Shown here one piece after another: positions 1 through 64,000 of a DNA stretch of 64,000 bases; position 1 is the stretch's first letter, and each line of letters opens with the position of its first letter. Both the position numbers and the translations under genes were made by a program. The DNA lies in the NCBI RefSeq assembly GCF_003846445.2, contig NZ_CP030139.2, forward strand, positions 1,364,001 to 1,428,000, given 5' to 3'. A model generated the notes under the pieces. It made no database searches. It was not told the DNA's origin and saw only the letters and a program-made list of their open reading frames with translations. The DNA comes from Synechococcus elongatus PCC 11801 (GTDB lineage: Bacteria; Cyanobacteriota; Cyanobacteriia; Synechococcales; Synechococcaceae).

Positions 1-197
1 CTAAAGAGGCCCAGGGTCAGGATGTTGAAAGGCAGCGCCAAGATTTGGAGCACCGGCTTGACCAAAGCATTCAACAGCCCAAAGACTAAGGCTGCGATCA
101 GGGCCTTGCCAAAACCCTCAATTTCAACCCCCGTGGGCAGCCAAGCCACAATCAGCAAGGCAAAGGCCGTCACCAGCCAAGTCACCAGTAAATCCAT
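1..197 (-). CDS. phage holin family (4-TMS, superfamily IV) membrane protein, 3' end cut off
   Basis: The first 65 codons of a minus-strand gene are present; the rest lies beyond the left edge. The visible protein begins MDLLVTWLVTAFALLIVAWL, continues with the short polar stretch PTGVEIEGFGKA, and then a second hydrophobic segment with the pattern NALVKPVLQILALPFNILTLG. That alternation, and the KPVLxxLxLPxxxLTLG motif, is typical of the small four-helix membrane proteins named Phage_holin_4_2, which are common in cyanobacterial chromosomes and are not evidence of a phage. The molecular role of the chromosomal versions is not established. Confidence 0.75.
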   Translation of the reverse strand, partial: MDLLVTWLVTAFALLIVAWLPTGVEIEGFGKALIAALVFGLLNALVKPVLQILALPFNILTLGLF

Positions 198-246
198 GAT
201 GGAATGTCTCACTGCTGGATTCAGAGTAGCGAATTGCTGAAAACCG

Positions 247-1197
247 TTACTGGGCTGGGGGCGATCCCGTGACGGTGGCAGGCACAAAAATTCGCAGGGC
301 TTGGGGGATGACGCGGAATCGAGCTGGGGTCGTGGTGTGAATTTCACCATCGGTGTTGATGTGACGATGGCGACGAGTACGGATTTCGATGGTTTCCCCA
401 GGGCCACATTGCTCGGTCAGTGGCGTCGGATAGCGACCGTGGTAGAGCGCAGGTAGCAGAGGAATAATCTGCCACCAGTGATCGATCGAAAGACTGTAAA
501 GGTCGAGCCGTTGGTCATCGATCGCCGCATCATGGGCGATAGCCAGCCCCCCGCCATAGTAACGACCATTCCCAACCGCAATTTGCACTGTCTTCGTTTG
601 GCGCACGCGATCGCCAACTCGAATTTCGGCACGAAAAGGTCGGAAGCGCCAGAGCGATCGCAGCGCAACTAGCGCGTAGGCAAACACCCCCCAGCGACGT
701 TTGACGCCAGAGGTCAACCCTTGGGTGATTTTGACGCTCAGCCCCAGGCTCGCCACATTGAAGTAGTAGTAGCCGTTCACCCAGCCGAGATCGATGGCTT
801 GGGTTTGCCCTTGGGCAATGACTTGACAGGCCTGATTGAGATCGGTGGGCAACGCCAAGGTGCGGGCTAAATCATTAGCGGTTCCGAGCGGCAGCACACC
901 CAACGGCAGTTGCGTTTCGACTAACCCCCGCGCGGCAGCATTCAGGCTGCCATCACCACCACCGACAATGACTAAGTCGACGCGATCGCGATGAGCCACA
1001 ATCACATCGGAATAGTCGCTGTGGCGGCTTAGCAACGGTTGCACCAACTCCAAGCCAGCTGCTTCGAGCTGGGCGATCGCCGGACGCAGGAGCCTGCGAC
1101 CACGGCGCGATCGCCGATTGACCAGCAACAAAGCACGTCGCTTCAGAAAAATGCTCCTTGAAAACAGGCGAAGACCGAGGCACAGAATTTCCCACAA
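247..1197 (-). CDS. diacylglycerol/lipid kinase (YegS/BmrU family)
   Basis: ATP-dependent lipid kinase of the DAGK catalytic fold. The nucleotide-binding loop GGGDGSLN is at residues 79-86 and the second conserved block GTANDLAR at 105-112, both intact. A beta-rich C-terminal half follows, with the usual NTDGE-type segment near residue 285. The first ~19 residues (MWEILCLGLRLFSRSIF) look unlike the family, whose homology begins at KRRALLLVN. A perfect AAGGAG lies at 1154-1159, seven bases before a CTG codon (1144-1146) at exactly that point, so the real protein may start there and be 299 residues long. The substrate is not deducible: diacylglycerol, ceramide-like and undecaprenol are all possible for the family. 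Transcribed away from the adjacent holin-like gene by only ~50 bases on the same strand. Confidence 0.85.
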   Translation of the reverse strand: MWEILCLGLRLFSRSIFLKRRALLLVNRRSRRGRRLLRPAIAQLEAAGLELVQPLLSRHSDYSDVIVAHRDRVDLVIVGGGDGSLNAAARGLVETQLPLGVLPLGTANDLARTLALPTDLNQACQVIAQGQTQAIDLGWVNGYYYFNVASLGLSVKITQGLTSGVKRRWGVFAYALVALRSLWRFRPFRAEIRVGDRVRQTKTVQIAVGNGRYYGGGLAIAHDAAIDDQRLDLYSLSIDHWWQIIPLLPALYHGRYPTPLTEQCGPGETIEIRTRRHRHINTDGEIHTTTPARFRVIPQALRIFVPATVTGSPPAQ

Positions 1198-1242
1198 TCA
1201 GGGCAGAGCAACGACCCTGCCCCGATTGCACCCGGATTGCTC

Positions 1243-1680
1243 CTAGAGCCCCAAGTCCGCCAAAATATCGGTTGCGTGGGTGTCAGTTTTGACGCTGTCG
1301 TAGACGCGAATAATCTGCCCGTCACCGTCGATCACATAGGTGATCCGCTTGGCATAGCCACCGCCATCCACGTCATAAGCTTGGGTGATGCTGCGATCGG
1401 GGTCGGCCACCAACGGGAATGGCAGGCTGAACTTGGTTTTGAATTGCTCGTGAGAGCTGGAATCATCGGTACTGACGCCCAAGACAACAATGTTTTTGCC
1501 CTGGTAAGCACTGTAGGAATCACGGAAGCTGCACGCCTCTTTCGTGCAACCTGGGGTATCGTCCTTCGGATAGAAGTACAGCACAACAGTCTTACCCCGA
1601 AACTGCGAGAGCTGAATGCTCTGGCCTGCATCATCCAGCGCTGTAAAGTCGGGTGCGGGGCTACCCACTGCTAAAGCCAT
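1243..1680 (-). CDS. thioredoxin-dependent peroxiredoxin, PrxQ/BCP type
   Basis: Reduces H2O2 and organic hydroperoxides with electrons from thioredoxin. The 145-residue protein has the full AhpC/TSA fold. The peroxidatic cysteine is Cys45 in DDTPGCTKEAC, and the resolving cysteine, Cys50, lies five residues later. That intramolecular arrangement defines the PrxQ/BCP atypical two-Cys class. Length matches the family. The gene ends 45 bases upstream of the lipid kinase start and could be co-transcribed with it. S. elongatus has more than one PrxQ paralogue, so no specific symbol is given. Confidence 0.93.
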   Translation of the reverse strand: MALAVGSPAPDFTALDDAGQSIQLSQFRGKTVVLYFYPKDDTPGCTKEACSFRDSYSAYQGKNIVVLGVSTDDSSSHEQFKTKFSLPFPLVADPDRSITQAYDVDGGGYAKRITYVIDGDGQIIRVYDSVKTDTHATDILADLGL

Positions 1681-1733
1681 CAGACAAACTCCACGCTTGT
1701 GGCGGCGATCGTAACATTGACGGCACGGCGACT

Positions 1734-2945
1734 TCAGTTGTTAAGAACCGACTGCGCCAGCATTTCTAGGGGCAAGCCTTCGGGGTAGGTCGCTTGACCC
1801 CGAATCTGCTGAAGCTCACTGGGCGGGAGCTGGAAGCCCAGCTTTTTGCCGAGGGCTTGAATCACATCGGCGTGGTCAATAATGCCTGCCACTGCCCCGC
1901 TGGGGGTGAGGACTGTGACGTAGCTCGGTCGCGCCGTTTGCAACACCACAATGGTCTGGGCGAGGTTAGCGGTCTCCGGCACCGAGGGTAGGCAGTCGAA
2001 TGGCTCTGCTAGATCCGCCAGCGTCAGACTATCCCAGCGCGATCGCTCGGTCTGGCGCAGGGTGGTCAAACTGATCCGCCCGCGATAGCGGCCATCGCTG
2101 GCCACGAAGTAGGCAAAGCCTTCCTGTTCCTCAATGATCAGCAGTTCTGCAAACTGCCGCAGCGTCAGCGATCCCTCCAAGACTCGATAGCGACGGCTCA
2201 TGGCCGACTGCGCCGAGATGGATAGCAACGCCTGTTGCAGGGTTGTCGTGCGATCGTAGGCCGTGGCATTGCGCCAGCCAAACCAGCCCAGCAAGGCCAG
2301 CCAGAGGCCGCCAAAGCCCCCCGGCAACAGTAACCAGCTAAATAGCCCGATCGCCATTGCAGCGCCACTGAGGAGGCGCCCCGAATTCGCAGCCCAATGC
2401 ACGGCTCGATAGCGATCGCCAGTGATTTTCCACGCGATCGCCTTGAGCACTTGCCCACCATCCAAGGGCAGACCGGGGATGAGATTGAACACCGCCAAGA
2501 TAAAGTTCAGCCGCCCTAAATTGAGCGACAGCACTTGCGCGGGTGAACCTACCGGCCACCAGAGCTGACTGATCAAGAGCAACAGGGCTAACGCCAAGCT
2601 GACCAAGGGCCCCGCGATCGCCACCCAAAAGGCACCGGCGGGTGTCCGAGACTCTCGTTCGATTGCTGCAACGCCTCCAAACAGGAAGAGCGTGATCGAG
2701 CTGACCCGGATGCCCTGGGCTTGGGCAATCAGACTGTGTCCCAACTCATGGGCCAACACTGAGACGAAGAGCAGGATCGCCATGGCTAGGGCCGATCCCC
2801 ACAGGAGCCCGGGTGACCAAGTCGGTTGCTGAGATCGGAAGGTTTCGGCGTAGCTGAAGGTGACCAGCGCCACGATCACAAACCATGAGGGATCAATTCT
2901 GAGTGGGATTCCCAAAATGGAGCCAATACGCCAGCCACTCTGCAT
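1734..2945 (-). CDS. site-2 protease family (M50) metalloprotease with C-terminal CBS region
   Basis: Intramembrane zinc protease. The zinc-binding HELGH is at residues 66-70 inside the second hydrophobic segment. The second signature, NLIPGLPLDGG, is at 154-164, so both active-site halves are present. Five or six membrane helices occupy residues 15-225. The remaining 175 residues are soluble and look like a CBS pair, including a VTVLTPSGAVAGIIDHADVI stretch near residue 345. The CBS-bearing subgroup (SpoIVFB/Rv-type) is usual in cyanobacteria and presumably senses a nucleotide. Substrates are unknown; anti-sigma factors are one possibility. The gene ends 53 bases before the prxQ start codon. 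Confidence 0.92.
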   Translation of the reverse strand: MQSGWRIGSILGIPLRIDPSWFVIVALVTFSYAETFRSQQPTWSPGLLWGSALAMAILLFVSVLAHELGHSLIAQAQGIRVSSITLFLFGGVAAIERESRTPAGAFWVAIAGPLVSLALALLLLISQLWWPVGSPAQVLSLNLGRLNFILAVFNLIPGLPLDGGQVLKAIAWKITGDRYRAVHWAANSGRLLSGAAMAIGLFSWLLLPGGFGGLWLALLGWFGWRNATAYDRTTTLQQALLSISAQSAMSRRYRVLEGSLTLRQFAELLIIEEQEGFAYFVASDGRYRGRISLTTLRQTERSRWDSLTLADLAEPFDCLPSVPETANLAQTIVVLQTARPSYVTVLTPSGAVAGIIDHADVIQALGKKLGFQLPPSELQQIRGQATYPEGLPLEMLAQSVLNN

Positions 2946-2998
2946 GCTTTTTTGCTCCGAGCCTGCTGTTTCACCTTAGCCGAAGCCTTCTGCCTGCT

Positions 2999-3184
2999 TC
3001 AGTAGCGCGTATTTTGAGCAGCAACCCAGACGGCGATGAACGGTGCTAACAACCACAGCACGAGTCCAACAAGATCGGCAACCAGTCCCATCCAGGTGTG
3101 ATGGCTGAGAAAAGTCGGTAAATCCGCTAGAACTAAGCACGTAATCAGACTGGCTGCGATCGCCAGCAACCACCCCTTTTCCAT
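2999..3184 (-). CDS. small two-helix membrane protein, unknown
   Basis: A 61-residue protein with two strongly hydrophobic stretches (about 5-22 and 30-55, the latter LVADLVGLVLWLLAPFIAVW) and no recognisable family. Composition and reading-frame bias look like a genuine membrane protein. It sits in the same orientation as the protease, 53 bases upstream of it, so it may be part of the same transcript. There is no clear ribosome binding site before the ATG, which lowers confidence. The 142 bases between it and rnhA contain nothing I can name. Confidence 0.5.
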   Translation of the reverse strand: MEKGWLLAIAASLITCLVLADLPTFLSHHTWMGLVADLVGLVLWLLAPFIAVWVAAQNTRY

Positions 3185-3326
3185 CGTTCTGGTCTAACAC
3201 GATCCCTAGAGCTGGCTCCAAGGTCCACCCCTTTTCTCCACCATAGGCAACCGCAGTGAGTCTCAATGGTTGCAATTGATGCAGCAGCTCAGAATTAGGA
3301 CGCGATCGCCCAGAAGTTACGCAGAC

Positions 3327-4106
3327 TCAACGGATTCGTTCCAGTTGCCAGAGAATTTGATTGCCCTCGCGGCGATCGCGCTTCACTCGCCAGTTGCGCC
3401 AAATCCATTCCTCACCTCGGCTGGTCACCGCGCTGGCATTGACGTCCATAAGATCCGCGAGTTCGGAACTGGTGATTAAAAATTGCTTATCAGCAATGAC
3501 TTCTGCAATTTGCAAGCAGTCCAGCACATCACGTAGGCGATGGCTGCGATCGCGGGGGCTCTCCCCCGACTCTGGGGTCACAACTTCAGGCATCCTAGCG
3601 GGCTCCTGCTGTGGCTGCCCCGATTGTAGTGGTGCATCCGACCGTTGGCAGAGCGGTAACGGGCGTTGCTGGGCAAAACTACGGGCAATTTGATCACAAC
3701 GCTCATTGCTGGGATCGCCGTTGTGACCGCGCACGTGCTGCCATTGCACCAAGGGGGCATTGAGGTCATCGAGGTGCATCCACAAATCCTGATTGAGCAC
3801 CGGCTTGCCCTGAGCCGTCTTCCAACCCTTGCGCTGCCAACCCTTGAGCCACTGCGTGATCCCTTTAATGACGTATTCGCTATCGGTGTAGAGCGTCACC
3901 GGTTGCTGAGGGGATTGATCACGCCAGAACTCCAATGCCGCGATCGCAGCTTGGAGTTCCATCCGATTGTTCGTCGTGGCAGCCGCATACCCGCCTAACT
4001 CTTGAATGCTGCCGTCAGCAAACTGAATCTGTACCCCCCACCCCCCAGGTCCCGGGTTCCCTGTGCAAGCGCCATCAGTGTAGAGGCGGAGGATGGCATC
4101 AGACAT
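3327..4106 (-). CDS. rnhA: ribonuclease HI with extra C-terminal domain
   Basis: Cleaves the RNA strand of RNA-DNA hybrids. Residues 1-148 are a complete RNase HI: YTDGACTGNPGPGGWG at the N terminus, and catalytic acids Asp11, Glu50 (NNRMEL), Asp75 (YTDSEYV) and Asp138, with the flexible-loop His128 in HVRGHNGD. The family is normally about 150-160 residues. Here a ~40-residue polar linker and a ~75-residue C-terminal module follow. That module contains ITSSELADLMDVNASAVTSR, which reads like a winged-helix DNA-binding segment, and ends in WRVKRDRREGNQILWQLERI. I have seen that module in other cyanobacterial proteins, so the fusion is probably lineage-specific. Its effect on RNase H is unknown. 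Confidence 0.93.
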   Translation of the reverse strand: MSDAILRLYTDGACTGNPGPGGWGVQIQFADGSIQELGGYAAATTNNRMELQAAIAALEFWRDQSPQQPVTLYTDSEYVIKGITQWLKGWQRKGWKTAQGKPVLNQDLWMHLDDLNAPLVQWQHVRGHNGDPSNERCDQIARSFAQQRPLPLCQRSDAPLQSGQPQQEPARMPEVVTPESGESPRDRSHRLRDVLDCLQIAEVIADKQFLITSSELADLMDVNASAVTSRGEEWIWRNWRVKRDRREGNQILWQLERIR

Positions 4107-4350
4107 GCATCAATTCCTAGCAATCCTTCGATTGTCGCCGAGACCAGTGCGTCAGCCTTGATCTGCACGGGCTTCAGTCCCCTGTTCTTAAGTGTCATCT
4201 CGTTGTGGTGACCTGCAAACGAGAACAATCACCAGGGATTGCTCCAGCCCGCAGAGTGGAAAAAGTTGCAAAAAGCAACGGCGGTAGCAAAACGGCTAGG
4301 GACTCCTAGAGTTAAATCAGCAGCAGCCCATGGTTCCGAGGTGAACAGCG

Positions 4351-5151
4351 ATGTGCGAACTCCTGGGGATGAGTGCCAATACCCCCACTGATCTCTGCTT
4401 TTCGTTTCGCGGCTTTTCAGCGCGGGGCGGGCGCACAGGGGAACATCGCGACGGTTGGGGCTGTGCATTTTATCTTGGCGATCGCCTGCTACGGGTCATC
4501 GATCCCGAACCGGCAGCAGAGTCGCCCCTCGCTGATGTCCTGCGCCGCGTGCCAATCCGGTCCAAGTTGGCGCTGTCCCACATCCGCAAGGCCACGCAGG
4601 GAAGCGTTGACCCCCGCAACTGCCATCCCTTCTCACAAAAACTGGGCGATCGCGAATGGGTGTTTGCCCACAACGGTCACATCGAATTCGAACTGCTGCG
4701 CGATCGCTGCCCTTTGAAGTACTACTTGCCCCAAGGGGAAACGGATAGCGAACACCTGTTCTGCTGGATCCTCGATCGGCTAGCTGCGCTAGTCCAACCA
4801 GAACCGGAGCAGGTGCTAGCAATTCTGCGTGATCTTAGCGATCGCCTGCCCAGTCCCAGCATTGTTAATTTCCTGCTGGGCGATGGACGCTATCTCTATG
4901 CCCACTGCTCTACGTCCTTAGCCTGGGTGACGCGGCGCTATCCCTTTACCAAAGCCAGCTTGATCGATGAGGATCACACGATCGACTTTGCAGGCTGCAC
5001 GCGCCCCAGTGATGTCGTCAGCATCATTGCCACCCGTCCTCTGACACAAGATGAGGTCTGGACAGTCCTTAACCCAGGTGATCTCTTGGTGCTGGCGGAG
5101 GGTGAGCTAGTCGCACAAACGGCAACAACACCGATCGCGATCGCCTCTTAA
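4351..5151 (+). CDS. class II glutamine amidotransferase (YafJ/EgtC-like)
   Basis: N-terminal nucleophile glutaminase of 266 residues. After removal of Met1, Cys2 (MCELLGMSA) would be the catalytic nucleophile. The oxyanion and substrate region EHRDGWGCAFY and the block LALSHIRKATQGSV, followed by NCHPF and WVFAHNGHI, match stand-alone class II GATases. There is no fused synthetase domain, so the ammonia acceptor is not identifiable from this protein alone; the ergothioneine-type partner EgtC family is one relative. It stands alone: the 244 bases upstream (4107-4350) show no gene, only a short CTAGG/CCTAG inverted pair near 4300. Confidence 0.85.
   Translation: MCELLGMSANTPTDLCFSFRGFSARGGRTGEHRDGWGCAFYLGDRLLRVIDPEPAAESPLADVLRRVPIRSKLALSHIRKATQGSVDPRNCHPFSQKLGDREWVFAHNGHIEFELLRDRCPLKYYLPQGETDSEHLFCWILDRLAALVQPEPEQVLAILRDLSDRLPSPSIVNFLLGDGRYLYAHCSTSLAWVTRRYPFTKASLIDEDHTIDFAGCTRPSDVVSIIATRPLTQDEVWTVLNPGDLLVLAEGELVAQTATTPIAIAS
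4646..4653. repeat. HIP1 palindrome GCGATCGC (representative copy)
   Basis: One example of the highly iterated palindrome that is spread over the entire window, usually inside genes; another exact copy is at 4700-4707. Counting by eye, roughly 18 copies fall in the 3.7 kb oxoprolinase gene (12684-16340). Only about 4 fall in each of 17200-20700 and 39622-43946. HIP1 abundance is a hallmark of S. elongatus and many other cyanobacteria. Confidence 0.95.
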
Positions 5152-5235
5152 TACAGCTGAAAAAAAAGGGTTGAATCGGCACGATGCCGCAATCCCGTGC
5201 CCAAGCTAGCGACACAACTGGGCTGGTTTGCACGA

Positions 5236-5640
5236 ATGAAACCCGATCGCCCCCTCCAAATCATCAGCCTGTGGAGCAGCTTCCTACTGGGTACGCTCTT
5301 CCACACCCAGTTGGGTTTGATGCCGTTATTCCACGGTCGCAGTGTCATCGTCGAAAGTCAGCAAAGTGATCAAACCCTGAACGGGATTTTCTGGGGAATG
5401 TTGATTTTCTTCGTGATTCCGATGTTGGCGATCATGCTGACTGCGGAGCGCAGCGATCGCCCTTACCGACGCTGGCACTTTGGTTTCACGGTTCTCTATT
5501 CGATTCTGAATTTTTCACACCTGTTGGCAGACTTGGCCGTCCGACCAATCATTGCCAATCAAATCTTCCTGATGGGGCTGCTATTTGCGATCGGGCTGAA
5601 GCTCAATCAAGTGGCTTGGGCTTGGTTGCGAGAAGCCTAA
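5236..5640 (+). CDS. conserved cyanobacterial membrane protein, unknown
   Basis: A 134-residue protein with four predicted membrane helices: LQIISLWSSFLLGTLFHTQL, then a segment around IFWGMLIFFVIPMLAIML, then two at the C terminus ending in LLFAIGLKLNQVAWAW. Two histidines lie near helix ends (FHTQLGLMPLFHG and HLLADL). I recognise no domain. A GTG at 5197 in the same frame would add 13 residues; the ATG is preferred because homology-like character begins just after it. It follows the amidotransferase by 45-85 bases in the same orientation. The next 220 bases (5641-5864) contain no convincing gene. Confidence 0.7.
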   Translation: MKPDRPLQIISLWSSFLLGTLFHTQLGLMPLFHGRSVIVESQQSDQTLNGIFWGMLIFFVIPMLAIMLTAERSDRPYRRWHFGFTVLYSILNFSHLLADLAVRPIIANQIFLMGLLFAIGLKLNQVAWAWLREA

Positions 5641-5864
5641 CTGGCATCAGCTGCGGTGCCCTTCTCAGTGTTCGTCCTGCCAATCCTCATGCACGGCAAC
5701 ATCCACAAATGCCGTAAGCTAGCGGCAAGGTGATGGAGCTCACCTCAACCGCGCATTCGGGTTCTCCCGATCGCTGATGGCTCCTACAGTTCTGGCTAGG
5801 GCGAGATCTGTAGCGAGTGCATCGTCCACTTTTGTCCCTAGCCGCACACGCAAACCGTAGGGAA

Positions 5865-7511
5865 ATGGGCGTGATGTTGGCCAATTGGATAGGAATCTTA
5901 CTCGGGGGCTTTCTGGCCGGACAGGTCAGCCGTCGCCTTGGTGCCCCCGCACTCATCGGCATGATCCTCTGGGGAATCCTGCTAGGTCCTCAGGTGAGCC
6001 AGTGGCTCAGTCCAGCTCTTTTGGAGCAAGCCAGCAGCTGGCGAACTCTCGCCGTGATGGTCATTCTGGTCAAAGCCGGTCTTGGGCTCGATCGCGAAAA
6101 ACTGGCTCAGCAGGGATCAGTAGCGCTGCGACTGGGGATTTTGCCCGCTGCCTGTGAAGCACTGGTGGTGGCGATCGCGGCCCATTACCTACTGAACTTT
6201 GACTGGCTGACAGGGTTACTGCTGGGCTGCGTCATCGGGGCAGAATCACCAGCAGTGATTGTGCCGGGGATGCTGCGGCTCAAGCAACTGGGACTGGGGG
6301 TGCGCAAGGGTATTCCCGATGCCATTTTGACGGGCAGTGCCCTCTCGGATGTGTTACTGCTCTTGGTGTTTAGTCTGCTGCTAGCGCTATTGACCCCAGG
6401 GGATGGGCAAGGCTGGACACTGCCAGGGCTGGGGCAAATCAACCCTTGGATCCTGCTGCCAATCCAAGTGCTCCTACAAGTTGGCTTGGGCGCCGTCTTA
6501 GGTTTTGTCGCGGCGCGACTGCTCGTTCGCATGCTGGGACAACAGCGCTGGACGCAAACGCTGACCCAAGACACGCTGGTGACCGCTGCGATCGCCTTGG
6601 GATTAGTCCTTGCCGCCGAGCGACTGCCCATTTTCTCCGGCTATCTGGCCGTGATGGCTCTGGGCTATTTCGTTGTGGAGCTAGATGCACCACTGGCACG
6701 CCGGCTGAGGCAAGGCTTCGACAGTCTTTGGGCGATTGCCCAAATTGCCCTGTTTGTTCTGTTAGGGGCGGGCTTACCCCTGACGGCCTTGGTGCAACTC
6801 TGGCAACCGGGGCTCCTGATCTTGCTCTTGGGCACACTCGTTGGCCGCAGTCTGGGTTGGGCACTCTCCACCTGGGGCAGCAATTGGAACTGGCGGGAGC
6901 GCAGCTTTCTCCTAGCAGGCAATTCAGCGAAAGCCACGGTACAAGCTGCGATCGGGGGTGTGCCTCTGGCTGCGGGACTACCCGAGGGGCAAAGTATTCT
7001 GGCGATCGCGGTGCTCTCAATTGTGCTGACTGCCCCCCTCGGAGCTTGGGCGATTCCCACCTTTGCTCCCCGCCTCTTGAGCCGTGATCCGGTTGACCCC
7101 ACCCAAGTCAGTCGCGATCGCCCGGTGCGCTTGCTCGCTGCCGTCGATACCTCGCCTTTGGCGATCGCCGTGTTGCTCAAAGCTGCGGAATTAGCCCGGC
7201 GATCGGAGGCAGAGGTGGTGATCCTGCATGTTGCACAAGCCAGTGATGACCGCTCTCTTCTGGCCTTACAGGAACAAATTCAGCGATCGCTCGCCGATAT
7301 TCGCCATCAGTTCTGGCTGCGGGAAGGCGCAATTCCCGAAACCATCGATCGCTGCGCCCAGGATTGGGGAGCTGACGAAATTATTCTCGGCAAGCATGAA
7401 CAACCGCACTTGCCTGAAGTTCGGTTAGGGTCTGTCTCGCAAACCCTGCTCGACGTCAGCACCATTCCTGTCATCTTGGTCGAGCCGGTCGCTGCAGATC
7501 AAACTTCCTGA
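5865..7511 (+). CDS. CPA-type Na+(K+)/H+ antiporter with C-terminal universal stress protein domain
   Basis: Membrane exchanger of about 548 residues. The first ~410 form the antiporter: about 12-13 hydrophobic helices, including GAESPAVIVPGMLRL in the core, characteristic of the NhaP/CPA1 group. After a cytoplasmic linker, residues ~425-545 form a UspA-like domain (VRLLAAVDTSPLAIAVLLKA ... ADEIILGKHEQP ... VSQTLLDVSTIPVILVEP). The USP part usually binds adenine nucleotide and may gate transport. ATG at 5865 is chosen; ATG at 5874 is equally possible. Its 3' end overlaps the convergent gene at 7499 by 13 bases. S. elongatus encodes several antiporters and I cannot tell which numbered nhaS this is. 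Confidence 0.85.
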   Translation: MGVMLANWIGILLGGFLAGQVSRRLGAPALIGMILWGILLGPQVSQWLSPALLEQASSWRTLAVMVILVKAGLGLDREKLAQQGSVALRLGILPAACEALVVAIAAHYLLNFDWLTGLLLGCVIGAESPAVIVPGMLRLKQLGLGVRKGIPDAILTGSALSDVLLLLVFSLLLALLTPGDGQGWTLPGLGQINPWILLPIQVLLQVGLGAVLGFVAARLLVRMLGQQRWTQTLTQDTLVTAAIALGLVLAAERLPIFSGYLAVMALGYFVVELDAPLARRLRQGFDSLWAIAQIALFVLLGAGLPLTALVQLWQPGLLILLLGTLVGRSLGWALSTWGSNWNWRERSFLLAGNSAKATVQAAIGGVPLAAGLPEGQSILAIAVLSIVLTAPLGAWAIPTFAPRLLSRDPVDPTQVSRDRPVRLLAAVDTSPLAIAVLLKAAELARRSEAEVVILHVAQASDDRSLLALQEQIQRSLADIRHQFWLREGAIPETIDRCAQDWGADEIILGKHEQPHLPEVRLGSVSQTLLDVSTIPVILVEPVAADQTS

Positions 7512-7903
7512 CTCAGCTCCACCCCCAACAGACAAAATTGCGATTCACTCTGCTGGGAGGTGAGGCCATTGGGTTGCTGGACTAAAGCTTGCACATGCCA
7601 GAGCGCTTCGTAGGGCGGGGGGCTGCTGGGCTGTTGCTCTCCTTGCAAGACCAGCCGCTGGGGCAAAGGCGGAGCACAGCGTCGCTCCAGGAGGGAGAGA
7701 ATCCGCTGGCCAAGCTGGGCGGGCGAGAGATGATTGGGGTCCCAGTTCACCGCTGCAATCCAAGCGGGATGGTCGAGTCCTTCAACGGTGGCATCTGCGT
7801 CGGGGCCACTGAGGCCCATTTGCAGCAGCGCCACGATCGCCTCACGACTGAGAGGACGAGCACTGTCGGGAGTTGGGTAAGCCAGAAGGAGGCGGGCAGT
7901 CAT
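7499..7903 (-). CDS. conserved hypothetical protein downstream of menF
   Basis: A 134-residue soluble protein without recognised domain. The N-terminal half resembles a small alpha/beta unit (MTARLLLAYPTPDSARPLSR ... LLQMGLSGPDADATVEGLDH). The C-terminal half is rich in Gln, Pro and Leu. It starts 28 bases after the menF stop codon on the same strand, so it is probably in the same transcript; a link to phylloquinone synthesis is only contextual. It overlaps the antiporter gene tail-to-tail by 13 bases. Confidence 0.65.
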   Translation of the reverse strand: MTARLLLAYPTPDSARPLSREAIVALLQMGLSGPDADATVEGLDHPAWIAAVNWDPNHLSPAQLGQRILSLLERRCAPPLPQRLVLQGEQQPSSPPPYEALWHVQALVQQPNGLTSQQSESQFCLLGVELSQEV

Positions 7904-7931
7904 GGTTGCGAAGTCTCCAGCGGGACAGAGA

Positions 7932-9338
7932 TCAGATCAAGGCACCAAGCATGGCTTGCAGCTTCAGGTCCACCTCGATTAATTCGCGATCGGGTTGGGA
8001 TCCGGGCACGATACCCGCTCCTGCACAGAGGCGGACACGATTACCCTGAATCAAAGCCGAGCGAATCCCCACTAAGAATTCCCCGTTGCCCTGATCATCC
8101 ACCCAGCCAACTGGTGCCGCGTAGAGCGATCGCTCAAAGGGTTCTAGTCGTCGAATCGCCTGTTCGGCAGCCTGTTTGGGTAAGCCAGCAACGGCTGGTG
8201 TGGGATGAAGCTGAGCCACCACGTCTAGCAGTGGTAAATCAGCAGGCAGGGGCGCGGCGATCGGCGTATGCAGGTGCTGAATGTTGGACAGACGGCGCAG
8301 TTGAGGGCGATCGCTCAACCGGGGTTCAAGACCCAGGTCATTCAAGGTCTGGCGGATAAATTGCGCCACCAGTTGGTGTTCTTGTAGTTCTTTGGGATTG
8401 GCTTGTAAGGCTTGACCCAAGGCTTGATCAGCTGCAGTAGTTTCACCGCGCGGGGCAGAACCCGCTAGCGCTTCGGTCACCAACTGCCCCGATTTCACGG
8501 CCGCCAGGCGTTCGGGCGTTGCCCCCAGAAAGACACTACCCCGACCATCACCACAACTAAAAATGGCGCAGTCCGCGAAGCGCTGCCGCAGGCGATCGAG
8601 CACGCCTTCCGGCACGATCGCAGATTCCGCAGTGGCTTCCAGACAACGCGCCAGAACCCCCTTGTGCAAACGACCCGCCGCAATCTCGGCTAGGACGGTT
8701 TCCACGCCAGCCCGAAAAACCTGAGGATCACTAGCCTGTTGTTCGATCCAGCGATTGGGGCGCAGCGGCGGCAACTGAAAGGTTTGGGGGGCGATCGCTT
8801 GTAGATGCCGATAGACCTGCCAGACTTCCTCCAACCGTTGTCGATAGCCTTCGCGATCGGCGATCGCAAAACTGGCAGTCAGCACGCTGCGATCGGCTTG
8901 GCAGCGCACCTGCCAACGCGGCAAAAAGACGGTCGCTGGAGCAGCCGCTGGAGCAGCTCCTGTCACATCTTCAAAGAAGCTAAAGCTGCAACAAAAACTG
9001 GGTCCAAGTATCGCCCCTTCCGCTTGCAGGCGAAGCCCCTGGGTCAGACAGGCATTGATAAAGGTTTGGGCCTGCTGAAAACGCTGAGGACCATTCAACT
9101 CCAAGAGTGCCGCTGGCCCCACGGCCACAATCGCCTCTTGAGTGGCGGGCCGTTCCTGGTAGTAATGGCGATCGCGACTACTACCCAACACCCCCCAAGC
9201 CACCAGCGGATCCAAAGGCGGTAAAGGCAGTGATAGGCTCAGCAGCCGAGCCGTCGGGGTTGCATCGAGGGCAGAACGCACCCAAGCCAGCAACTCGCTG
9301 AACGACTGAAGCGAAGGAACAGTTGACAGGGCAGCCAT
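7932..9338 (-). CDS. menF: isochorismate synthase
   Basis: Converts chorismate to isochorismate, the first committed step toward phylloquinone (vitamin K1), the photosystem I secondary acceptor. The 468-residue protein carries the chorismate-binding domain in its C-terminal ~260 residues. Visible blocks are GATPERLAAVKSGQLVTEAL with the downstream AGSAPRGET, KELQEHQLVAQFI, LRRLSNIQHLHTPI, LHPTPAVAGLPK and FLVGIRSALI, with the terminal AGAGIVPGSQPDRELIE. The LHPTPAVAGLPK segment and overall length fit isochorismate synthase rather than anthranilate synthase (TrpE). Other men genes are not in this window. Confidence 0.93.
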   Translation of the reverse strand: MAALSTVPSLQSFSELLAWVRSALDATPTARLLSLSLPLPPLDPLVAWGVLGSSRDRHYYQERPATQEAIVAVGPAALLELNGPQRFQQAQTFINACLTQGLRLQAEGAILGPSFCCSFSFFEDVTGAAPAAAPATVFLPRWQVRCQADRSVLTASFAIADREGYRQRLEEVWQVYRHLQAIAPQTFQLPPLRPNRWIEQQASDPQVFRAGVETVLAEIAAGRLHKGVLARCLEATAESAIVPEGVLDRLRQRFADCAIFSCGDGRGSVFLGATPERLAAVKSGQLVTEALAGSAPRGETTAADQALGQALQANPKELQEHQLVAQFIRQTLNDLGLEPRLSDRPQLRRLSNIQHLHTPIAAPLPADLPLLDVVAQLHPTPAVAGLPKQAAEQAIRRLEPFERSLYAAPVGWVDDQGNGEFLVGIRSALIQGNRVRLCAGAGIVPGSQPDRELIEVDLKLQAMLGALI

Positions 9339-9547
9339 GCTGGCAAGCGCGAGGCATCAAGTAGATCGACTCTAACGAGCGCTGTTCCTCACCAAACCAT
9401 TCCTCGGCAAGTCCTTAACGGAATGCAACGAAAAACTAGAGTATTGGCTCCAGCAGACCCTCTCTCGTGGGTCAGATGCCGGACTGTGTCGCTCTGAGGA
9501 GCGCGATCGCGGGACTGAACTTGGCCGGACGAACGGTGGATGTCACC

Positions 9548-9694
9548 ATGGGAGCAGTCGTGAGCCGGTCAAGCATGTCTGAAATGCCCGATGCAGCCTG
9601 GATGGATTGGATCGCAGGGGGATTGGCGATCGTTGTTTTCGTGGGTGGTTTGGTGATGATGTTCACCGGCATTCTGACGTCTAAGAATCGCTGA
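9548..9694 (+). CDS. small single-helix membrane protein, unknown
   Basis: A 48-residue (ATG 9548) or 39-residue (ATG 9575) protein. It has an acidic N-terminal region, SEMPDAAWMDW, one membrane helix, IAGGLAIVVFVGGLVMMF, and a basic end, TSKNR. The shape is like the single-helix subunits of photosynthetic or respiratory complexes, but the sequence matches none of the Psb, Psa or Pet small subunits I know. It ends 42 bases before the msrB start on the same strand, so the two may be co-transcribed. Upstream (9339-9547) is the divergent spacer with menF. Confidence 0.55.
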   Translation: MGAVVSRSSMSEMPDAAWMDWIAGGLAIVVFVGGLVMMFTGILTSKNR

Positions 9695-9736
9695 GCAGGT
9701 TGTTAGGATCGCAGGCAACCTGCAACTGTCTTGAAC

Positions 9737-10159
9737 ATGGCCGAAAAAATTCGGAAGAGCGAAGAAGAGTGGCGGAGTCAGCTGACGCCTGAGCAGTTTC
9801 AAGTGACCCGTAAGCACGGCACGGAGCGAGCGTTTACCGGCGCCTATTGGGACACCAAAGATCCCGGACTTTATCGTTGCATCTGTTGTGATGCCCCGCT
9901 GTTTCGTTCTGATACTAAGTTCGATTCCGGCACCGGTTGGCCGAGCTTTTGGGCACCGGTGGATGAGTCTGCCATCACCTACAAAAAAGATTTCAGCTTC
10001 CTGATGATGCGCACTGAGATCCTCTGCGCCCGTTGCGATGCGCACTTGGGTCATGTGTTTCCTGATGGCCCGAAACCGACAGGGCAGCGTTATTGCCTCA
10101 ATTCGGCGTCGCTGAAGTTGGATACTGAGACTCCTGCAAGCCCCAGTTCCGAAGCTTAG
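9737..10159 (+). CDS. msrB: peptide-methionine (R)-S-oxide reductase
   Basis: Repairs the R epimer of methionine sulfoxide in proteins. The 140-residue protein has two CxxC zinc-binding pairs (Cys48/51 in CICC and Cys97/100 in CARC). The catalytic cysteine is Cys120 in [18 protein letters not shown] and [10 protein letters not shown] are the standard substrate-binding blocks. ATG at 9737 is preferred over an in-frame TTG six bases upstream. A strong rho-independent terminator follows 17 bases after the stop codon. Confidence 0.95.
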
Positions 10160-10176
10160 GATTATTGCTCGCGATC

Positions 10177-10213
10177 GCCTTCTGGAGGTCTTGCCTCTGG
10201 AGGGCTTTTTATT
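10177..10213 (+). terminator. rho-independent terminator after msrB
   Basis: Twelve-base-pair stem GCCTTCTGGAGG / CCTCTGGAGGGC (three G-U pairs) with loop TCTTG, immediately followed by TTTTTATT. It lies between msrB and the convergent TauE-type gene and points in the msrB direction. The opposite strand lacks a T tract. Confidence 0.85.
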
Positions 10214-10219
10214 GTGCGG

Positions 10220-10951
10220 CTAAGACTGTAACTTCAGCAGGCTCTGCCCAATCAAGACGGTGGAAGACAGCAGCGCGATCACCAAAACAGCAGTTTGGCT
10301 GTAGCCGCGATCGAGCCAGTGTGCCAGCCGTGGCGAAACCCAATAACCCAGCATCACACCAGGAAATAGTTGCAGCGATCGCCCCACTTCTAAACCACCA
10401 AAGCGCCCAACACTGTGAAGTGCGGCCAACATCACCAAGCTGGATAGGAAATAAAGCAGACCGAGAGTTGCCCGTAGGGCTGGTCCCCGCTCATGTTGAT
10501 AAAACAGGGCAAGTACAGGCGCGCCAATCCCCGCCAACGTCCCCATCAAGCCAGCCGCGATCCCTGTCAGCCCTGCCGAAAGTCGCGTGATCGGCAGCCG
10601 CAGAGGTGTCAAACTGACCAACACCGCCAGAACAATCAGACAGCCAAACACCAGCCCCAGCGAATCCAATGGCAGTTGCCGTAAAAGGCTAGCGGCGATC
10701 GCAATCCCCAGAGCTAGGCCGCCCAGCATCGCCACGAGGTTCTGGCGCACCACGACCTGCCGACCCCGCCAAAACATCAGCCATGACAGAAGCAGACTTG
10801 CCGCCACACAGGGGCCTGGGACCCAGTCCAGCGACAACATTGACAACAGGGGCACCACAATCAAGCCAGCCCCCAATCCCGAAGCGGCTTGCAGCAAACT
10901 CCCTAACGCAACGATGCCCGAGGCCAACAGCAGTTCCAACAATGAAGTCAT
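10220..10951 (-). CDS. TauE/SafE family permease
   Basis: Membrane protein of 243 residues with about eight helices in two pseudo-repeats, opening with a segment around LGSLLQAASGLGAGLIVVPL and repeated as IAAGLMGTLAGIGAPVLALF. This internal duplication with Gly-rich helices defines the TauE/SafE (DUF81) family, whose members export or import sulfite, sulfoacetate or related anions. Substrate cannot be read from sequence. The gene is divergent from the GGDEF gene, with 76 bases between start codons, and convergent with msrB. Confidence 0.85.
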   Translation of the reverse strand: MTSLLELLLASGIVALGSLLQAASGLGAGLIVVPLLSMLSLDWVPGPCVAASLLLSWLMFWRGRQVVVRQNLVAMLGGLALGIAIAASLLRQLPLDSLGLVFGCLIVLAVLVSLTPLRLPITRLSAGLTGIAAGLMGTLAGIGAPVLALFYQHERGPALRATLGLLYFLSSLVMLAALHSVGRFGGLEVGRSLQLFPGVMLGYWVSPRLAHWLDRGYSQTAVLVIALLSSTVLIGQSLLKLQS

Positions 10952-11027
10952 TGATCAGCGATCGCAGTCATCCGAGTATCCGCACCTAGCATGGAAGGCA
11001 TCTAATTGAGTTCTGCTGCAGACGGCG

Positions 11028-12662
11028 ATGAACTTTCGGACTCGTCTCGCGATTGGCTTTAGCGGCCTGCTGATTGTATCGAGTCTGGGTATCAGCACTG
11101 TCATCGGTCAGCGAGCAGTGCAACTCTCGCGCACGGCTGCCGGAGATCGGCTACTCGAAACGGCATACCAATTTTCCACGCTACTCGACCAGAGCATGTG
11201 GTCTCGGGCCAATGAAATTGTGACCCTGTCTAGCGTTCCGGACTTGCTGAGCGATCGCAATCGTCCAGAGATTCAAAGACTGCTCGATCGACTCAAACAA
11301 GAGTTGCCTGTCTTTACTTGGGTGGGTCTGCTCGATCGCCAGGGTTCGGTGATTGCCTCCACCGATCGCATCATTGAAGGGGTGAATATCGGCAGCCGTC
11401 CCGTCTTCCAAAAAGGCATTCAGGGGCTGTTCATTGGGGATGTTCACGATGCGGTCTTGCTCGCCAACAAATTTCCGAGACAGCCCAATGGCGAGCCAAT
11501 TCAATTTGTCGATATTTCCATTCCCATTCGAAACAGTGGCGGCGCGATCGCGGGGGTGCTAGCTTCGCATCTCAGCTGGGAATGGGCACGCGATGCCGAG
11601 TCAACCATTCTTTCGCCGATCGCAGCAGATCGTCAGGTTGAACTGTTTGTTGTTGCCAAAGACCGCACGATTCTACTGGGGCCCGAAGAATTTGGGAAAG
11701 GCGCAACTTTGAAGACCTTGCCTGCCAACTTATCGACAGGTGCTAGTGGCTGGCAGGTATTGCGCTGGCCCGATGGCAAAGACTACGTCACGGCGTATCG
11801 TGTGTCCCCGGGCTATCGCAGCTACAGCGGTTTGGGCTGGATTACCGTTGCCCGCCAACCGATCGCAGTGGCCTATGCGCCCGCCCGCCAACTGCAACGG
11901 GACATCATCCTATTCACCCTCCTCAGCAGCGGTGCAGTGGTTGGGGTGACCTGGCTTCTATCCGATTGGTTTGCTAAGCCGCTCCGGCAGCTCTCGTCCT
12001 GGGCTAGTCGTTTGGAACAGGGCGATCGCAGCGATCGCCGGCCACCCTCTTGGGTAGGTGAGCTGGGTAAAATTTCGCAGGTTGTTCAGCGATTAGACGC
12101 CCAAGCAGAAGCACAAAACCAAGCTCGTCAAAAAGCGGAATCATTGGCACATCACGATGCCTTAACCGGTCTTCATAACCGCTTGGGGCTGGAGACGTAC
12201 CTAGCCCAATATCAATCGCTAACACCGGATCAAGTCTTGGTTATTTTAGCCATTGATTTGGATGGCTTTAAGCCAGTGAATGACACCTATGGTCATGCGA
12301 TGGGAGACGCGTTGCTAAAGGCAGTCGCCGCCCGCTTACATGCCTGTATTCGATCGCATGAACTAGCAGCACGCACCGGCGGCGATGAGTTTTTAGTGAT
12401 TCTGCCCTGTAGCGTCAGTACAGCAGAAGCAGTCGGTGAACAGGTCGGATCTCGGATTTTGCAAGCCTTGAATTCTGTCTTTCCCCTGCAGGGCCAGCAG
12501 ATTCGAATTGGTAGCAGTATTGGCTTCGCTGTGTGGCCTCTCGATCACCCTGATCTGCTAACCGCTCTGAAAGCAGCCGATACAGCTTTGTACGATGCGA
12601 AGCAGCACGGCAAAGGTCACTTAGTCCGCTGGACTGCTGCGTTGAACCAACCCTCTGCTTAA
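11028..12662 (+). CDS. membrane diguanylate cyclase: extracytoplasmic Cache sensor, HAMP-like linker, GGDEF
   Basis: Makes cyclic di-GMP from two GTP. Residues ~7-28 are the first membrane helix. Residues ~30-285 form a periplasmic double-Cache sensor ([40 protein letters not shown]). The second helix (IILFTLLSSGAVVGVTWLL) is near 290-310. A HAMP-like and short coiled linker runs to ~370, and the GGDEF domain is at ~375-535. The active-site GGDEF is at 451-455 and is intact, so activity is expected. The product-inhibition site normally reads RxxD five residues before the motif; here it is RSHE. No EAL domain is present. The ligand of the sensor is unknown. Confidence 0.92.
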   Translation: MNFRTRLAIGFSGLLIVSSLGISTVIGQRAVQLSRTAAGDRLLETAYQFSTLLDQSMWSRANEIVTLSSVPDLLSDRNRPEIQRLLDRLKQELPVFTWVGLLDRQGSVIASTDRIIEGVNIGSRPVFQKGIQGLFIGDVHDAVLLANKFPRQPNGEPIQFVDISIPIRNSGGAIAGVLASHLSWEWARDAESTILSPIAADRQVELFVVAKDRTILLGPEEFGKGATLKTLPANLSTGASGWQVLRWPDGKDYVTAYRVSPGYRSYSGLGWITVARQPIAVAYAPARQLQRDIILFTLLSSGAVVGVTWLLSDWFAKPLRQLSSWASRLEQGDRSDRRPPSWVGELGKISQVVQRLDAQAEAQNQARQKAESLAHHDALTGLHNRLGLETYLAQYQSLTPDQVLVILAIDLDGFKPVNDTYGHAMGDALLKAVAARLHACIRSHELAARTGGDEFLVILPCSVSTAEAVGEQVGSRILQALNSVFPLQGQQIRIGSSIGFAVWPLDHPDLLTALKAADTALYDAKQHGKGHLVRWTAALNQPSA

Positions 12663-12683
12663 CGTCGAGAGAGCCTCAGAGAC

Positions 12684-15600
12684 TCACAGGGTTCCATAGC
12701 CACCACCACCCGGCGTGAGAATTTCAAGGCGATCGCCCGCTGAGACTGCCACTTCCACCGTGCTCGGCAGAATTTCTTGACTGCCATCGGCGCGAATCAA
12801 GCGATTTTCACCCGTTTGGCCAGCGCTACCGCCCGCCAATCCAAAAGGAGCCACTTGGCGACGACTGCTGAGAATCGTGGCGGTCATCGGCTCCAAGAAT
12901 CGCAGGCGACGAATTGCGCCATCGCCACCGGCATAGTGACCCGCACCACCGCTGCCCCGCCGAATCGAAAACGCTTCCAGCAGCACTGGAAAACGAGACT
13001 CCAACACCTCGGGATCGGTGAGGCGAGAGTTGGTCATGTGGGTTTGCACCACCGAGGCGCCCGCTCCTTCTTTGCCTGCACCCGCACCGCCCGCGATCGT
13101 CTCGTAATACTGATAGCGATCGCTGCCAAAACTGAAGTTATTCATCGTGCCTTGGCTGGCTGCCAACAAACCCAACGCACCCCAAAGCGCATCCGCGATC
13201 GCCTGCGAGGTTTCGACATTACCGGCAACCACGGCAGCGGGAGCTTGTGGATTGAGCAGACTGCGATCGGGAATTTGAATCGTCAGTGGCCGCAGGCAAC
13301 CTGCATTGAGTGGAATCGGATGATCGACTAGACAGCGGAAAACATAGAGAACAACGGCACGGGCGATCGCCGCTGGAGCATTGAAATTATTCGGTTGCTG
13401 GGCTGAAGTGCCAGTGAAATCAAGCTGGGCTTTGCCGCGATCGCGATCGAGCTGAACGGTGACTTGAATCTGGTTGCCGTCGTCGAGGGGGCAAATGCAG
13501 GTCGCTTGCCCTGGATGTTCCGTTGCGAGCTGACGAATGGCTTGGCGAACCGCTTGCTCGGCGTTGTCTTGTACGTGCTGCATGTAGGCCAAGACGGTTG
13601 GCAGCGTGAACTGTGCCACGGCTTGCTCCAGCAGTTGTTGCCCCGTGGCATTGGCGGCAATTTGCGCTTGCAGATCCGCCAGATTCTGATCCGGATTACG
13701 CGCAGGATAAGGTTCTTGAGAGAGGCGATCGCGGATTGCTGCTTCGAGGAATTGCCCGTTTTTCACCAAGGGCACGCCGTCGAACAGGATGCCTTCCTGC
13801 TCAATTTGTTGGCTGCGAGCCGGCATCGATCCCGGTGTGAGGCCGCCGATATCAGCATGGTGGCCGCGACTCGCGACAAAAAACTGTGGTGTGGTTTGAC
13901 CAGCCAAAAAGACCGGTGTAATCACCGTGACATCCGGCAAGTGCGTGCCGCCCGCGTAGGGGTTATTGAGGGCGTAGACATCGCCAGGCTGAAAATCTGC
14001 GCCGACGCGATCGATCAAGCTGCGAACGCTATCGCCCATCGAGCCGAGGTGCACGGGAATGTGGGGCGCGTTGGCGATCAGTTCGCCTGCGGCATTGAAT
14101 AGCGCGCAGGAAAAGTCCAAGCGCTCCTTGATGTTGACGGAGCTAGCGGTGTTTTGCAGGGTCACGCCCATTTGCTCCGCGATCGCCTGAAACAGATTGT
14201 TGAAAATCTCCAGCAGCGCCGGATCGACCGGGGCAGTGGCGGCGGCAGACCAATCGCGTTGCGGAAGTTCTACTGCTTCTAGCAGCAGATCACCAAAGGC
14301 ATTGAGACTGGCTGCCCAACCCGATTCGATCACATTGGTGCCGGTCGGCTCCAGAATCAGCGCTGGCCCCAGAATGCGATCGCCGACTTCCAGTGACTGA
14401 CGCTCATAAACAGGTGTGTCTTGCCAGCGATCGCGGCTGAACATGGGCACCGTGGCTTGGATGGGTGGTGGCCCCGATCGCGTTGGCTGAGACTCGGGTA
14501 ATGCCGCTGCTGGCATTTGCCCGATCGCTTCCACCTGCAACGCAGCAATCACCAAGGGGCGATCGGGCTGGATGAATCCATAGCGCTGTTGATAGTCCCG
14601 TTCAAACTGCGCAGTAATTGCCGCAGTGTCCTCGGTCCAAGGCACCAGCAACGCCGAATCACTGCCCGGATAGCGCAACTGCAGCGATTGCAAAATCGTG
14701 ACTTCGGTTAGGTCCGCAGTGCCATCAGCTTTCAGCTGCTCTAGTGCCCGTTCACTCAGGGCGATCGCCTGCGCTTCCAAATCCGCCAAGGCGCGATCGC
14801 TCAACACTTGCTCCACGCTGACCTGTTGCAAGGCACGGCGATCGGCCAAACCCATGCCATAGGCCGAGAGCACGCCTGCGAAGGGATGGATCAAAATCCG
14901 CCGCAGCCCCAGCAACTCCGCCAGACGGCAAGCATGCTGTCCACCGGCAGCCCCAAAGCAACAGAGCCAGTAATCACTGAGGTCGCGCCCACGCTGCCAC
15001 GACACTTTTTTGATGGCGTTAGCCATGTTGTCGAGGGCGATCGCGAGGAACTGTTCGGCCAACTGTTCCGGCTGGTAGGGCTGTCCCGTCTGCTGAGCGA
15101 TCGTAGTGGCCAGCTTCTGAAATGCCTGATTGACTGCGGCTGTATCCAAGGGGCGATCGCCGGTTGCCCCAAATACGGCTGGGAAAAATTGCGGCTGCAG
15201 TTTGCCGACTTGGATGTTGGCATCCGTCACCGTCAACGGCCCGCCCTGCCCGTACCCCTTAGGACCCGGATGGGCTCCGGCAGACTCGGGTCCCACCTGC
15301 AGACGGCCATCTTGGAAACGCAGAATTGAGCCGCCACCTGCTGCAACGGTGTGAATATCCAGCAGCGGTACTTGCAGACGCACCCCCGCAATTTCGGTTT
15401 GGTAGACCCGCTCCAGTTCACCGGCGAAGTGGGCAACATCGGTGGAGGTGCCGCCCATGTCAAAGCTGATCAGTCGATCGCAACCGGCTCGTTGACTGAC
15501 CGCGATCGCCCCGACCATTCCCCCAGCGGGTCCCGAAAGAATGCTGTCTTTGCCGCTGAAAGCGGCAGCGGTTGCGAGCCCCCCATTCGACTGCATGAAC

Positions 15601-16340
15601 AGCAGTTGCGGCCCCTGATTCTGCGATCGCAGAGCACGACTGACGCGATCGACATAGCGACGCAGCACCGGCGACAGGTAGGCGTCGGCAACGGTGGTGT
15701 CACCCCGCGCAATCAAACGCTGCAGCGGGCTGACTTGATGCGAAACCGAGATTTGCTGAAAGCCAACTTCCGCCGCGATCGCAGCCAGTTGTTGTTCATG
15801 TTGGGGATAGCGGTAGCCATGCATCAGTGCGATCGCGCAGGCAGTACAGCCCTCGTCTCGGGCTTGCTGCAGTTGTTGTTGAATTGCCTCTACATCCATC
15901 AGCGGTTGCAGAATTTCGCCGCTGGCACTGACCCGCTCGCAGACTTCAATCACGCGATCGTAGAGTGGCTCCGGTTGCTGAATGATTCGCGCAAAAATGT
16001 TGGGGCGATTCTGGTAGCCAATCCGCAGCGCATCGCCAAAACCTTGGGTGATCAACAGCACAGTGCGATCGCCCTTGCGTTCCAGCAAGGCGTTGGTGGC
16101 AACAGTGGTGCCCATCTTCACTGCCGCGATCGCCGCAACGGGAAGCGGTTGATCCGCCGTCAGTCCCAGACAGTCGCGAATGCCTTGGAGCGCTGCATCC
16201 TCGTAGCGATCGGGATTCTCCGAGAGCAGCTTGTGCGCCATCAACGTGCCATCAGGACGCTGGGCCACAATGTCGGTAAAAGTGCCGCCGCGATCGATCC
16301 AAAACTGCCATTGACTGCCATTGGCGACCGGAGCGGGCAT
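12684..16340 (-). CDS. 5-oxoprolinase / hydantoinase, fused A and B subunits
   Basis: Large cytosolic enzyme (1218 residues from ATG 16340) that hydrolyses 5-oxoproline or a related cyclic amide with ATP. The N-terminal ~670 residues are the HyuA half: [20 protein letters not shown] at the start, an ATP-binding [15 protein letters not shown], and [11 protein letters not shown]. From ~690 to the end is the HyuB half ([46 protein letters not shown], closing Gly-rich TPGGGGYG). Single-chain A-B fusions of this length are typical of eukaryotic-type and cyanobacterial oxoprolinases. A longer start at 16373 would add 11 residues overlapping the divergent gene. It fits glutathione/pyroglutamate turnover, though hydantoin activity cannot be excluded. 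Confidence 0.9.
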
Positions 16341-16428
16341 AGTGAAGGAGAGACTGAAGACGAGCCTCTCCATTGTTGATGATGCTGACCCCGGCTCACA
16401 GACTTCAGCTTTGCCCTGCCGACCTGCC

Positions 16429-17196
16429 GTGAAGCGAGTGACCGATCCCAGCCGAGTTGAAGCCCTGCTGGCCGAATTGCGGCAGGAATTTGACCGCCTC
16501 CGCCAAGAGCAGGAGCGCGGTCGGGATCTGCGATCGCTGCTGCGGGCCGTCTCGGTCGACGATCTGGCGCAGACACTCTACCAGTCGCTCGATCCGCAGC
16601 AACTCAAACGGTTGCAGCGCCGCTTGGAAAGCTATCAATGCCAAGAAGAAGGCTGGGATGAGCTCGAGCGGGATATTGAAAAGCTGGTGCCGCTGCCTTG
16701 GACGCTGATTCGACAGTTCATCTTGGGCTTGGCTCAGCAAAAATTCTCGGCGGTGCAAACTCCAGAGGATTTGGCCGCTTGTTTGGCCGACGAATATGCT
16801 GTTCGGCTGGATCTGCGTCAGAAAACTGACTGGTTCCGAGCGTGGGCGCTACTGCGCTACGGCCTCAGTGCCGGCACGGTGCTAAACAATCCGCCCCACA
16901 GTATCCACCAGTTTGTGGAGCAGGCGATGCAGTTTGGGGCGCAGCAACGGCGATCGCGATCGCAGCAGCATCAATCCCCCCCGCAGAATCGCCAAACCTC
17001 AAAGTCACCGACGTCCGGCGCTGAAGTCCCAGCGGCTGCGACTGTCTTGGGTTTGCCCTGGCCAACCACCCTGCAAGAACTGAAAGCGACCTATCGTCGC
17101 CTAGCGAAAGCGAACCACCCCGACCTGGGAGGCGATCCCGATCGCTTCCAGCAAATTCAACATGCCTACGAAGAACTGCGATCGGTGATGCAGTAA
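16429..17196 (+). CDS. protein with C-terminal J domain
   Basis: About 255 residues. The N-terminal 170 are charged and mostly helical ([40 protein letters not shown]) and match no domain I know. A Gln/Ser/Pro-rich linker follows. The C-terminal ~55 residues are a J domain ([20 protein letters not shown]) with the essential HPD at about 230-232, so it should stimulate an Hsp70 partner. The start is uncertain: GTG at 16429 or 16438, or an ATG at 16321 that would overlap the oxoprolinase start by 20 bases. The J domain at the C terminus instead of the N terminus marks it as a specialised type III co-chaperone. Confidence 0.8.
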
Positions 17197-17469
17197 CAGT
17201 GGCTAGAGCGTGAGGCCAGTCGGTGGTTTAGCCCCAGTGATCAATTAAGCATTCTTTAGAGTCAGAAGTAGCAATTTAAGTTTCCAAATCTCGTCGTGAT
17301 TTCTAGCTAGCGGCTATCGGGATTGACATCCATAAATTGAACAAAATTTTTAGGGCAATAACAATTTGTCAAGAGCACATTAGTTTCAAAATTTCTAAGT
17401 TACTTTCTGCTTATGGCAGGTCAACTGGGCATTCCTGCAAGCTAAATTAACTGAATTCATTGACTTGCG
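17197..17469. other. AT-rich intergenic spacer before the bicupin gene
   Basis: These 273 bases are clearly richer in A and T than the flanking genes. They contain a TTGACA at 17323-17328 without a good -10 at the normal distance. No reading frame, tRNA or terminator is apparent. This spacer marks the left edge of the HIP1-poor stretch. Confidence 0.4.
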
Positions 17470-18636
17470 ATGCTAAAAAAATCAAGACTTTCCTCAGGTT
17501 GGTTAGGACTGATTGTTGGCTTGGTCTTGATTGGTAGTTTGTGTCTCCCTTCGCCAGCTCAAACACAAACGTGGCGATCGCTTTCGAATGTTGTTTGGGG
17601 ACAAGGATTACCGGCTTTTAGTTACCCATTCAGCAAAACCTCACTCGTTGACTATGACGGTGGGGTGACTAAGCAGGTTGGAACCTATAACTTTCCTGTT
17701 AGCAAAGGAATGGCTGGGGTCTACATGACCCTAGAGCCGGGTGCTATCCGAGAATTACATTGGCATGCGAATGCAGCCGAGTGGGCCTATGTGATTGAAG
17801 GCCGCACTCGCATTACCCTAACCAACCCAGAGGGCGAAGTTCAGATTGCCGATGTCGAGGCAGGAGGACTGTGGTATTTTCCTCGGGGCTGGGGGCATAG
17901 CATCGAGGGGATCGGCCCTGGAACAGCCAAATTTCTACTCGTCTTTAATGACGGAACTTTCTCAGAAGGTGCAACCTTTAGCATCACTGACTGGCTTTCC
18001 CACACCCCCATTGCTTGGGTTCAACAAAATTTTGGCTGGAGTCAGTCTGAGGTTGAGAAACTCCCAAAAAAGCAAGTCTATATCTCTCGCTATAGTCCCC
18101 AACTTCAACCGCTGAATCAGACACAGTCTCGCAATCCAAATACGCCCAAGATAGCCATTCCCTATACGCACAATCTTTTGGCTGAGCAGCCACGCACAAA
18201 ACAGGATGACAGTTCGCTTCGGTTAGCTAGTGCCAAGGAATTTCCAGCGAGCTTCAACATGGCTGGTGCAATTCTGCGGCTAGAACCGGGAGCAATGCGG
18301 CAACTGCACTGGCATCCGAATGCAGATGAATGGCAGTACGTGCTCAATGGTTCGATGGATCTTGCTGTCTTTGCTTCTGAAGGCAAGGCGAGTATGAGTC
18401 GTCTGCAGAAAGGGGATGTGGGCTATGTCCCTAAAGGGTATGGACATGCACTGCGCAATAGTTCTGATCAACCCCTAGAAGTTCTGATTGTTTTTAATGA
18501 TGGCAACTATCAAAGTATTGATCTCAATGATTGGATCGCGAGTAACCCGAATTCTGTCTTAGAAAATGTCTTTCAGATCTCTCCCCAGCTCCTCGAAAAA
18601 ATGCCGAGGAACAGCAATGTTTTGATTTCCCAATAG
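17470..18636 (+). CDS. secreted bicupin, oxalate decarboxylase family
   Basis: A 388-residue protein with an N-terminal signal peptide (hydrophobic 11-26, probable cleavage around residue 31, SPAQT), so it acts in the periplasm or outside. Two cupin domains carry complete Mn-type sites. The N-terminal site is His97, His99, Glu104, His143; the C-terminal site is His280, His282, Glu287, His326. Arg94 and Arg277 occupy the positions of the substrate arginines of Bacillus OxdC. The OxdC lid sequence SENS, whose Glu is the proton donor, reads SEGA here (165-168), with Glu166 retained. Decarboxylation of oxalate to formate and CO2 is the best guess, with oxalate oxidase or another organic acid as alternatives. 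The cytochrome gene follows 49 bases later. Confidence 0.88.
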   Translation: MLKKSRLSSGWLGLIVGLVLIGSLCLPSPAQTQTWRSLSNVVWGQGLPAFSYPFSKTSLVDYDGGVTKQVGTYNFPVSKGMAGVYMTLEPGAIRELHWHANAAEWAYVIEGRTRITLTNPEGEVQIADVEAGGLWYFPRGWGHSIEGIGPGTAKFLLVFNDGTFSEGATFSITDWLSHTPIAWVQQNFGWSQSEVEKLPKKQVYISRYSPQLQPLNQTQSRNPNTPKIAIPYTHNLLAEQPRTKQDDSSLRLASAKEFPASFNMAGAILRLEPGAMRQLHWHPNADEWQYVLNGSMDLAVFASEGKASMSRLQKGDVGYVPKGYGHALRNSSDQPLEVLIVFNDGNYQSIDLNDWIASNPNSVLENVFQISPQLLEKMPRNSNVLISQ

Positions 18637-18685
18637 AACAAGTCCGTCGAGTGGGTTGTCTCAGCGGTTAAAGGCACAAAGCAAA

Positions 18686-20695
18686 ATGGCAAAACAAAAG
18701 TGGGCGATTCGGATCGCTATTGTTACCATGCTGTTGGTCTTTTGGCAGACTTTATCACTGCAACTGCCTGCCTTCTCTCATGATCCAAGGAGGATTGAAC
18801 TGCCTGCTATTTGTTCAGTTAAGCTGCAGGATCCCAAAATTACTTGGCAACTACCCACAGATGTCGAAGGTGAATTAACCCAAGATAACTTTAATGTCGT
18901 TCAACGGGCTGCTGATCTCTTTGCCTGGCAAGAGTTTATCGCGCTGAATTGGCCTGCAAAAGAGGGCGATCGCGGGCAACCTGATCAGACAGCAACGCTC
19001 GCTCAACTTGGGCCTCGGGTCTGGGAGACGTGGAAAGAGACTAGTGAGGTCTATCGACCAGATGGCTTGCAGCCAGATCCCTGGAATAGTTTGCCAAGAC
19101 AATCAAGGCTGTCTTCTCAGGCTGGGCTGAAGAAGGTGTTATTCCGCAGCAGCAAAGTCGATGAAATCTTGAATGATCAGTTTCAGCCGACCAAAGCAGA
19201 TGGCACCTTGCCTGGGACATTAACTGATCAAAGAGGGAACGTTGTCCGCTATGAAATTCGGATGAATAAAGTCTTATTTGACTATGTTGTTGCTAACAAG
19301 CTTTATCAGTCAGAGAAGCAATCAAGCTTTCCCGAAATCTCAGCTCCTGTCGGATCCATTTTAGTCAAAGCTGCTTGGCGAGAAGTTAGCCCTGAGGAAC
19401 AAGGACGATTCTATACAGCACTGGCTGATGTGCAAAATCTTGAGGGCGATCGCTACCAAGAAAAATTAATGGGCTTGGTTGGCTTCCATGTGATGACGAA
19501 GACAGCCAGCGCGCCCCAGTGGATCTGGAGTACCTATGAGCAGATTGATAATGTAGAAGGTCTGCATCCTTCCTTCTTTAATCCCGATTGTCCTAGCTGT
19601 CTGCAAAATCAGCAAACGCAGCCACAAGTTCCAAATCAAATTACGCGTGAAACTCCTATCCCAGCGGTTGATCCTGATTGTAGTCAAAAATCAGCAGCAG
19701 TAGACAATATTGTCGCTTTAAATCAAGTGATTCAAAAAGGATTAGGTGATTCAGTTTGGCGTCACTATCAGTTAATTAATACTCAATGGCCTGTCCCTTC
19801 ACGGCAACCATCGAGTCCGTCAACTGTCTTCACGGTTTTGCCGACTGTTCTGGCAAACACCACGATGGAGAGCTATATCCAGAAGAGTTCTTCCTGCATG
19901 GGGTGTCATGCGATCGCCCGATCTAGTAATGCACAGCAGTATCGTTCAGCCGATTTTAGTTTCACATTTGCTGATGCAAGACCAGTTCTAAAGAACACCC
20001 AAATTATCCCTCCTCCTCGCTCACCCAAAACGAACTGGGCTCGAGACAACTGGAATAGTATTTTGCGGGGCTATCAGATTGCGAATAAAACCTATGAGAC
20101 CCTGCCTCAGTATGTTCCCCAAGCAAAACTTCACTGTGCAAGCTGTCATCTCAGTGTTGGAGCCGATCCTAAAGCCTCATCTTGGTTTGGGATGATCAAA
20201 AAATATCAGTACCCAGAAACTGACGATTTACAGAAGCGAATCAACTCTTGTTTTGAGCATAGTCTCAATGGCCTGCCGCTACCGCTTGAAAGAGATAATC
20301 CAGAATCTCAAGCCCTAATCACCTATATGCAGTGGCTCGATCAGGAAGCAGAACGATTCAAAATCACACTCCCTAAAACGGCTTATCCCAATATTCAAAA
20401 GCTCAATGGAGATTCAAAGTTAGGTCAGGCTATCTTTGAGCAAAAGTGTGCATTTTGCCATGGATTGAATGGCGAGGGTCGCTATGGCAGTAACACCTAC
20501 TATCGTCCAGCTTTATGGGGTAATCAGTCCTTCAATCGTTTAGCTGGGCTTGCACAGACAGAAACCCTCGCAAAGTTCTTGAAATCGAATATGCCCTATC
20601 AATTTGGAGGCAACCTGACAGATCAGGAAGCCTGGGATCTAGCAAGCTTTATCGATCGCCAACCCCGCCCCCAAGGTCCCTATCAAAAGCCTTAA
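18686..20695 (+). CDS. exported three-haem cytochrome c with TsdA-like C-terminal diheme part
   Basis: 669 residues from ATG 18686 (an in-frame TTG at 18656 is possible). A hydrophobic N terminus (7-22, cleavage near AFS, residue 31) exports it. Three c-haem motifs are present: CMGCH 404-408, CASCH 484-488, CAFCH 588-592. The last two lie in a 220-residue region resembling diheme thiosulfate dehydrogenase TsdA: INSCFEHSLNGLPLPLE, ITYMQWLDQEAE, LWGNQSFNRLAGLAQTETLA, NMPYQF, LTDQEAWDLASFIDRQPRP. Residues ~40-390 (AADLFAWQEFIALNWPA ... GPRVWETWKETSEVYRPDG) are a different domain without a name that I know. It likely takes electrons from a small substrate in the periplasm. It shares stop-codon bases with convergent hypD. 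Confidence 0.85.
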   Translation: MAKQKWAIRIAIVTMLLVFWQTLSLQLPAFSHDPRRIELPAICSVKLQDPKITWQLPTDVEGELTQDNFNVVQRAADLFAWQEFIALNWPAKEGDRGQPDQTATLAQLGPRVWETWKETSEVYRPDGLQPDPWNSLPRQSRLSSQAGLKKVLFRSSKVDEILNDQFQPTKADGTLPGTLTDQRGNVVRYEIRMNKVLFDYVVANKLYQSEKQSSFPEISAPVGSILVKAAWREVSPEEQGRFYTALADVQNLEGDRYQEKLMGLVGFHVMTKTASAPQWIWSTYEQIDNVEGLHPSFFNPDCPSCLQNQQTQPQVPNQITRETPIPAVDPDCSQKSAAVDNIVALNQVIQKGLGDSVWRHYQLINTQWPVPSRQPSSPSTVFTVLPTVLANTTMESYIQKSSSCMGCHAIARSSNAQQYRSADFSFTFADARPVLKNTQIIPPPRSPKTNWARDNWNSILRGYQIANKTYETLPQYVPQAKLHCASCHLSVGADPKASSWFGMIKKYQYPETDDLQKRINSCFEHSLNGLPLPLERDNPESQALITYMQWLDQEAERFKITLPKTAYPNIQKLNGDSKLGQAIFEQKCAFCHGLNGEGRYGSNTYYRPALWGNQSFNRLAGLAQTETLAKFLKSNMPYQFGGNLTDQEAWDLASFIDRQPRPQGPYQKP

Positions 20696-21801
20696 GCCCT
20701 CATGGTGACTGGGCTATGGCGGTAGCGATAATAGGCAGCGCAAGCGCCTTCGCTGGAGACCATCGGTGCACCCAAGGGGGTTTCGGGGGTGCAAGTGCGG
20801 CCAAAGGCCGGACAGTCGCAAGGCTGCTTCTGGCCTTGGAGGACAAGACCACTCATGCAATCCGGAACAGGCGCTGGCTCGATCGTCTCAGCGATCGCAA
20901 AACGTCGGCGGGCATCAAAGGCTTCGAAGGCTGGTTGGAATTGCAGGCCACCTTCAGGAATGGTGCCGAGGCCACGCCAGTCTTGATCCGCGATCGCAAA
21001 GACCCGTTCCACCCATTGCTGGGCTGCTGGATTGCCGCCTGGCTGAACGGCTCGACCATAGCAATTCACGACTTCAAATCGCTCCGATTCCAGTTGGTCA
21101 ATGCAGGTATAAATACCTTGCAAAATATCCAGCGGTTCAAAGCCTGTAACGGCGATCGGGACGCGATAACGCTGGGCAATCGCGGGATAGTCTGCCAGAC
21201 CCGCAACCGTGCAAACATGACCAGCGGCCAGAAAAGCCTGAATACGGCAGCCAGGATCCTCTAGTAACTGCACCATCGCGGGAGCTACCCGCACATGGGA
21301 GAGCAGGATCGAGAAGTTGTCTAGTCCTAACTGCTGGGCTTGAGCGATCGCGAGAGCGGTTGCTGGCGCTGTGGTTTCAAAGCCAACGGCCAGAAAGACG
21401 ACTTGGCGATCGCGGTTCTTGGCGGCGATCGCGACGGCATCCAGCGGACTGTAGACAATCTGAACTTGAGCGCCAGCGGCGCGGGCTTGTTGCAAACTCT
21501 GCTGGCGATCGCCGGGGACACGCAGCATATCGCCGAAGCTGCAGATCGTGACTTGGGGATCCGCTGCGATCGCGATCGCCTGATCGATCACGGCACCGGG
21601 GGTGACGCAGACTGGGCAACCGGGGCCATGCAGCAGCGTCACTCCCTCGGGCAACAGAGTATCGAGGCCATAGCGAACGATGCTGTGGGTCTGACCACCG
21701 CAGACTTCCATCAGTGTCCAAGGGCGGGTGACTCGCTGGGCGATCGCCGCTACCCACGTCTGAACGGCTTCGGCCTGCCGAAATTCCTCGACGTAGCGCA
21801 C
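20692..21801 (-). CDS. hypD: [NiFe]-hydrogenase maturation protein HypD
   Basis: Iron-sulfur protein that, with HypC, assembles the Fe(CN)2CO part of the [NiFe]-hydrogenase centre. The 369-residue product has the diagnostic motifs CGGQTHSIVRYGLD, LLHGPGCPVCVTP, CSFGDMLRVPG and VFLAVGFETTAPATA. The C-terminal cysteine cluster for the [4Fe-4S] centre is also there (DCMSGLVLQGQKQPCDCPAF, then RTC and EGAC). Translation is taken from GTG 21801, one base after the stop of the preceding gene; longer frames run into that gene. No other hyp or hox gene is in the window, so this is a detached maturation gene, grouped here with nifJ. Confidence 0.95.
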   Translation of the reverse strand: MRYVEEFRQAEAVQTWVAAIAQRVTRPWTLMEVCGGQTHSIVRYGLDTLLPEGVTLLHGPGCPVCVTPGAVIDQAIAIAADPQVTICSFGDMLRVPGDRQQSLQQARAAGAQVQIVYSPLDAVAIAAKNRDRQVVFLAVGFETTAPATALAIAQAQQLGLDNFSILLSHVRVAPAMVQLLEDPGCRIQAFLAAGHVCTVAGLADYPAIAQRYRVPIAVTGFEPLDILQGIYTCIDQLESERFEVVNCYGRAVQPGGNPAAQQWVERVFAIADQDWRGLGTIPEGGLQFQPAFEAFDARRRFAIAETIEPAPVPDCMSGLVLQGQKQPCDCPAFGRTCTPETPLGAPMVSSEGACAAYYRYRHSPVTMRA

Positions 21802-21802
21802 C

Positions 21803-22824
21803 TCAACCCCCCACAAATACTTCGGGCACTGCCCACGTTCCACTTTGCAGCGATCGCAGGTATTGAACCCGTTCAAAACGATCGGGCGCCGGACAGGACT
21901 GCTGACTCATGCAGCCCTGCAGGAGCGCTAAGGATGGACAGTCATGCTCCGCCAGCCAAGTCTGTAGATCGGATTCGATCCGAGTTAGAACATCAGGGCC
22001 GTGGCGCAGAATTGCACCCACAATCTGAGTCGTGGCGGCTCCAGCCATCACCATGCGGATCACATCATCGGCACGCTGCACGCCACCAGTCGCAGCAAAA
22101 TCCACCGCCACTTGGCCGTAGAGCAAGGCGATCCAATGCAGGGGCAGGCGTTGATCCTGCGGATTACTCAAAATCAGCCGCGGCACCACTTCTAGGCTTT
22201 CAATGTCGATATCCGGCTGATAGAAGCGGTTAAACAACACCAGCGCTTGGGCACCCGCTTGGGCAAACTGCCGCGCCATGTGTCCCGGACTGCTGAAAAA
22301 GGGACTGAGCTTGACCGCCAGTGGTAACTGTGTTGCAGACCGCACTTGCTCAACCACCCGTAGATACTGGGCTTCAACTTCCGCACCACTGCGATCGGGA
22401 TCGACGGGCAAGGCATAGAGATTCAGCTCTAAGGCATCCGCGCCAGCATCTTCAATCCGGCGAGCGTAATCGACCCAGCCGCTATCGCTGGTGCCATTCA
22501 GACTGGCGATGATCGGGATTTGGACCTGCTGTTTCGCCTGCTCAATCTGCCGGAGATAGTGAACTGGCCCAACCGGAAACCACGCGGGTTCCGGCGCGTA
22601 GGTCAGCGACTCGGCGTAATGGTGGCTGCCAACCTCCAAATGCTGCCAAACGGCTTGATGTTCCGCTTCAACCTGCTCTTCAAACAGGGAATGCAGCACG
22701 ATCGCGCTGGCCCCCGCTGCTTCCAAAGCCGGAAGTTGTTCTGTCCGCTCGCTCAAGGGGGCAGCCGCACCCACAACCAAGGGCGATCGCAATTTCAGCC
22801 CCAAGTAGTCCATGCTCAAGTCCA

Positions 22825-22825
<1 letters not shown>
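21803..22825 (-). CDS. dihydroorotate dehydrogenase-like flavoprotein linked to nifJ
   Basis: FMN-binding TIM barrel of 340 residues. It starts MDLSMDYLGLKLRSPLVVGA, with NGTSDSGWVDYARRIEDAGA and a catalytic-loop segment LAVKLSPFFSS. The C-terminal phosphate-binding part reads TGGVQRADDVIRMVMAGA. This subgroup (DHOD-like, not PyrD) is often found beside pyruvate:ferredoxin oxidoreductase and its true substrate is not settled. Its ATG overlaps the nifJ stop codon in TGATG, implying translational coupling, and it ends one base before the hypD GTG. Confidence 0.85.
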
Positions 22826-26421
<3,596 letters not shown>

Positions 26422-26543
26422 TTTTCTCCGCAGAAAGCGGCATCTGCTCCTATCGTGGGCACCGCGATCGCTGAAGCCTGCAGATTGCGCCGTTTTCTTA
26501 GCTTTCGCTCACGCTCTGTTACGCAAGGGATGGGGTGGAAGAC

Positions 26544-27623
26544 CTAGGCGGGCATTAGTGAAACAGGCTTGGCAAAAATCAGGCGTCCGGCGGAGGTTTG
26601 CAAGGCACCCGTCACCATCACCGCAATCTCGCTACCAATAAAGGGCCGTCCCTCTTCGACGACAACCATCGTGCCGTCTTCGAGATAGCCCACGCCTTGA
26701 GCGGCTTCTTTGCCTTCCTTGAGAATCCGCAGGTCGAAGCGATCGCCCGGCAAATAGGTGGGGCGTAGGGTTTTAGCCAGGTCGTTGATGTTGAGTACCG
26801 TTACCTCTTGGATGCTGGCGACCCGATTGAGGTTGTAGTCCACCGTGAGTAATGGTGCTTGCAGGTCCTGTGCGAGGCGAACAAGCTTGGCATCAACGGT
26901 GCTGATGTCGTCGTAGTCGGCGCTGTTAATCGAGATGCGGTTAGCGTAGGTCTCGCGCAGGCGGTTGAGCACATCCAAGCCGCGCCGGCCCCGCGATCGC
27001 TTCTGGTCATTACTGGCATCGGCGAGTTGCTGCAACTCCTGCAAAACAAACTGCGGTACAATCAGCCGCCCTTCCAAAAAGCCCGTTTCAATCAGGGCTT
27101 CAATCCGCCCATCAATGATGCAACTGGTGTCGATCACTTTGCTGATTGCCGGTTTGAGCGTTCCTTCCGCTAGCAGGGCAGACTCAACGGAGCCCGGATT
27201 AACCAGCCGCAGTAGCGTACGGCCATGGGTATCGGCCAAGGTAATCCCCGACATGCCAAAGGCAATGCTGCCAATCACTGCTGCTAGGGGCTTGAGGAAA
27301 ACAAACTCGGTTGGAATCGGCAGCAGGAAGACGGGCGTCAGGATCAGGTTGGCAATTACCAGACCGAGAATCAGCCCGACAGCTCGACTGATCAGTTGAT
27401 CCGTGGGCATCTGCCGCGCTTGCAGCTGCAGTCGTCGGACGGTTGCTTGCGCCAAGAGACCAAACAAGCCACCAAACAAAGCAGTGAATCCGGCGACCAC
27501 AAAGCGCAGTCCTTCCAGATCCGTGACCTGTTGCAGAGCGCGCTCCGGCAGCAGATCAACTCCCAGGAAACCGGTTACCGCACCGGTGATCAAAAAAAGC
27601 AGAATAATCAAAGCGTCTAACAT
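26544..27623 (-). CDS. membrane-anchored PIN/TRAM domain protein (YacL-like)
   Basis: 359 residues from ATG 27623. Four hydrophobic helices in the first ~135 residues (LIILLFLITGAVTGFLGVDL at the start) precede a PIN nuclease domain. In the PIN domain, VIDTSCIIDGRI, a mid-domain segment around RSRGRRGLDVLN, and LLTVDYNLNR supply the acidic metal ligands. A C-terminal TRAM RNA-binding domain follows (GYLEDGTMVVVEEGRPFIGS). This is the conserved bacterial YacL architecture. RNase activity is expected from the family, but the target is unknown. The longer frame upstream of 27623 lacks family character. The gene is divergent from hemW, with 111 bases between the starts. Confidence 0.9.
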   Translation of the reverse strand: MLDALIILLFLITGAVTGFLGVDLLPERALQQVTDLEGLRFVVAGFTALFGGLFGLLAQATVRRLQLQARQMPTDQLISRAVGLILGLVIANLILTPVFLLPIPTEFVFLKPLAAVIGSIAFGMSGITLADTHGRTLLRLVNPGSVESALLAEGTLKPAISKVIDTSCIIDGRIEALIETGFLEGRLIVPQFVLQELQQLADASNDQKRSRGRRGLDVLNRLRETYANRISINSADYDDISTVDAKLVRLAQDLQAPLLTVDYNLNRVASIQEVTVLNINDLAKTLRPTYLPGDRFDLRILKEGKEAAQGVGYLEDGTMVVVEEGRPFIGSEIAVMVTGALQTSAGRLIFAKPVSLMPA

Positions 27624-27734
27624 AGTCGCGAACCGAAGCGGCGCAAACTCTGTGGCTGCACGGGATCGCGCCAGCCGCGAGGCAGGGTGCCCCATTATAT
27701 CCACCCATCAGTATGGGCTTGCTGGCAACAGCGC

Positions 27735-28925
27735 ATGACCAATTTGCCGATCGCAGCTTACCTGCACATTCCTTTTTGCCGCCGTCGCTGCTTTTACTGT
27801 GACTTCCCGATCAGTGTCGTGGGCGATCGCCTGCGGGGGGATCAGTCGGGCATGATCCGCCAGTATGTCGACGCACTCTGCCAAGAAATTGCTGCGACCC
27901 CCGTTCTCGGGCCAGCACTGCAAACGATCTTTTTTGGTGGTGGAACGCCGTCTCTGCTGAGCCCCAACCAGCTCGATCGCATTCTGCAGGCGCTCGATCG
28001 CCGTTTTGGGATTGCGGCAACGGCTGAAATTTCGATCGAAATGGATCCCGCGAGCTTTGATCGATCGCAAGCGATCGCGACGCGTCAGCTGGGCTTTAAC
28101 CGCGTCAGCATTGGTGCTCAGGCGTTTCAAGACGGTCTACTCGAATGCTGTGGCCGCACCCATAGGCGGGCTGATATCGATCGCGCGGTGGCGGATGTCC
28201 GAGCAGCCGGTTTCGAGAATCTCAGCTTGGATTTGATCTCGGGTCTACCCGGCCAGACCTTGGCTGATTGGCAGGCTTCTCTGGAGGCTGCGATCGCCTT
28301 GGACCCGACTCACCTTTCGGCCTACGACCTCGTGCTGGAACCTGAAACAGTCTTTGGCAAGCGCTACCAGCCCGGCGATCGCCCCTTGCCAGCGGATGAA
28401 CAAGCGGCAGCGATGTATCAGCTGACCCACGCCACGTTGGAGGCGGCGGGCTTTGAGCATTACGAAATTTCCAATTACGCGCGATCGGGATTTCAGTGTC
28501 GCCACAACCGCGTCTATTGGCAGAATGATTCCTTCTACGGGTTCGGTGTCGGCGCGACCAGCGCCCTGCGAGGTCAGCGCTTTAGCCGCCCCCGTCGCCG
28601 AGCAGATTACTTTGCTTGGCTTGAGACACCAGGGGCGATCGCGGCAGCCTGTGCACCGATTCCCCCCGATCCTGCCGATGCCTTGGCAGAGACGCTGATG
28701 TTGGGTCTACGGCTTGCGGAAGGGCTGGCTTGGTCTTCGCTAGAGCAGCAGTTTGGTTCAGAGTTTCTGCGATCGCTGCAACCGGTCATTCAGCGCTACC
28801 AACAAGCGGGTTGGCTGCAGTGGCAGGGCGATCGCCTTAGCCTGACCCAGCCGGAGGGCATGCTCTTTTCCAATCAAGTGCTGGCTAGTTTATTCGAGCG
28901 TTTAGATGCGATCGCGACTGTTTAG
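27735..28925 (+). CDS. hemW: radical SAM haem chaperone HemW (HemN-like)
   Basis: 396 residues. The radical SAM cluster motif is Cys15-x3-Cys19-x2-Cys22 in [10 protein letters not shown], followed by [20 protein letters not shown] and [13 protein letters not shown]. The C-terminal HemN region carries [20 protein letters not shown], whose HNxxYW motif is diagnostic of HemW. The Cys pattern CxxxCxxCxF without the extra N-terminal tip of HemN supports HemW (haem delivery) over oxygen-independent coproporphyrinogen oxidase. ATG 27735 places the cluster at the usual distance. The stop codon shares bases with convergent panB. Confidence 0.88.
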
Positions 28926-29728
28926 GCCAGCGGCTCTTGCTCGGCTGGCTGAGACTGTAGAAACTGGCGATCGCGGACTTCACGGGCATAGCGCTGGACA
29001 GCAGACCCGATCGCTTGGCGCAAGTTGAGGTAGGCCGGAGCAAAGGGCGGCTGGGTGGGCGTGAGGCCTAGCAAATCAGCCGTCACCAAAATTTGCCCAT
29101 CACAGTCGGGGCCGGCTCCAATCCCGATCGTTGGAATAGAGAGTTTCGCCGTGATCGTGGCCGCTAGAGGGTCAGGAATATGCTCCAAGACGATCGCGAA
29201 AGCCCCAGCAGCCTCCAGCGCGAGAGATTGTTCCAAAATCTGCTGTTGTGCTTCGGGTGTTTGGCCCTGCTGGCGGTAGCCGAGCTGCCGTACGGATTGC
29301 GGGGTTAGGCCCACATGCCCCATCACCGGAATACCGACCTCGACCAGCCGTTGCACCGTTTCTAGGAGGCGCGGATAGCCCCCCTCTAGTTTGACGGCTT
29401 GGGCTTCCGTCACCTTCAGCAGCTGACCCGCTGCCAGAATTGCATCCTCTGGGCTGGTTTGGTAGGACAGAAAGGGTAAATCACTGACGATCAACGCATT
29501 GCGGCAACCGCGTTGCACTGCTTGCACATGGTGGATCATGTCCTCCAAGCTCAGGGGCAGCGTAGTGGGATGCCCAAGGGCGACCATCGCTAACGAGTCA
29601 CCCACCAAGACCAGATCAATGCCGGCCTCGTCCAAAATGCTGGCGATCGCAAAATCCCAAGCAGTCAACGCCACGATCGGGCGACCCTGTTGCTTCCACT
29701 GACGCAGGTGACGAGGCGTGATCGGCAT
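28922..29728 (-). CDS. panB: 3-methyl-2-oxobutanoate hydroxymethyltransferase
   Basis: First step of pantothenate synthesis: adds a hydroxymethyl group from methylene-tetrahydrofolate to ketoisovalerate. The 268-residue protein shows the ordered family motifs: [63 protein letters not shown] and [21 protein letters not shown]. Metal-binding Asp in VGDS and DLPF is retained. ATG 29728 is preferred to an upstream start at 29755. The gene is divergent from the SRP RNA gene. Its stop overlaps hemW. Confidence 0.95.
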
Positions 29729-29795
29729 GGTCGCAACTGAGACGCGCTTCCCCACGCTATCAGACCGGCGCGATCGCTCGATAGGGGAGCAATGC

Positions 29796-29801
29796 TATGC
29801 T
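29796..29801 (+). promoter_or_regulatory. possible -10 element of the SRP RNA gene
   Basis: TATGCT sits about 6 bases before the predicted RNA 5' end. No good -35 is visible 17 bases upstream. The same ten bases GCTATGCTGA recur just before the next coding gene (29995-30004). Confidence 0.35.
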
Positions 29802-29803
29802 GA

Positions 29804-29905
29804 GATTGACTCGGACCTATGTGGTCAGAACGCCCAAATCCTGTCAGGACCGGAAGGTAGCAGCAGTAAGGGATGCTTTTGACAGGCGTAGACTCCGGGT
29901 CACTT
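29804..29905 (+). ncRNA. ffs: signal recognition particle RNA (4.5S, small bacterial type)
   Basis: RNA partner of Ffh for co-translational membrane targeting. The universally conserved apical hairpin is at about 29839-29887: CCTGTCAGGACCGGAAGGTAGCAGCAGTAAGG and the closing strand TTTTGACAGG, with GGAAGG in the tetraloop region. The ends pair over nine positions (29807-29815 with 29894-29902, one G-U). They are followed by seven T residues (29904-29910), so the terminal helix doubles as its terminator. Ends are accurate to a few bases. Confidence 0.95.
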
Positions 29906-30029
29906 TTTTTGCATGAGTCTTTGCGATCGCAGCGAATGTGGCCAGAGTCACTTCCCAGAGCGGCCCTATCGACTTCAACGCCCTGAATGGCAAGGCTATG
30001 CTGAAGCAAGACGCCCCAGAGCTGCTGGC

Positions 30030-30458
30030 ATGAGCACTGTTACTGATCTTCTCCAAAAAGCGGTCTACCTCGGCATTGGTTTGGCTTCCTATGTGCCTGA
30101 GCTTGCCAAGAGTGAAAATCTCGCTGACCTGAGCGATCGCGTTCAAAAACTGGTGGATGACTTAGTTGCCCGTGGTGAAATGACCACGGAAGAAGCTAAG
30201 CAGGCAGTAGAAGAATTAGTTCGTCAGGCTCAAGGTTCTGTCGGGGGGCCTGCGGGTTCTCCCCCACCCATTCCTCAGCCAATTCAAATCACTGTTGAAG
30301 AAGTTGAGCCAGAGGCGAATACGAGCGCAGCATCAACTCCTGCCGACAGTGCGCCGCCGAGCAATTCGACTTCTGCCGCGGATGATCTTGAAAGTCTGCG
30401 CCAGCAAGTGAGTCAACTGCGGGAAGAGTTGAATCGTCTCAATCAAAACAAAGAGTAG
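30030..30458 (+). CDS. small coiled-coil protein, phasin-like
   Basis: 142 residues. The N-terminal ~70 are a helical unit (LLQKAVYLGIGLASYVPELA ... VQKLVDDLVARGEMTTEEAK). A Pro/Ser/Ala-rich linker follows. The last ~25 residues are a short heptad coiled coil (DDLESLRQQVSQLREELNRL). A second protein of the same plan is at 55698-56021. The helix/linker/coil layout resembles phasins, the surface proteins of polyester granules. S. elongatus is not known to make such granules, so the function is open. The gene follows the SRP RNA and overlaps thiD tail-to-tail by 16 bases. Confidence 0.75.
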   Translation: MSTVTDLLQKAVYLGIGLASYVPELAKSENLADLSDRVQKLVDDLVARGEMTTEEAKQAVEELVRQAQGSVGGPAGSPPPIPQPIQITVEEVEPEANTSAASTPADSAPPSNSTSAADDLESLRQQVSQLREELNRLNQNKE

Positions 30459-31234
30459 AAGTGCCCAAGTGGACCTTGGCCGTGGCCGATCGCGAGGCTG
30501 TGGCGGAGTGCTTCGGTGACGTAGGTTTTGGCTGTTTGCGTCGCTGCCAGCGGATCAAGCCCTAGCGCAGCGTTGGCTGCAATCGCGGCAGCTAGGGTGC
30601 AACCACTGCCGTGGGTGTGGGGTGTCGCGATCGCTTCTGTCTTCAAGACTTGGGATTGCTGTCCATCCCACCACCAATCAACACCGTGCCAGTCACCGGT
30701 CGCGGCGCCGCCTTTGATCAGCACCGCCTGCGGCCCGCAATCCTGAATAATCTGCGCTGCTCGATCCAAATCAGTAGCGTCTTGAATTTCCATCCCTGCC
30801 AACAGTTGGGCTTCGTAGCGATTGGGGGTCAAGACGGTTGCCAGCGGTAAGAGGCGATCGCGCAGGACAGCGATCGCAGCCTGATCAATCAGCACAGCTC
30901 CAGTGCGCGACACCATCACTGGATCGATAATTCGAGGAATTGTGAGCGGAGCGATCGCTTGAGCGACCACTTCCATAATCTCGGCATTGAGCAACATGCC
31001 GGTTTTCAAAGCTTGAGGCGGTAAATCAGCAAGCACTGCTTTGAGCTGTGCAGTGACCCCTTCTGGGGCGATCGCATCCACGCGCGTCACGCCCAGCGTA
31101 TTCTGCGCAGTTACACAGGTAATGGCACAAGTCCCGTGGACTCTGTGAAAGGCAAAAGTCCGCAGATCTGCTTGAATACCTGCCCCGCCGCCACTATCTG
31201 AGCCCGCAATGGTCAGCGCGATCGGAGGAATCAC
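30443..31234 (-). CDS. thiD: hydroxymethylpyrimidine / phosphomethylpyrimidine kinase
   Basis: Phosphorylates the pyrimidine precursor of thiamine twice. The 263-residue ribokinase-fold protein has [40 protein letters not shown] and [13 protein letters not shown]. The anion-hole and catalytic-base block [19 protein letters not shown] is also intact. It begins with GTG at 31234 overlapping the ftsZ stop by four bases (GTGA), so its translation is probably coupled to ftsZ. No thiamine riboswitch is seen before it, as expected for an internal operon position. Confidence 0.95.
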
Positions 31235-32409
31235 TGGGGCCGGTTTTGAATTTTCCGCTGCAAGAAGGCCGGTATGTCGAGGCCACCACTCACCGGTGGG
31301 TTGACTGAGCTGGGAGCAGCAGGCGAGGGGCTAGAAGATTGAGCGGTGATGGTCGAAGTGGTGTTGAGGTTGGGGCGATCGGTGCTGAAGCCCGTGGCAA
31401 TGACGGTGATCCGCAGCTCTCCTTCGAGGCGATCGTCGATCACCGCACCAAAGATGATGTTTGCCTCCGGATCAACCACTTCGTAAATGGCATCAGCCGC
31501 CGCGTTGACCTCATGCAAGGTCATGTCCCGGCCACCCGTGATGTTGAAGACAACACCCCGTGCCCCTTCGATCGAGGACTCGAGCAGCGGTGAGCTAATC
31601 GCAGCGTGCGCGGCTTCCCGTGCACGTGACTTACCCGAACCACTGCCGATGCCCATCAGGGCTGAACCGGCATCGGCCATCACCGCGCGGACGTCGGCAA
31701 AATCAACGTTGACCAAGCCCGGAATTGTAATGATGTCAGAAATCCCTTGGACACCCTGCCGGAGAATGTCGTCGGCAACGCGGAAAGCTTCTTGAATCGG
31801 CGTTTGCTCCGAGATGGCATGGAGCAGGCGATCATTGGGAATGGTGATCAAGGTATCAACGGAGTTCTGGAGCGCAGCCGTGCCTTCCTCCGCTTGCTTC
31901 ATGCGGCGACGCCCTTCAAACGTAAAGGGCTTGGTGACAATACCGACTGTCAGCGCCCCCACTTCTTTAGCGACCTCAGCGACAATTGGTGCCGCACCGG
32001 TACCAGTGCCGCCGCCCATGCCTGCAGTAATAAAGACCAGATCAGCACCTTCAAGAGCAGCGATCAGGTCTTCCCGCGACTCTTCGGCTGCCTTCATGCC
32101 GATCGCAGGATTCCCCCCGGCCCCTAGCCCTCGCGTAAGCTTCTGTCCCAACTGCATGCGCTTGGGGGCTGCGGAATGGAGCAGGGCTTGAGCATCGGTG
32201 TTGAGGGCCCAAAATTCAACCCCGCTGACATCGCTGCTGATCATGCGGTTGACCCCATTACTGCCACCGCCACCAACACCAATCACTTTGATGCGAGCAA
32301 CGCTGCTGGGGATAATCAATTCTTCTGGCTGCCCTAGCGCGTCAAACCCCGACAGAGATCCATCACGGTTGAAGCCATAGGAGTTGTTGATCGGCATAGG
32401 GTCGGTCAT
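31231..32409 (-). CDS. ftsZ: cell division GTPase FtsZ
   Basis: Tubulin homologue that forms the division ring. The 392-residue chain has an N-terminal extension of ~38 residues, then the GTP-binding fold with [18 protein letters not shown] and the signature GGGTGTG at 132-138. The T7 synergy loop is [13 protein letters not shown]. After a Ser/Thr/Pro-rich linker the C-terminal peptide [16 protein letters not shown] provides the docking site for partners such as FtsA-like anchors, SepF and ZipN/Ftn2. Everything needed for activity is present. The 219-base spacer upstream (32410-32628) is AT-richer and probably holds promoters in addition to read-through from ftsQ. Confidence 0.98.
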
Positions 32410-32628
32410 GGGAGTGAGGAGTAGCGGCCAACCGATAACTTGAACAAGCTAGGTTGAACGTTAGTTTAGGGCAGCGAACTAAAAACAAGAGAATTATTGA
32501 CGCACTCCGTCGGGAAAGGCAACCGTAACCAGTGGTTGTCAATCACAAAATACTCCGCACGCCCCCCTGAGCAATACGCGCAAGGCTTAGTCAAAAATGC
32601 TGATTGTGACACTAAAAACTACGTTGCT

Positions 32629-33477
32629 CTACTGTGCAACAGTTTGAGGCGATCGCCGTGGTGGAGTAGGTTTCATCTGCACCCGAGGGGTTGCGGGTTG
32701 TCGCAGGTCGATATAGGCGATCGCATCCAGATTCGTTTTCTCTGGCAGCTGCCGTAGGCGATCGAGGGTGGCAATTTGCTGGGGTAACAGCGCGGGGTCA
32801 TAGGGACCGCAATAAACCAGACCGAGCTCTGTTTCCAAAATCAGATTGGTGGGGTCGCGCCAGTCCAATCCTCGAATCTGGACGGGACTACTGCTCAAAA
32901 GGGTATAGAGCGCTGGCCACAGGCGTTGATAGGGCTCGCGGTAGCCGCGTACCTTCAGCGTCGTCTGAGGCAAGTTGGCGCCGAGTCGCTCATAGGCGGA
33001 GAGGGGATGCCAAACGCCTTGTCGATCGAGAATGCCCCAGCGTTCCTGCGGAGGTTGATTCGGTTCCACTACGACCCGCGAGGCTTGAGCCGTTGCCATA
33101 ATTTCTTGGACCGTGATTAGCAGACTGGCTGGCAGGAGACGGCGCTGGATCTGTACCTGTTGGAGGGGGGCTGCTTCGAGGAGTCGCTGCTCTAAGCGCT
33201 GCGGTTGGAGCTGGAGCAGATTGAGGGGAAATTTTAGGTCTAGCGTGGCAAAGAGGCGATCGCGGTTGAGGGTTTGCTGGCCTTGGATTTGAATGCGCTG
33301 CGGGTCTTGGATGATCCACAGCGGACGAGCAAGGACCCAAACTAAACCAGCTGCGATTGCACTCACACCGAGGAAGCGCCAAAACCGCTGCAGTCGCTGT
33401 CGCCGCCGTTCCCAGCGCTTCTGGCGACGGCGGGCGGCTAACGAGGCCGTAGAGGTAACTTCGGACTGGTCAGCCAT
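32629..33477 (-). CDS. ftsQ: division protein FtsQ/DivIB with POTRA domain
   Basis: Bitopic membrane protein of 282 residues. A very basic cytoplasmic head (AARRRQKRWERRRQRLQRFW) is followed by one membrane helix at about 36-54 (FLGVSAIAAGLVWVLARPLW). The POTRA domain comes next (IIQDPQRIQIQGQQTLNRDR). The remaining periplasmic beta domain contains WGILDRQGVWHPLSAYERLG and QIRGLDWRDPTNLILETELG. The order FtsQ then FtsZ and the architecture identify it although sequence conservation is low. ATG 33477 is preceded by two in-frame GTG codons (33480, 33483) that could also serve. Confidence 0.9.
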   Translation of the reverse strand: MADQSEVTSTASLAARRRQKRWERRRQRLQRFWRFLGVSAIAAGLVWVLARPLWIIQDPQRIQIQGQQTLNRDRLFATLDLKFPLNLLQLQPQRLEQRLLEAAPLQQVQIQRRLLPASLLITVQEIMATAQASRVVVEPNQPPQERWGILDRQGVWHPLSAYERLGANLPQTTLKVRGYREPYQRLWPALYTLLSSSPVQIRGLDWRDPTNLILETELGLVYCGPYDPALLPQQIATLDRLRQLPEKTNLDAIAYIDLRQPATPRVQMKPTPPRRSPQTVAQ

Positions 33478-33501
33478 CACCACACTACGGACAGAGGACG
33501 G

Positions 33502-33912
33502 TTAGGCACTGAGGCCAAGGCGTCGATTGAGGAACTGACGCCACTGGAGAGCGAGACTCGCTTCGGTAAACGGAATCAGCACTTGGCGATCGCGCAGTTC
33601 CAGCAAGAGATCTGCGGAACCACTGACCGATGCTTCAGGATCAGACAGGACTTGATTTTGCTGTTGCACTTGAATCCGTTGCAACGATCCCAAGTCGATC
33701 GTTTCCAGAAAGACAGGTCCTTGGCGACTGGGTTTGCCCCAGACCAAATCGGAGCCACGGACTCCCAGAACAGCACGCACATCATACTTGGCGGTTTCAA
33801 AGTCAGCAGCCCAGACTTTGTAGGATTCCAGCTTCTGATACTCATTCCAGCCCGCCCAAGCGAGCCCGATGAACAGCACCAGCAGCGGCAACCAGAGCAG
33901 TCCATGCAGCAT
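33502..33912 (-). CDS. unknown membrane protein inside the division operon
   Basis: 136 residues: one N-terminal membrane helix (LLWLPLLVLFIGLAWAGW) and a ~110-residue soluble part that looks beta-rich (DLVWGKPSRQGPVFLETIDL, RIQVQQQNQVLSDPEA, DRQVLIPFTEASLALQWRQF). I recognise no domain. It starts three bases after the ddl stop and ends 24 bases before the ftsQ start, so it is firmly within the ddl-ftsQ-ftsZ transcript. A role in division or wall synthesis is inferred from position only. Confidence 0.8.
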   Translation of the reverse strand: MLHGLLWLPLLVLFIGLAWAGWNEYQKLESYKVWAADFETAKYDVRAVLGVRGSDLVWGKPSRQGPVFLETIDLGSLQRIQVQQQNQVLSDPEASVSGSADLLLELRDRQVLIPFTEASLALQWRQFLNRRLGLSA

Positions 33913-33915
33913 GGC

Positions 33916-34959
33916 CTAGCGCTCCACCGCAAGTTCCAGCAGCCGATGCACCAGCTCGGGGAAGGCAACGCCACTGGCTGCCCAGAGTTGTGGGTACATA
34001 CTCAAGGCCGTGAAACCGGGCAGAGTGTTGATCTCGTTCAGGAAAATCTGGCCTTGGCTATCCAAGAAAAAGTCCAGACGACTGAGGCCCGAAGCATCTA
34101 CCGCTTGGAAGGCTGCGATCGCGAGTTCTTGAAGTTTTTGCTGCAAGTCCGCCGAGAGTTGAGCGGGGATCAACAGTTGGGCTTTGCCGTCGGTGTACTT
34201 GGTTTCGTAGTCGTAGAAGTCGCTGTCGTAGGTGATTTCGCCCAGAATCGAGGCTTGAGGATAGTCGTTGCCCAGCACGGCGCATTCGACCTCGCGGGGA
34301 TTGGCGATCGCGGCTTCAACAATTAGGCGGCGATCAAGCGCAGCCGCTTGGTCAAGGGCAGCTTCTAGTTCAGCGCGATCGCGGACTTTAGCGATCCCCA
34401 CTGACGACCCTAGATTGGCGGGCTTCACGAAACAGGGATAGCCCAACTCCGTTTCAATCTGATCCAGCAAACTGGTATAGCGGCAGGGATCTGAAAAAAC
34501 TTGGCTGCGATTGACGGCAACGTAGGCCACTTGCGGCAGACCCGCTTGAGCAAAAGCCTGTTTCATGGCGATTTTGTCCATGCCCAAGGCTGATCCCAGC
34601 ACACCGGAACCAACAAAGGGACGCTGCATCAGCGTCAGTAAACCCTGAATCGTGCCGTCTTCGCCGTTGGGGCCGTGCAGGATCGGGAACCAGACTTCGA
34701 TTTCGCGACAGTTCGCCGGGAATTGCCAGCGATCGCGGGGTGCTTCGACCACTAGCGGTTGCTGACTGGCAAGGACTTGGGCTGCGGTTGCGCCGCTGTG
34801 CCAGCCACCTTCCTTATCGATGTAGAAGGGCAGGACTTGGTAGCGATCGCGATTGGTTGGATCAGCCAAAGCAGAGGCGATCGCCGCTGCCGAGCGGATC
34901 GACACCTCATGTTCGCCCGATCGCCCGCCAAACAGTAACCCAACCTTTTTTGCTGCCAC
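33916..34959 (-). CDS. ddl: D-alanine--D-alanine ligase
   Basis: ATP-grasp enzyme that makes the terminal dipeptide of the peptidoglycan stem. The 347-residue chain opens with [20 protein letters not shown]. It contains [55 protein letters not shown] and the metal site [20 protein letters not shown]. All substrate-binding positions of the family appear present. It sits between miaB (31 bases upstream) and the unknown membrane gene, in the wall/division operon. Confidence 0.96.
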
Positions 34960-34990
34960 GCTGGGCGTCCTCCCTGATCGCAGCGTTACT

Positions 34991-36349
34991 TTAACACCCA
35001 GCCGCCACGGGGCTGAGGATCTGTCCCGTCAGGCTGAAGGCACGCGTTTCTGTGATCCGTACTGGCACCAGTTGCCCTTCTAGTTGGGCGATCGTGCCAT
35101 CGCAGAAGACGAGGCGATTGGTGCGCGTCCGACCCATCACCTGCTGAGGATTGCGCGGATTGGTCGCTTCGATCAGCACTTCTTCAGTGCGACCCAAATA
35201 GCGCTGCGAGCGATCGGCAGCCATTTGCGCCACCAAGTGATTGAGCCGCTGCAGGCGATCTTGCTTGACCTCTTCCGACAGTTGATCCGGTGCGTTGGCG
35301 GCTGGCGTGCCCGGACGGGGTGAATAGGCAGCGGTGTTGACCAGATCAAATCCGACCTGTTCAACCAGTTTCAGTGTGTTCTCAAATTGTTCTTCGGTTT
35401 CACCTGGGAAAGCCACGATCGCATCCGCACTAATTGCGGCATCGGGGATGATCTCGCGGATCTGTTCAACAATTCGCAGATAGCGCTCGACGGTATAACC
35501 GCGCGCCATCGCTTTCAGGACATCGTTGTCACCGGACTGGAAGGGAATGTGGAAGTATTCGCAGACCTTGGGCAACTCGGCACAGGCGCGGATCAGTCGC
35601 TCAGTGAAATAGCGGGGGTGACTAGTAGCAAAGCGGATTCGCTCAATCCCCGGCACATCGTGGACGTAGTAGAGCAAGTCCGTCAGAGTGTGCAGGTGGC
35701 GACCTTCAGGGGTGCTACCCGGCAGATCGCGACCGTAGGCATCGATGTTTTGTCCCAGCAGCGTAATTTCACGGTAGCCCTGGGCTGCCAACTGTTCGAT
35801 CTCAGCCCGGATCGCCGCCGGTTCCCGCGATTGCTCGCGACCGCGAACATTGGGAACCACGCAGTAGGTGCAGCGCTCGTTGCAGCCGTAAATGACATTG
35901 ACCCAAGCGGTGATAGTGCTATCGCGGCGAGGTTGGGTGATGTCTTCGGCGATTTCGACTTCTTCAGTCGCAACCACTTGACTGCCTGCTTCCACCTGGG
36001 TCAGCAAATCGGCGAGGCGATTGGCATGTTGCGGCCCCATCACCAAGTCCAGCTCTGGCACCCGCCGCAGTAGCGATTCGCCTTCTTGCTGCGCCACACA
36101 GCCCGCCACAATCAACGTCAGATCCGGTTGCTGGCGTTTGCGTTCGGCCTGTCGACCCAAGTAGGAGTAGACCTTTTGCTCGGCATTGTCGCGAATCGTG
36201 CAGGTGTTGTAGAGCACCAGATCCGCGTCGTTGGCTTCCTCGCTCCAGACATAGCCCAAATCCTCGAGGATGCCAGCCATCCGCTCCGAGTCGGCCTTGT
36301 TCATTTGGCAGCCGAAGGTGGTGATGTGGTAGCGCCGAGGCGTGGACAT
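34991..36349 (-). CDS. miaB: tRNA-2-methylthio-N6-isopentenyladenosine synthase
   Basis: Radical SAM methylthiotransferase that adds the 2-methylthio group to i6A37 in tRNA. The 452 residues contain the three auxiliary-cluster cysteines ([11 protein letters not shown] at 14, [11 protein letters not shown] at ~50, AGCVAQQEG at ~84). The radical SAM triad is in [22 protein letters not shown]-terminal TRAM domain follows ([20 protein letters not shown]). ATG 36349 ([13 protein letters not shown]) is preferred to an ATG ten codons upstream. It is the first gene of the minus-strand run leading to ftsZ. Confidence 0.96.
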
Positions 36350-36428
36350 GACGATGGCAGGGACAGCCGCAGGAAACAAACCTTTATTCTAAAGGTCACT
36401 TTTCGACCCCGCGCAGTCGGGCGATCGC

Positions 36429-37463
36429 GTGCAACTCTCGTTTGAACCGTTCACTGTTAACAAACGCTTTGCCCTGCGAATCAGTCGCGGCAGTACCCAA
36501 GCGACCACGAATCTCTGGGTGCGCCTGCAGCAGGACGGCGTTGAAGGTTGGGGAGAAGCCTCACCGTTTTCAACCGGTCAGCAGCCACAGACGACAGAAT
36601 TACTCAGTGAAGCGTTGACTGCGATCGCTCCGGCTCTGGGTGATCTCGACCCCTGGAATCAACAGCAGTTTGAAGATCTGACGCAATCGCTCCCTTCTGC
36701 CGCTAGAGCTGCTCTCGATTTAGCGGTGTGGGATTGGCGCGGGAAGGCGTTGGGACAGCCGCTCTGGAAACTGTGGGGACTCGATCGCAATCGCTGTCCG
36801 GTCACCTCCGTCACGATCGGTATTAGCTCACCCGAAGCAGGACAGGACCGTCTTGCCGCTTGGCGCGAGTTGTTCGAGCCAGCCCTGATTAAAGTCAAGC
36901 TCGGTAGTCCCGAAGGTGTTGAGGCCGATCGCGCCCTACTGAATGCCCTGAAAGAAGTTGCTCCGACAACGCCCTTCAGCGTTGATGCCAATGGCGGCTG
37001 GGATGTCGCCACCACGCGATCGCTGGCGGATTGGTTAGTCGAGTCCGGCGTCATTTATCTAGAGCAGCCGCTCGCTAAAGGGCAGGAAGCGGATTTGCTA
37101 CGACTCCGCGATTTGCCGTTGCCGGTCTTCGTCGATGAAAGCGCTTGGACCAGTCAGGATGTGGCGGCTTTGAGTGATCGCGTCGATGGGATCAATCTCA
37201 AATTGCTGAAAACCGGCGGCCTCACAGAAGCCTTGCGAGCGATTCACACAGCCCGGGCTCACGGCTTGCAGTTGATGCTGGGCTGCTATTCCGACAGCAG
37301 CTTGCTCAACAGTGCGGCAGCTCAGTTGGGACCCCTAGTCGATTATCTCGACCTCGACAGTCACCTGAATTTACTGGACGATCCTTTCAGGGGTGCCACG
37401 ATCGAGGCGGGGCGTTTAGTACCGAGCGATCGCCCCGGTCTTGGTGTCCTTCGGCAAGAGTAA
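36429..37463 (+). CDS. enolase-superfamily epimerase (L-Ala-D/L-Glu epimerase or DgcA-like racemase)
   Basis: 344 residues, muconate-lactonizing-enzyme subgroup of the enolase superfamily. The acid/base lysine motif is ALIKVKLGSPEG. Metal ligands follow in FSVDANGGWD, VIYLEQPLA and PVFVDESAW, and the second catalytic lysine is in GINLKLLKTGG. All are intact. Such enzymes epimerise dipeptides like L-Ala-D-Glu released from peptidoglycan. When paired with DUF1611, as here (two bases separate the genes), relatives are assigned as DgcA, racemising N-acetyl-D-glutamate. GTG 36429 is the start. Activity on either substrate is plausible and the pairing favours the second. Confidence 0.88.
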   Translation: MQLSFEPFTVNKRFALRISRGSTQATTNLWVRLQQDGVEGWGEASPFSTGQQPQTTELLSEALTAIAPALGDLDPWNQQQFEDLTQSLPSAARAALDLAVWDWRGKALGQPLWKLWGLDRNRCPVTSVTIGISSPEAGQDRLAAWRELFEPALIKVKLGSPEGVEADRALLNALKEVAPTTPFSVDANGGWDVATTRSLADWLVESGVIYLEQPLAKGQEADLLRLRDLPLPVFVDESAWTSQDVAALSDRVDGINLKLLKTGGLTEALRAIHTARAHGLQLMLGCYSDSSLLNSAAAQLGPLVDYLDLDSHLNLLDDPFRGATIEAGRLVPSDRPGLGVLRQE

Positions 37464-37465
37464 CC

Positions 37466-38515
37466 ATGCTGCAACCCGAGCATCGATTGGCAGTGCTGCT
37501 GCACGGCGGCATTCTGGGGGACAGTGGCAAAACAGGGCTGACTCTGCTGCGCTACCGTCAGGGCGCGATCGCAGCGGTGATCGATCACGAGACAGCGGGA
37601 CAGGACTTCCAGAAGCTGACAGGCATTCCGCGATCGCTGCCGATTTATGGATCTGTAGCGGAGGCGATCGCGGCAACGGAAATTGATGTGCTCGCGATCG
37701 GGATTGCCCCATCTGGCGGTCAGTTGCCCGCGCCATGGCTAGCCGAAATTGATCAGGCTGTGCAGGCAGGACTGGCGATCGCAAATGGACTGCACACGCC
37801 ACTTCTCCCGCGCTATCAGGCGCAGCTTCAGCCCGATCAATGGATCTGGGACATTCGCCAAGAACCAGCAGGATTGGCGATCGGGGGTGGAAGGGCGCGA
37901 TCGCTAACGGCTCAGCGAATTTTGACCGTCGGCACTGACATGAGTGTCGGCAAGATGTCCGCCACCCTAGAACTCGATCGTGCCGCTCAAGCAAAAGGAC
38001 TGCGATCGGCCTTTGTCGGCACAGGCCAAGCCGGCATCCTGATCAGTGGTCAAGGTGTACCGCTCGATGCGGTGCGCGTCGATTTTGCTTCCGGAGCGGT
38101 AGAGCAGGCAGTCCTGTCTGCAGCAGAGCAAGCGGATTACGTCTGGGTTGAAGGTCAAGGCTCATTGCTACATCCCGGCTCAACTGCCACTCTGCCTTTG
38201 CTCCGCGGGAGCCAAGCAACTCATCTGGTGCTTGTTCATCGCCTCGGACAGACCCACAATCGCCACTTTCCTGAGTTCACGATTCCACCTCTGACCGAAG
38301 TGATTCAGCTCTATGAATCGCTGGCAGCAGCAGCAGGCATCTTCGGTAGACCCAAGATTGTGGCGATCGCCCTGAATGGTGGTCAAGCCAGTGACGAGAC
38401 TGTTTTAGACGCTGCTGCTCAGATCAACAGAGAAACTGGCTTACCCTGCACAGATGCAGTGCGGTTTGGCGCGGCAGACTTGTTGACAGCCATTCTGGAG
38501 GCTTGCGACCCCTGA
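37466..38515 (+). CDS. DUF1611 family protein, DgcN-like
   Basis: 349 residues with two parts. The N-terminal Rossmann-like domain (HRLAVLLHGGILGDSGKTGL, AVIDHETAGQDFQ) is followed by a P-loop-like ATPase domain with RILTVGTDMSVGKMSATLEL, FVGTGQAGILISGQG and DYVWVEGQGSLLHPG. DUF1611 proteins paired with an MLE-family racemase have been assigned as DgcN, an N-acetyltransferase acting on D-glutamate in a D-Glu to L-Glu route; I rely on memory for that assignment. It begins two bases after the epimerase stop and is surely co-transcribed. It lies near ddl and ~11 kb from murI, which makes D-glutamate. Confidence 0.85.
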   Translation: MLQPEHRLAVLLHGGILGDSGKTGLTLLRYRQGAIAAVIDHETAGQDFQKLTGIPRSLPIYGSVAEAIAATEIDVLAIGIAPSGGQLPAPWLAEIDQAVQAGLAIANGLHTPLLPRYQAQLQPDQWIWDIRQEPAGLAIGGGRARSLTAQRILTVGTDMSVGKMSATLELDRAAQAKGLRSAFVGTGQAGILISGQGVPLDAVRVDFASGAVEQAVLSAAEQADYVWVEGQGSLLHPGSTATLPLLRGSQATHLVLVHRLGQTHNRHFPEFTIPPLTEVIQLYESLAAAAGIFGRPKIVAIALNGGQASDETVLDAAAQINRETGLPCTDAVRFGAADLLTAILEACDP

Positions 38516-38555
38516 CCCGTACAATGGCGCTGCAACATCAACATAAATCCGATTG

Positions 38556-39350
38556 ATGGGCATTCATTCCACCGCGGTTATCGATCCCCAGGTTGAGCTG
38601 GGTGCAGATGTCGAGATTGGCCCCTATGCGGTGGTGCAAGGCTCGGTGCGTTTGGGCGATCGCTGTTGGCTAGGTCCCCACTCAGTGGTAATGGGCAACC
38701 TACAGCTCGGGTCTGATTGCCGGGTTCATAGTGGTGCGGTCTTGGGCGATTGGCCGCAAGATTTGTCTTTTCAGGGCGCGGAAAGTCATGTGGTGATTGG
38801 CGATCGCAATGTCTTCCGCGAAGGCGTCACGGTTCACCGCGGTACGAAAGAAAACAGCGTCACCACGATCGGTAATGACTGCCTGCTGATGGCTAACAGT
38901 CACGTGGCTCACAATGCCAGCTTGGGGAATAACGTAATTCTGGCGAATGGGGCACTGATTGCGGGCTATGCCCAAGTCGGCGATCGCGCTTTCATTAGCG
39001 GCAACTGTCTTGTTCATCAATTCACCCGTGTCGGGCGTTTGGCGATGATGAGTGGCGGCTCAGCAGTGCAAAAAGATTTGCCGCCCTTCTGCATGACGCG
39101 CAGCTCCACCAGCAACATCGTTATGGGCTTGAATGTCGTTGGTCTGCGGCGGGCAGGCGTCTCCGATCGCGATCGCCTCGAACTGAAGCGAGCCTTCAGC
39201 ATCCTCTATCGCGAACGACTATCTTTTTCAGAGGCGATCGCGCGACTTTCAGCAGACTTTAACTCACCATTAGTGACTGAACTGCAAGCCTTTGTCAGTA
39301 GCTCAGAGCGCGGAATTTGCCGCTTTCTACGAACTGACTTGGATTGCTAG
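38556..39350 (+). CDS. lpxA: acyl-ACP--UDP-N-acetylglucosamine O-acyltransferase
   Basis: First enzyme of lipid A synthesis. The 264-residue protein is a left-handed beta helix. Hexapeptide repeats fill residues 1-185 (IDPQVELGADVEIGPYAVVQ, and VHRGTKENSVTTIGNDCLLM onward). The catalytic His is in MANSHVAHNASLGN. A helical C-terminal part begins at RRAGVSDRDRLELKRAF. Length and the GLNVVGLRRAG hinge are typical of LpxA rather than LpxD. ATG 38556 is chosen over the TTG one codon earlier. The gene stands apart from the usual lpxD-lpxC-fabZ neighbours. Confidence 0.93.
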   Translation: MGIHSTAVIDPQVELGADVEIGPYAVVQGSVRLGDRCWLGPHSVVMGNLQLGSDCRVHSGAVLGDWPQDLSFQGAESHVVIGDRNVFREGVTVHRGTKENSVTTIGNDCLLMANSHVAHNASLGNNVILANGALIAGYAQVGDRAFISGNCLVHQFTRVGRLAMMSGGSAVQKDLPPFCMTRSSTSNIVMGLNVVGLRRAGVSDRDRLELKRAFSILYRERLSFSEAIARLSADFNSPLVTELQAFVSSSERGICRFLRTDLDC

Positions 39351-39399
39351 GGCCAACGTCTCAACTCTTTTGCACTAGTGACACGCCGCAAACGTTTGG

Positions 39400-39609
39400 C
39401 TAGCGATCGCGTCTTGCTTGGCGAATCATTTCAATAATCATGCCTGATCCAGCACCCAGCAATCCCCACAGATAGGGCATGTAGGAAACTAAGCGCCGAT
39501 AATAAGCAGAGGCATAGACTTCAAACTCGGCAGAGGTCAAAGTCTTGCCAAAAATATAGCCACAAATTGCGCAAAGCATTCCTGCATAAATCACGGAACT
39601 CCAGCGCAT
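39400..39609 (-). CDS. small membrane protein co-translated with the RND pump
   Basis: 69 residues with two membrane segments (VIYAGMLCAICGYIFG and YMPYLWGLLGAGSGMIIEMI), a short Tyr-rich loop and a basic tail (RQARRDR). No known family. A strong ribosome binding site AAAGGAG (39617-39623) overlaps the stop codon of the pump gene and lies seven bases from the ATG, so translation is almost certainly linked to the pump. E. coli AcrB has a small membrane partner, AcrZ; this could be an unrelated analogue, but there is no sequence similarity to support that. Confidence 0.78.
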   Translation of the reverse strand: MRWSSVIYAGMLCAICGYIFGKTLTSAEFEVYASAYYRRLVSYMPYLWGLLGAGSGMIIEMIRQARRDR

Positions 39610-39616
39610 CACATCG

Positions 39617-39623
39617 CTCCTTT
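39617..39623 (-). promoter_or_regulatory. ribosome binding site overlapping the pump stop codon
   Basis: AAAGGAG on the minus strand. Its first two A residues belong to the TAA stop of the RND pump gene. Spacing to ATG 39609 is seven bases, which fixes that start and implies coupled translation. Confidence 0.8.
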
Positions 39624-42600
39624 ACGAAGTCAACTCAGGTTGGTTGGAATCTGATGCATGTCGCTTTGAACTGAAGAAACGCCGCGTGATCGACTTCAAA
39701 ATCACATAGTTGGCAGGCACAATCAGCAAGCTCAAGACAGTTGCAACCAATAGACCACCGAATACGACAGTCCCAAGCGACCAGCGACTAGCTGCACCCG
39801 CCCCTTGGGCAATCACTAAGGGGAAGAAGCCAATCAAGCTAGAAATAGCTGTCATCACAATTGGGCGGAATCGCAGTTTGGCTGCTTCCATCGCTGCCTC
39901 TGTAAAAGTGGCACCTTTGGCAACCGCTTCGTTGGCGTAGTCAACAATCAAAATGGCGTTTTTAGAAGCCAAGCCAATCAACATCACCAAGCCGACTTGG
40001 GCATAGACATCCAGAGGGATGCCACGCAGGTTGAGGAACACCAAGGCGCCCAAAATTGCCAGTGGGACAGTAAGCAGAATGATGAGTGGGTCGACATAGC
40101 TTTCGTACAGTGCCGCAAGCACAAGGAAGACAACCACAATCCCAAGGGCAAAGATCAACGGCGCTAGTGCACCTGCTGACACCTCTTCCCGAGCCAAGCC
40201 AATCAGGCCACTTCCAAAGCGTTGGAAGTTGGCTTTTGCGAAAGCATCCTTGAGGCCTTGAATGATTTGACCCGTACTTACGCCAGGAGCAGCAAAGCTA
40301 TCAACTTCAATTGAACGGAACAAGTTGTAGTGAGTAATGTAGAGCGGACCAACCTGTTGCCGAATTGTCAGGAACTCAGACAGTGGCACCGTTTGGCCTG
40401 TGCGCGATCGCACGTAGATCTGCTTCAGAGAGTCGGGCGTAGCGCGGAAGTTGTTGTCGGCTTGAATGTAGACCTGATAGGAACGGCCAAATTGGGTGAT
40501 TTGGTTGACGTACTGACCACCCATGTAGCTGCCGAGTGTTTGTAAGGCTTGACCAAAGTCAATATCCAGAGCCGCAAGGCGATCGCGATCGACGTCAATT
40601 TCAATTTGTGGTGAGTTGGCAGTAAACGGTGTAAAGGTCTGCCGTGTGATTGGATTTTCACGGGCAAGACCAATAATTTTGTTAACGGATTCGAGGAACT
40701 GACTGACAGTCAGAGCACCACCCGTTTGGTCTGTGACCAAGAATTGAACACCACCATAGGCTGCAAAGCCAGGAATCGCTGGGGGCAACACCGTCCGAAC
40801 TTGTGCCTCAGAGATTCCCTCAAACATCTTTTGATTGATGCGCGCCACAATCGCTTCCGCAGATTGATCAGCTGCCTTGCGTTCATCCCAAGGTTTCAGC
40901 GAAGCGAAATAAATGCCGAGGTTGTTGCCCTGTCCAATAAAACTAAAGCCGCTAATGACTGCTGTTGAGGTCACAGAAGGCTCAGTCTCTAGGATGCGCT
41001 GAATCTTCTGCCCAACGTCTTGCGTGAAGTTCAGTGGTGCCCCTTCAGGACCAATAATCAGACCCAAGAAGTAACCTTGGTCTTCAGTGGGTACAAAGCC
41101 TGTCGGTGTTGTTGTGAATAACCAGCCCGTCAAGGCAAGCCCAGCAGCAAATAAAGCGATAACCAAGAACTTAAGGCGATCGATAATCTCGAGCAGCTTG
41201 GAATAGACAATCCGTACTCTGTCAAATCCAGCGTTGAAGAGATTAAAGAACTTTCCAAGTAATCCTTTGCGCTCTTTCGCCGGCCTCAGGAGTAAGGCAC
41301 TCATCGTGGGCGAGAACGTCAGCGCGTTAAACGTCGAAATGAGAATTGTAAAAGTCAGCGTTAGTGCGAACTGCTGGTAGATTCGTCCGGTTGCCCCAGG
41401 GAAAAAGGCGACAGGCAGGAAAACCGCAAAGAGAACGACAGACGTTGCGATAACAGCGCCGAACAGGATATCCATTGCCTCAATCGAGGCTTCAAGGGGC
41501 GTTTTCCCTTCCTCAATCTTTTCTGTGATGGCTTCAACCACCACGATCGCATCATCAACGACCAAGCCGGTTGCTAGAACCAGACCAAACAATGTCAACA
41601 GGTTGATCGAGAAGCCAAAGGCCTGAATGAAAGCTAGCGTCCCAACCAACGAGACAGGAATCGCGATCGCTGGAATCAGCGTGGTTCGCCAATCCTGCAA
41701 GAAAACAAAGATGACAAGAATAACCAGAGAAATAGCCTGAACCAGCGTCACCAACACTTCTGACAGAGAAGCATTGACAAAGTCCGTGACGTCGAAGACG
41801 AGCTTGCCTTCTAGCCCAGGCGGGAACTGTTGTTCCAGAATTGCCAGTTGTTCACGAATCCCATTCGCAACATCGATCGCGTTACTGCCTGGTAGCTGAT
41901 AAATCGCCAGACCGACCCCAGGACGGCCATCCGCCGTCAATGTCACGGCATAGCTCTGTGCGCCCTCTTCAGCACGACCGACATCACGAACTCGCACAAG
42001 CGAACCATCTTCGCCCGTCTTGAGAACGACATTATTGAATTGCTCAACGGTCGAGAGCTGACCTTGTCCCTGTAAGCGCAAGATGAACGTATAGGCTTGG
42101 CTCTCATTGACCGGCGGGCCACCCACTTGCCCCACCGGGATAATTTGGTTTTGACTCTGCAGGGCATTCGCGACATTTTCAGCCGTGAGCCCATAGCTGG
42201 CCAGACGGTTGGGATCCAGCCACAGCCGCATGGAATATTCCAAGTTGCCGAAAAGGTTGGCTTGTCCAACCCCTTTCACACGGGCTAGAGCAGGCTGAAC
42301 ATAGAGACTGAGATAGTTACTAATGAACTGTGCGTCATACTCTCCCGTGGGTGACGAGAAAGTATAAAACTGCAGAATAGAGGGAGAGGACTGTGTAACT
42401 GAGATCCCTTGTTGCTGAACCGCTTGAGGTAGCTGAGGAATTGCAATACTCACCAAGTTGTTCACATCAACTTGAGCGAGATCTGGCGATCGCGTCGGGT
42501 CGAAATAGACCTGAATCGAGCTTTGGCCGATCGCACTTGTTGAGGTGATGTATTCCATCCCCTCAACCCCGTTGATCTGATTCTCCAGCACTGAAGTGAC

Positions 42601-42792
42601 AGTATTTTCAACCGTTTCAGCATCAGCACCTACATAAGTTGCTGAGACTTGAATTTGGGGAGGAGCAATATCCGGTAACTGCTCAATCGGGAGGAGCGGC
42701 AAACAAACCAGACCTCCCAAGGTAATCAGGATGGAGCAGACCGTTGTTAACACTGGCCGCTTGATGAAGACATTGGCGATCGATAGCAACAT
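39622..42792 (-). CDS. RND efflux pump, HAE1 family (AcrB/MexB-like)
   Basis: Inner-membrane proton-driven drug exporter of 1056 residues, the family's usual length. It begins with a helix after FIKRPVLTTVCSILITLGGL, has two large periplasmic loops and 12 helices. The proton-relay residues are present: the Asp pair in TGLVVDDAIVVVEA (helix 4) and Lys in GLASKNAILIVDYANEA (helix 10). LPGSNAIDVANGI and GVGQANLFGN are typical porter-domain motifs. The adaptor gene lies 20 bases upstream; no outer-membrane TolC gene is here, so the trimer must use one encoded elsewhere. HIP1 copies are rare in the gene (about four). Substrate range is unknown. Confidence 0.95.
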   Translation of the reverse strand: MLLSIANVFIKRPVLTTVCSILITLGGLVCLPLLPIEQLPDIAPPQIQVSATYVGADAETVENTVTSVLENQINGVEGMEYITSTSAIGQSSIQVYFDPTRSPDLAQVDVNNLVSIAIPQLPQAVQQQGISVTQSSPSILQFYTFSSPTGEYDAQFISNYLSLYVQPALARVKGVGQANLFGNLEYSMRLWLDPNRLASYGLTAENVANALQSQNQIIPVGQVGGPPVNESQAYTFILRLQGQGQLSTVEQFNNVVLKTGEDGSLVRVRDVGRAEEGAQSYAVTLTADGRPGVGLAIYQLPGSNAIDVANGIREQLAILEQQFPPGLEGKLVFDVTDFVNASLSEVLVTLVQAISLVILVIFVFLQDWRTTLIPAIAIPVSLVGTLAFIQAFGFSINLLTLFGLVLATGLVVDDAIVVVEAITEKIEEGKTPLEASIEAMDILFGAVIATSVVLFAVFLPVAFFPGATGRIYQQFALTLTFTILISTFNALTFSPTMSALLLRPAKERKGLLGKFFNLFNAGFDRVRIVYSKLLEIIDRLKFLVIALFAAGLALTGWLFTTTPTGFVPTEDQGYFLGLIIGPEGAPLNFTQDVGQKIQRILETEPSVTSTAVISGFSFIGQGNNLGIYFASLKPWDERKAADQSAEAIVARINQKMFEGISEAQVRTVLPPAIPGFAAYGGVQFLVTDQTGGALTVSQFLESVNKIIGLARENPITRQTFTPFTANSPQIEIDVDRDRLAALDIDFGQALQTLGSYMGGQYVNQITQFGRSYQVYIQADNNFRATPDSLKQIYVRSRTGQTVPLSEFLTIRQQVGPLYITHYNLFRSIEVDSFAAPGVSTGQIIQGLKDAFAKANFQRFGSGLIGLAREEVSAGALAPLIFALGIVVVFLVLAALYESYVDPLIILLTVPLAILGALVFLNLRGIPLDVYAQVGLVMLIGLASKNAILIVDYANEAVAKGATFTEAAMEAAKLRFRPIVMTAISSLIGFFPLVIAQGAGAASRWSLGTVVFGGLLVATVLSLLIVPANYVILKSITRRFFSSKRHASDSNQPELTS

Positions 42793-42812
42793 GATCGTTT
42801 CCCAGCACAGTG

Positions 42813-43946
42813 TTAGCGAGCGGTATTGGTAGTTTGAGGCTGAACAGCCGCTTTGTCCGTGAGGCTGAGCAGGTTGGTCGTCGCGACCGTCTCACCAGGC
42901 TTTAGGCCTGCTCGAATTTGATAGCGATTATTAAAAATCGAACCTAGCTCGACTTTTTGTTGACGAACTTGGAATTGACCGGGGCTATTGGGCTTGGGCT
43001 CCACCACATAGACAAAGTTGACCCCTGCCAAGGGACTGACCGCTTGGGTCGGTACGAGCACGGCATCCTTACGATCCCAGACAATTTCAGCCTGAACAAT
43101 CTGTCCATTCCGAATTAAGCCATCGGGATTAGGAACCACAACCTTCACAAGGACAGTCTGTAAATTCTCTTGGACCACGGGCGAGACGAAATCAACCGCA
43201 CCCGTTGCCAAGATCCGCTTCGAGAAAGGATCCAACAGTTTGACAGGTTGGCCTTTGCGCAGCTGAGGAATCCGTGTCGTTGGAACAGGGATGTTAATGA
43301 AGAGTTGATTATTGACAGTAATCGTCGTCAGCTCATCACCGGTCTCAACAAAGTCACCAACTTTGAGTCGAATATCTCCCACTAGACCATTAATGGGTGC
43401 GCGAACAGTCTTGTATTGGACATTGACCGATTTGGCGACAGCATTTTCCCGAGCTGCTTTCAGTTGAGCTTGGGCGGTTTCAAGATCCCGACGGGCATTG
43501 TCCAAATTCTGTAAAGGCACAACCCCCTGATCTGCAAGAAACTTCTGGCGTTCAAAGGTGATTTTGGCATCGCGAAGCTGAGCCTCTTGGCGGGCAACTT
43601 CTGCTTGGGCAGCAGCAACATCCGCCTCGACTTGCTCGGAATCGAGTACAAACATCGGCTGGCCCACAGTCACCGTCTGGCCGGGTTGAACAGCGACGCT
43701 GACAATTCGACCCTGAATTTGGGGACGGAGAATGGTCTGCTCAGTCGCTTCCAGAGCACCCAGATACTCCGTCAGGTCGTTGACCGTTTCGAGTGTTGCT
43801 TTCGTGACGTCAACCGGTAAAGCAGGTGGCCCCTGTTGTGCCCCGGGTTGCCGACCTTGACAGCTGACGACACCCATCAGCACGATGCTGGCAGCCCCCC
43901 AGCTCGTGAGACGCCGGAGATGACGGGATCCGGGCAGTACAGCCAT
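42813..43946 (-). CDS. RND efflux periplasmic adaptor lipoprotein (AcrA/MexA-like)
   Basis: 377 residues. The signal peptide ends in the lipobox VVSC with Cys29 as the lipidated residue, so it is anchored to a membrane and faces the periplasm. Barrel-sandwich and hairpin segments follow: TILRPQIQGRIVSVAVQPGQ, an alpha-helical hairpin (AQAEVARQEAQLRDAKITFE ... ARRDLETAQAQLKAAREN), and TVRAPINGLVGDIRLKVGDF. It bridges the pump to an outer-membrane channel. It is the first gene of the three-gene efflux operon. Confidence 0.95.
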   Translation of the reverse strand: MAVLPGSRHLRRLTSWGAASIVLMGVVSCQGRQPGAQQGPPALPVDVTKATLETVNDLTEYLGALEATEQTILRPQIQGRIVSVAVQPGQTVTVGQPMFVLDSEQVEADVAAAQAEVARQEAQLRDAKITFERQKFLADQGVVPLQNLDNARRDLETAQAQLKAARENAVAKSVNVQYKTVRAPINGLVGDIRLKVGDFVETGDELTTITVNNQLFINIPVPTTRIPQLRKGQPVKLLDPFSKRILATGAVDFVSPVVQENLQTVLVKVVVPNPDGLIRNGQIVQAEIVWDRKDAVLVPTQAVSPLAGVNFVYVVEPKPNSPGQFQVRQQKVELGSIFNNRYQIRAGLKPGETVATTNLLSLTDKAAVQPQTTNTAR

Positions 43947-44301
43947 TGCTCACTCTTAGGTCACACGACAGAGGCGGTGCCATTACTGTAGCCAAGCCCT
44001 CTAGGGACTTCCAGTGACTTACACCGATTCTGATGGATTCTAGCAGCCGAAAATTGCCTAATCAGTGGATGCTGTAAAGCTTCTAGATTTTTTGAGCAGC
44101 GATTGCGCCTCTCTGTTTCCAGCACTACTAGAAGCGTGAGAAAGCCCGACAAGCGGCAATAGTTGTTTTTGAGGGTCACAATCTGAACCCTCGAGCGTTC
44201 AACTCAGGCCGATCGCTGGGCTGTAGCACTAGGTCTCAGCCGCAAGCCCTGAAACGTGGCGACACAATTCCCCTAAAGAAAATATTTTGATCTACGCTTA
44301 G
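43947..44301. other. 355-base spacer upstream of the RND operon
   Basis: No convincing coding region. A TGCTAGAAT extended -10 element on the minus strand (44037-44045) could drive the efflux operon with a leader of ~85 bases. A CCCTAA/TTTAGG pair around 44275-44302 lies just after the tRNA and might act in its 3' end formation, but it lacks a T tract. No TetR- or MarR-type repressor gene accompanies the operon. Confidence 0.4.
44037..44045 (-). promoter_or_regulatory. possible extended -10 promoter of the RND operon
   Basis: TGCTAGAAT on the minus strand, with a weak CTGATT 17 bases upstream as -35. The identical nine bases precede the tRNA-His gene. This is inferred from sequence alone. 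Confidence 0.3.
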
Positions 44302-44375
44302 GGCGAACGAGGGGACTCGAACCCCCGAATGGCGGAACCACAATCCGCTGCCTTAACCACTTGGCTACGCTCGCC
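44302..44375 (-). tRNA. tRNA-His (anticodon GTG)
   Basis: Cloverleaf on the minus strand. The acceptor strands are GCGAGCG and CGTTCGC (one G-U) with an extra 5' G (44375) facing C73 (44302), the tRNA-His hallmark. The D arm contains TAGCCAAGTGGTTAAGGCA. The anticodon arm is GCGGA-TTGTGGT-TCCGC with anticodon GTG, and the T arm GGGGGTTCGAGTCCCC. CCA is not encoded. No intron. Confidence 0.97.
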
Positions 44376-44386
44376 ATCGGTTAAGT

Positions 44387-44395
44387 ATTCTAGCA
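44387..44395 (-). promoter_or_regulatory. possible extended -10 promoter of tRNA-His
   Basis: TGCTAGAAT on the minus strand, about 12 bases before the mature tRNA 5' end; no clear -35. Position is right for transcription starting a few bases upstream of the tRNA. Confidence 0.35.
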
Positions 44396-44412
44396 CTTTC
44401 CCGTGAGGAATA

Positions 44413-44916
44413 ATGCCCGGCAAGCTTCTAGAACCTCCATCGCCTCCCATAGCTCCGCCCAACTGTTCGTGCTGGCGGTGTGCTTGGTGGCTGGCAGGGG
44501 GATCTGTTGCTCTCGGGGCGATTGCCTTAGCACTGACCAATCCCTCACGCGATCAGTACGGCCAGTTTGCAGCCGCGACTAGTCAGCGACTGGTGCAACA
44601 AGAGGTCTGTGCCCGCTTAGAGTCTTTCAAGCTCCAGCACTTGCAACAACTCTGCGATCGCATCGGGCAGAAAGCTGGGGATCAGATGGCGCAGTGGGTG
44701 TTGCAGTCGAGCAATCGCCATGACTTTTTCTTGCTGAGCATCTATGAGACTCGGTTGTCCATGCGATCGATCCTTCAAAATTCAGAAGCGCCGGACTGGA
44801 GTCTTGAATTCAAGAGTCTTGGAGCTTTGTCAGGGTTTAGTCTCTTGCAAGTGGATTGGAAAACTGACACTGCAGTGAAGGCTAGTCCCGCTTCAGAGGG
44901 CAAATTAGAACGGTAG
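44413..44916 (+). CDS. DUF4359 domain protein
   Basis: 167 residues. After a Pro-rich N terminus comes one membrane segment (WLAGGSVALGAIALALTNPS), probably an anchor. The DUF4359-type block then follows (TNPSRDQYGQFAAATSQRLV, QQEVCARLESFKLQHLQQLC). The C-terminal part contains RHDFFLLSIYETRLSMRSIL. This small cyanobacterial family has no assigned function. It is divergent from the tRNA gene and 67 bases ahead of the Nif11-type gene. Confidence 0.7.
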   Translation: MPGKLLEPPSPPIAPPNCSCWRCAWWLAGGSVALGAIALALTNPSRDQYGQFAAATSQRLVQQEVCARLESFKLQHLQQLCDRIGQKAGDQMAQWVLQSSNRHDFFLLSIYETRLSMRSILQNSEAPDWSLEFKSLGALSGFSLLQVDWKTDTAVKASPASEGKLER

Positions 44917-44983
44917 AGAGCTCTCGACGGCTAGATTACTGCAGCAGAGGGGGCTGACGTCGACACTGAGAGCAGTGAAATAT

Positions 44984-45274
44984 ATGTCATCTGATCAAGT
45001 CCTCCGATTTTTGGAAGACGCCGCCATTTCCAAAGAACTCCGCGATAAATTTTCTGCCGTGAGCGATGCGAGTGAATTTTTGCTGGTCGCGCAGCGATCG
45101 GGCTATGCCTTTACCAGTGAAGAGTTCATCCATACAATCGCTGAATTGAGCAAAGACGTGCCCATCCGCCGCCAAACCGGAGTGTGGCGCTGGCTCCGCA
45201 CCATTCATAACCCGATGGAACTCGAACGGCAGCGGCGCTCCCAAAGTTCTACCCCAACCGAGGATTGGCTGTAA
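44984..45274 (+). CDS. Nif11-type domain peptide
   Basis: 96 residues from ATG 44984 (another start three codons upstream). The N-terminal ~55 match the Nif11 leader fold: MSSDQVLRFLEDAAISKELR, a DASEFLLVAQRSGYAFTSEE block, and IAELSK. The C-terminal ~40 are basic and Trp/Arg-rich (RRQTGVWRWLRTIH). Nif11 domains serve either as leaders of modified peptides or as small stand-alone proteins near nif genes. There is no double-glycine cleavage site, no Cys/Ser/Thr-rich core and no modification enzyme nearby, so a stand-alone role is more likely. Confidence 0.72.
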   Translation: MSSDQVLRFLEDAAISKELRDKFSAVSDASEFLLVAQRSGYAFTSEEFIHTIAELSKDVPIRRQTGVWRWLRTIHNPMELERQRRSQSSTPTEDWL

Positions 45275-45303
45275 GTCCCCTTGCGAGTCGTCGTGGCATT
45301 ACC

Positions 45304-46932
45304 TTAAACCTCGATCGGTTCTTGTCCAGCAACGACAGGTGCTACCGATCGCAGCATCAGCTCCGGATGGTCTTCTTCGATTTGCCGCAAGTTCCATTCA
45401 TTTTTGAACAGCAGTACGGGGCGTCCCCACGTGTCTTTCACCGTGGTGGTATTGAATAGCCGACCCACTTTTTCCAGCACATCCCAGCCGCCTTCTACCC
45501 AGCGAGCTACCGTAAACGGCAGGGGTTCTAGCAGTGTTTCAACGCCATATTCACTTTCCAGGCGATATTGCACGACTTCGAGCTGGAGTTGACCGACAGC
45601 CGCCAGAATTGGGTCGCGTTTGGCGCTATCCGCCGAATACATGATCTGGACTGCGCCCTCTTCCCGTAGCTCTGACACTCCTTTGCGGAAGGGCTTGAAC
45701 TTGGAGGGGTTCGGGTTGCGTAGGTGGGCAAAAATTTCCGGAGAGAAGCAGGGAATGCCGTCATATTCCAGGCGTTTGCCGGTGTAGATCGTGTCGCCGA
45801 TCGCAAACATCCCAGGGTTATTCAGACCAATCACGTCGCCCGGATAGGCATCATCCAGCACTTCTCGATCTTGGCCAAACAGTTTCTGCGGACGAGAGAG
45901 ACGTAAGGTGCGGCCACTACGGGCATGTTGCACCGTCATGTCTTTCTCAAACTTGCCGGTGCAAACTCGCACGAAGGCAATGCGATCGCGGTGGCGCGGA
46001 TCCATGTTGGCTTGCAACTTGAAGACAAAGCCGCTGAACTCGGGATAGTCCGGCTCCATTTCCCCAACGCTGCTACGGCGTGCCCCTGGCTTGAGGGCGT
46101 AGTCCAAGAAGGCTTCGAGGAACAGCTCCACACCAAAGTTGGTCATGGCACTGCCCCAGAACACGGGCGTCAGTTGACCAGCGTGAATCGCCTCGAGGTC
46201 AAACTCTGTACCAACGCCTTCCAGTAGCTCCAGTTCGTCTTGCAGCTGTTGGAACAGATCCGGCTCAATCAATTCTTTTAACTGAGGATCACCCCAATCG
46301 AAGGTCGTGTCCTTGGCCTGTCGCTTGCCATGAACGCTGCGCTCAAACAGGTGCACCTGTTGTTTACGGCGATCGAAGACACCCCGAAAGCGATCGCCCG
46401 AGCCGATCGGCCAGTTGACGGCGTAGGTCTGTAGCCCTAGCTCCTGCTCAATTTCATCCAGCAGTTCCAGCGGCTCACGCCCCGGCCGATCCATCTTGTT
46501 GAAGAAGGTGAAAATCGGGATGTTGCGCATCCGGCAGACTTCAAAGAGCTTGCGGGTTTGCGGTTCCAGACCCTTGGCCGCGTCCTCCAGCATCACCGCG
46601 TTATCAGCCGCTGCTAGGGTGCGATAGGTATCTTCACTAAAGTCTTGGTGACCCGGCGTATCGAGTAGGTTGATCGTGCAGTCGTGATAGTTGAACTGCA
46701 GCACCGTCGAAGTAATCGAAATCCCCCGCTGTTTCTCCAGCTCCATCCAGTCGGAGGTAGCTGCCCGCTGACTACGCTTCGCCTTGACCGCGCCGGCTTC
46801 TTGAATCGCCCCCCCGTACAGCAGCAGCTTCTCAGTTAGCGTTGTTTTACCCGCATCAGGGTGAGAAATGATGGCGAAATTACGGCGCTGCTGGACAGCT
46901 TCTTGAATTTCTTTTTGAAGGTCACTGACCAT
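45304..46932 (-). CDS. prfC: peptide chain release factor 3
   Basis: Translational GTPase that recycles RF1/RF2 from the ribosome. The 542-residue chain has the G motifs [20 protein letters not shown] (G1), [12 protein letters not shown] (G2), [18 protein letters not shown] (G3) and FFNKMDR (G4). Later, [11 protein letters not shown] and the RF3-specific C-terminal domain separate it from EF-G. ATG 46932 ([19 protein letters not shown]) is preferred over a start 15 codons earlier. Confidence 0.95.
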
Positions 46933-47038
46933 GCGGAAACCGAGCGAATGCGGGAGGAGCCAAACCCATTTTCGCATCTGGTCTGCGTCACAATTGATTC
47001 GCTAGGCTGAAACGACGCCTTGCACGGCTCCTCAGCCT

Positions 47039-47644
47039 ATGTCGTTTCAGCCCCTCGATCGCGCCTTGAAAGAATGGCCTGCGGCGATCGCTGCTCTCGC
47101 GAGCGGTCAGTCCATCCTGTTGTTGCGAAAGGGCGGTATCCAAGAACCTCAGGGTCAGTTTCAGCCAGCAACGACATCTGTTTGGTTACTGCCAAGTTTT
47201 GAGCATCAACAACCGGCAGCCTTACGAGTTCCGGCGGACGCGATCGCCCATGAGCAACCTACCCAAGTAGACCTATCCCTCTGGGCTGAAATTAGCCAAG
47301 CAATCGCCCTGCCAACAGACTTTCCGCTTGCCGAATTGAGTCACCAAACCGTTTGGAGCGAGGAGTTTTTAGAACAGCGTCGACAGTGGAAGCCTGAACG
47401 TCCACTTTGGCTTTTGGCGCTGCGAACCTATCGCGTGCCAGAATCGCGATCGCTGCCTTGGCAGGCGTCCTATCGCGGCTGTCGCTCTTGGATCACGTTG
47501 GTGGAACCTGTGTCGCGGCAAGGTTCAGAGCCCGTGTTGAGCGATCGTGCTTTTCAAGACCAGTGGCAGGCGATCGCCGAAATTCTGCAGCGTGGAGGAC
47601 TTGCGTCCAATGGACTATCAACAACAGCTCTCGCATCTGATTGA
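47039..47644 (+). CDS. DUF1802 family protein
   Basis: 201 residues. The recognisable N terminus reads ALKEWPAAIAALASGQSILL followed by RKGGI, and then FWLLPS-like VWLLPSFEHQ. The family is uncharacterised but widespread in cyanobacteria and some other bacteria. The middle segment is Pro- and Trp-rich (WKPERPLWLLALRTYRVPES). The next gene starts inside its last 35 bases in another frame, pointing to translational coupling. Divergent from prfC by 106 bases. Confidence 0.75.
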   Translation: MSFQPLDRALKEWPAAIAALASGQSILLLRKGGIQEPQGQFQPATTSVWLLPSFEHQQPAALRVPADAIAHEQPTQVDLSLWAEISQAIALPTDFPLAELSHQTVWSEEFLEQRRQWKPERPLWLLALRTYRVPESRSLPWQASYRGCRSWITLVEPVSRQGSEPVLSDRAFQDQWQAIAEILQRGGLASNGLSTTALASD

Positions 47645-48035
47645 GCAGCAGTCTGATCCAGAATTGCAGTTTCGCCTCAGTAGCTTGGCTCCTGTCTTGC
47701 TGGCTACGGCTGAGTCCTTGGGGCAGTACCACTTCTACGTGCCAACGAGTGCCAAAGGAGACTGGGTAGTCACAACTTACCGCCGCAAAGAGGAGACCAA
47801 GCGGGTGCTGGAAGTCTTCAGTCGGCGTCAAATGGCAAGCGATCGCTGCCAATCAGCTACAGAAACAGTGGCTGCGATCGGGGCGATCGAGCTGATTCTG
47901 AGCCTGTTGGTTGAGGATATCGATTCTCTAGTGGCCTACCGCTCTGACGACAGCTCAGGACTGGAATTAACGAAAGTAGCCTTAGCAACAAGGATTCAGG
48001 CTTTGACTAACCAGAGCCCCGGACTATTTGCTTAG
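47610..48035 (+). CDS. conserved hypothetical protein coupled to the DUF1802 gene
   Basis: 141 residues starting MDYQQQLSHLIEQQSDPELQ. It is soluble, mostly helical at both ends, with a central beta-like portion (GQYHFYVPTSAKGDWVVTTY). No family recognised. It overlaps the DUF1802 gene by 35 bases in a different frame and ends 12 bases from the convergent prenyl synthase gene. Confidence 0.65.
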   Translation: MDYQQQLSHLIEQQSDPELQFRLSSLAPVLLATAESLGQYHFYVPTSAKGDWVVTTYRRKEETKRVLEVFSRRQMASDRCQSATETVAAIGAIELILSLLVEDIDSLVAYRSDDSSGLELTKVALATRIQALTNQSPGLFA

Positions 48036-48047
48036 GTCCAGCTGTCA

Positions 48048-49019
48048 TTAGGAAAGACGACTGAGAACATAGCTGGTCAGACTAATCAGCGTTTCTTTGC
48101 AGTCTGATGCAGGCAGCACCTCTAAGGCTTGAACCGCCTTCTGGGCATGTTCGGCCGCTAAGGCACGCGTCCGCGCTAGACCCTGACTATTGTGGACGAG
48201 GGCGATCGCTTGCTCAAAGTCCTGGGCCTGTGAGAACTCCCGTTCAATCAACGGAATCAAAGCAGGGTGCTCTTCAATGGCGTAGAGAGCCGGAGCCGTC
48301 AGGTTGCCACTCGCCAAATCGGAGCCGGCAGGTTTCCCCAACACTTCTTCGGATCCGGTGAAGTCCAAAATGTCATCGACGATTTGAAAAGCAAGACCCA
48401 AGGAACGTCCGTACTCGTACAGTGCGTCGCAAACAGTTTCTGAGGAGCCGCTGAGCACACCTGCCGCTCGGGCGCTATTGGCCAGCAACGACGCCGTTTT
48501 GTAGTAGCTCTTGTCGAGGTAGACCTCGATCGAGAGACTGCTATCGAAGCGGTTCAGTCCTTGCAGGATCTCGCCTTCAGCAAGATCCATAATCACTTGG
48601 GACAACAGTTTGACGACAGTCAGACTATCGAGATGCGCTAAGTGCCAAGAGGCTTGGGCAAACAGGAAGTCCCCAGCCAAGACAGCAACACGATTGCTAA
48701 AGCTGCTGTGGACCGTGGGAATGCCCCGCCGCAGAGAGGATTCATCGACGACGTCATCATGGACGAGACTGGCCGTGTGGATCATCTCGGTGATCTCAGC
48801 CAAGCGGCGATGGCGGGGCGTAATTTCTTGCCCAGGCATGGTTGCCCGCGAGAGCAATAGAACGACGGCTGGGCGCAGCCGCTTACCGCCAGCCCCGAAC
48901 AGATGATCAGCGGCAGCGTAGAGGATGGGATGTCTCGCCCCGATCAACTGCTTGAGCGTGTCAGTCAGCAGTTGGAGATCCGCCTCGACGGGGGCAAAGA
49001 GCGAGGTCACCGAAGTCAT
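48048..49019 (-). CDS. sds: all-trans polyprenyl (solanesyl-type) diphosphate synthase
   Basis: Elongates isoprenoid chains, here most likely the C45 tail of plastoquinone. The 323-residue helical protein has the first Asp-rich motif in LVHDDVVDESSLRRGIPTVH and the second in AFQIVDDILDFTGSEEVLGK. GGKRLRPAVVLLLSRA is at the N terminus. Residues before the first motif are small (TASLVHDD), which suits a long-chain product. Chain length cannot be proven from sequence. It is the last gene of a minus-strand run, with murI 43 bases upstream. Confidence 0.9.
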   Translation of the reverse strand: MTSVTSLFAPVEADLQLLTDTLKQLIGARHPILYAAADHLFGAGGKRLRPAVVLLLSRATMPGQEITPRHRRLAEITEMIHTASLVHDDVVDESSLRRGIPTVHSSFSNRVAVLAGDFLFAQASWHLAHLDSLTVVKLLSQVIMDLAEGEILQGLNRFDSSLSIEVYLDKSYYKTASLLANSARAAGVLSGSSETVCDALYEYGRSLGLAFQIVDDILDFTGSEEVLGKPAGSDLASGNLTAPALYAIEEHPALIPLIEREFSQAQDFEQAIALVHNSQGLARTRALAAEHAQKAVQALEVLPASDCKETLISLTSYVLSRLS

Positions 49020-49062
49020 GGGCGGCGTTGTCGTTACGATTTTTTACAATCTGGCTCTTATT

Positions 49063-49932
49063 CTAAGCTACGCCTTCCGCTTCCGAAGCAAAGCGCGCCG
49101 AAGGAAGCGATCGCGTTGGCAGTTGAATCAGGTCAACCGGCGCCCGAAACCCTAGCCACCGCTCGATCGCCTGACTAAAGTGCTGAGGATCATGGCTGAC
49201 ACAAAATCGGACAGGCTGGGGGCGATGGCCATGGCGCAGTCCTAAGACTTCTAGCTCCATTTGCACAGCACGAGTGACCGCTTCTGCAGGATCCAACAGC
49301 TGCGTGGTGGCGGGCAAAAGCTGTTGAATAACAGGTGCCAAATGGGGGTAATGGGTACAGCCGTAGATCAACGTGTCGACTTGGGCTTCGATCAAGGGCG
49401 CTAGATACTGCGCAGCAACCTGCAGAGTGTAGGGGTCATCAATGCGTTGCTGCTCAACCAAGGGAACAAACTCTGGACAGCCGATCTCCCAGACCTGAAT
49501 TCGAGGGTTCGCCTCACGCAGGGCATGGCGATAGGCTCGACTTTGAGCAGTAGCAGCCGTGGCAATCACGCCAATCCGTTGACCACGCTGCACGGCAACC
49601 CGTGCCGCTGGCTGAATCAGGCCAATCAGCGGCATCGTGTAATCGGCCCGCAAGGCTTCGAGAGCAAGGGCCGAGCTGGTGTTGCAGGCCATCACGACCA
49701 GCTTGCAGCCTTCCGCTTGCATCCAGTCCAAAATCTCGCGGACAAAGTGGCGAATTTCTGCTGGAGATCGCGTGCCATAGGGTAAGCGAGCCGTATCGCC
49801 GAAATAGAGAAAATTCTCCTGAGGCAGCTGACGTTGCAGAACTCGTAGGACTGTTAGCCCTCCGACACCACTGTCGAACACACCAATCGGGGCAGCGGTC
49901 GAAGAATGCAAGAAAACAGCCCCCGGCGGCAT
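49063..49932 (-). CDS. murI: glutamate racemase
   Basis: Makes D-glutamate for peptidoglycan. The 289-residue protein carries both catalytic cysteines, in VVMACNTSSALALEAL and LIYGCTHYPHLAPV. The N-terminal substrate loop IGVFDSGVGGLTVLRVL and FGDTARLPYGTRS are also present. Its start lies 12 bases after the amidase stop, so the two are co-transcribed. Together with the DgcA/DgcN-like pair at 36-38.5 kb the window encodes both production and possible disposal of D-Glu. Confidence 0.95.
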   Translation of the reverse strand: MPPGAVFLHSSTAAPIGVFDSGVGGLTVLRVLQRQLPQENFLYFGDTARLPYGTRSPAEIRHFVREILDWMQAEGCKLVVMACNTSSALALEALRADYTMPLIGLIQPAARVAVQRGQRIGVIATAATAQSRAYRHALREANPRIQVWEIGCPEFVPLVEQQRIDDPYTLQVAAQYLAPLIEAQVDTLIYGCTHYPHLAPVIQQLLPATTQLLDPAEAVTRAVQMELEVLGLRHGHRPQPVRFCVSHDPQHFSQAIERWLGFRAPVDLIQLPTRSLPSARFASEAEGVA

Positions 49933-49944
49933 GGAGCAACAGCC

Positions 49945-50979
49945 TCAGTTTTGGCGGACGTACTGTAGGATACCGCGGGCGATCGCTTCTGCCATTTTGC
50001 GGCGGTGATTAGGGTTCGCTAAGTTCCGTGCATCCTCGCTGCCGGTCACGAATCCAGTTTCCACCAGAACAGCAGGCATACTGGTGCGGCGAATCACGTA
50101 AAACCGGGCTTGCCGAACCCCGCGATCGCGGATGGAGACGCCGGAAAGAATAGACTGATGAATCGTCCGTGCGAGGCGCTCCCCGGCTTGGGAGGCGTAG
50201 AAATAGGTTTCGAGGCCATTGACCTCGGGGCGATCGAGGCTGATGGCATTGGCGTGGATGCTGACAAACAGATCCGCTCTTGCCTGCTCCGCCATCTGCA
50301 CGCGGGGTTCTAAGTCGAGGTCAATATCAGCTGTTCGGGTCAGCCGCACATCCAGCCCACTGTCGCGCAGGATAGCCGCCACCTGCTGAGAAATATCGAA
50401 GACAACATCTTTTTCACGAATCCCACCAATGCCGATTGCGCCGGGATCGGGGCCACCATGCCCCGGATCGATCACAATCACTTGCCGACCCACTTGGGGC
50501 GATCGCGGCGGCGGGAACGGAGACTGCTGAGGCGGTGGTAAGGAAGGCGATCGCGGGGGCGGTGGGCTGCCCCCACCCGCAAAGCGTAGCGCCGGCTGGA
50601 GTCGTACCTGCCAAGTCGTCGCATCCAAGCCTTCGACCCTCAGCAAGCTGGGATCGACCGTGTAGCCGGGTGCGATCTCAACCACAATGCGAGTCACGCC
50701 CGCCTCAGGTTGTCCAACCCGGATCTCTCGAATACCTGCCGAGCCGCGGATGGGCGATCGCTGAGCCGGCAGGGCTGCTCCCGGCAGATCGATGACGATC
50801 CGCTGAGGATTAAAAATCAGCTGCGCCTGCGGAGCGATCGCCCCTTGGGTTTTAAACTCCAATCGATTCTGGCTAGCATCCAAGCGCCAGAACAGGAGTT
50901 GATTGGCGCGAGCTGGTAAGGCTAACGCAAGGCTGAGGAGCAGGCCACCCAAACCAATAGACCACGTTTGCGATCGCAT
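49945..50979 (-). CDS. N-acetylmuramoyl-L-alanine amidase, AMIN plus Amidase_3
   Basis: Cleaves the bond between peptidoglycan glycan and stem peptide, needed for septum splitting. 344 residues from ATG 50979, with a signal peptide (IGLGGLLLSLALALPARA). An AMIN targeting domain follows at ~25-135 (FKTQGAIAPQAQLIFNPQRI), then a Pro-rich linker (~136-165). The zinc amidase covers ~166-344. The metal and catalytic residues are in VIDPGHGGPDPGAIG, GIREKDVVFDI, SIHANAISLD and VLVETGFVTGSED. This is an AmiC-type enzyme; an in-frame upstream start would spoil the signal peptide. Confidence 0.93.
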   Translation of the reverse strand: MRSQTWSIGLGGLLLSLALALPARANQLLFWRLDASQNRLEFKTQGAIAPQAQLIFNPQRIVIDLPGAALPAQRSPIRGSAGIREIRVGQPEAGVTRIVVEIAPGYTVDPSLLRVEGLDATTWQVRLQPALRFAGGGSPPPPRSPSLPPPQQSPFPPPRSPQVGRQVIVIDPGHGGPDPGAIGIGGIREKDVVFDISQQVAAILRDSGLDVRLTRTADIDLDLEPRVQMAEQARADLFVSIHANAISLDRPEVNGLETYFYASQAGERLARTIHQSILSGVSIRDRGVRQARFYVIRRTSMPAVLVETGFVTGSEDARNLANPNHRRKMAEAIARGILQYVRQN

Positions 50980-51028
50980 GCCTGCTCTCCTCAGTCCAGC
51001 TCGTTTTGCTGCCTGCCCGACGCTGTTC

Positions 51029-52414
51029 TCAAGAACCAGGTTCCACAACTGTCTCGGTTGACCCACGGAAGGCCAAGCGCAACAGCGGCGGTGCCAAGAA
51101 AGTTGTCATGATCACCATGACAATCACGCCGGCATTCAGCGACTCGGACAGGATACCGCTGCTAGCGCCCACTCCGGCAAAAACCAGACCGACTTCACCG
51201 CGAGGAATCATGCCCACACCAATCGCCAAGCGGTTGATAGGCGTACTGCTACCAACCAAGCTAAAGCCGGTGATGACTTTGCCTATAACTGCAACCACCA
51301 ACAGGAATCCAGCGATGATCAGCCCCGCCCGATTCACTGGATCAGTGGGATTCAGCACGCTCAAATCAGTTTTAGCCCCAACCACGACGAAGAAGATCGG
51401 CACCAGGACATCCGCCAAGGGTGTCACCTGTTTCTTCAACTCCTCGCCTTTTTCGGTTTCCGCCAAAATCAAACCGACCGCAAAGGCACCAAGAATGGCT
51501 TCTAGACGCACAAACTGAGCAATCAAGCCCACAATAATCGCGGCCACCAAGGCAACCACCAGCACTTCGCCACGGGTTTGCATGTTGCTCACCAAGTTGA
51601 CGAAGAACGGATTGAGCCAGCGCCCAATAAAAATCGCACCCACCAAAAAGGCAGTCGAACTGACGATCAGAATGATGATGTTCGAGGGACGAATTTCTCC
51701 GGTTTTAGCCAAACTGCTCACGACGGCCAGCACGATGATGCCGAGGATGTCGTCGATAATCGCCGCGCCAATGATGATTTGACCTTCGGGCGAATTGAGC
51801 TTTCCTAACTCTGACAGCACCTTAGCCGTGATGCCAATACTGGTGGCAGTCAGCGCCGCACCAGCAAAGATGGCGGGGATAGTCGCGATGTGGAACAGGT
51901 ACATCAGACCGAGCGTGCCAGCCGCAAAAGGGGCAGCGACTCCAACAGTAGCCACGATCGCGGCTTTGGCACCCACTTTCAGCAGCTCATCCAGATTGGA
52001 TTCCAACCCAATCTCAAACAGGAGGATGATCACGCCAATTTCAGACAGGACGGAGATCACTTCCGACTGCGTCGCAAAGATCGTTGGCATCCAGTTGTCA
52101 GGGGCACCACTGATCTGCTGCAGGAAGTTGAGCAGCACAACATCTTCAGCACCAGCGCCACTGGAAGGAAAGACGAGGAGCTTCAGAACGGAGGTCCCCA
52201 CGATCACACCACCCAGCAGCTCGCCGAGCACGGGGGGGAGGTTGGCACGCACACACAGCTCACCGCCAACTTTGCTGGCGAGATAGACCACAACCAGCCC
52301 TAAGAGTACCGATACCAGGATCAGTGTTGAGGCTTCAGGACTTTCAATGACTTCGATCGTCTGTGCCAGGAGGGGCGGCCATCCCAGCGCTGGACTGAAC
52401 AGTGGAAACATCAA
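51029..52414 (-). CDS. CPA2-type cation/proton antiporter (NhaS3-like)
   Basis: 461-residue membrane protein with about 12 helices. Typical KefB/NapA features are LGELLGGVIVGTSVLKLLVF, the ion-site helix GVIILLFEIGLESNLDELLK, and AALTATSIGITAKVLSELGK. PSGAVI-type positions are replaced by IIIGAAIIDDILGIIVLAV, which carries the two consecutive Asp residues of an electrogenic exchanger. Length and sequence style match the cyanobacterial NhaS3 antiporters, of which the Synechocystis version is thylakoidal. The symbol is withheld since S. elongatus has several. There is no C-terminal TrkA domain. Confidence 0.88.
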   Translation of the reverse strand: MMFPLFSPALGWPPLLAQTIEVIESPEASTLILVSVLLGLVVVYLASKVGGELCVRANLPPVLGELLGGVIVGTSVLKLLVFPSSGAGAEDVVLLNFLQQISGAPDNWMPTIFATQSEVISVLSEIGVIILLFEIGLESNLDELLKVGAKAAIVATVGVAAPFAAGTLGLMYLFHIATIPAIFAGAALTATSIGITAKVLSELGKLNSPEGQIIIGAAIIDDILGIIVLAVVSSLAKTGEIRPSNIIILIVSSTAFLVGAIFIGRWLNPFFVNLVSNMQTRGEVLVVALVAAIIVGLIAQFVRLEAILGAFAVGLILAETEKGEELKKQVTPLADVLVPIFFVVVGAKTDLSVLNPTDPVNRAGLIIAGFLLVVAVIGKVITGFSLVGSSTPINRLAIGVGMIPRGEVGLVFAGVGASSGILSESLNAGVIVMVIMTTFLAPPLLRLAFRGSTETVVEPGS

Positions 52415-52453
52415 TCGTCTTCACACTCCAAATTAAGTGCACAGCTGCGATTA

Positions 52454-53281
52454 TCAACTGGAGACCGGGGTCGGAAAGACTCGGTGCTGCAGGCAGGGCA
52501 TTTGCTGCCGCACAGTTGCCAAGCGGCGCGGCGAAATCTCTGCGATCGCCAAGCCAGGGTCTCGGCCGGCATTCGCTAAGACAATCCCCCACGGGTCCAC
52601 GATCATGGCGTGGCCATGGGTCTGGCGACGTCCGTAATGAACACCGGTCTGGGCTGGCGCAATGATATACGCTGTGTTCTCGATCGCTCGGGCTTGGAGT
52701 AGCACTTGCCAGTGATCTTTGCCGGTAAAAGCGGTGAAGGCAGCCGGCACAAAAATGACTTCTGCGGCTTGATTGGCGAGATGTCGATAGAGTTCCGGGA
52801 AACGGACGTCATAGCAAATGGAAAATCCCAGCCGCCCCAAACTTTCAGAGTCATGAACGGGCGGATACTCACGGCCAGCTAAGACAGTTGCAGACTCCTG
52901 ATAGGTGTTGCCATCCGGTAGATCGACATCGAACAGATGGACTTTGTTGTAACGCGCCAGGGTTTGTCCATCGGGACCAACAAGGAGCAGGGTATTGGTG
53001 ACATGTCCCTCGCTGGCTGGCACCGGAAAACCACCGCCCAACAGCGTAATTTGGTAGCGCTGAGCCATGGTTTTGAGGAACTTTTCAGTGCGATCGGCAA
53101 TCACAGAGGCTTGCTCAACCTTTTGAGCTTCGTCCCCTAGAAATGAAAAGTTCTCAGGCAGACCCACCAGTTCCGCTCCTCGCCGTACGGCAAGGTCAAT
53201 CCACTCCTCAGCTTGAGTAAGATTTTTTTCTAGGTCCGGCAGACTGGTCATCTGCACTGCTGCGGCCAAGTAAGACTTCAT
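52454..53281 (-). CDS. nitrilase-superfamily amidase (Nit1/Nit2, deaminated glutathione amidase-like)
   Basis: 275 residues from ATG 53281. The catalytic triad is visible: Glu43 in LPENFSF, Lys113 in YNKVHLFDVD, Cys156 in FSICYDVRFPEL. The KVHLFDVDLPDG and YDVRFPELYRHLA segments are those of the Nit1 branch, which removes the amide from deaminated glutathione as metabolite repair. An omega-amidase role (Nit2) is the alternative. It is the first of five minus-strand genes running to sds, separated from the antiporter gene by 39 bases. Confidence 0.88.
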   Translation of the reverse strand: MKSYLAAAVQMTSLPDLEKNLTQAEEWIDLAVRRGAELVGLPENFSFLGDEAQKVEQASVIADRTEKFLKTMAQRYQITLLGGGFPVPASEGHVTNTLLLVGPDGQTLARYNKVHLFDVDLPDGNTYQESATVLAGREYPPVHDSESLGRLGFSICYDVRFPELYRHLANQAAEVIFVPAAFTAFTGKDHWQVLLQARAIENTAYIIAPAQTGVHYGRRQTHGHAMIVDPWGIVLANAGRDPGLAIAEISPRRLATVRQQMPCLQHRVFPTPVSS

Positions 53282-53356
53282 TGCTGCGCCTCGATCGCAG
53301 ACGGAAAGAGCAGACAAGACTTCCGGATTCTGCCATACTCCTCTCCCGCGCCGCTA

Positions 53357-54802
53357 ATGCTTCAGGGTGGACCCATGCTTGCTTTGCTTCGTCGGTGCTT
53401 GAGTGGAATGGCGGCGATCGCCTGTCTTCCCCTTCAAAGCCCGGTAGCCAATGCGCAGCTTTCACCGGTTCCCAACACAGGCTACAACTGCGATTTAGCG
53501 CTCTATTCCGTCCCACAAGCCAATCTTCTGGCGCGATCGCTACAGGGAGATACAGCAGCAGAACAGGAGTACCGTCAACTGGTGCGCAGTCTTGCCGCCG
53601 ACCTACAGCGCTGTCGGGAACAAGTTTGGCCCCGCAAAATGGCGATCTGGGTCAGGCTCTATGGCTGTGACCTGCGCCCCGGTGGCTTGGACTCGTTGTT
53701 TGATAGCCTGCAAACCTTGGGCTACAACGAGGTCTTCATTGAAACTTTCTATGACGGCCGTGTGCTCTTGCCCGCTGCCGATAACCCCACGGTCTGGCCC
53801 TCGGTGGTAGCTGAACCTGGGTTGGAACGTGCCGATCTGCTGGCGGAGGCGATTCGTAAGGGTCGCGAGCGAGGGATGTCCGTCTATGCCTGGCTCTTTA
53901 CGCTCAACTACGGCTACAGCTACGGTCAGCGCAGCGATCGCCAAGAAGTTTTGGCGCGCAATGGGCGGGGTGAAACCAGTGCTGACATTGTGCCGAGCGG
54001 ATCACAGATCTTTGTGGATCCCTACAGCCCCATAGCTCGTCAGGACTATCAAATCCTGCTGCGATCGGTGCTGAGTCGCCAGCCTGACGGCGTCTTATTA
54101 GATTATGTGCGCTATCCCCGTGGCAGTGGCGCCGCTTCCGTCGCTACCACCGTTGCAGATTTACTGATTCAGTCGCCTGCAGCTCGCCAAGCTTGGATCA
54201 ACCAACTCAGTACCTCTGAGGGGCAGGCGCTGCTGCAGGAATACCTCACCACCGGTCGGCTCAGTCTCAGCGATCGCAACAAACTGGTCTCGCTATTAGC
54301 CAATCAGTTGGGCTCGTTGAATCTCAGACAGGAAGCCGATCCGCTCTGGTCCCTAGCAGTTCAACACGCGCGTCGCGGCGTAGTCGAGTTTGTCAATGAG
54401 GTCGTCACGACCGTCTCTCAAGCGGGATTGCCATCTGGCGCGGTCTTTTTCCCCTTTGGCAATATGCGCGTTGGGCAACAGGGCTGGGATTCCCGCATGC
54501 AACCGTGGGATCAGTTCCCCAGCACGATGGAGTTTCACCCAATGAGCTACAGCCTCTGCGGGGAGAACCATGACTGTGTTTTGGCAGAAGTACAGCGGGT
54601 CTTGGATGCCATGCCCAATTCGATCGTGCAGCCGGCGATCGCGGGCGTTTGGGGTCGCTACTACGATGCCCACCTCCCCCTAGAACGCCGAATGAAGGCA
54701 CTTCAGACCACCTACGGCAGCCGGATCGATCGCGTCAGTCACTTTTCTCTAGCGTGGATAGACCCTGAAGGGGAACGTGTTCGCCAACGCTGTCGGGTTT
54801 AA
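53357..54802 (+). CDS. secreted GHL10-type glycoside hydrolase-like protein
   Basis: 481 residues (possible start at 53375, six codons in). A signal peptide covers the first ~30 (RRCLSGMAAIACLPLQSPVA). A short helical region of ~65 residues then precedes a TIM-barrel domain of the GHL10/DUF187 type (MAIWVRLYGCDLRPGGLDSL, GYNEVFIETFYDGRVL, GMSVYAWLFTLNYGYSYG, IFVDPYSPIARQDYQILL, VLLDYVRYPRGSG). The conserved Asp in LLDYVRYP is the probable catalytic region. Substrate is unknown; polysaccharides of the envelope are likely. The start codons of this gene and the divergent nitrilase are 75 bases apart. Confidence 0.85.
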   Translation: MLQGGPMLALLRRCLSGMAAIACLPLQSPVANAQLSPVPNTGYNCDLALYSVPQANLLARSLQGDTAAEQEYRQLVRSLAADLQRCREQVWPRKMAIWVRLYGCDLRPGGLDSLFDSLQTLGYNEVFIETFYDGRVLLPAADNPTVWPSVVAEPGLERADLLAEAIRKGRERGMSVYAWLFTLNYGYSYGQRSDRQEVLARNGRGETSADIVPSGSQIFVDPYSPIARQDYQILLRSVLSRQPDGVLLDYVRYPRGSGAASVATTVADLLIQSPAARQAWINQLSTSEGQALLQEYLTTGRLSLSDRNKLVSLLANQLGSLNLRQEADPLWSLAVQHARRGVVEFVNEVVTTVSQAGLPSGAVFFPFGNMRVGQQGWDSRMQPWDQFPSTMEFHPMSYSLCGENHDCVLAEVQRVLDAMPNSIVQPAIAGVWGRYYDAHLPLERRMKALQTTYGSRIDRVSHFSLAWIDPEGERVRQRCRV

Positions 54803-54965
54803 TCTCTGAGCAGTAGAGGCCTGCGGAGTAATGCCCGTTCCTCCAGCGCGTCACGACCATTGACTACCGAAAACCTAGTTAACCAAACCTTAAAGGGCTA
54901 ACAATCTTGTCTTGATGCCCTAGTCGCATCCATCACCTTAGAGTGACGGCAAGTCTTCTGTCGGT

Positions 54966-55607
54966 ATGCGAGAAAACATCATGTCTCCAGTCTTGACACA
55001 CCCCACACTTGCCTCAGGCCAGTTGCGTCAGATTTTGGAGCAGGTCTATCGCGATCGACCGATGCAGCACTTTACAGCCGGTCAAACAGTGCCTTTGCCC
55101 CAAGACACGATTTGGGTTGTCTGTCGGGGCATCGCCTTAATTACAACCAGCTATGAAAGCGGCGATGAAGCCCTACTGGGACTGGCTGGCCCCTCCATGC
55201 CCTTCGGGTCACCACTCTCCTGGGTCATGCCCTACGAGATTCAAGCCTTGACTGACTTGGATCTGATTCGGCTCAAACTGGCTGAGATTGAGCAAACTCC
55301 GCTATTGGCGCAGGATCTCTTTTTGATGCTGGCGCAGCGGTATCGGCAAACGGAAATGCTGCTCAGCCTGATTGGCCAACGCCGTGTCGAAGATCGCCTA
55401 CGCAACTTTCTCCAGCTCCTTGGCCGCGAATTTGGACAGCCCGAAGGTCAGTTGCTACGCCTGAACTGCCGTTTGACCCACCAGCACTTGGCCAATGCGC
55501 TGGGAACCACGCGGGTGACCGTCACCCGTCTGATCGGTCAGTTCCGGCGGGAGGGTTGGCTGGACTTTGATGAGCAGCGGCACTTGGTTTTGAAAGCTGC
55601 GGCCTAA
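54966..55607 (+). CDS. Crp/Fnr-family transcription regulator
   Basis: 213 residues (ATG 54966 or 54981). An N-terminal cyclic-nucleotide-like beta barrel (QTVPLPQDTIWVVCRGIALI, SYESGDEALLGLAGPSMPFG) is joined by a dimer helix (LSLIGQRRVEDRLRNFLQLL) to a winged-helix domain. The recognition segment in that domain is TRVTVTRLIGQF. The helix and HTH resemble NtcA, but the barrel lacks the GE...RxA cAMP-binding signature and Fnr cysteines, so the effector is unknown. It is not NtcA itself by sequence. The 163-base upstream region contains no clear self-site of the NtcA type (GTA-N8-TAC). Confidence 0.88.
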   Translation: MRENIMSPVLTHPTLASGQLRQILEQVYRDRPMQHFTAGQTVPLPQDTIWVVCRGIALITTSYESGDEALLGLAGPSMPFGSPLSWVMPYEIQALTDLDLIRLKLAEIEQTPLLAQDLFLMLAQRYRQTEMLLSLIGQRRVEDRLRNFLQLLGREFGQPEGQLLRLNCRLTHQHLANALGTTRVTVTRLIGQFRREGWLDFDEQRHLVLKAAA

Positions 55608-55697
55608 GCCAAGATGAGACTCTGACGGGTTTCCACACTGTCTGAACGGGCCTTGCAGTCGCTAGCTTAGGAACAGCGTTGCGCCTACCCGAGGCCC

Positions 55698-56021
55698 ATG
55701 GACCGGAATAACCTGCTGCAGCATCTGCTGATCTTTGGCATTGGTACCACTGCTCGCATGGCCGATCGCCTGCGCGTCGTCAGTGATGAATGGGTACGGA
55801 CAGGACAGCTCGACGCCGATCAGGCAAAAGCACTGATCGACGACCTTCAGCAGCAACTCAAGTCTGAGGGAGAAGAACTCGATCAACGCTGGCAGCGTCA
55901 ATGGCGCGACTGGATCAATGACCTAGGGTTGGCACGTCAATCCGAGGTGGATGAATTGCGAGGGCGGATTGATCGTCTGGAACGTCAGCTTCGAGCCTTG
56001 GAGGATCGCAACTGGCGCTAA
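55698..56021 (+). CDS. small coiled-coil protein, phasin-like
   Basis: 107 residues, built like the protein at 30030-30458. It has an N-terminal LLQHLLIFGIGTTARMADRL helix, an acidic turn with WVRTGQLDADQAKALIDDLQ, a Trp-rich middle (RWQRQWRDWINDLG), and a C-terminal coiled coil (EVDELRGRIDRLERQLRALE). The linker found in the other copy is missing. Phasin-like layout, function unknown. Lies between the Crp-type regulator and the FKBP gene. Confidence 0.78.
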   Translation: MDRNNLLQHLLIFGIGTTARMADRLRVVSDEWVRTGQLDADQAKALIDDLQQQLKSEGEELDQRWQRQWRDWINDLGLARQSEVDELRGRIDRLERQLRALEDRNWR

Positions 56022-56075
56022 ATTGAAGAGTGGCTTGGCAAACGGGCCAACGGCACACTGTGGGAGGGTATATCC

Positions 56076-56600
56076 GTGCGAGACATTTTGATCAGTTTTG
56101 CGGCCATGCTGCTGTGCCTGATCGTCTTTGTCGCGGCTCAGGTGTTTGGACCGTCAACACCCGCTGCGATCGCCGCTTCCACTCCTGTTGAGGCAAACCC
56201 TCCGGTTGCGGCAGTCCCACCAACCCCGATCATCTCCCAGACCACCCAATCGGAAACTATCGTGACGACAGCTTCTGGCCTGCAATACGTCGATTTAGAG
56301 GTGGGGACAGGTGCCACCCCCCAGCCGGGTCAAACCGTGGTAGTTCACTACACCGGCACCCTTGAAGATGGCACCCAGTTTGATAGCTCTCGCGATCGCA
56401 ACCGTCCCTTTCAGTTCAAGCTGGGCGTCGGTCAAGTGATCAAAGGCTGGGATGAGGGCATTGCCACGATGAAAGTGGGTGGCCGCCGCAAGCTGACGAT
56501 TCCGCCCGCTCTGGCCTATGGCGAACGTGGAGCCGGCGGCGTGATTCCGCCGAATGCCACTCTGGTCTTTGATGTTGAGTTAATTCGGATCGCGGGCTAG
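56076..56600 (+). CDS. FKBP-type peptidyl-prolyl isomerase, exported
   Basis: 174 residues with GTG start; GGGAGG is nine bases upstream, supporting it. A hydrophobic N terminus ([20 protein letters not shown]) is a signal or anchor and is followed by a Pro/Ala/Thr-rich stretch. The FKBP domain fills residues ~65-174: [80 protein letters not shown]. All aromatic pocket residues appear kept, so prolyl isomerase activity is expected in the periplasm or lumen. A terminator follows. Confidence 0.94.
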
Positions 56601-56646
56601 ATCGACGCCCTCATCCCCATTTTCCTCACGGTACGTCCGTGAACCG

Positions 56647-56684
56647 ACTGCTGATTCTGGGACATTCCTAGGTCAGCAGTTTTT
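56647..56684 (+). terminator. rho-independent terminator after the FKBP gene
   Basis: Stem ACTGCTGA / TCAGCAGT extended by CTGGGA / TCCTAG above a TT bulge, loop CAT, then TTTTT (counting the final stem T). It overlaps the 3' end of the convergent lipB gene. Confidence 0.85.
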
Positions 56685-57410
56685 GTTCGTACAGGGCTTA
56701 GTACCTGAACCGTCGTCGTAGACGCTGGGTTCCAGATGTTCTTCGGCTAGGAGTTGCTCGATGGAGCAGGGCTGGAGCTCTAGATCAAAAACACGTGCAA
56801 AGGCAACTGCAACCTGCGATCGCACTGCTTCAAACCGGACACTAGGACAGAACTCAGCAAGACTGCCGACCGCGCGATCGCGGATGCCACAGGGCACGAT
56901 CGCAGTAAAGCCCGATAGATCGGGGCAAACGTTAAGCGCAAAGCCGTGCATGCTAATCCAACGGCTAACCTGAATTCCGATCGCAGCTAGTTTTTTGCCC
57001 TCAACCCAAACGCCAGTTAGCCCTTCAATGCGCTCACCAGTCAGGCCATAGATAGCTAAAACATCGATCAGCACCGCCTCAAGCTGGCGGAGATACCAGT
57101 GCAGATCACAGCGGTGACGCCGCAAATTTAGGATCGGATAACCGACGAGCTGCCCAGGGGCGTGATAGGTGACTTCACCTCCTCGTTCAATGCGATGCAG
57201 GGGAGCGGGAGCTTGTTGGGGATCAAACTTGAGATGCTCGAGACTTGCGCCTCGGCCAAGGGTGTAAACAGCCGGATGCTCGAGCAGCAGGACAACATCG
57301 GGACGATCGGGATCTTGGCGACGGTTGTCTTGAAGCTGGCGTTGCCACGCCCAAACTTGTGCGTAGTCAAGGCAGCCAGCTTGCACCAGCCAAGCGGAGT
57401 GGGAAGGCAC
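56673..57410 (-). CDS. lipB: lipoyl(octanoyl) transferase
   Basis: Moves octanoyl groups from acyl carrier protein to lipoyl domains of 2-oxoacid dehydrogenases and glycine cleavage H protein. Signature blocks are [36 protein letters not shown] and the catalytic Lys in [14 protein letters not shown]. The catalytic Cys lies within FIVPCG-like [10 protein letters not shown], preceded by [14 protein letters not shown]. The start is uncertain: GTG 57410 places the family's first strand ([15 protein letters not shown]) near the N terminus; the frame is open to ATG 57539 but those residues look non-coding. The C-terminal tail of ~30 residues is longer than in E. coli. Confidence 0.9.
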
Positions 57411-57523
57411 GAGGGGAATCGCTGAAGCGGTAATTAAAAAGTAATGCTTAGAGATCGCCTTTTCTAGTGTAATCAACAGAACCGGAGCTGGAAAGAGGCG
57501 ATCGCTCTTGCTCGCATCAATAA

Positions 57524-57552
57524 TTGTCAACAGACACAAAGCTTCTTAACGC
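57524..57552 (+). promoter_or_regulatory. possible sigma-70 promoter of hpf
   Basis: TTGTCA (57524-57529), 17-base spacer, TAACGC (57547-57552). The -10 is weak. If used, transcription would start near 57559, at the base of the inverted repeat 57560-57582. Confidence 0.3.
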
Positions 57553-57559
57553 ACCCTTT

Positions 57560-57582
57560 CCTATCAGTTACAGAGTGATAGG
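57560..57582 (+). promoter_or_regulatory. inverted repeat in the hpf leader
   Basis: Perfect arms CCTATCA and TGATAGG around a nine-base spacer, 34 bases before the hpf ATG. It could be an operator for a dimeric regulator or a hairpin at the 5' end of the mRNA. Confidence 0.5.
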
Positions 57583-57615
57583 GTGGGGGTAGAAAACTTG
57601 TCTGGGAGGCGATTT

Positions 57616-58239
57616 ATGAAGCTAGTCGTCCAGGGAACCAACATCGATGTCACTGCTGCAATCCATGATTATGTGCAGCAAAAGCTGGACAAAGCTGTTA
57701 GCCACTACCAGAGCTTCTTGACTGAGATCGACGTTCACTTATCTGTTGCTAAACATGCGAGATCAAACCCACGTCAAACTGCTGAAGTAACGATTTATGC
57801 GAATGGCACTGTCATTCGGGCTGAAGAGTGCAATGAAAATCTCTACGCCAGCATTGATCTGGTTGCAGATAAGATCAGCCGTCAACTGAAGAAATACAAG
57901 GAGAAACTCCGCGATCGCCGAGGTCAGGTTTCCACTGCCGAAACCGCTGAGCAGCTATCTGATGGTGCCTTAGTCACCGATTTGCTCAACGGTCGGCAGC
58001 CAGAACTGCCCCAAGACATTGTGCGGTCCAAATACTTCGCCATGCCCGCGATGACGGTAGAAGATGCTCTGGCACAACTTCAACTCGTCGACCATGATTT
58101 CTACATGTTCCGCAATGCGGCAACGGGCGAGATCAACGTGATTTACGAACGGAATCACGGCGGCTACGGGGTGATTCAACCGCGTCCCGAAGGAAACGCT
58201 GAGAAGGTTGCAGTTGCTCGCACTGAAGCTGCGCTCTAG
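57616..58239 (+). CDS. hpf: long-form ribosome hibernation promoting factor (LrtA)
   Basis: 207 residues, ATG with GGGAGG at 57604-57609. Residues 1-100 are the HPF/YfiA ribosome-binding fold ([20 protein letters not shown] ... [20 protein letters not shown]). After a variable linker the C-terminal ~60 residues are the dimerisation domain of long HPF ([40 protein letters not shown]). It binds 30S subunits and pairs ribosomes into 100S dimers in the dark or when starved. In cyanobacteria this is the light-repressed transcript lrtA. Confidence 0.94.
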
Positions 58240-58280
58240 GCTCTGGGTCATCAACCCTTCTCTCACTCTCCGACAATCTG

Positions 58281-58308
58281 CGCCTGGCCATTGTGTCAGG
58301 CGTTTTCT
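58281..58308 (+). terminator. rho-independent terminator after hpf
   Basis: Stem CGCCTGG / TCAGGCG (one G-U) with an eight-base loop and a following TTTTCT. It overlaps the last bases of convergent larC. Confidence 0.75.
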
Positions 58309-59504
58309 TGTTGCCATTGCTGGCGAGCTACTGCCTGCACATCTTGCAGAGCTACATGGTGACGCTCGGCAATGGCACGGCAGTCTTCATACTCGGGTTG
58401 AATCGTCAGGGGCGATTGCGGATCCCCTGCCACTTTGACCCGTACTTCTCCCCAAGGGGTTTGAATGCGATCGCTGCGGCGCGGTAAAACCCGGCGCTGC
58501 TCGCTGCGGAAGCGCAGGCCGATCGTAGTGGTTTCACGGAACAGAATTGCTTCACAAGCAGCTTGCTGCTCGGCTCGACAAATGACAGTTAGAAGGGTAC
58601 CGAGTCGTCCCTTCTTCATCGTGATGGCCTGACTGAACACCTCCAGTGCACCTTCGGTTAAGAGCTGCTCACTGACGTAGGCCAAAACCTGCGGGCTACA
58701 GTCATCGACCTGAGTTTCGAGGACTTGAACTGTTTCGAGACTGCCTTCTAGATGCTGGGGTGCGCCTGGTAAATCGCTAGCAGTGCCAATCCAAAGTTTG
58801 AGCAGATTGGGAATAGGAAGATCTTGGCTCCCTGCCCCCCAGCCTGTTTTTTGCAGTTGTAGAGGGGGTGGTGGTCCAAAAGATTTGGCTAGGGTGACGG
58901 CGATCGCGGCACCCGTGGGTGTGACAAGCTCTCGCTCGATTCCATTGCTGTAGACCGGTACTTGCCGCATTTGCCAGAGTCGTAGCACTGCAGGAACAGG
59001 TACCGAGAGCTGTCCGTGGGCTGCCTTCACCGTGCCCCCTCCGGTGGGCAACGCAGAACAATAGACGGCTTCAATCCCGAGGTAGTCCAGTCCTAGACAG
59101 GTACCGACGATATCCACGATCGCGTCGGTGGCGCCGACTTCATGGAAATGGACTTGCTCAGGTGTGACCCCATGGACGGCGGCTTCCGCGATCGCCAACT
59201 GTTGAAAAATGGCAATACTCCAGTCGCGGACGCGATCGGGCAAACCAGCCGCTTCAATCAGAGCGACAATATGAGAGAGATGTCGATGGGCGTGCGGGGC
59301 CGCCTCGATCTGAACCTCGACGTGGGTTGCGGCCATTCCCTGTCGTAAGACGGGTGTCGCCACCAGCTGATAGGGCTCGCTCAAGGACAGTCGCTGCAAC
59401 TGCTGCTCGAGGTAGCTGAGGGGAACCCCTGCATCCACCAAGGCGCCAAGGCACATGTTGCCGGCAATGCCACTCGGGCAGTCAAAGTAAGCGATTGGAG
59501 TCAT
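58296..59504 (-). CDS. larC: LarC-type nickel-pincer cofactor biosynthesis protein
   Basis: 402 residues from ATG 59504. LarC inserts nickel into the pincer nucleotide cofactor of lactate racemase-type enzymes. Family motifs are IAYFDCPSGIAGNMCLGALV, VHFHEVGATDAIVDIVGTCL, ALPTGGGTVKAAHGQLSVPV, ELVTPTGAAIAVTLAKSFG, and the DDCSPQVLAYVSEQL segment in the second half. In Lactobacillus the gene is split and joined by frameshifting; here it is one uninterrupted frame. LarB, LarE and LarA are not in the window. Only 15 bases separate its ATG from the divergent Sua5-type gene. Confidence 0.88.
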   Translation of the reverse strand: MTPIAYFDCPSGIAGNMCLGALVDAGVPLSYLEQQLQRLSLSEPYQLVATPVLRQGMAATHVEVQIEAAPHAHRHLSHIVALIEAAGLPDRVRDWSIAIFQQLAIAEAAVHGVTPEQVHFHEVGATDAIVDIVGTCLGLDYLGIEAVYCSALPTGGGTVKAAHGQLSVPVPAVLRLWQMRQVPVYSNGIERELVTPTGAAIAVTLAKSFGPPPPLQLQKTGWGAGSQDLPIPNLLKLWIGTASDLPGAPQHLEGSLETVQVLETQVDDCSPQVLAYVSEQLLTEGALEVFSQAITMKKGRLGTLLTVICRAEQQAACEAILFRETTTIGLRFRSEQRRVLPRRSDRIQTPWGEVRVKVAGDPQSPLTIQPEYEDCRAIAERHHVALQDVQAVARQQWQQENA

Positions 59505-59519
59505 ACGAGGGAAGGGAGC

Positions 59520-60221
59520 ATGGCAAAGCACTACCGCATTCATCCAGACAACCCACAACCCCAGCAGATCGCCGCGATTGCTGAAGCCTTGCGTCAGGGG
59601 GCTATCATTTTGTATCCGACCGATTCAGTCTACGCGATTGGCTGTGACGTCAAAGATCGTGCGGCGGTGCAACGGGTGCGGCGCATCAAGGACATCGACA
59701 ACGATAAACCGCTGACCTTCATCTGTCCGTCGCTGTCGGTAGCCGCACAATATGGATGTATTAGCGATCGCGCCTTCCGCTTAATGCGGGAACTGGTGCC
59801 CGGCCCTTACACGTTCCTGTTGCCAGCGACCCCAGAAGTCCCGCGCGTGGTCATGAACCCCAAACGGCGCACCGCTGGGATTCGCATTCCCAACAGCCCA
59901 ATCTGCCAAGCTCTCTTGCGGGCTTTGGATGGCCCCATTATTTCCACCTCTGCGCATCTTCAACCCAACGATCGCAAAGCCCCTCTCGCTTACGAGCAAG
60001 GCCCCCACTGTCCGATCGCCCCTGCTGAACTCTTTGGTGAACTCGATCGCCTTGTTGACATCACGATTGAAGTTGAACGCCAGGAAATGCGAATTCTAGG
60101 CGCTGATCCGGGCTATCAGGTCTCTACCGTGCTGGATCTGACAGATGACTTACCCCTCGTGCTGCGTCGAGGTCTGGGCTGGGAGGCGTTAGAGCCCTTG
60201 GGCTTGTTAGTGGAAGCCTAG
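59520..60221 (+). CDS. Sua5/YciO/YrdC family L-threonylcarbamoyladenylate synthase-like protein
   Basis: 233 residues with the YrdC fold. LRQGAIILYPTDSVYAIGCD is the nucleotide entry; RIKDIDNDKPLTFICPSLS, RELVPGPYTFLLPATPEVPR, RRTAGIRIPNSPICQALLRA and GPIISTSAHLQPND complete the active site. Family members make threonylcarbamoyl-AMP for t6A37 of tRNA. The chain lacks the extra C-terminal Sua5 domain, and the KDIDNDKPL sequence (instead of KxRxxxKPL) points to the YciO branch, for which the activity is less certain. Confidence 0.87.
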   Translation: MAKHYRIHPDNPQPQQIAAIAEALRQGAIILYPTDSVYAIGCDVKDRAAVQRVRRIKDIDNDKPLTFICPSLSVAAQYGCISDRAFRLMRELVPGPYTFLLPATPEVPRVVMNPKRRTAGIRIPNSPICQALLRALDGPIISTSAHLQPNDRKAPLAYEQGPHCPIAPAELFGELDRLVDITIEVERQEMRILGADPGYQVSTVLDLTDDLPLVLRRGLGWEALEPLGLLVEA

Positions 60222-60251
60222 GCCATCAGCAATGCTGAAGCGATCGCCCAC

Positions 60252-61451
60252 TTAAACGCGTCCGCGCAGCATCTGCGACATTTCATTAGGCTTACTCGAT
60301 TGCGAGAGCGCCGTCTCCTCACTAATTCTGCCTTCATTAAAGAGTCGGAAGAGAGACTGATTACTAGTGCACATTCCGTCAAAAGTACATTTGGGAATTA
60401 ACTGCTCCACCTCTTCCAGTTCACCGCGAATGATGTAGTCCTTAATGGCATCCGTGTTAATCAAAATCTCGTGATAGGCAGCCCGTTTGCCTTGAATGGT
60501 GCGGCAGAGTCCTTGGGCAATAATCGCCACCAGAGATTCAGCAAGAGCAACCCGCACAGGTGGCTGCTCAGCGGGTTCAAACATGTTGAGCACTCGCTCA
60601 ATCGTTTTAACAGCACTGTTGGTGTGCAGGGTTGCCATCACCAAATGGCCCGTTTGAGCCGCTTTGAGTGCCGTATTAATCGTTTCGCGATCACGTAACT
60701 CACCAACGAGGATAATGTCAGGGTCTTCCCGCAACGAAGCTCGCAAAGCCGCCTCAAACTTCAGCGTATGGACACCGACTTCGCGTTGCTTAATCAGCGA
60801 TCGCTGGCTCTGGTGAACAAACTCGATGGGATCCTCAATCGTGATGATATTTTTCGCCATTTCCTGATTGATGAAGTCAATCATGGCAGCGAGAGTCGTT
60901 GATTTCCCCGATCCCGTAGGACCCGTGACGAGCACCAGTCCTTTGGGGTAGTAGCAAACATCGCGGAAGACCGGCGGGAGGCTCAACTCATCGAGGCTGA
61001 GAATGCGCAGCGGAATTAACCGCAACACCATGGAAGGGCCCCGCAGCGACCCAAAGATATTGATCCGAACCCGCGCAAAGTCGTATTGGGTTGCGCCGTC
61101 GAAGTCTAAGCCCTGCTCAAACTCGCGCACCTGTTCTTCCGTCAGTACTTCGCGCAGCCAAGCATTAAACGTGGCGCTATCCGTAACCGGATAGGTCGTT
61201 TGTACAATCTCGCCGCGATCGCGGAAGCGCGGTACTTCTCCAACCCCCACGTGCACATCCGAGTAGTCGTGCTCGTAGGCTTGTCGGACAATTTCTGCCA
61301 AGCTCGGCTGCTTACTGGCCGCAGGCTGGGGAGATGCGGCCGGGGCAGGCGCAGGCATAGGGTTTGGCTTCGGTGCAGGAACCGCTGAGGCTCCACCCCC
61401 CCCAAAAGGAGGGGGAGGCGGGGGTAGCGGTAGGCGCGAGGCATCAGTCAT
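60252..61451 (-). CDS. type IV pilus retraction ATPase, PilT family
   Basis: Hexameric ATPase that powers pilus retraction or related motor functions. 399 residues. An unusual ~48-residue Pro/Ala-rich N-terminal extension is followed by the PAS-like N domain (SLAEIVRQAYEHDYSDVHVG) and the motor. Walker A is GPTGSGKST at 177-185. The other motor signatures are the Asp-box IITIEDPIEFVHQSQ, Walker B DPDIILVGELRD and the His box MATLHTNSAVKTIERVLNMF. The PilT signature AIRNLIRE is altered here to AIKDYIIRGE. S. elongatus has more than one PilT; this could be the PilT2-type. Confidence 0.9.
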   Translation of the reverse strand: MTDASRLPLPPPPPPFGGGGASAVPAPKPNPMPAPAPAASPQPAASKQPSLAEIVRQAYEHDYSDVHVGVGEVPRFRDRGEIVQTTYPVTDSATFNAWLREVLTEEQVREFEQGLDFDGATQYDFARVRINIFGSLRGPSMVLRLIPLRILSLDELSLPPVFRDVCYYPKGLVLVTGPTGSGKSTTLAAMIDFINQEMAKNIITIEDPIEFVHQSQRSLIKQREVGVHTLKFEAALRASLREDPDIILVGELRDRETINTALKAAQTGHLVMATLHTNSAVKTIERVLNMFEPAEQPPVRVALAESLVAIIAQGLCRTIQGKRAAYHEILINTDAIKDYIIRGELEEVEQLIPKCTFDGMCTSNQSLFRLFNEGRISEETALSQSSKPNEMSQMLRGRV

Positions 61452-61525
61452 GCGGAAAAGCCCGAAAGCCGGATAAAAGCAATCTATACCCAGCTTGCCC
61501 CAGTTAAATGCGGCAGATGACAGCC

Positions 61526-62605
61526 TCAGGAAAGCTTGGCGTCGGGCAAAATCAGCATGGCATCGCCAAAGGAGTAGAAGCGATATTGCTCGGCGATCGC
61601 CGTTGCATAGGCCGACAAGAGGCGATCGCGGCCTATCAGGGAGCTGACCAGCATCATCAGGCTCGATCGCGGTAGGTGGAAGTTTGTGATCAAGCCATCG
61701 ATAATCCGCCAGCGATAGCCCGGATAGATGAATAAGTTGACGCGATCGCTGCCTGGCTTGAGCTCGCCCGAAGCAGCGGCCCCTTCGATCGCCCGCACAC
61801 TGGTCGTGCCGACTGCAATCACACGACCGCCCGCCGCTTTGGTCGCCTGAATTTTCTCGACAGTCGCGGCTGGAACGACCATCCGTTCGCTGTGCATTTG
61901 GTGCTGGCGAATATCCTCAACATCCACTGAGCGAAAGGTACCAATGCCGACATGCAGGGTCACGGGAGCTGTGGCAACGCCCATGTCAGCCAACGTTGTC
62001 AGCAGTTCCGGCGTAAAGTGCAAGCCCGCCGTTGGTGCCGCCACTGCGCCCATCTCCCGGCTGTAGACCGTCTGGTAGCGCTCAGGATCGCTGCTGCTGG
62101 TGTGGATATAGGGCGGGAGTGGCATTTCTCCCAGAGTCGCCAGCCGTGACCAAAAAGCTTCTGGTTCACCTCGGAAGCGCAACCACCGGCCCCCTGTGGC
62201 TGGATCGCTCGCTTCCACATCAGCGACTAACAGTGGATCTTCAGGATTTGGCCCAAAGGTGATCGCCGCTCCAGGCTTCAGCCGTTTCCCCGGTTTGACT
62301 AGGGTCAGCCAATAACCTGGACCGTGCTCCTCCACCAGCAGCACCTCGACTGGCACGCCCGTGTCGATTTTTTGGCCATACAAGCGAGCAGGGATAACGC
62401 GGGTGTCATTGATGATCAGCAAGTCGCCAGGATTGAGCAGTTGCGGCAGGTCGTAGAAGTTCCGATGCCACAGCTGCTCGCGATCGGGAAAAACCAAGAG
62501 GCGGGCATGATCGCGGGGCTCAACGGCCGTTTGGGCAATCCGATCCGCTGGTAACTCGTAGTCGTAGGCATCCAGTTGCCAATCCGAGGGAGAAGACTCG
62601 TTCAC
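61526..62605 (-). CDS. queA: S-adenosylmethionine:tRNA ribosyltransferase-isomerase
   Basis: Converts preQ1 in tRNA to epoxyqueuosine using the ribosyl group of SAM. 359 residues with the ordered motifs LDAYDYELPADRIAQTAVEP, PGDLLIINDTRVIPARLYGQ, VEVLLVEEHGPGYWLTLVKP and GAVAAPTAGLHFTPELLTTL. Later come LHVGIGTFRSVDVEDI, RVIAVGTTSVRAIEGAA and NFHLPRSSLMMLVSSLIGRD. The length is a little over the E. coli enzyme. Confidence 0.96.
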   Translation of the reverse strand: MNESSPSDWQLDAYDYELPADRIAQTAVEPRDHARLLVFPDREQLWHRNFYDLPQLLNPGDLLIINDTRVIPARLYGQKIDTGVPVEVLLVEEHGPGYWLTLVKPGKRLKPGAAITFGPNPEDPLLVADVEASDPATGGRWLRFRGEPEAFWSRLATLGEMPLPPYIHTSSSDPERYQTVYSREMGAVAAPTAGLHFTPELLTTLADMGVATAPVTLHVGIGTFRSVDVEDIRQHQMHSERMVVPAATVEKIQATKAAGGRVIAVGTTSVRAIEGAAASGELKPGSDRVNLFIYPGYRWRIIDGLITNFHLPRSSLMMLVSSLIGRDRLLSAYATAIAEQYRFYSFGDAMLILPDAKLS

Positions 62606-62743
62606 AGACAGAAGCTCGAAAGAATGAGGTTAGCGAAGTGAATCACAGCGATGAGCGATCGCAATCACGATCCCGTGTCCCAGATGACAGATCTGAGAGG
62701 TGCGCTCGTTACAATCGTGCCATCGCTGCTGGCCTGCGTTGAT

Positions 62744-63700
62744 ATGGTGATTGCTTCTAACTCGATCGGTGTAACGGCTGAGGCCCTGCTCTACGACTAT
62801 CGTGAAGCTGCCAATCCCCTCGGGCAACGCCTGATTTCGCGAGTTCCCTATCAAGACTGGGGTGCAGAGCTGCACCAAGCGCCAGCAACGGCGATTATTC
62901 CGCTTGACCTGAGTGAAGCCCTGGGTTGCGAAGGGCCGGCCACCTCGCCCTCCCTCCTAGCGAACTTCGTTCACATTTTGCCAAATCAAGCGATCGAAAC
63001 CACCGCGATCGCTACTAGCCAGATTTTCTACGTGTTGCGCGGACAGGGCGTGACCCGTGTCGCCGATCAGGAAATTGCTTGGACGGAAGGCTGCTGCCTG
63101 GCGCTGCCCACCGATGCGATCGCGACCCACTATGCCCAGACGGATAGCGCCTTCTATTGGGTTCACGATGCACCGTTGCTACGCTACCTCGGCGTCAAAC
63201 CCGATCGCGCCCGCTTCCAGCCAACGCTCTACCGCCGCCAAGACCTGGAGCAGACCCTCGCTGCGATCGCTGCGGATCCCAAGTCCAAAAAGGCGAATCG
63301 TCTTAGCGTCCTACTCGCCAATCAGAACTTTCCCCAGACGCGCACGATCACCCATACGATTTGGGCGATGTTTGGATTGCTGCCGCCCGACGTTGTGCAA
63401 GCTCCCCACCGTCACCAATCCGTGGCGCTGGATTTGATTTTGGATTGTCAGCCCGGTTGCTACACCTTGGTGGGCACACAGCTGGATGAGCGCGGTCAAA
63501 TTCGCAACCCCGTCCGTGTTGACTGGCGGCCCTACTCGGTGTTTGTAACGCCGCCGGGTTACTGGCATGCCCACTACAACGAGTCGGGCCATGAAGCCCA
63601 TTTGCTGCCGATTCAAGATGCTGGTTTACACACCTATCTGCGGACGCTCGATATTCTGTTCGCCCGCAGTAATGGCCAGATCTCGGATGAGGCAGCTTAG
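62744..63700 (+). CDS. bicupin protein, gentisate-dioxygenase-like fold
   Basis: 318 residues from ATG 62744 (an in-frame ATG at 62651 would add 31 poorly structured residues; a TACAAT at 62710 suggests that the transcript starts between them). Two cupin units are seen: ATSQIFYVLRGQGVTRVADQ with GCCLALPTDAIATHYAQTDS, and VVQAPHRHQSVALDLILDCQ with SVFVTPPGYWHAHYNESGHE. The second unit carries His residues suitable for metal binding (HRH, WHAH); the first lacks the usual HxH. No signal peptide. Specific substrate unknown; the family also includes regulators and non-catalytic storage-like cupins. Confidence 0.75.
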   Translation: MVIASNSIGVTAEALLYDYREAANPLGQRLISRVPYQDWGAELHQAPATAIIPLDLSEALGCEGPATSPSLLANFVHILPNQAIETTAIATSQIFYVLRGQGVTRVADQEIAWTEGCCLALPTDAIATHYAQTDSAFYWVHDAPLLRYLGVKPDRARFQPTLYRRQDLEQTLAAIAADPKSKKANRLSVLLANQNFPQTRTITHTIWAMFGLLPPDVVQAPHRHQSVALDLILDCQPGCYTLVGTQLDERGQIRNPVRVDWRPYSVFVTPPGYWHAHYNESGHEAHLLPIQDAGLHTYLRTLDILFARSNGQISDEAA

Positions 63701-63999
63701 CTTAGCAGCGCTTTGACGCGATCGCTCGTCAGAGCTTCCACACCCTCGACTACGCAGTCTGCGCCAGCTTCTGTCAGCTGTTGGGCGTAGCGATCGCGAT
63801 CGCTGGCAGTCTCCAGATGCGGTGGCAAAACTCCCACGGCATACCAAGGGCGATCGCTCGCTTCATAGCGAGCCCGCCACACTGTCAACATATCGGCAAC
63901 GGTGTCGCCAGCATAGATCGTTGGGAGCTGGGGATCGGACGCAAGGCGCTGAGCTGCCGTAATCAATCCGGTTGGGTTGGGCTTATCCGGAGCATCGCC
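63697..63999 (-). CDS. HAD-superfamily (subfamily IA) hydrolase, 5' end cut off by the window
   Basis: The C-terminal ~100 residues of a minus-strand gene; the start lies beyond the right edge. The visible part begins GDAPDKPNPTGLI and has the motif IV acidic pair in TIYAGDTVADMLT. A segment WYAVGVLPPHL and the end VEGVEALTSDRVKALLS follow. KPNP and GDTxxD are the motif III-IV features of HAD phosphatases, and the whole resembles the TIGR01548-type cyanobacterial subgroup. Nucleophile motif I is outside the window, so catalytic competence cannot be judged. The stop codon shares bases with the convergent bicupin gene. Confidence 0.8.
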   Translation of the reverse strand, partial: GDAPDKPNPTGLITAAQRLASDPQLPTIYAGDTVADMLTVWRARYEASDRPWYAVGVLPPHLETASDRDRYAQQLTEAGADCVVEGVEALTSDRVKALLS

Positions 64000-64000
64000 C

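What the first reader, a model, noticed from the sequence alone, without database searches (positions are those of the whole stretch)
36429..38515. DgcA/DgcN-like pair suggests a D-glutamate route in a cyanobacterium
An intact MLE-family epimerase is followed two bases later by a DUF1611 protein. This pairing corresponds to the DgcA-DgcN assignment for conversion of D-Glu to L-Glu through N-acetylated intermediates, reported in marine heterotrophs as I recall. Finding it in an obligate phototroph, close to ddl and with murI in the same window, suggests recycling of D-Glu from peptidoglycan turnover rather than use as a carbon source.
Basis: partly seen in the sequence, partly recalled or inferred. 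Interest (0 to 1): 0.55.

Follow-up and report, generated by a model that had tools for sequence, protein, structure and literature searches.

The report
Cyanobacterial D-glutamate racemisation gene pair
Two adjoining cyanobacterial genes, an epimerase and a DUF1611 protein related to a known D-glutamate acetylating enzyme, are inherited together across the phylum and probably turn free D-glutamate into N-acetyl-L-glutamate, but the epimerase is not the known DgcA by descent.

Summary
In detail: an intact MLE-family epimerase (36429-37463, +) is followed two bases later by an intact DUF1611 protein (37466-38515, +). It is no local accident: of 386 genomes of the phylum, 119 carry both genes, one only the epimerase, one only a DUF1611 of another type (12 weak partial DUF1611 matches set aside). 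The genes are neighbours in 104 of 120 DUF1611 loci examined. Neither is an orthologue of the named DgcA/DgcN: each scores about half the curated cut-off (210 of 400; 218 of 480 bits), and the data reject one clade of cyanobacterial epimerases plus DgcA. The nearest solved relative is a Bacteroides enzyme whose 80 nearest loci show no DUF1611 but mostly an NlpC/P60 peptidase. The DUF1611 half is homologous to solved DgcN. My reading: DUF1611 N-acetylates free D-Glu, making a dipeptide mimic, and a dipeptide-epimerase-type enzyme inverts it. DUF1611 may have been paired with racemases several times (three epimerase clades, one PLP racemase). Substrate, acyl donor and role in wall recycling are untested; nearness to ddl is local synteny, and murI lies 10.5 kb away.

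The parts
36429..37463 (+). MLE-family epimerase of the dipeptide-epimerase type (DgcA-like by context, not by clade)
37464..37465 (+). two-base gap between stop TAA and start ATG
37466..38515 (+). DUF1611 protein (DgcN-like): N-terminal Rossmann-like domain, C-terminal P-loop domain with conserved GTDxxxGK at residues 156-163
38553..39350 (+). lpxA, co-directional 37 bases downstream; may be co-transcribed here (not tested)
34991..36379 (-). miaB, divergent, 49 bases upstream of the epimerase; context only
33916..34959 (-). ddl, context only; its nearness is shared with one other cyanobacterial family (f19)
49063..49932 (-). murI (glutamate racemase), 10.5 kb away; possible maker of free D-Glu, no linkage shown

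Best explanation
The two genes encode consecutive enzymes that invert free D-glutamate through an N-acylated intermediate. The DUF1611 protein puts an acyl group (acetyl, as reported for DgcN) on the amino group of D-Glu. The product looks like the L-Ala-D-Glu that dipeptide epimerases accept, and the epimerase inverts it by two-base proton transfer (Lys157/Lys258, metal on Asp186, Glu212, Asp236; roles taken from the known superfamily, recalled), giving N-acetyl-L-Glu. Shown here: the pairing, its co-inheritance, the homology to DgcN, and the conservation of catalytic residues and of Arg20. Inferred: substrate, acyl donor, direction and product.
For: Co-inheritance 119 both / 1 / 1 / 265 in 386 genomes (12 weak partial DUF1611 matches counted as absent). 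Epimerase within 2 kb of DUF1611 on the same strand in 104 of 120 loci, 87 of these with an estimated gap of 40 bases or less, in 18 families counting the window's (counted by hand). In one genome what looks like a single deletion has removed the middle of both genes. DUF1611 homologous to DgcN 7xrj (2e-42; TM-score 0.81 by query); 33 positions are over 95% conserved across 126 DUF1611 sequences, five DgcN included, and the window keeps 32 of them. Arg20, aligned with Arg24 of E. coli epimerase, is kept in 94 of 95 cyanobacterial rows, 7 of 7 of family f38 and 3 of 3 DgcA, and in 0 of 47 Bacteroidota relatives, whose loci hold no DUF1611 (0 of 80). Those relatives sit by NlpC/P60 instead (67 of 80 loci; cyanobacterial loci 1 of 120). 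Published function of the pair: EC 2.3.1.312 and 5.1.1.25, D-glutamate to N-acetyl-L-glutamate, as stated in a passage of PMC11747546.
Against: Both proteins miss the DgcA and DgcN cut-offs by about half and lie outside those clades. The adjoining genes, miaB and lpxA, are no LysR (DgcR-like) regulators. The DxD motif, which in dipeptide epimerases is said to bind the free amino group (recalled), is kept in 95 of 95, although DgcA keeps it as well, so it cannot decide. Two haloarchaeal DUF1611-linked epimerases lack the Arg. The DUF1611 fold is P-loop with a Rossmann domain; among the 50 fold matches listed (of 1521 with E <= 10) DgcN is the only one named an acetyltransferase.
Confidence: 0.55

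Rival explanations
1. The epimerase is an ordinary L-Ala-D/L-Glu dipeptide epimerase of wall-peptide recycling, and the DUF1611 protein does another step on the same murein peptides or their products.
For: Best solved match is 3iji (3.7e-57), then E. coli L-Ala-D/L-Glu epimerase 1jpd (8e-35); the tree puts it nearer 3iji-type enzymes than DgcA; DxD kept in 95 of 95; one haloarchaeal DUF1611-epimerase pair stands beside NlpC/P60 and another is in a cluster with D-aminoacylase; NCBI's record of CF6-2 itself names DgcA an L-Ala-D/L-Glu epimerase, and a Pantoea DgcA passes the cut-offs of both models.
Against: The 80 nearest loci of 3iji-type relatives hold no DUF1611 (22 of them are under 9 kb); NlpC/P60 near the cyanobacterial pair in 1 of 120 loci, and the one NlpC/P60 found in the own genome is 1.2 Mb away; dipeptide recycling needs no DUF1611 partner (E. 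coli pathway, recalled), yet the two genes are inherited together.
Confidence: 0.25
2. The pair works by the same capping-and-inverting logic, but on an amino acid other than glutamate, or with an acyl group other than acetyl.
For: DUF1611 proteins of another type adjoin a PLP racemase resembling ornithine racemase (10 of 10 cyanobacterial loci, two of them scanned, and one Vibrio plasmid), so the family may not serve glutamate alone; both proteins lie outside the characterised clades.
Against: Arg20 kept in 94 of 95 argues for an acidic side chain, if its recalled role in E. coli epimerase holds.
Confidence: 0.2

Closest known systems
DgcN-DgcA D-glutamate pathway (EC 2.3.1.312, EC 5.1.1.25) of Pseudoalteromonas sp. 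CF6-2
   Same: Adjoining DUF1611 and MLE-family epimerase genes; homologous DUF1611 with the same conserved residues; same catalytic residues and Arg in the epimerase.
   Different: Order reversed (epimerase first), no adjacent dgcR, both proteins outside the DgcA and DgcN clades and below both cut-offs.
L-Ala-D/L-Glu dipeptide epimerases (E. coli 1jpd; Bacteroides 3iji, the latter's activity recalled)
   Same: Metal ligands, Lys pair, DxD motif; 3iji is the best solved match.
   Different: Bacteroidota relatives of 3iji mostly lie by NlpC/P60 and lack Arg20 and DUF1611; the window enzyme has the reverse. E. coli 1jpd has the Arg.
DUF1611 protein Ava_3511 of Anabaena variabilis (2obn)
   Same: Close homologue in another cyanobacterium, E = 2e-113, 54-55% identity by fold alignment.
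   Different: Released in 2007 under a title that assigns no function.
DUF1611 plus alanine/ornithine-racemase-family enzyme (cyanobacteria, Vibrio)
   Same: DUF1611 next to an amino-acid racemase.
   Different: The racemase is a PLP enzyme of another fold; DUF1611 only about 30% identical.

Membership tests
DgcA (NCBIfam NF042940) | score over the curated cut-off of 400 bits | tested here: not met
   210.3 bits; CF6-2 DgcA 412, Pantoea DgcA 436.3, Bacteroides faecis 3iji-identical protein 222.4
DgcA (NCBIfam NF042940) | shares a clade with characterised DgcA | tested here: not met
   tree; one clade rejected, lnL 112.55 lower, AU p 1.6e-134 (the groups were set after the first tree had been seen)
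DgcA (NCBIfam NF042940) | catalytic Lys pair, metal ligands, Arg of the E. coli R24 position | tested here: met
   K155, K157, D186, E212, D236, K258 in 95 of 95; R20 in 94 of 95 (window included)
DgcA (NCBIfam NF042940) | gene adjoins a DUF1611 gene | tested here: met
DgcA (NCBIfam NF042940) | racemises N-acetyl-D-Glu | not testable with these tools
   needs an enzyme assay
DgcN (NCBIfam NF041892) | score over the curated cut-off of 480 bits | tested here: not met
   217.8 bits; CF6-2 DgcN 493.4
DgcN (NCBIfam NF041892) | same fold and conserved residues as solved DgcN 7xrj | tested here: met
   TM-score 0.81 by query, 30% identity; residues
DgcN (NCBIfam NF041892) | shares a clade with characterised DgcN | tested here: not met
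   the DgcN rows form their own clade with Croceicoccus DUF1611, 100/100
DgcN (NCBIfam NF041892) | N-acetylates D-Glu | not testable with these tools
   needs an enzyme assay
dgc operon | LysR regulator dgcR beside the pair | tested here: not met
   adjoining genes are miaB and lpxA; dgcR does adjoin in CF6-2
L-Ala-D/L-Glu epimerase (NF011708) | score over the curated cut-off of 343 bits | tested here: not met
   140.4 bits
L-Ala-D/L-Glu epimerase (NF011708) | DxD motif and catalytic residues | tested here: met
   not discriminating, DgcA has them too
L-Ala-D/L-Glu epimerase (NF011708) | murein-peptidase neighbour (NlpC/P60), as in Bacteroidota (a habit of those loci, not a strict definition) | tested here: not met
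   tblastn with two NlpC/P60 queries: none in the window, 1 of 120 cyanobacterial loci, 67 of 80 Bacteroidota loci
DUF1611 (PF07755) | score over the gathering cut-off of 25 bits | tested here: met
   247.8 bits

The most novel reading that the evidence does not exclude
DUF1611 is a family of amino-acid capping enzymes that evolution has repeatedly paired with whatever racemase was at hand: at least three separate clades of MLE epimerases and, in another lineage, a PLP ornithine-racemase-like enzyme. In cyanobacteria the glutamate version would hand its product, N-acetyl-L-glutamate, straight to the ArgB/ArgJ arginine pathway, so that wall-type D-glutamate feeds arginine and nitrogen storage without being deacetylated first.
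Probability: 0.2. Interest if true: 0.7.

Novelty: new variant of a known kind. Interest (0 to 1): 0.45.

Why it matters
About a third of the genomes sampled in the phylum (119 of 386) hold this pair, and I found no paper that assigns it a function (searches in the held library only), although a member was solved by 2007. If it is a D-Glu to N-acetyl-L-Glu route, phototrophs have a dedicated way to reclaim a wall building block, and the product is the first intermediate of the arginine pathway. The pairing of DUF1611 with different racemases turns a 'domain of unknown function' into a testable hypothesis about a whole family.

Tried and rejected
Profile score as proof of DgcA: rejected, because a Bacteroides protein identical to 3iji, with no DUF1611 neighbour, scores as high on the DgcA model (222 against 210 bits). 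The DxD motif as a test between dipeptide and N-acetyl substrates: rejected, since DgcA has it too. Nearness to ddl as functional evidence: rejected; a ddl-like gene (known by its sequence, only the window's was scanned) lies in 20 of the 120 fetched loci, all of family f19 by the handles, and the window's epimerase groups with that family's (99/95), so this is shared synteny. ArgJ, NlpC/P60 and M20 hits in the own genome show only that neighbouring steps could exist. An attempt to identify the species through FtsZ led nowhere. A survey of DUF1611 in Bacteroidota failed. Literature: the founding paper (Yu et al. 2023, ISME J 17:537-548, named in the reference list of PMC12363236) is not held; its content is recalled, apart from how PMC10845958, PMC12363236 and PMC11747546 describe the pathway (passages seen). 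Searches on DgcN, DUF1611, dipeptide epimerase with cyanobacteria and the like listed no paper that by its title or abstract start treats this pair (listings only); a search for ornithine racemase with cyanobacteria listed none. PMC3605383, on plant dipeptide epimerases, was read in part (first of five parts). No other paper was opened.

Full report
What is there. The window holds an intact MLE-family epimerase gene at 36429-37463 and, two bases after its stop, an intact DUF1611 gene at 37466-38515, both on the + strand. miaB and ddl lie upstream on the other strand, lpxA follows 37 bases downstream on the same strand, and murI is 10.5 kb further on. The GTG start of the epimerase is supported by relatives whose homology begins at residue 1.

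It is conserved as a pair. Among 386 genomes of the phylum, PF07755 (DUF1611) matched in 132 at E <= 0.001. I set aside 12 of these as weak partial matches (E between 5e-5 and 7e-4). The remaining 120 were compared with the 120 genomes that match the window epimerase at E <= 1e-20: 119 are shared, one (G209) has only a DUF1611, which is of the second type described below, and one (G053, 9% contamination) has only an epimerase, of 38% identity. The 119 include G264, where both genes are remnants, and G172, where the DUF1611 frame is broken. Fisher p is about 1e-98, but genomes are related, so the number of families says more: counted by hand, the genes are neighbours in 18 families, the window's included. 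In three further families (f5, f9, f14; 6 loci) both genes are present but apart.

Neighbourhoods. I fetched 120 of the 129 full-length DUF1611 hits (over 200 bits) with up to 6 kb on each side. The epimerase lies on the same strand within 2 kb in 104: in 97 it comes first, in 7 (all of family f38, outside the window's class) second. The gap is at most 40 bases in 87 of the 104, 41-200 in 10, and more in 7 (gaps estimated from alignment ends). Of the nine hits not fetched, one is the window, six lie beside their epimerase by the coordinates, and two second copies (G272, G370) were not examined. In G264 what looks like one internal deletion has removed the middle of both genes; in G172 the DUF1611 frame is broken while the epimerase is open.

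A second DUF1611. Ten of the 16 remaining loci hold a DUF1611 only about 30% identical to the window's, and all ten have directly beside it a member of one protein cluster. The two members scanned are PLP enzymes of the alanine-racemase family that score 405 and 290 bits on the ornithine racemase model (cut-off 480). The same arrangement is annotated on a Vibrio plasmid. Of the 12 plasmid records with DUF1611 that I opened (out of 100 matching records), five have an epimerase next to it (CF6-2, Pantoea, Vibrio fortis, two haloarchaea), one the PLP racemase, two an unassigned neighbour (one of these with a dipeptide epimerase 3.7 kb upstream), one an SMP-30-like gene, one no epimerase annotated, and two are unannotated. 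DUF1611 is therefore often, not always, a neighbour of a racemase.

Is the epimerase DgcA? By descent, no. On the DgcA model it scores 210 bits against a cut-off of 400. A Bacteroides faecis protein identical to solved 3iji over 337 residues scores 222. The 80 best of 574 such loci contain no DUF1611 (0 of 80; 22 of the 80 are under 9 kb), but NlpC/P60 in 61 by clustering with one member scanned or 67 by tblastn. That 3iji is a dipeptide epimerase is recalled; the PDB name is muconate cycloisomerase. In a tree of 43 rows chosen by hand, DgcA falls with E. coli epimerase 1jpd and 4gfi (100/100), the cyanobacterial and f38 enzymes on the side of 3iji (95/80), and two haloarchaeal ones with Thermotoga 2zad (99/92). 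With the long row Halad_epi1 dropped, the data reject one clade of all DUF1611-linked epimerases (lnL 154.7 lower) and one of cyanobacterial, f38 and DgcA rows (112.5 lower); these groups were tested after the first tree had been seen, and several rows are long or of odd composition. The root is not known, so old pairing with later loss of DUF1611 in relatives is not excluded against repeated pairing.

Is the DUF1611 protein DgcN? It is homologous (7xrj, titled N-acetyltransferase DgcN-25328; 2e-42), but scores 218 against 480 bits and lies outside the DgcN clade. Across 126 DUF1611 sequences 33 positions are over 95% conserved, among them the P-loop (G156, D158, G162, K163), R131, T186-G187-Q188, D201, E213 and E229-G230-Q231; the window departs at one (A251, usually P). 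The predicted model (mean pLDDT 94.4) matches 2obn, 7xrj and 2g0t, then P-loop and Rossmann enzymes such as dethiobiotin synthetase, succinyl-CoA synthetase alpha and Mur ligases with low TM-scores; no GNAT enzyme is among the 50 listed. I recall the founding paper calling DgcN a new group of GNATs; the fold found here is a P-loop domain with a Rossmann domain, so whether ATP takes part deserves a test.

Substrate. Catalytic lysines and metal ligands are kept in all 95 cyanobacterial rows (the window plus 94; with 7 of f38, 101 of 104 epimerase ORFs were recovered). Arg20, aligned with Arg24 of E. coli epimerase (recalled as binding the glutamate side chain), is kept in 94 of 95, 7 of 7 of f38 and 3 of 3 DgcA, but in none of 47 Bacteroidota rows (47 of 80 recovered) and in none of three haloarchaeal rows, two of which are the DUF1611 neighbours of the 2zad clade. 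A glutamyl substrate is thus favoured for the window enzyme, though the Arg is not a mark of DUF1611 pairing as such. The DxD motif does not decide between N-acetyl-Glu and a dipeptide.

How it may work. DgcN-type acetylation makes an N-acyl-D-Glu, chemically like L-Ala-D-Glu. That would explain why enzymes of the dipeptide-epimerase kind, from different clades, serve as partner. The product N-acetyl-L-Glu could go to ArgJ (present) and the arginine pathway, or be deacetylated by an M20 enzyme (two hits over the cut-off, one below it). These last steps are inference. D-Glu as a carbon source or as a wall-recycling product cannot be told apart by sequence.

Verdict. The pair is a widely conserved variant of a known kind in this phylum.

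Noticed in passing
L122, L124, L128, L145, L148, L137, L140, L142, L143, L146 (positions about 4800-7800): A second type of cyanobacterial DUF1611 (about 30% identical) sits directly beside an ornithine-racemase-like PLP enzyme in 10 of 10 loci (two members scanned); the same pair is on a Vibrio plasmid (L280:3860-6174).
   Followed up: partly
L274 (G264), 3296-3850: Remnant in which an apparent deletion joins the start of the epimerase to the end of the DUF1611 gene: both lost together.
   Followed up: partly
L189-L268 (Bacteroidota): 3iji-type epimerases are linked to NlpC/P60 (67 of 80 by tblastn) and a transglutaminase-like gene cluster (42 of 80, one member scanned), an apparent wall-peptide recycling neighbourhood.
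   Followed up: partly
L031:5837-6916: The record of CF6-2, the strain in which I recall the pathway was found, names its dgcA product L-Ala-D/L-Glu epimerase DgcA, while Pantoea and Vibrio records say N-acetyl-D-Glu racemase: naming is unsettled.
   Followed up: no
L036:4816-5931 and L282:4813-5934: In two sphingomonads DUF1611 is followed by a protein of 371-373 aa with no Pfam match in the one scanned (L036), near a TonB receptor and a peptide transporter; possibly another DUF1611 partner.
   Followed up: no
window 38553-39350: lpxA follows the pair on the same strand after 37 bases, so the three genes may share a transcript here.
   Followed up: no
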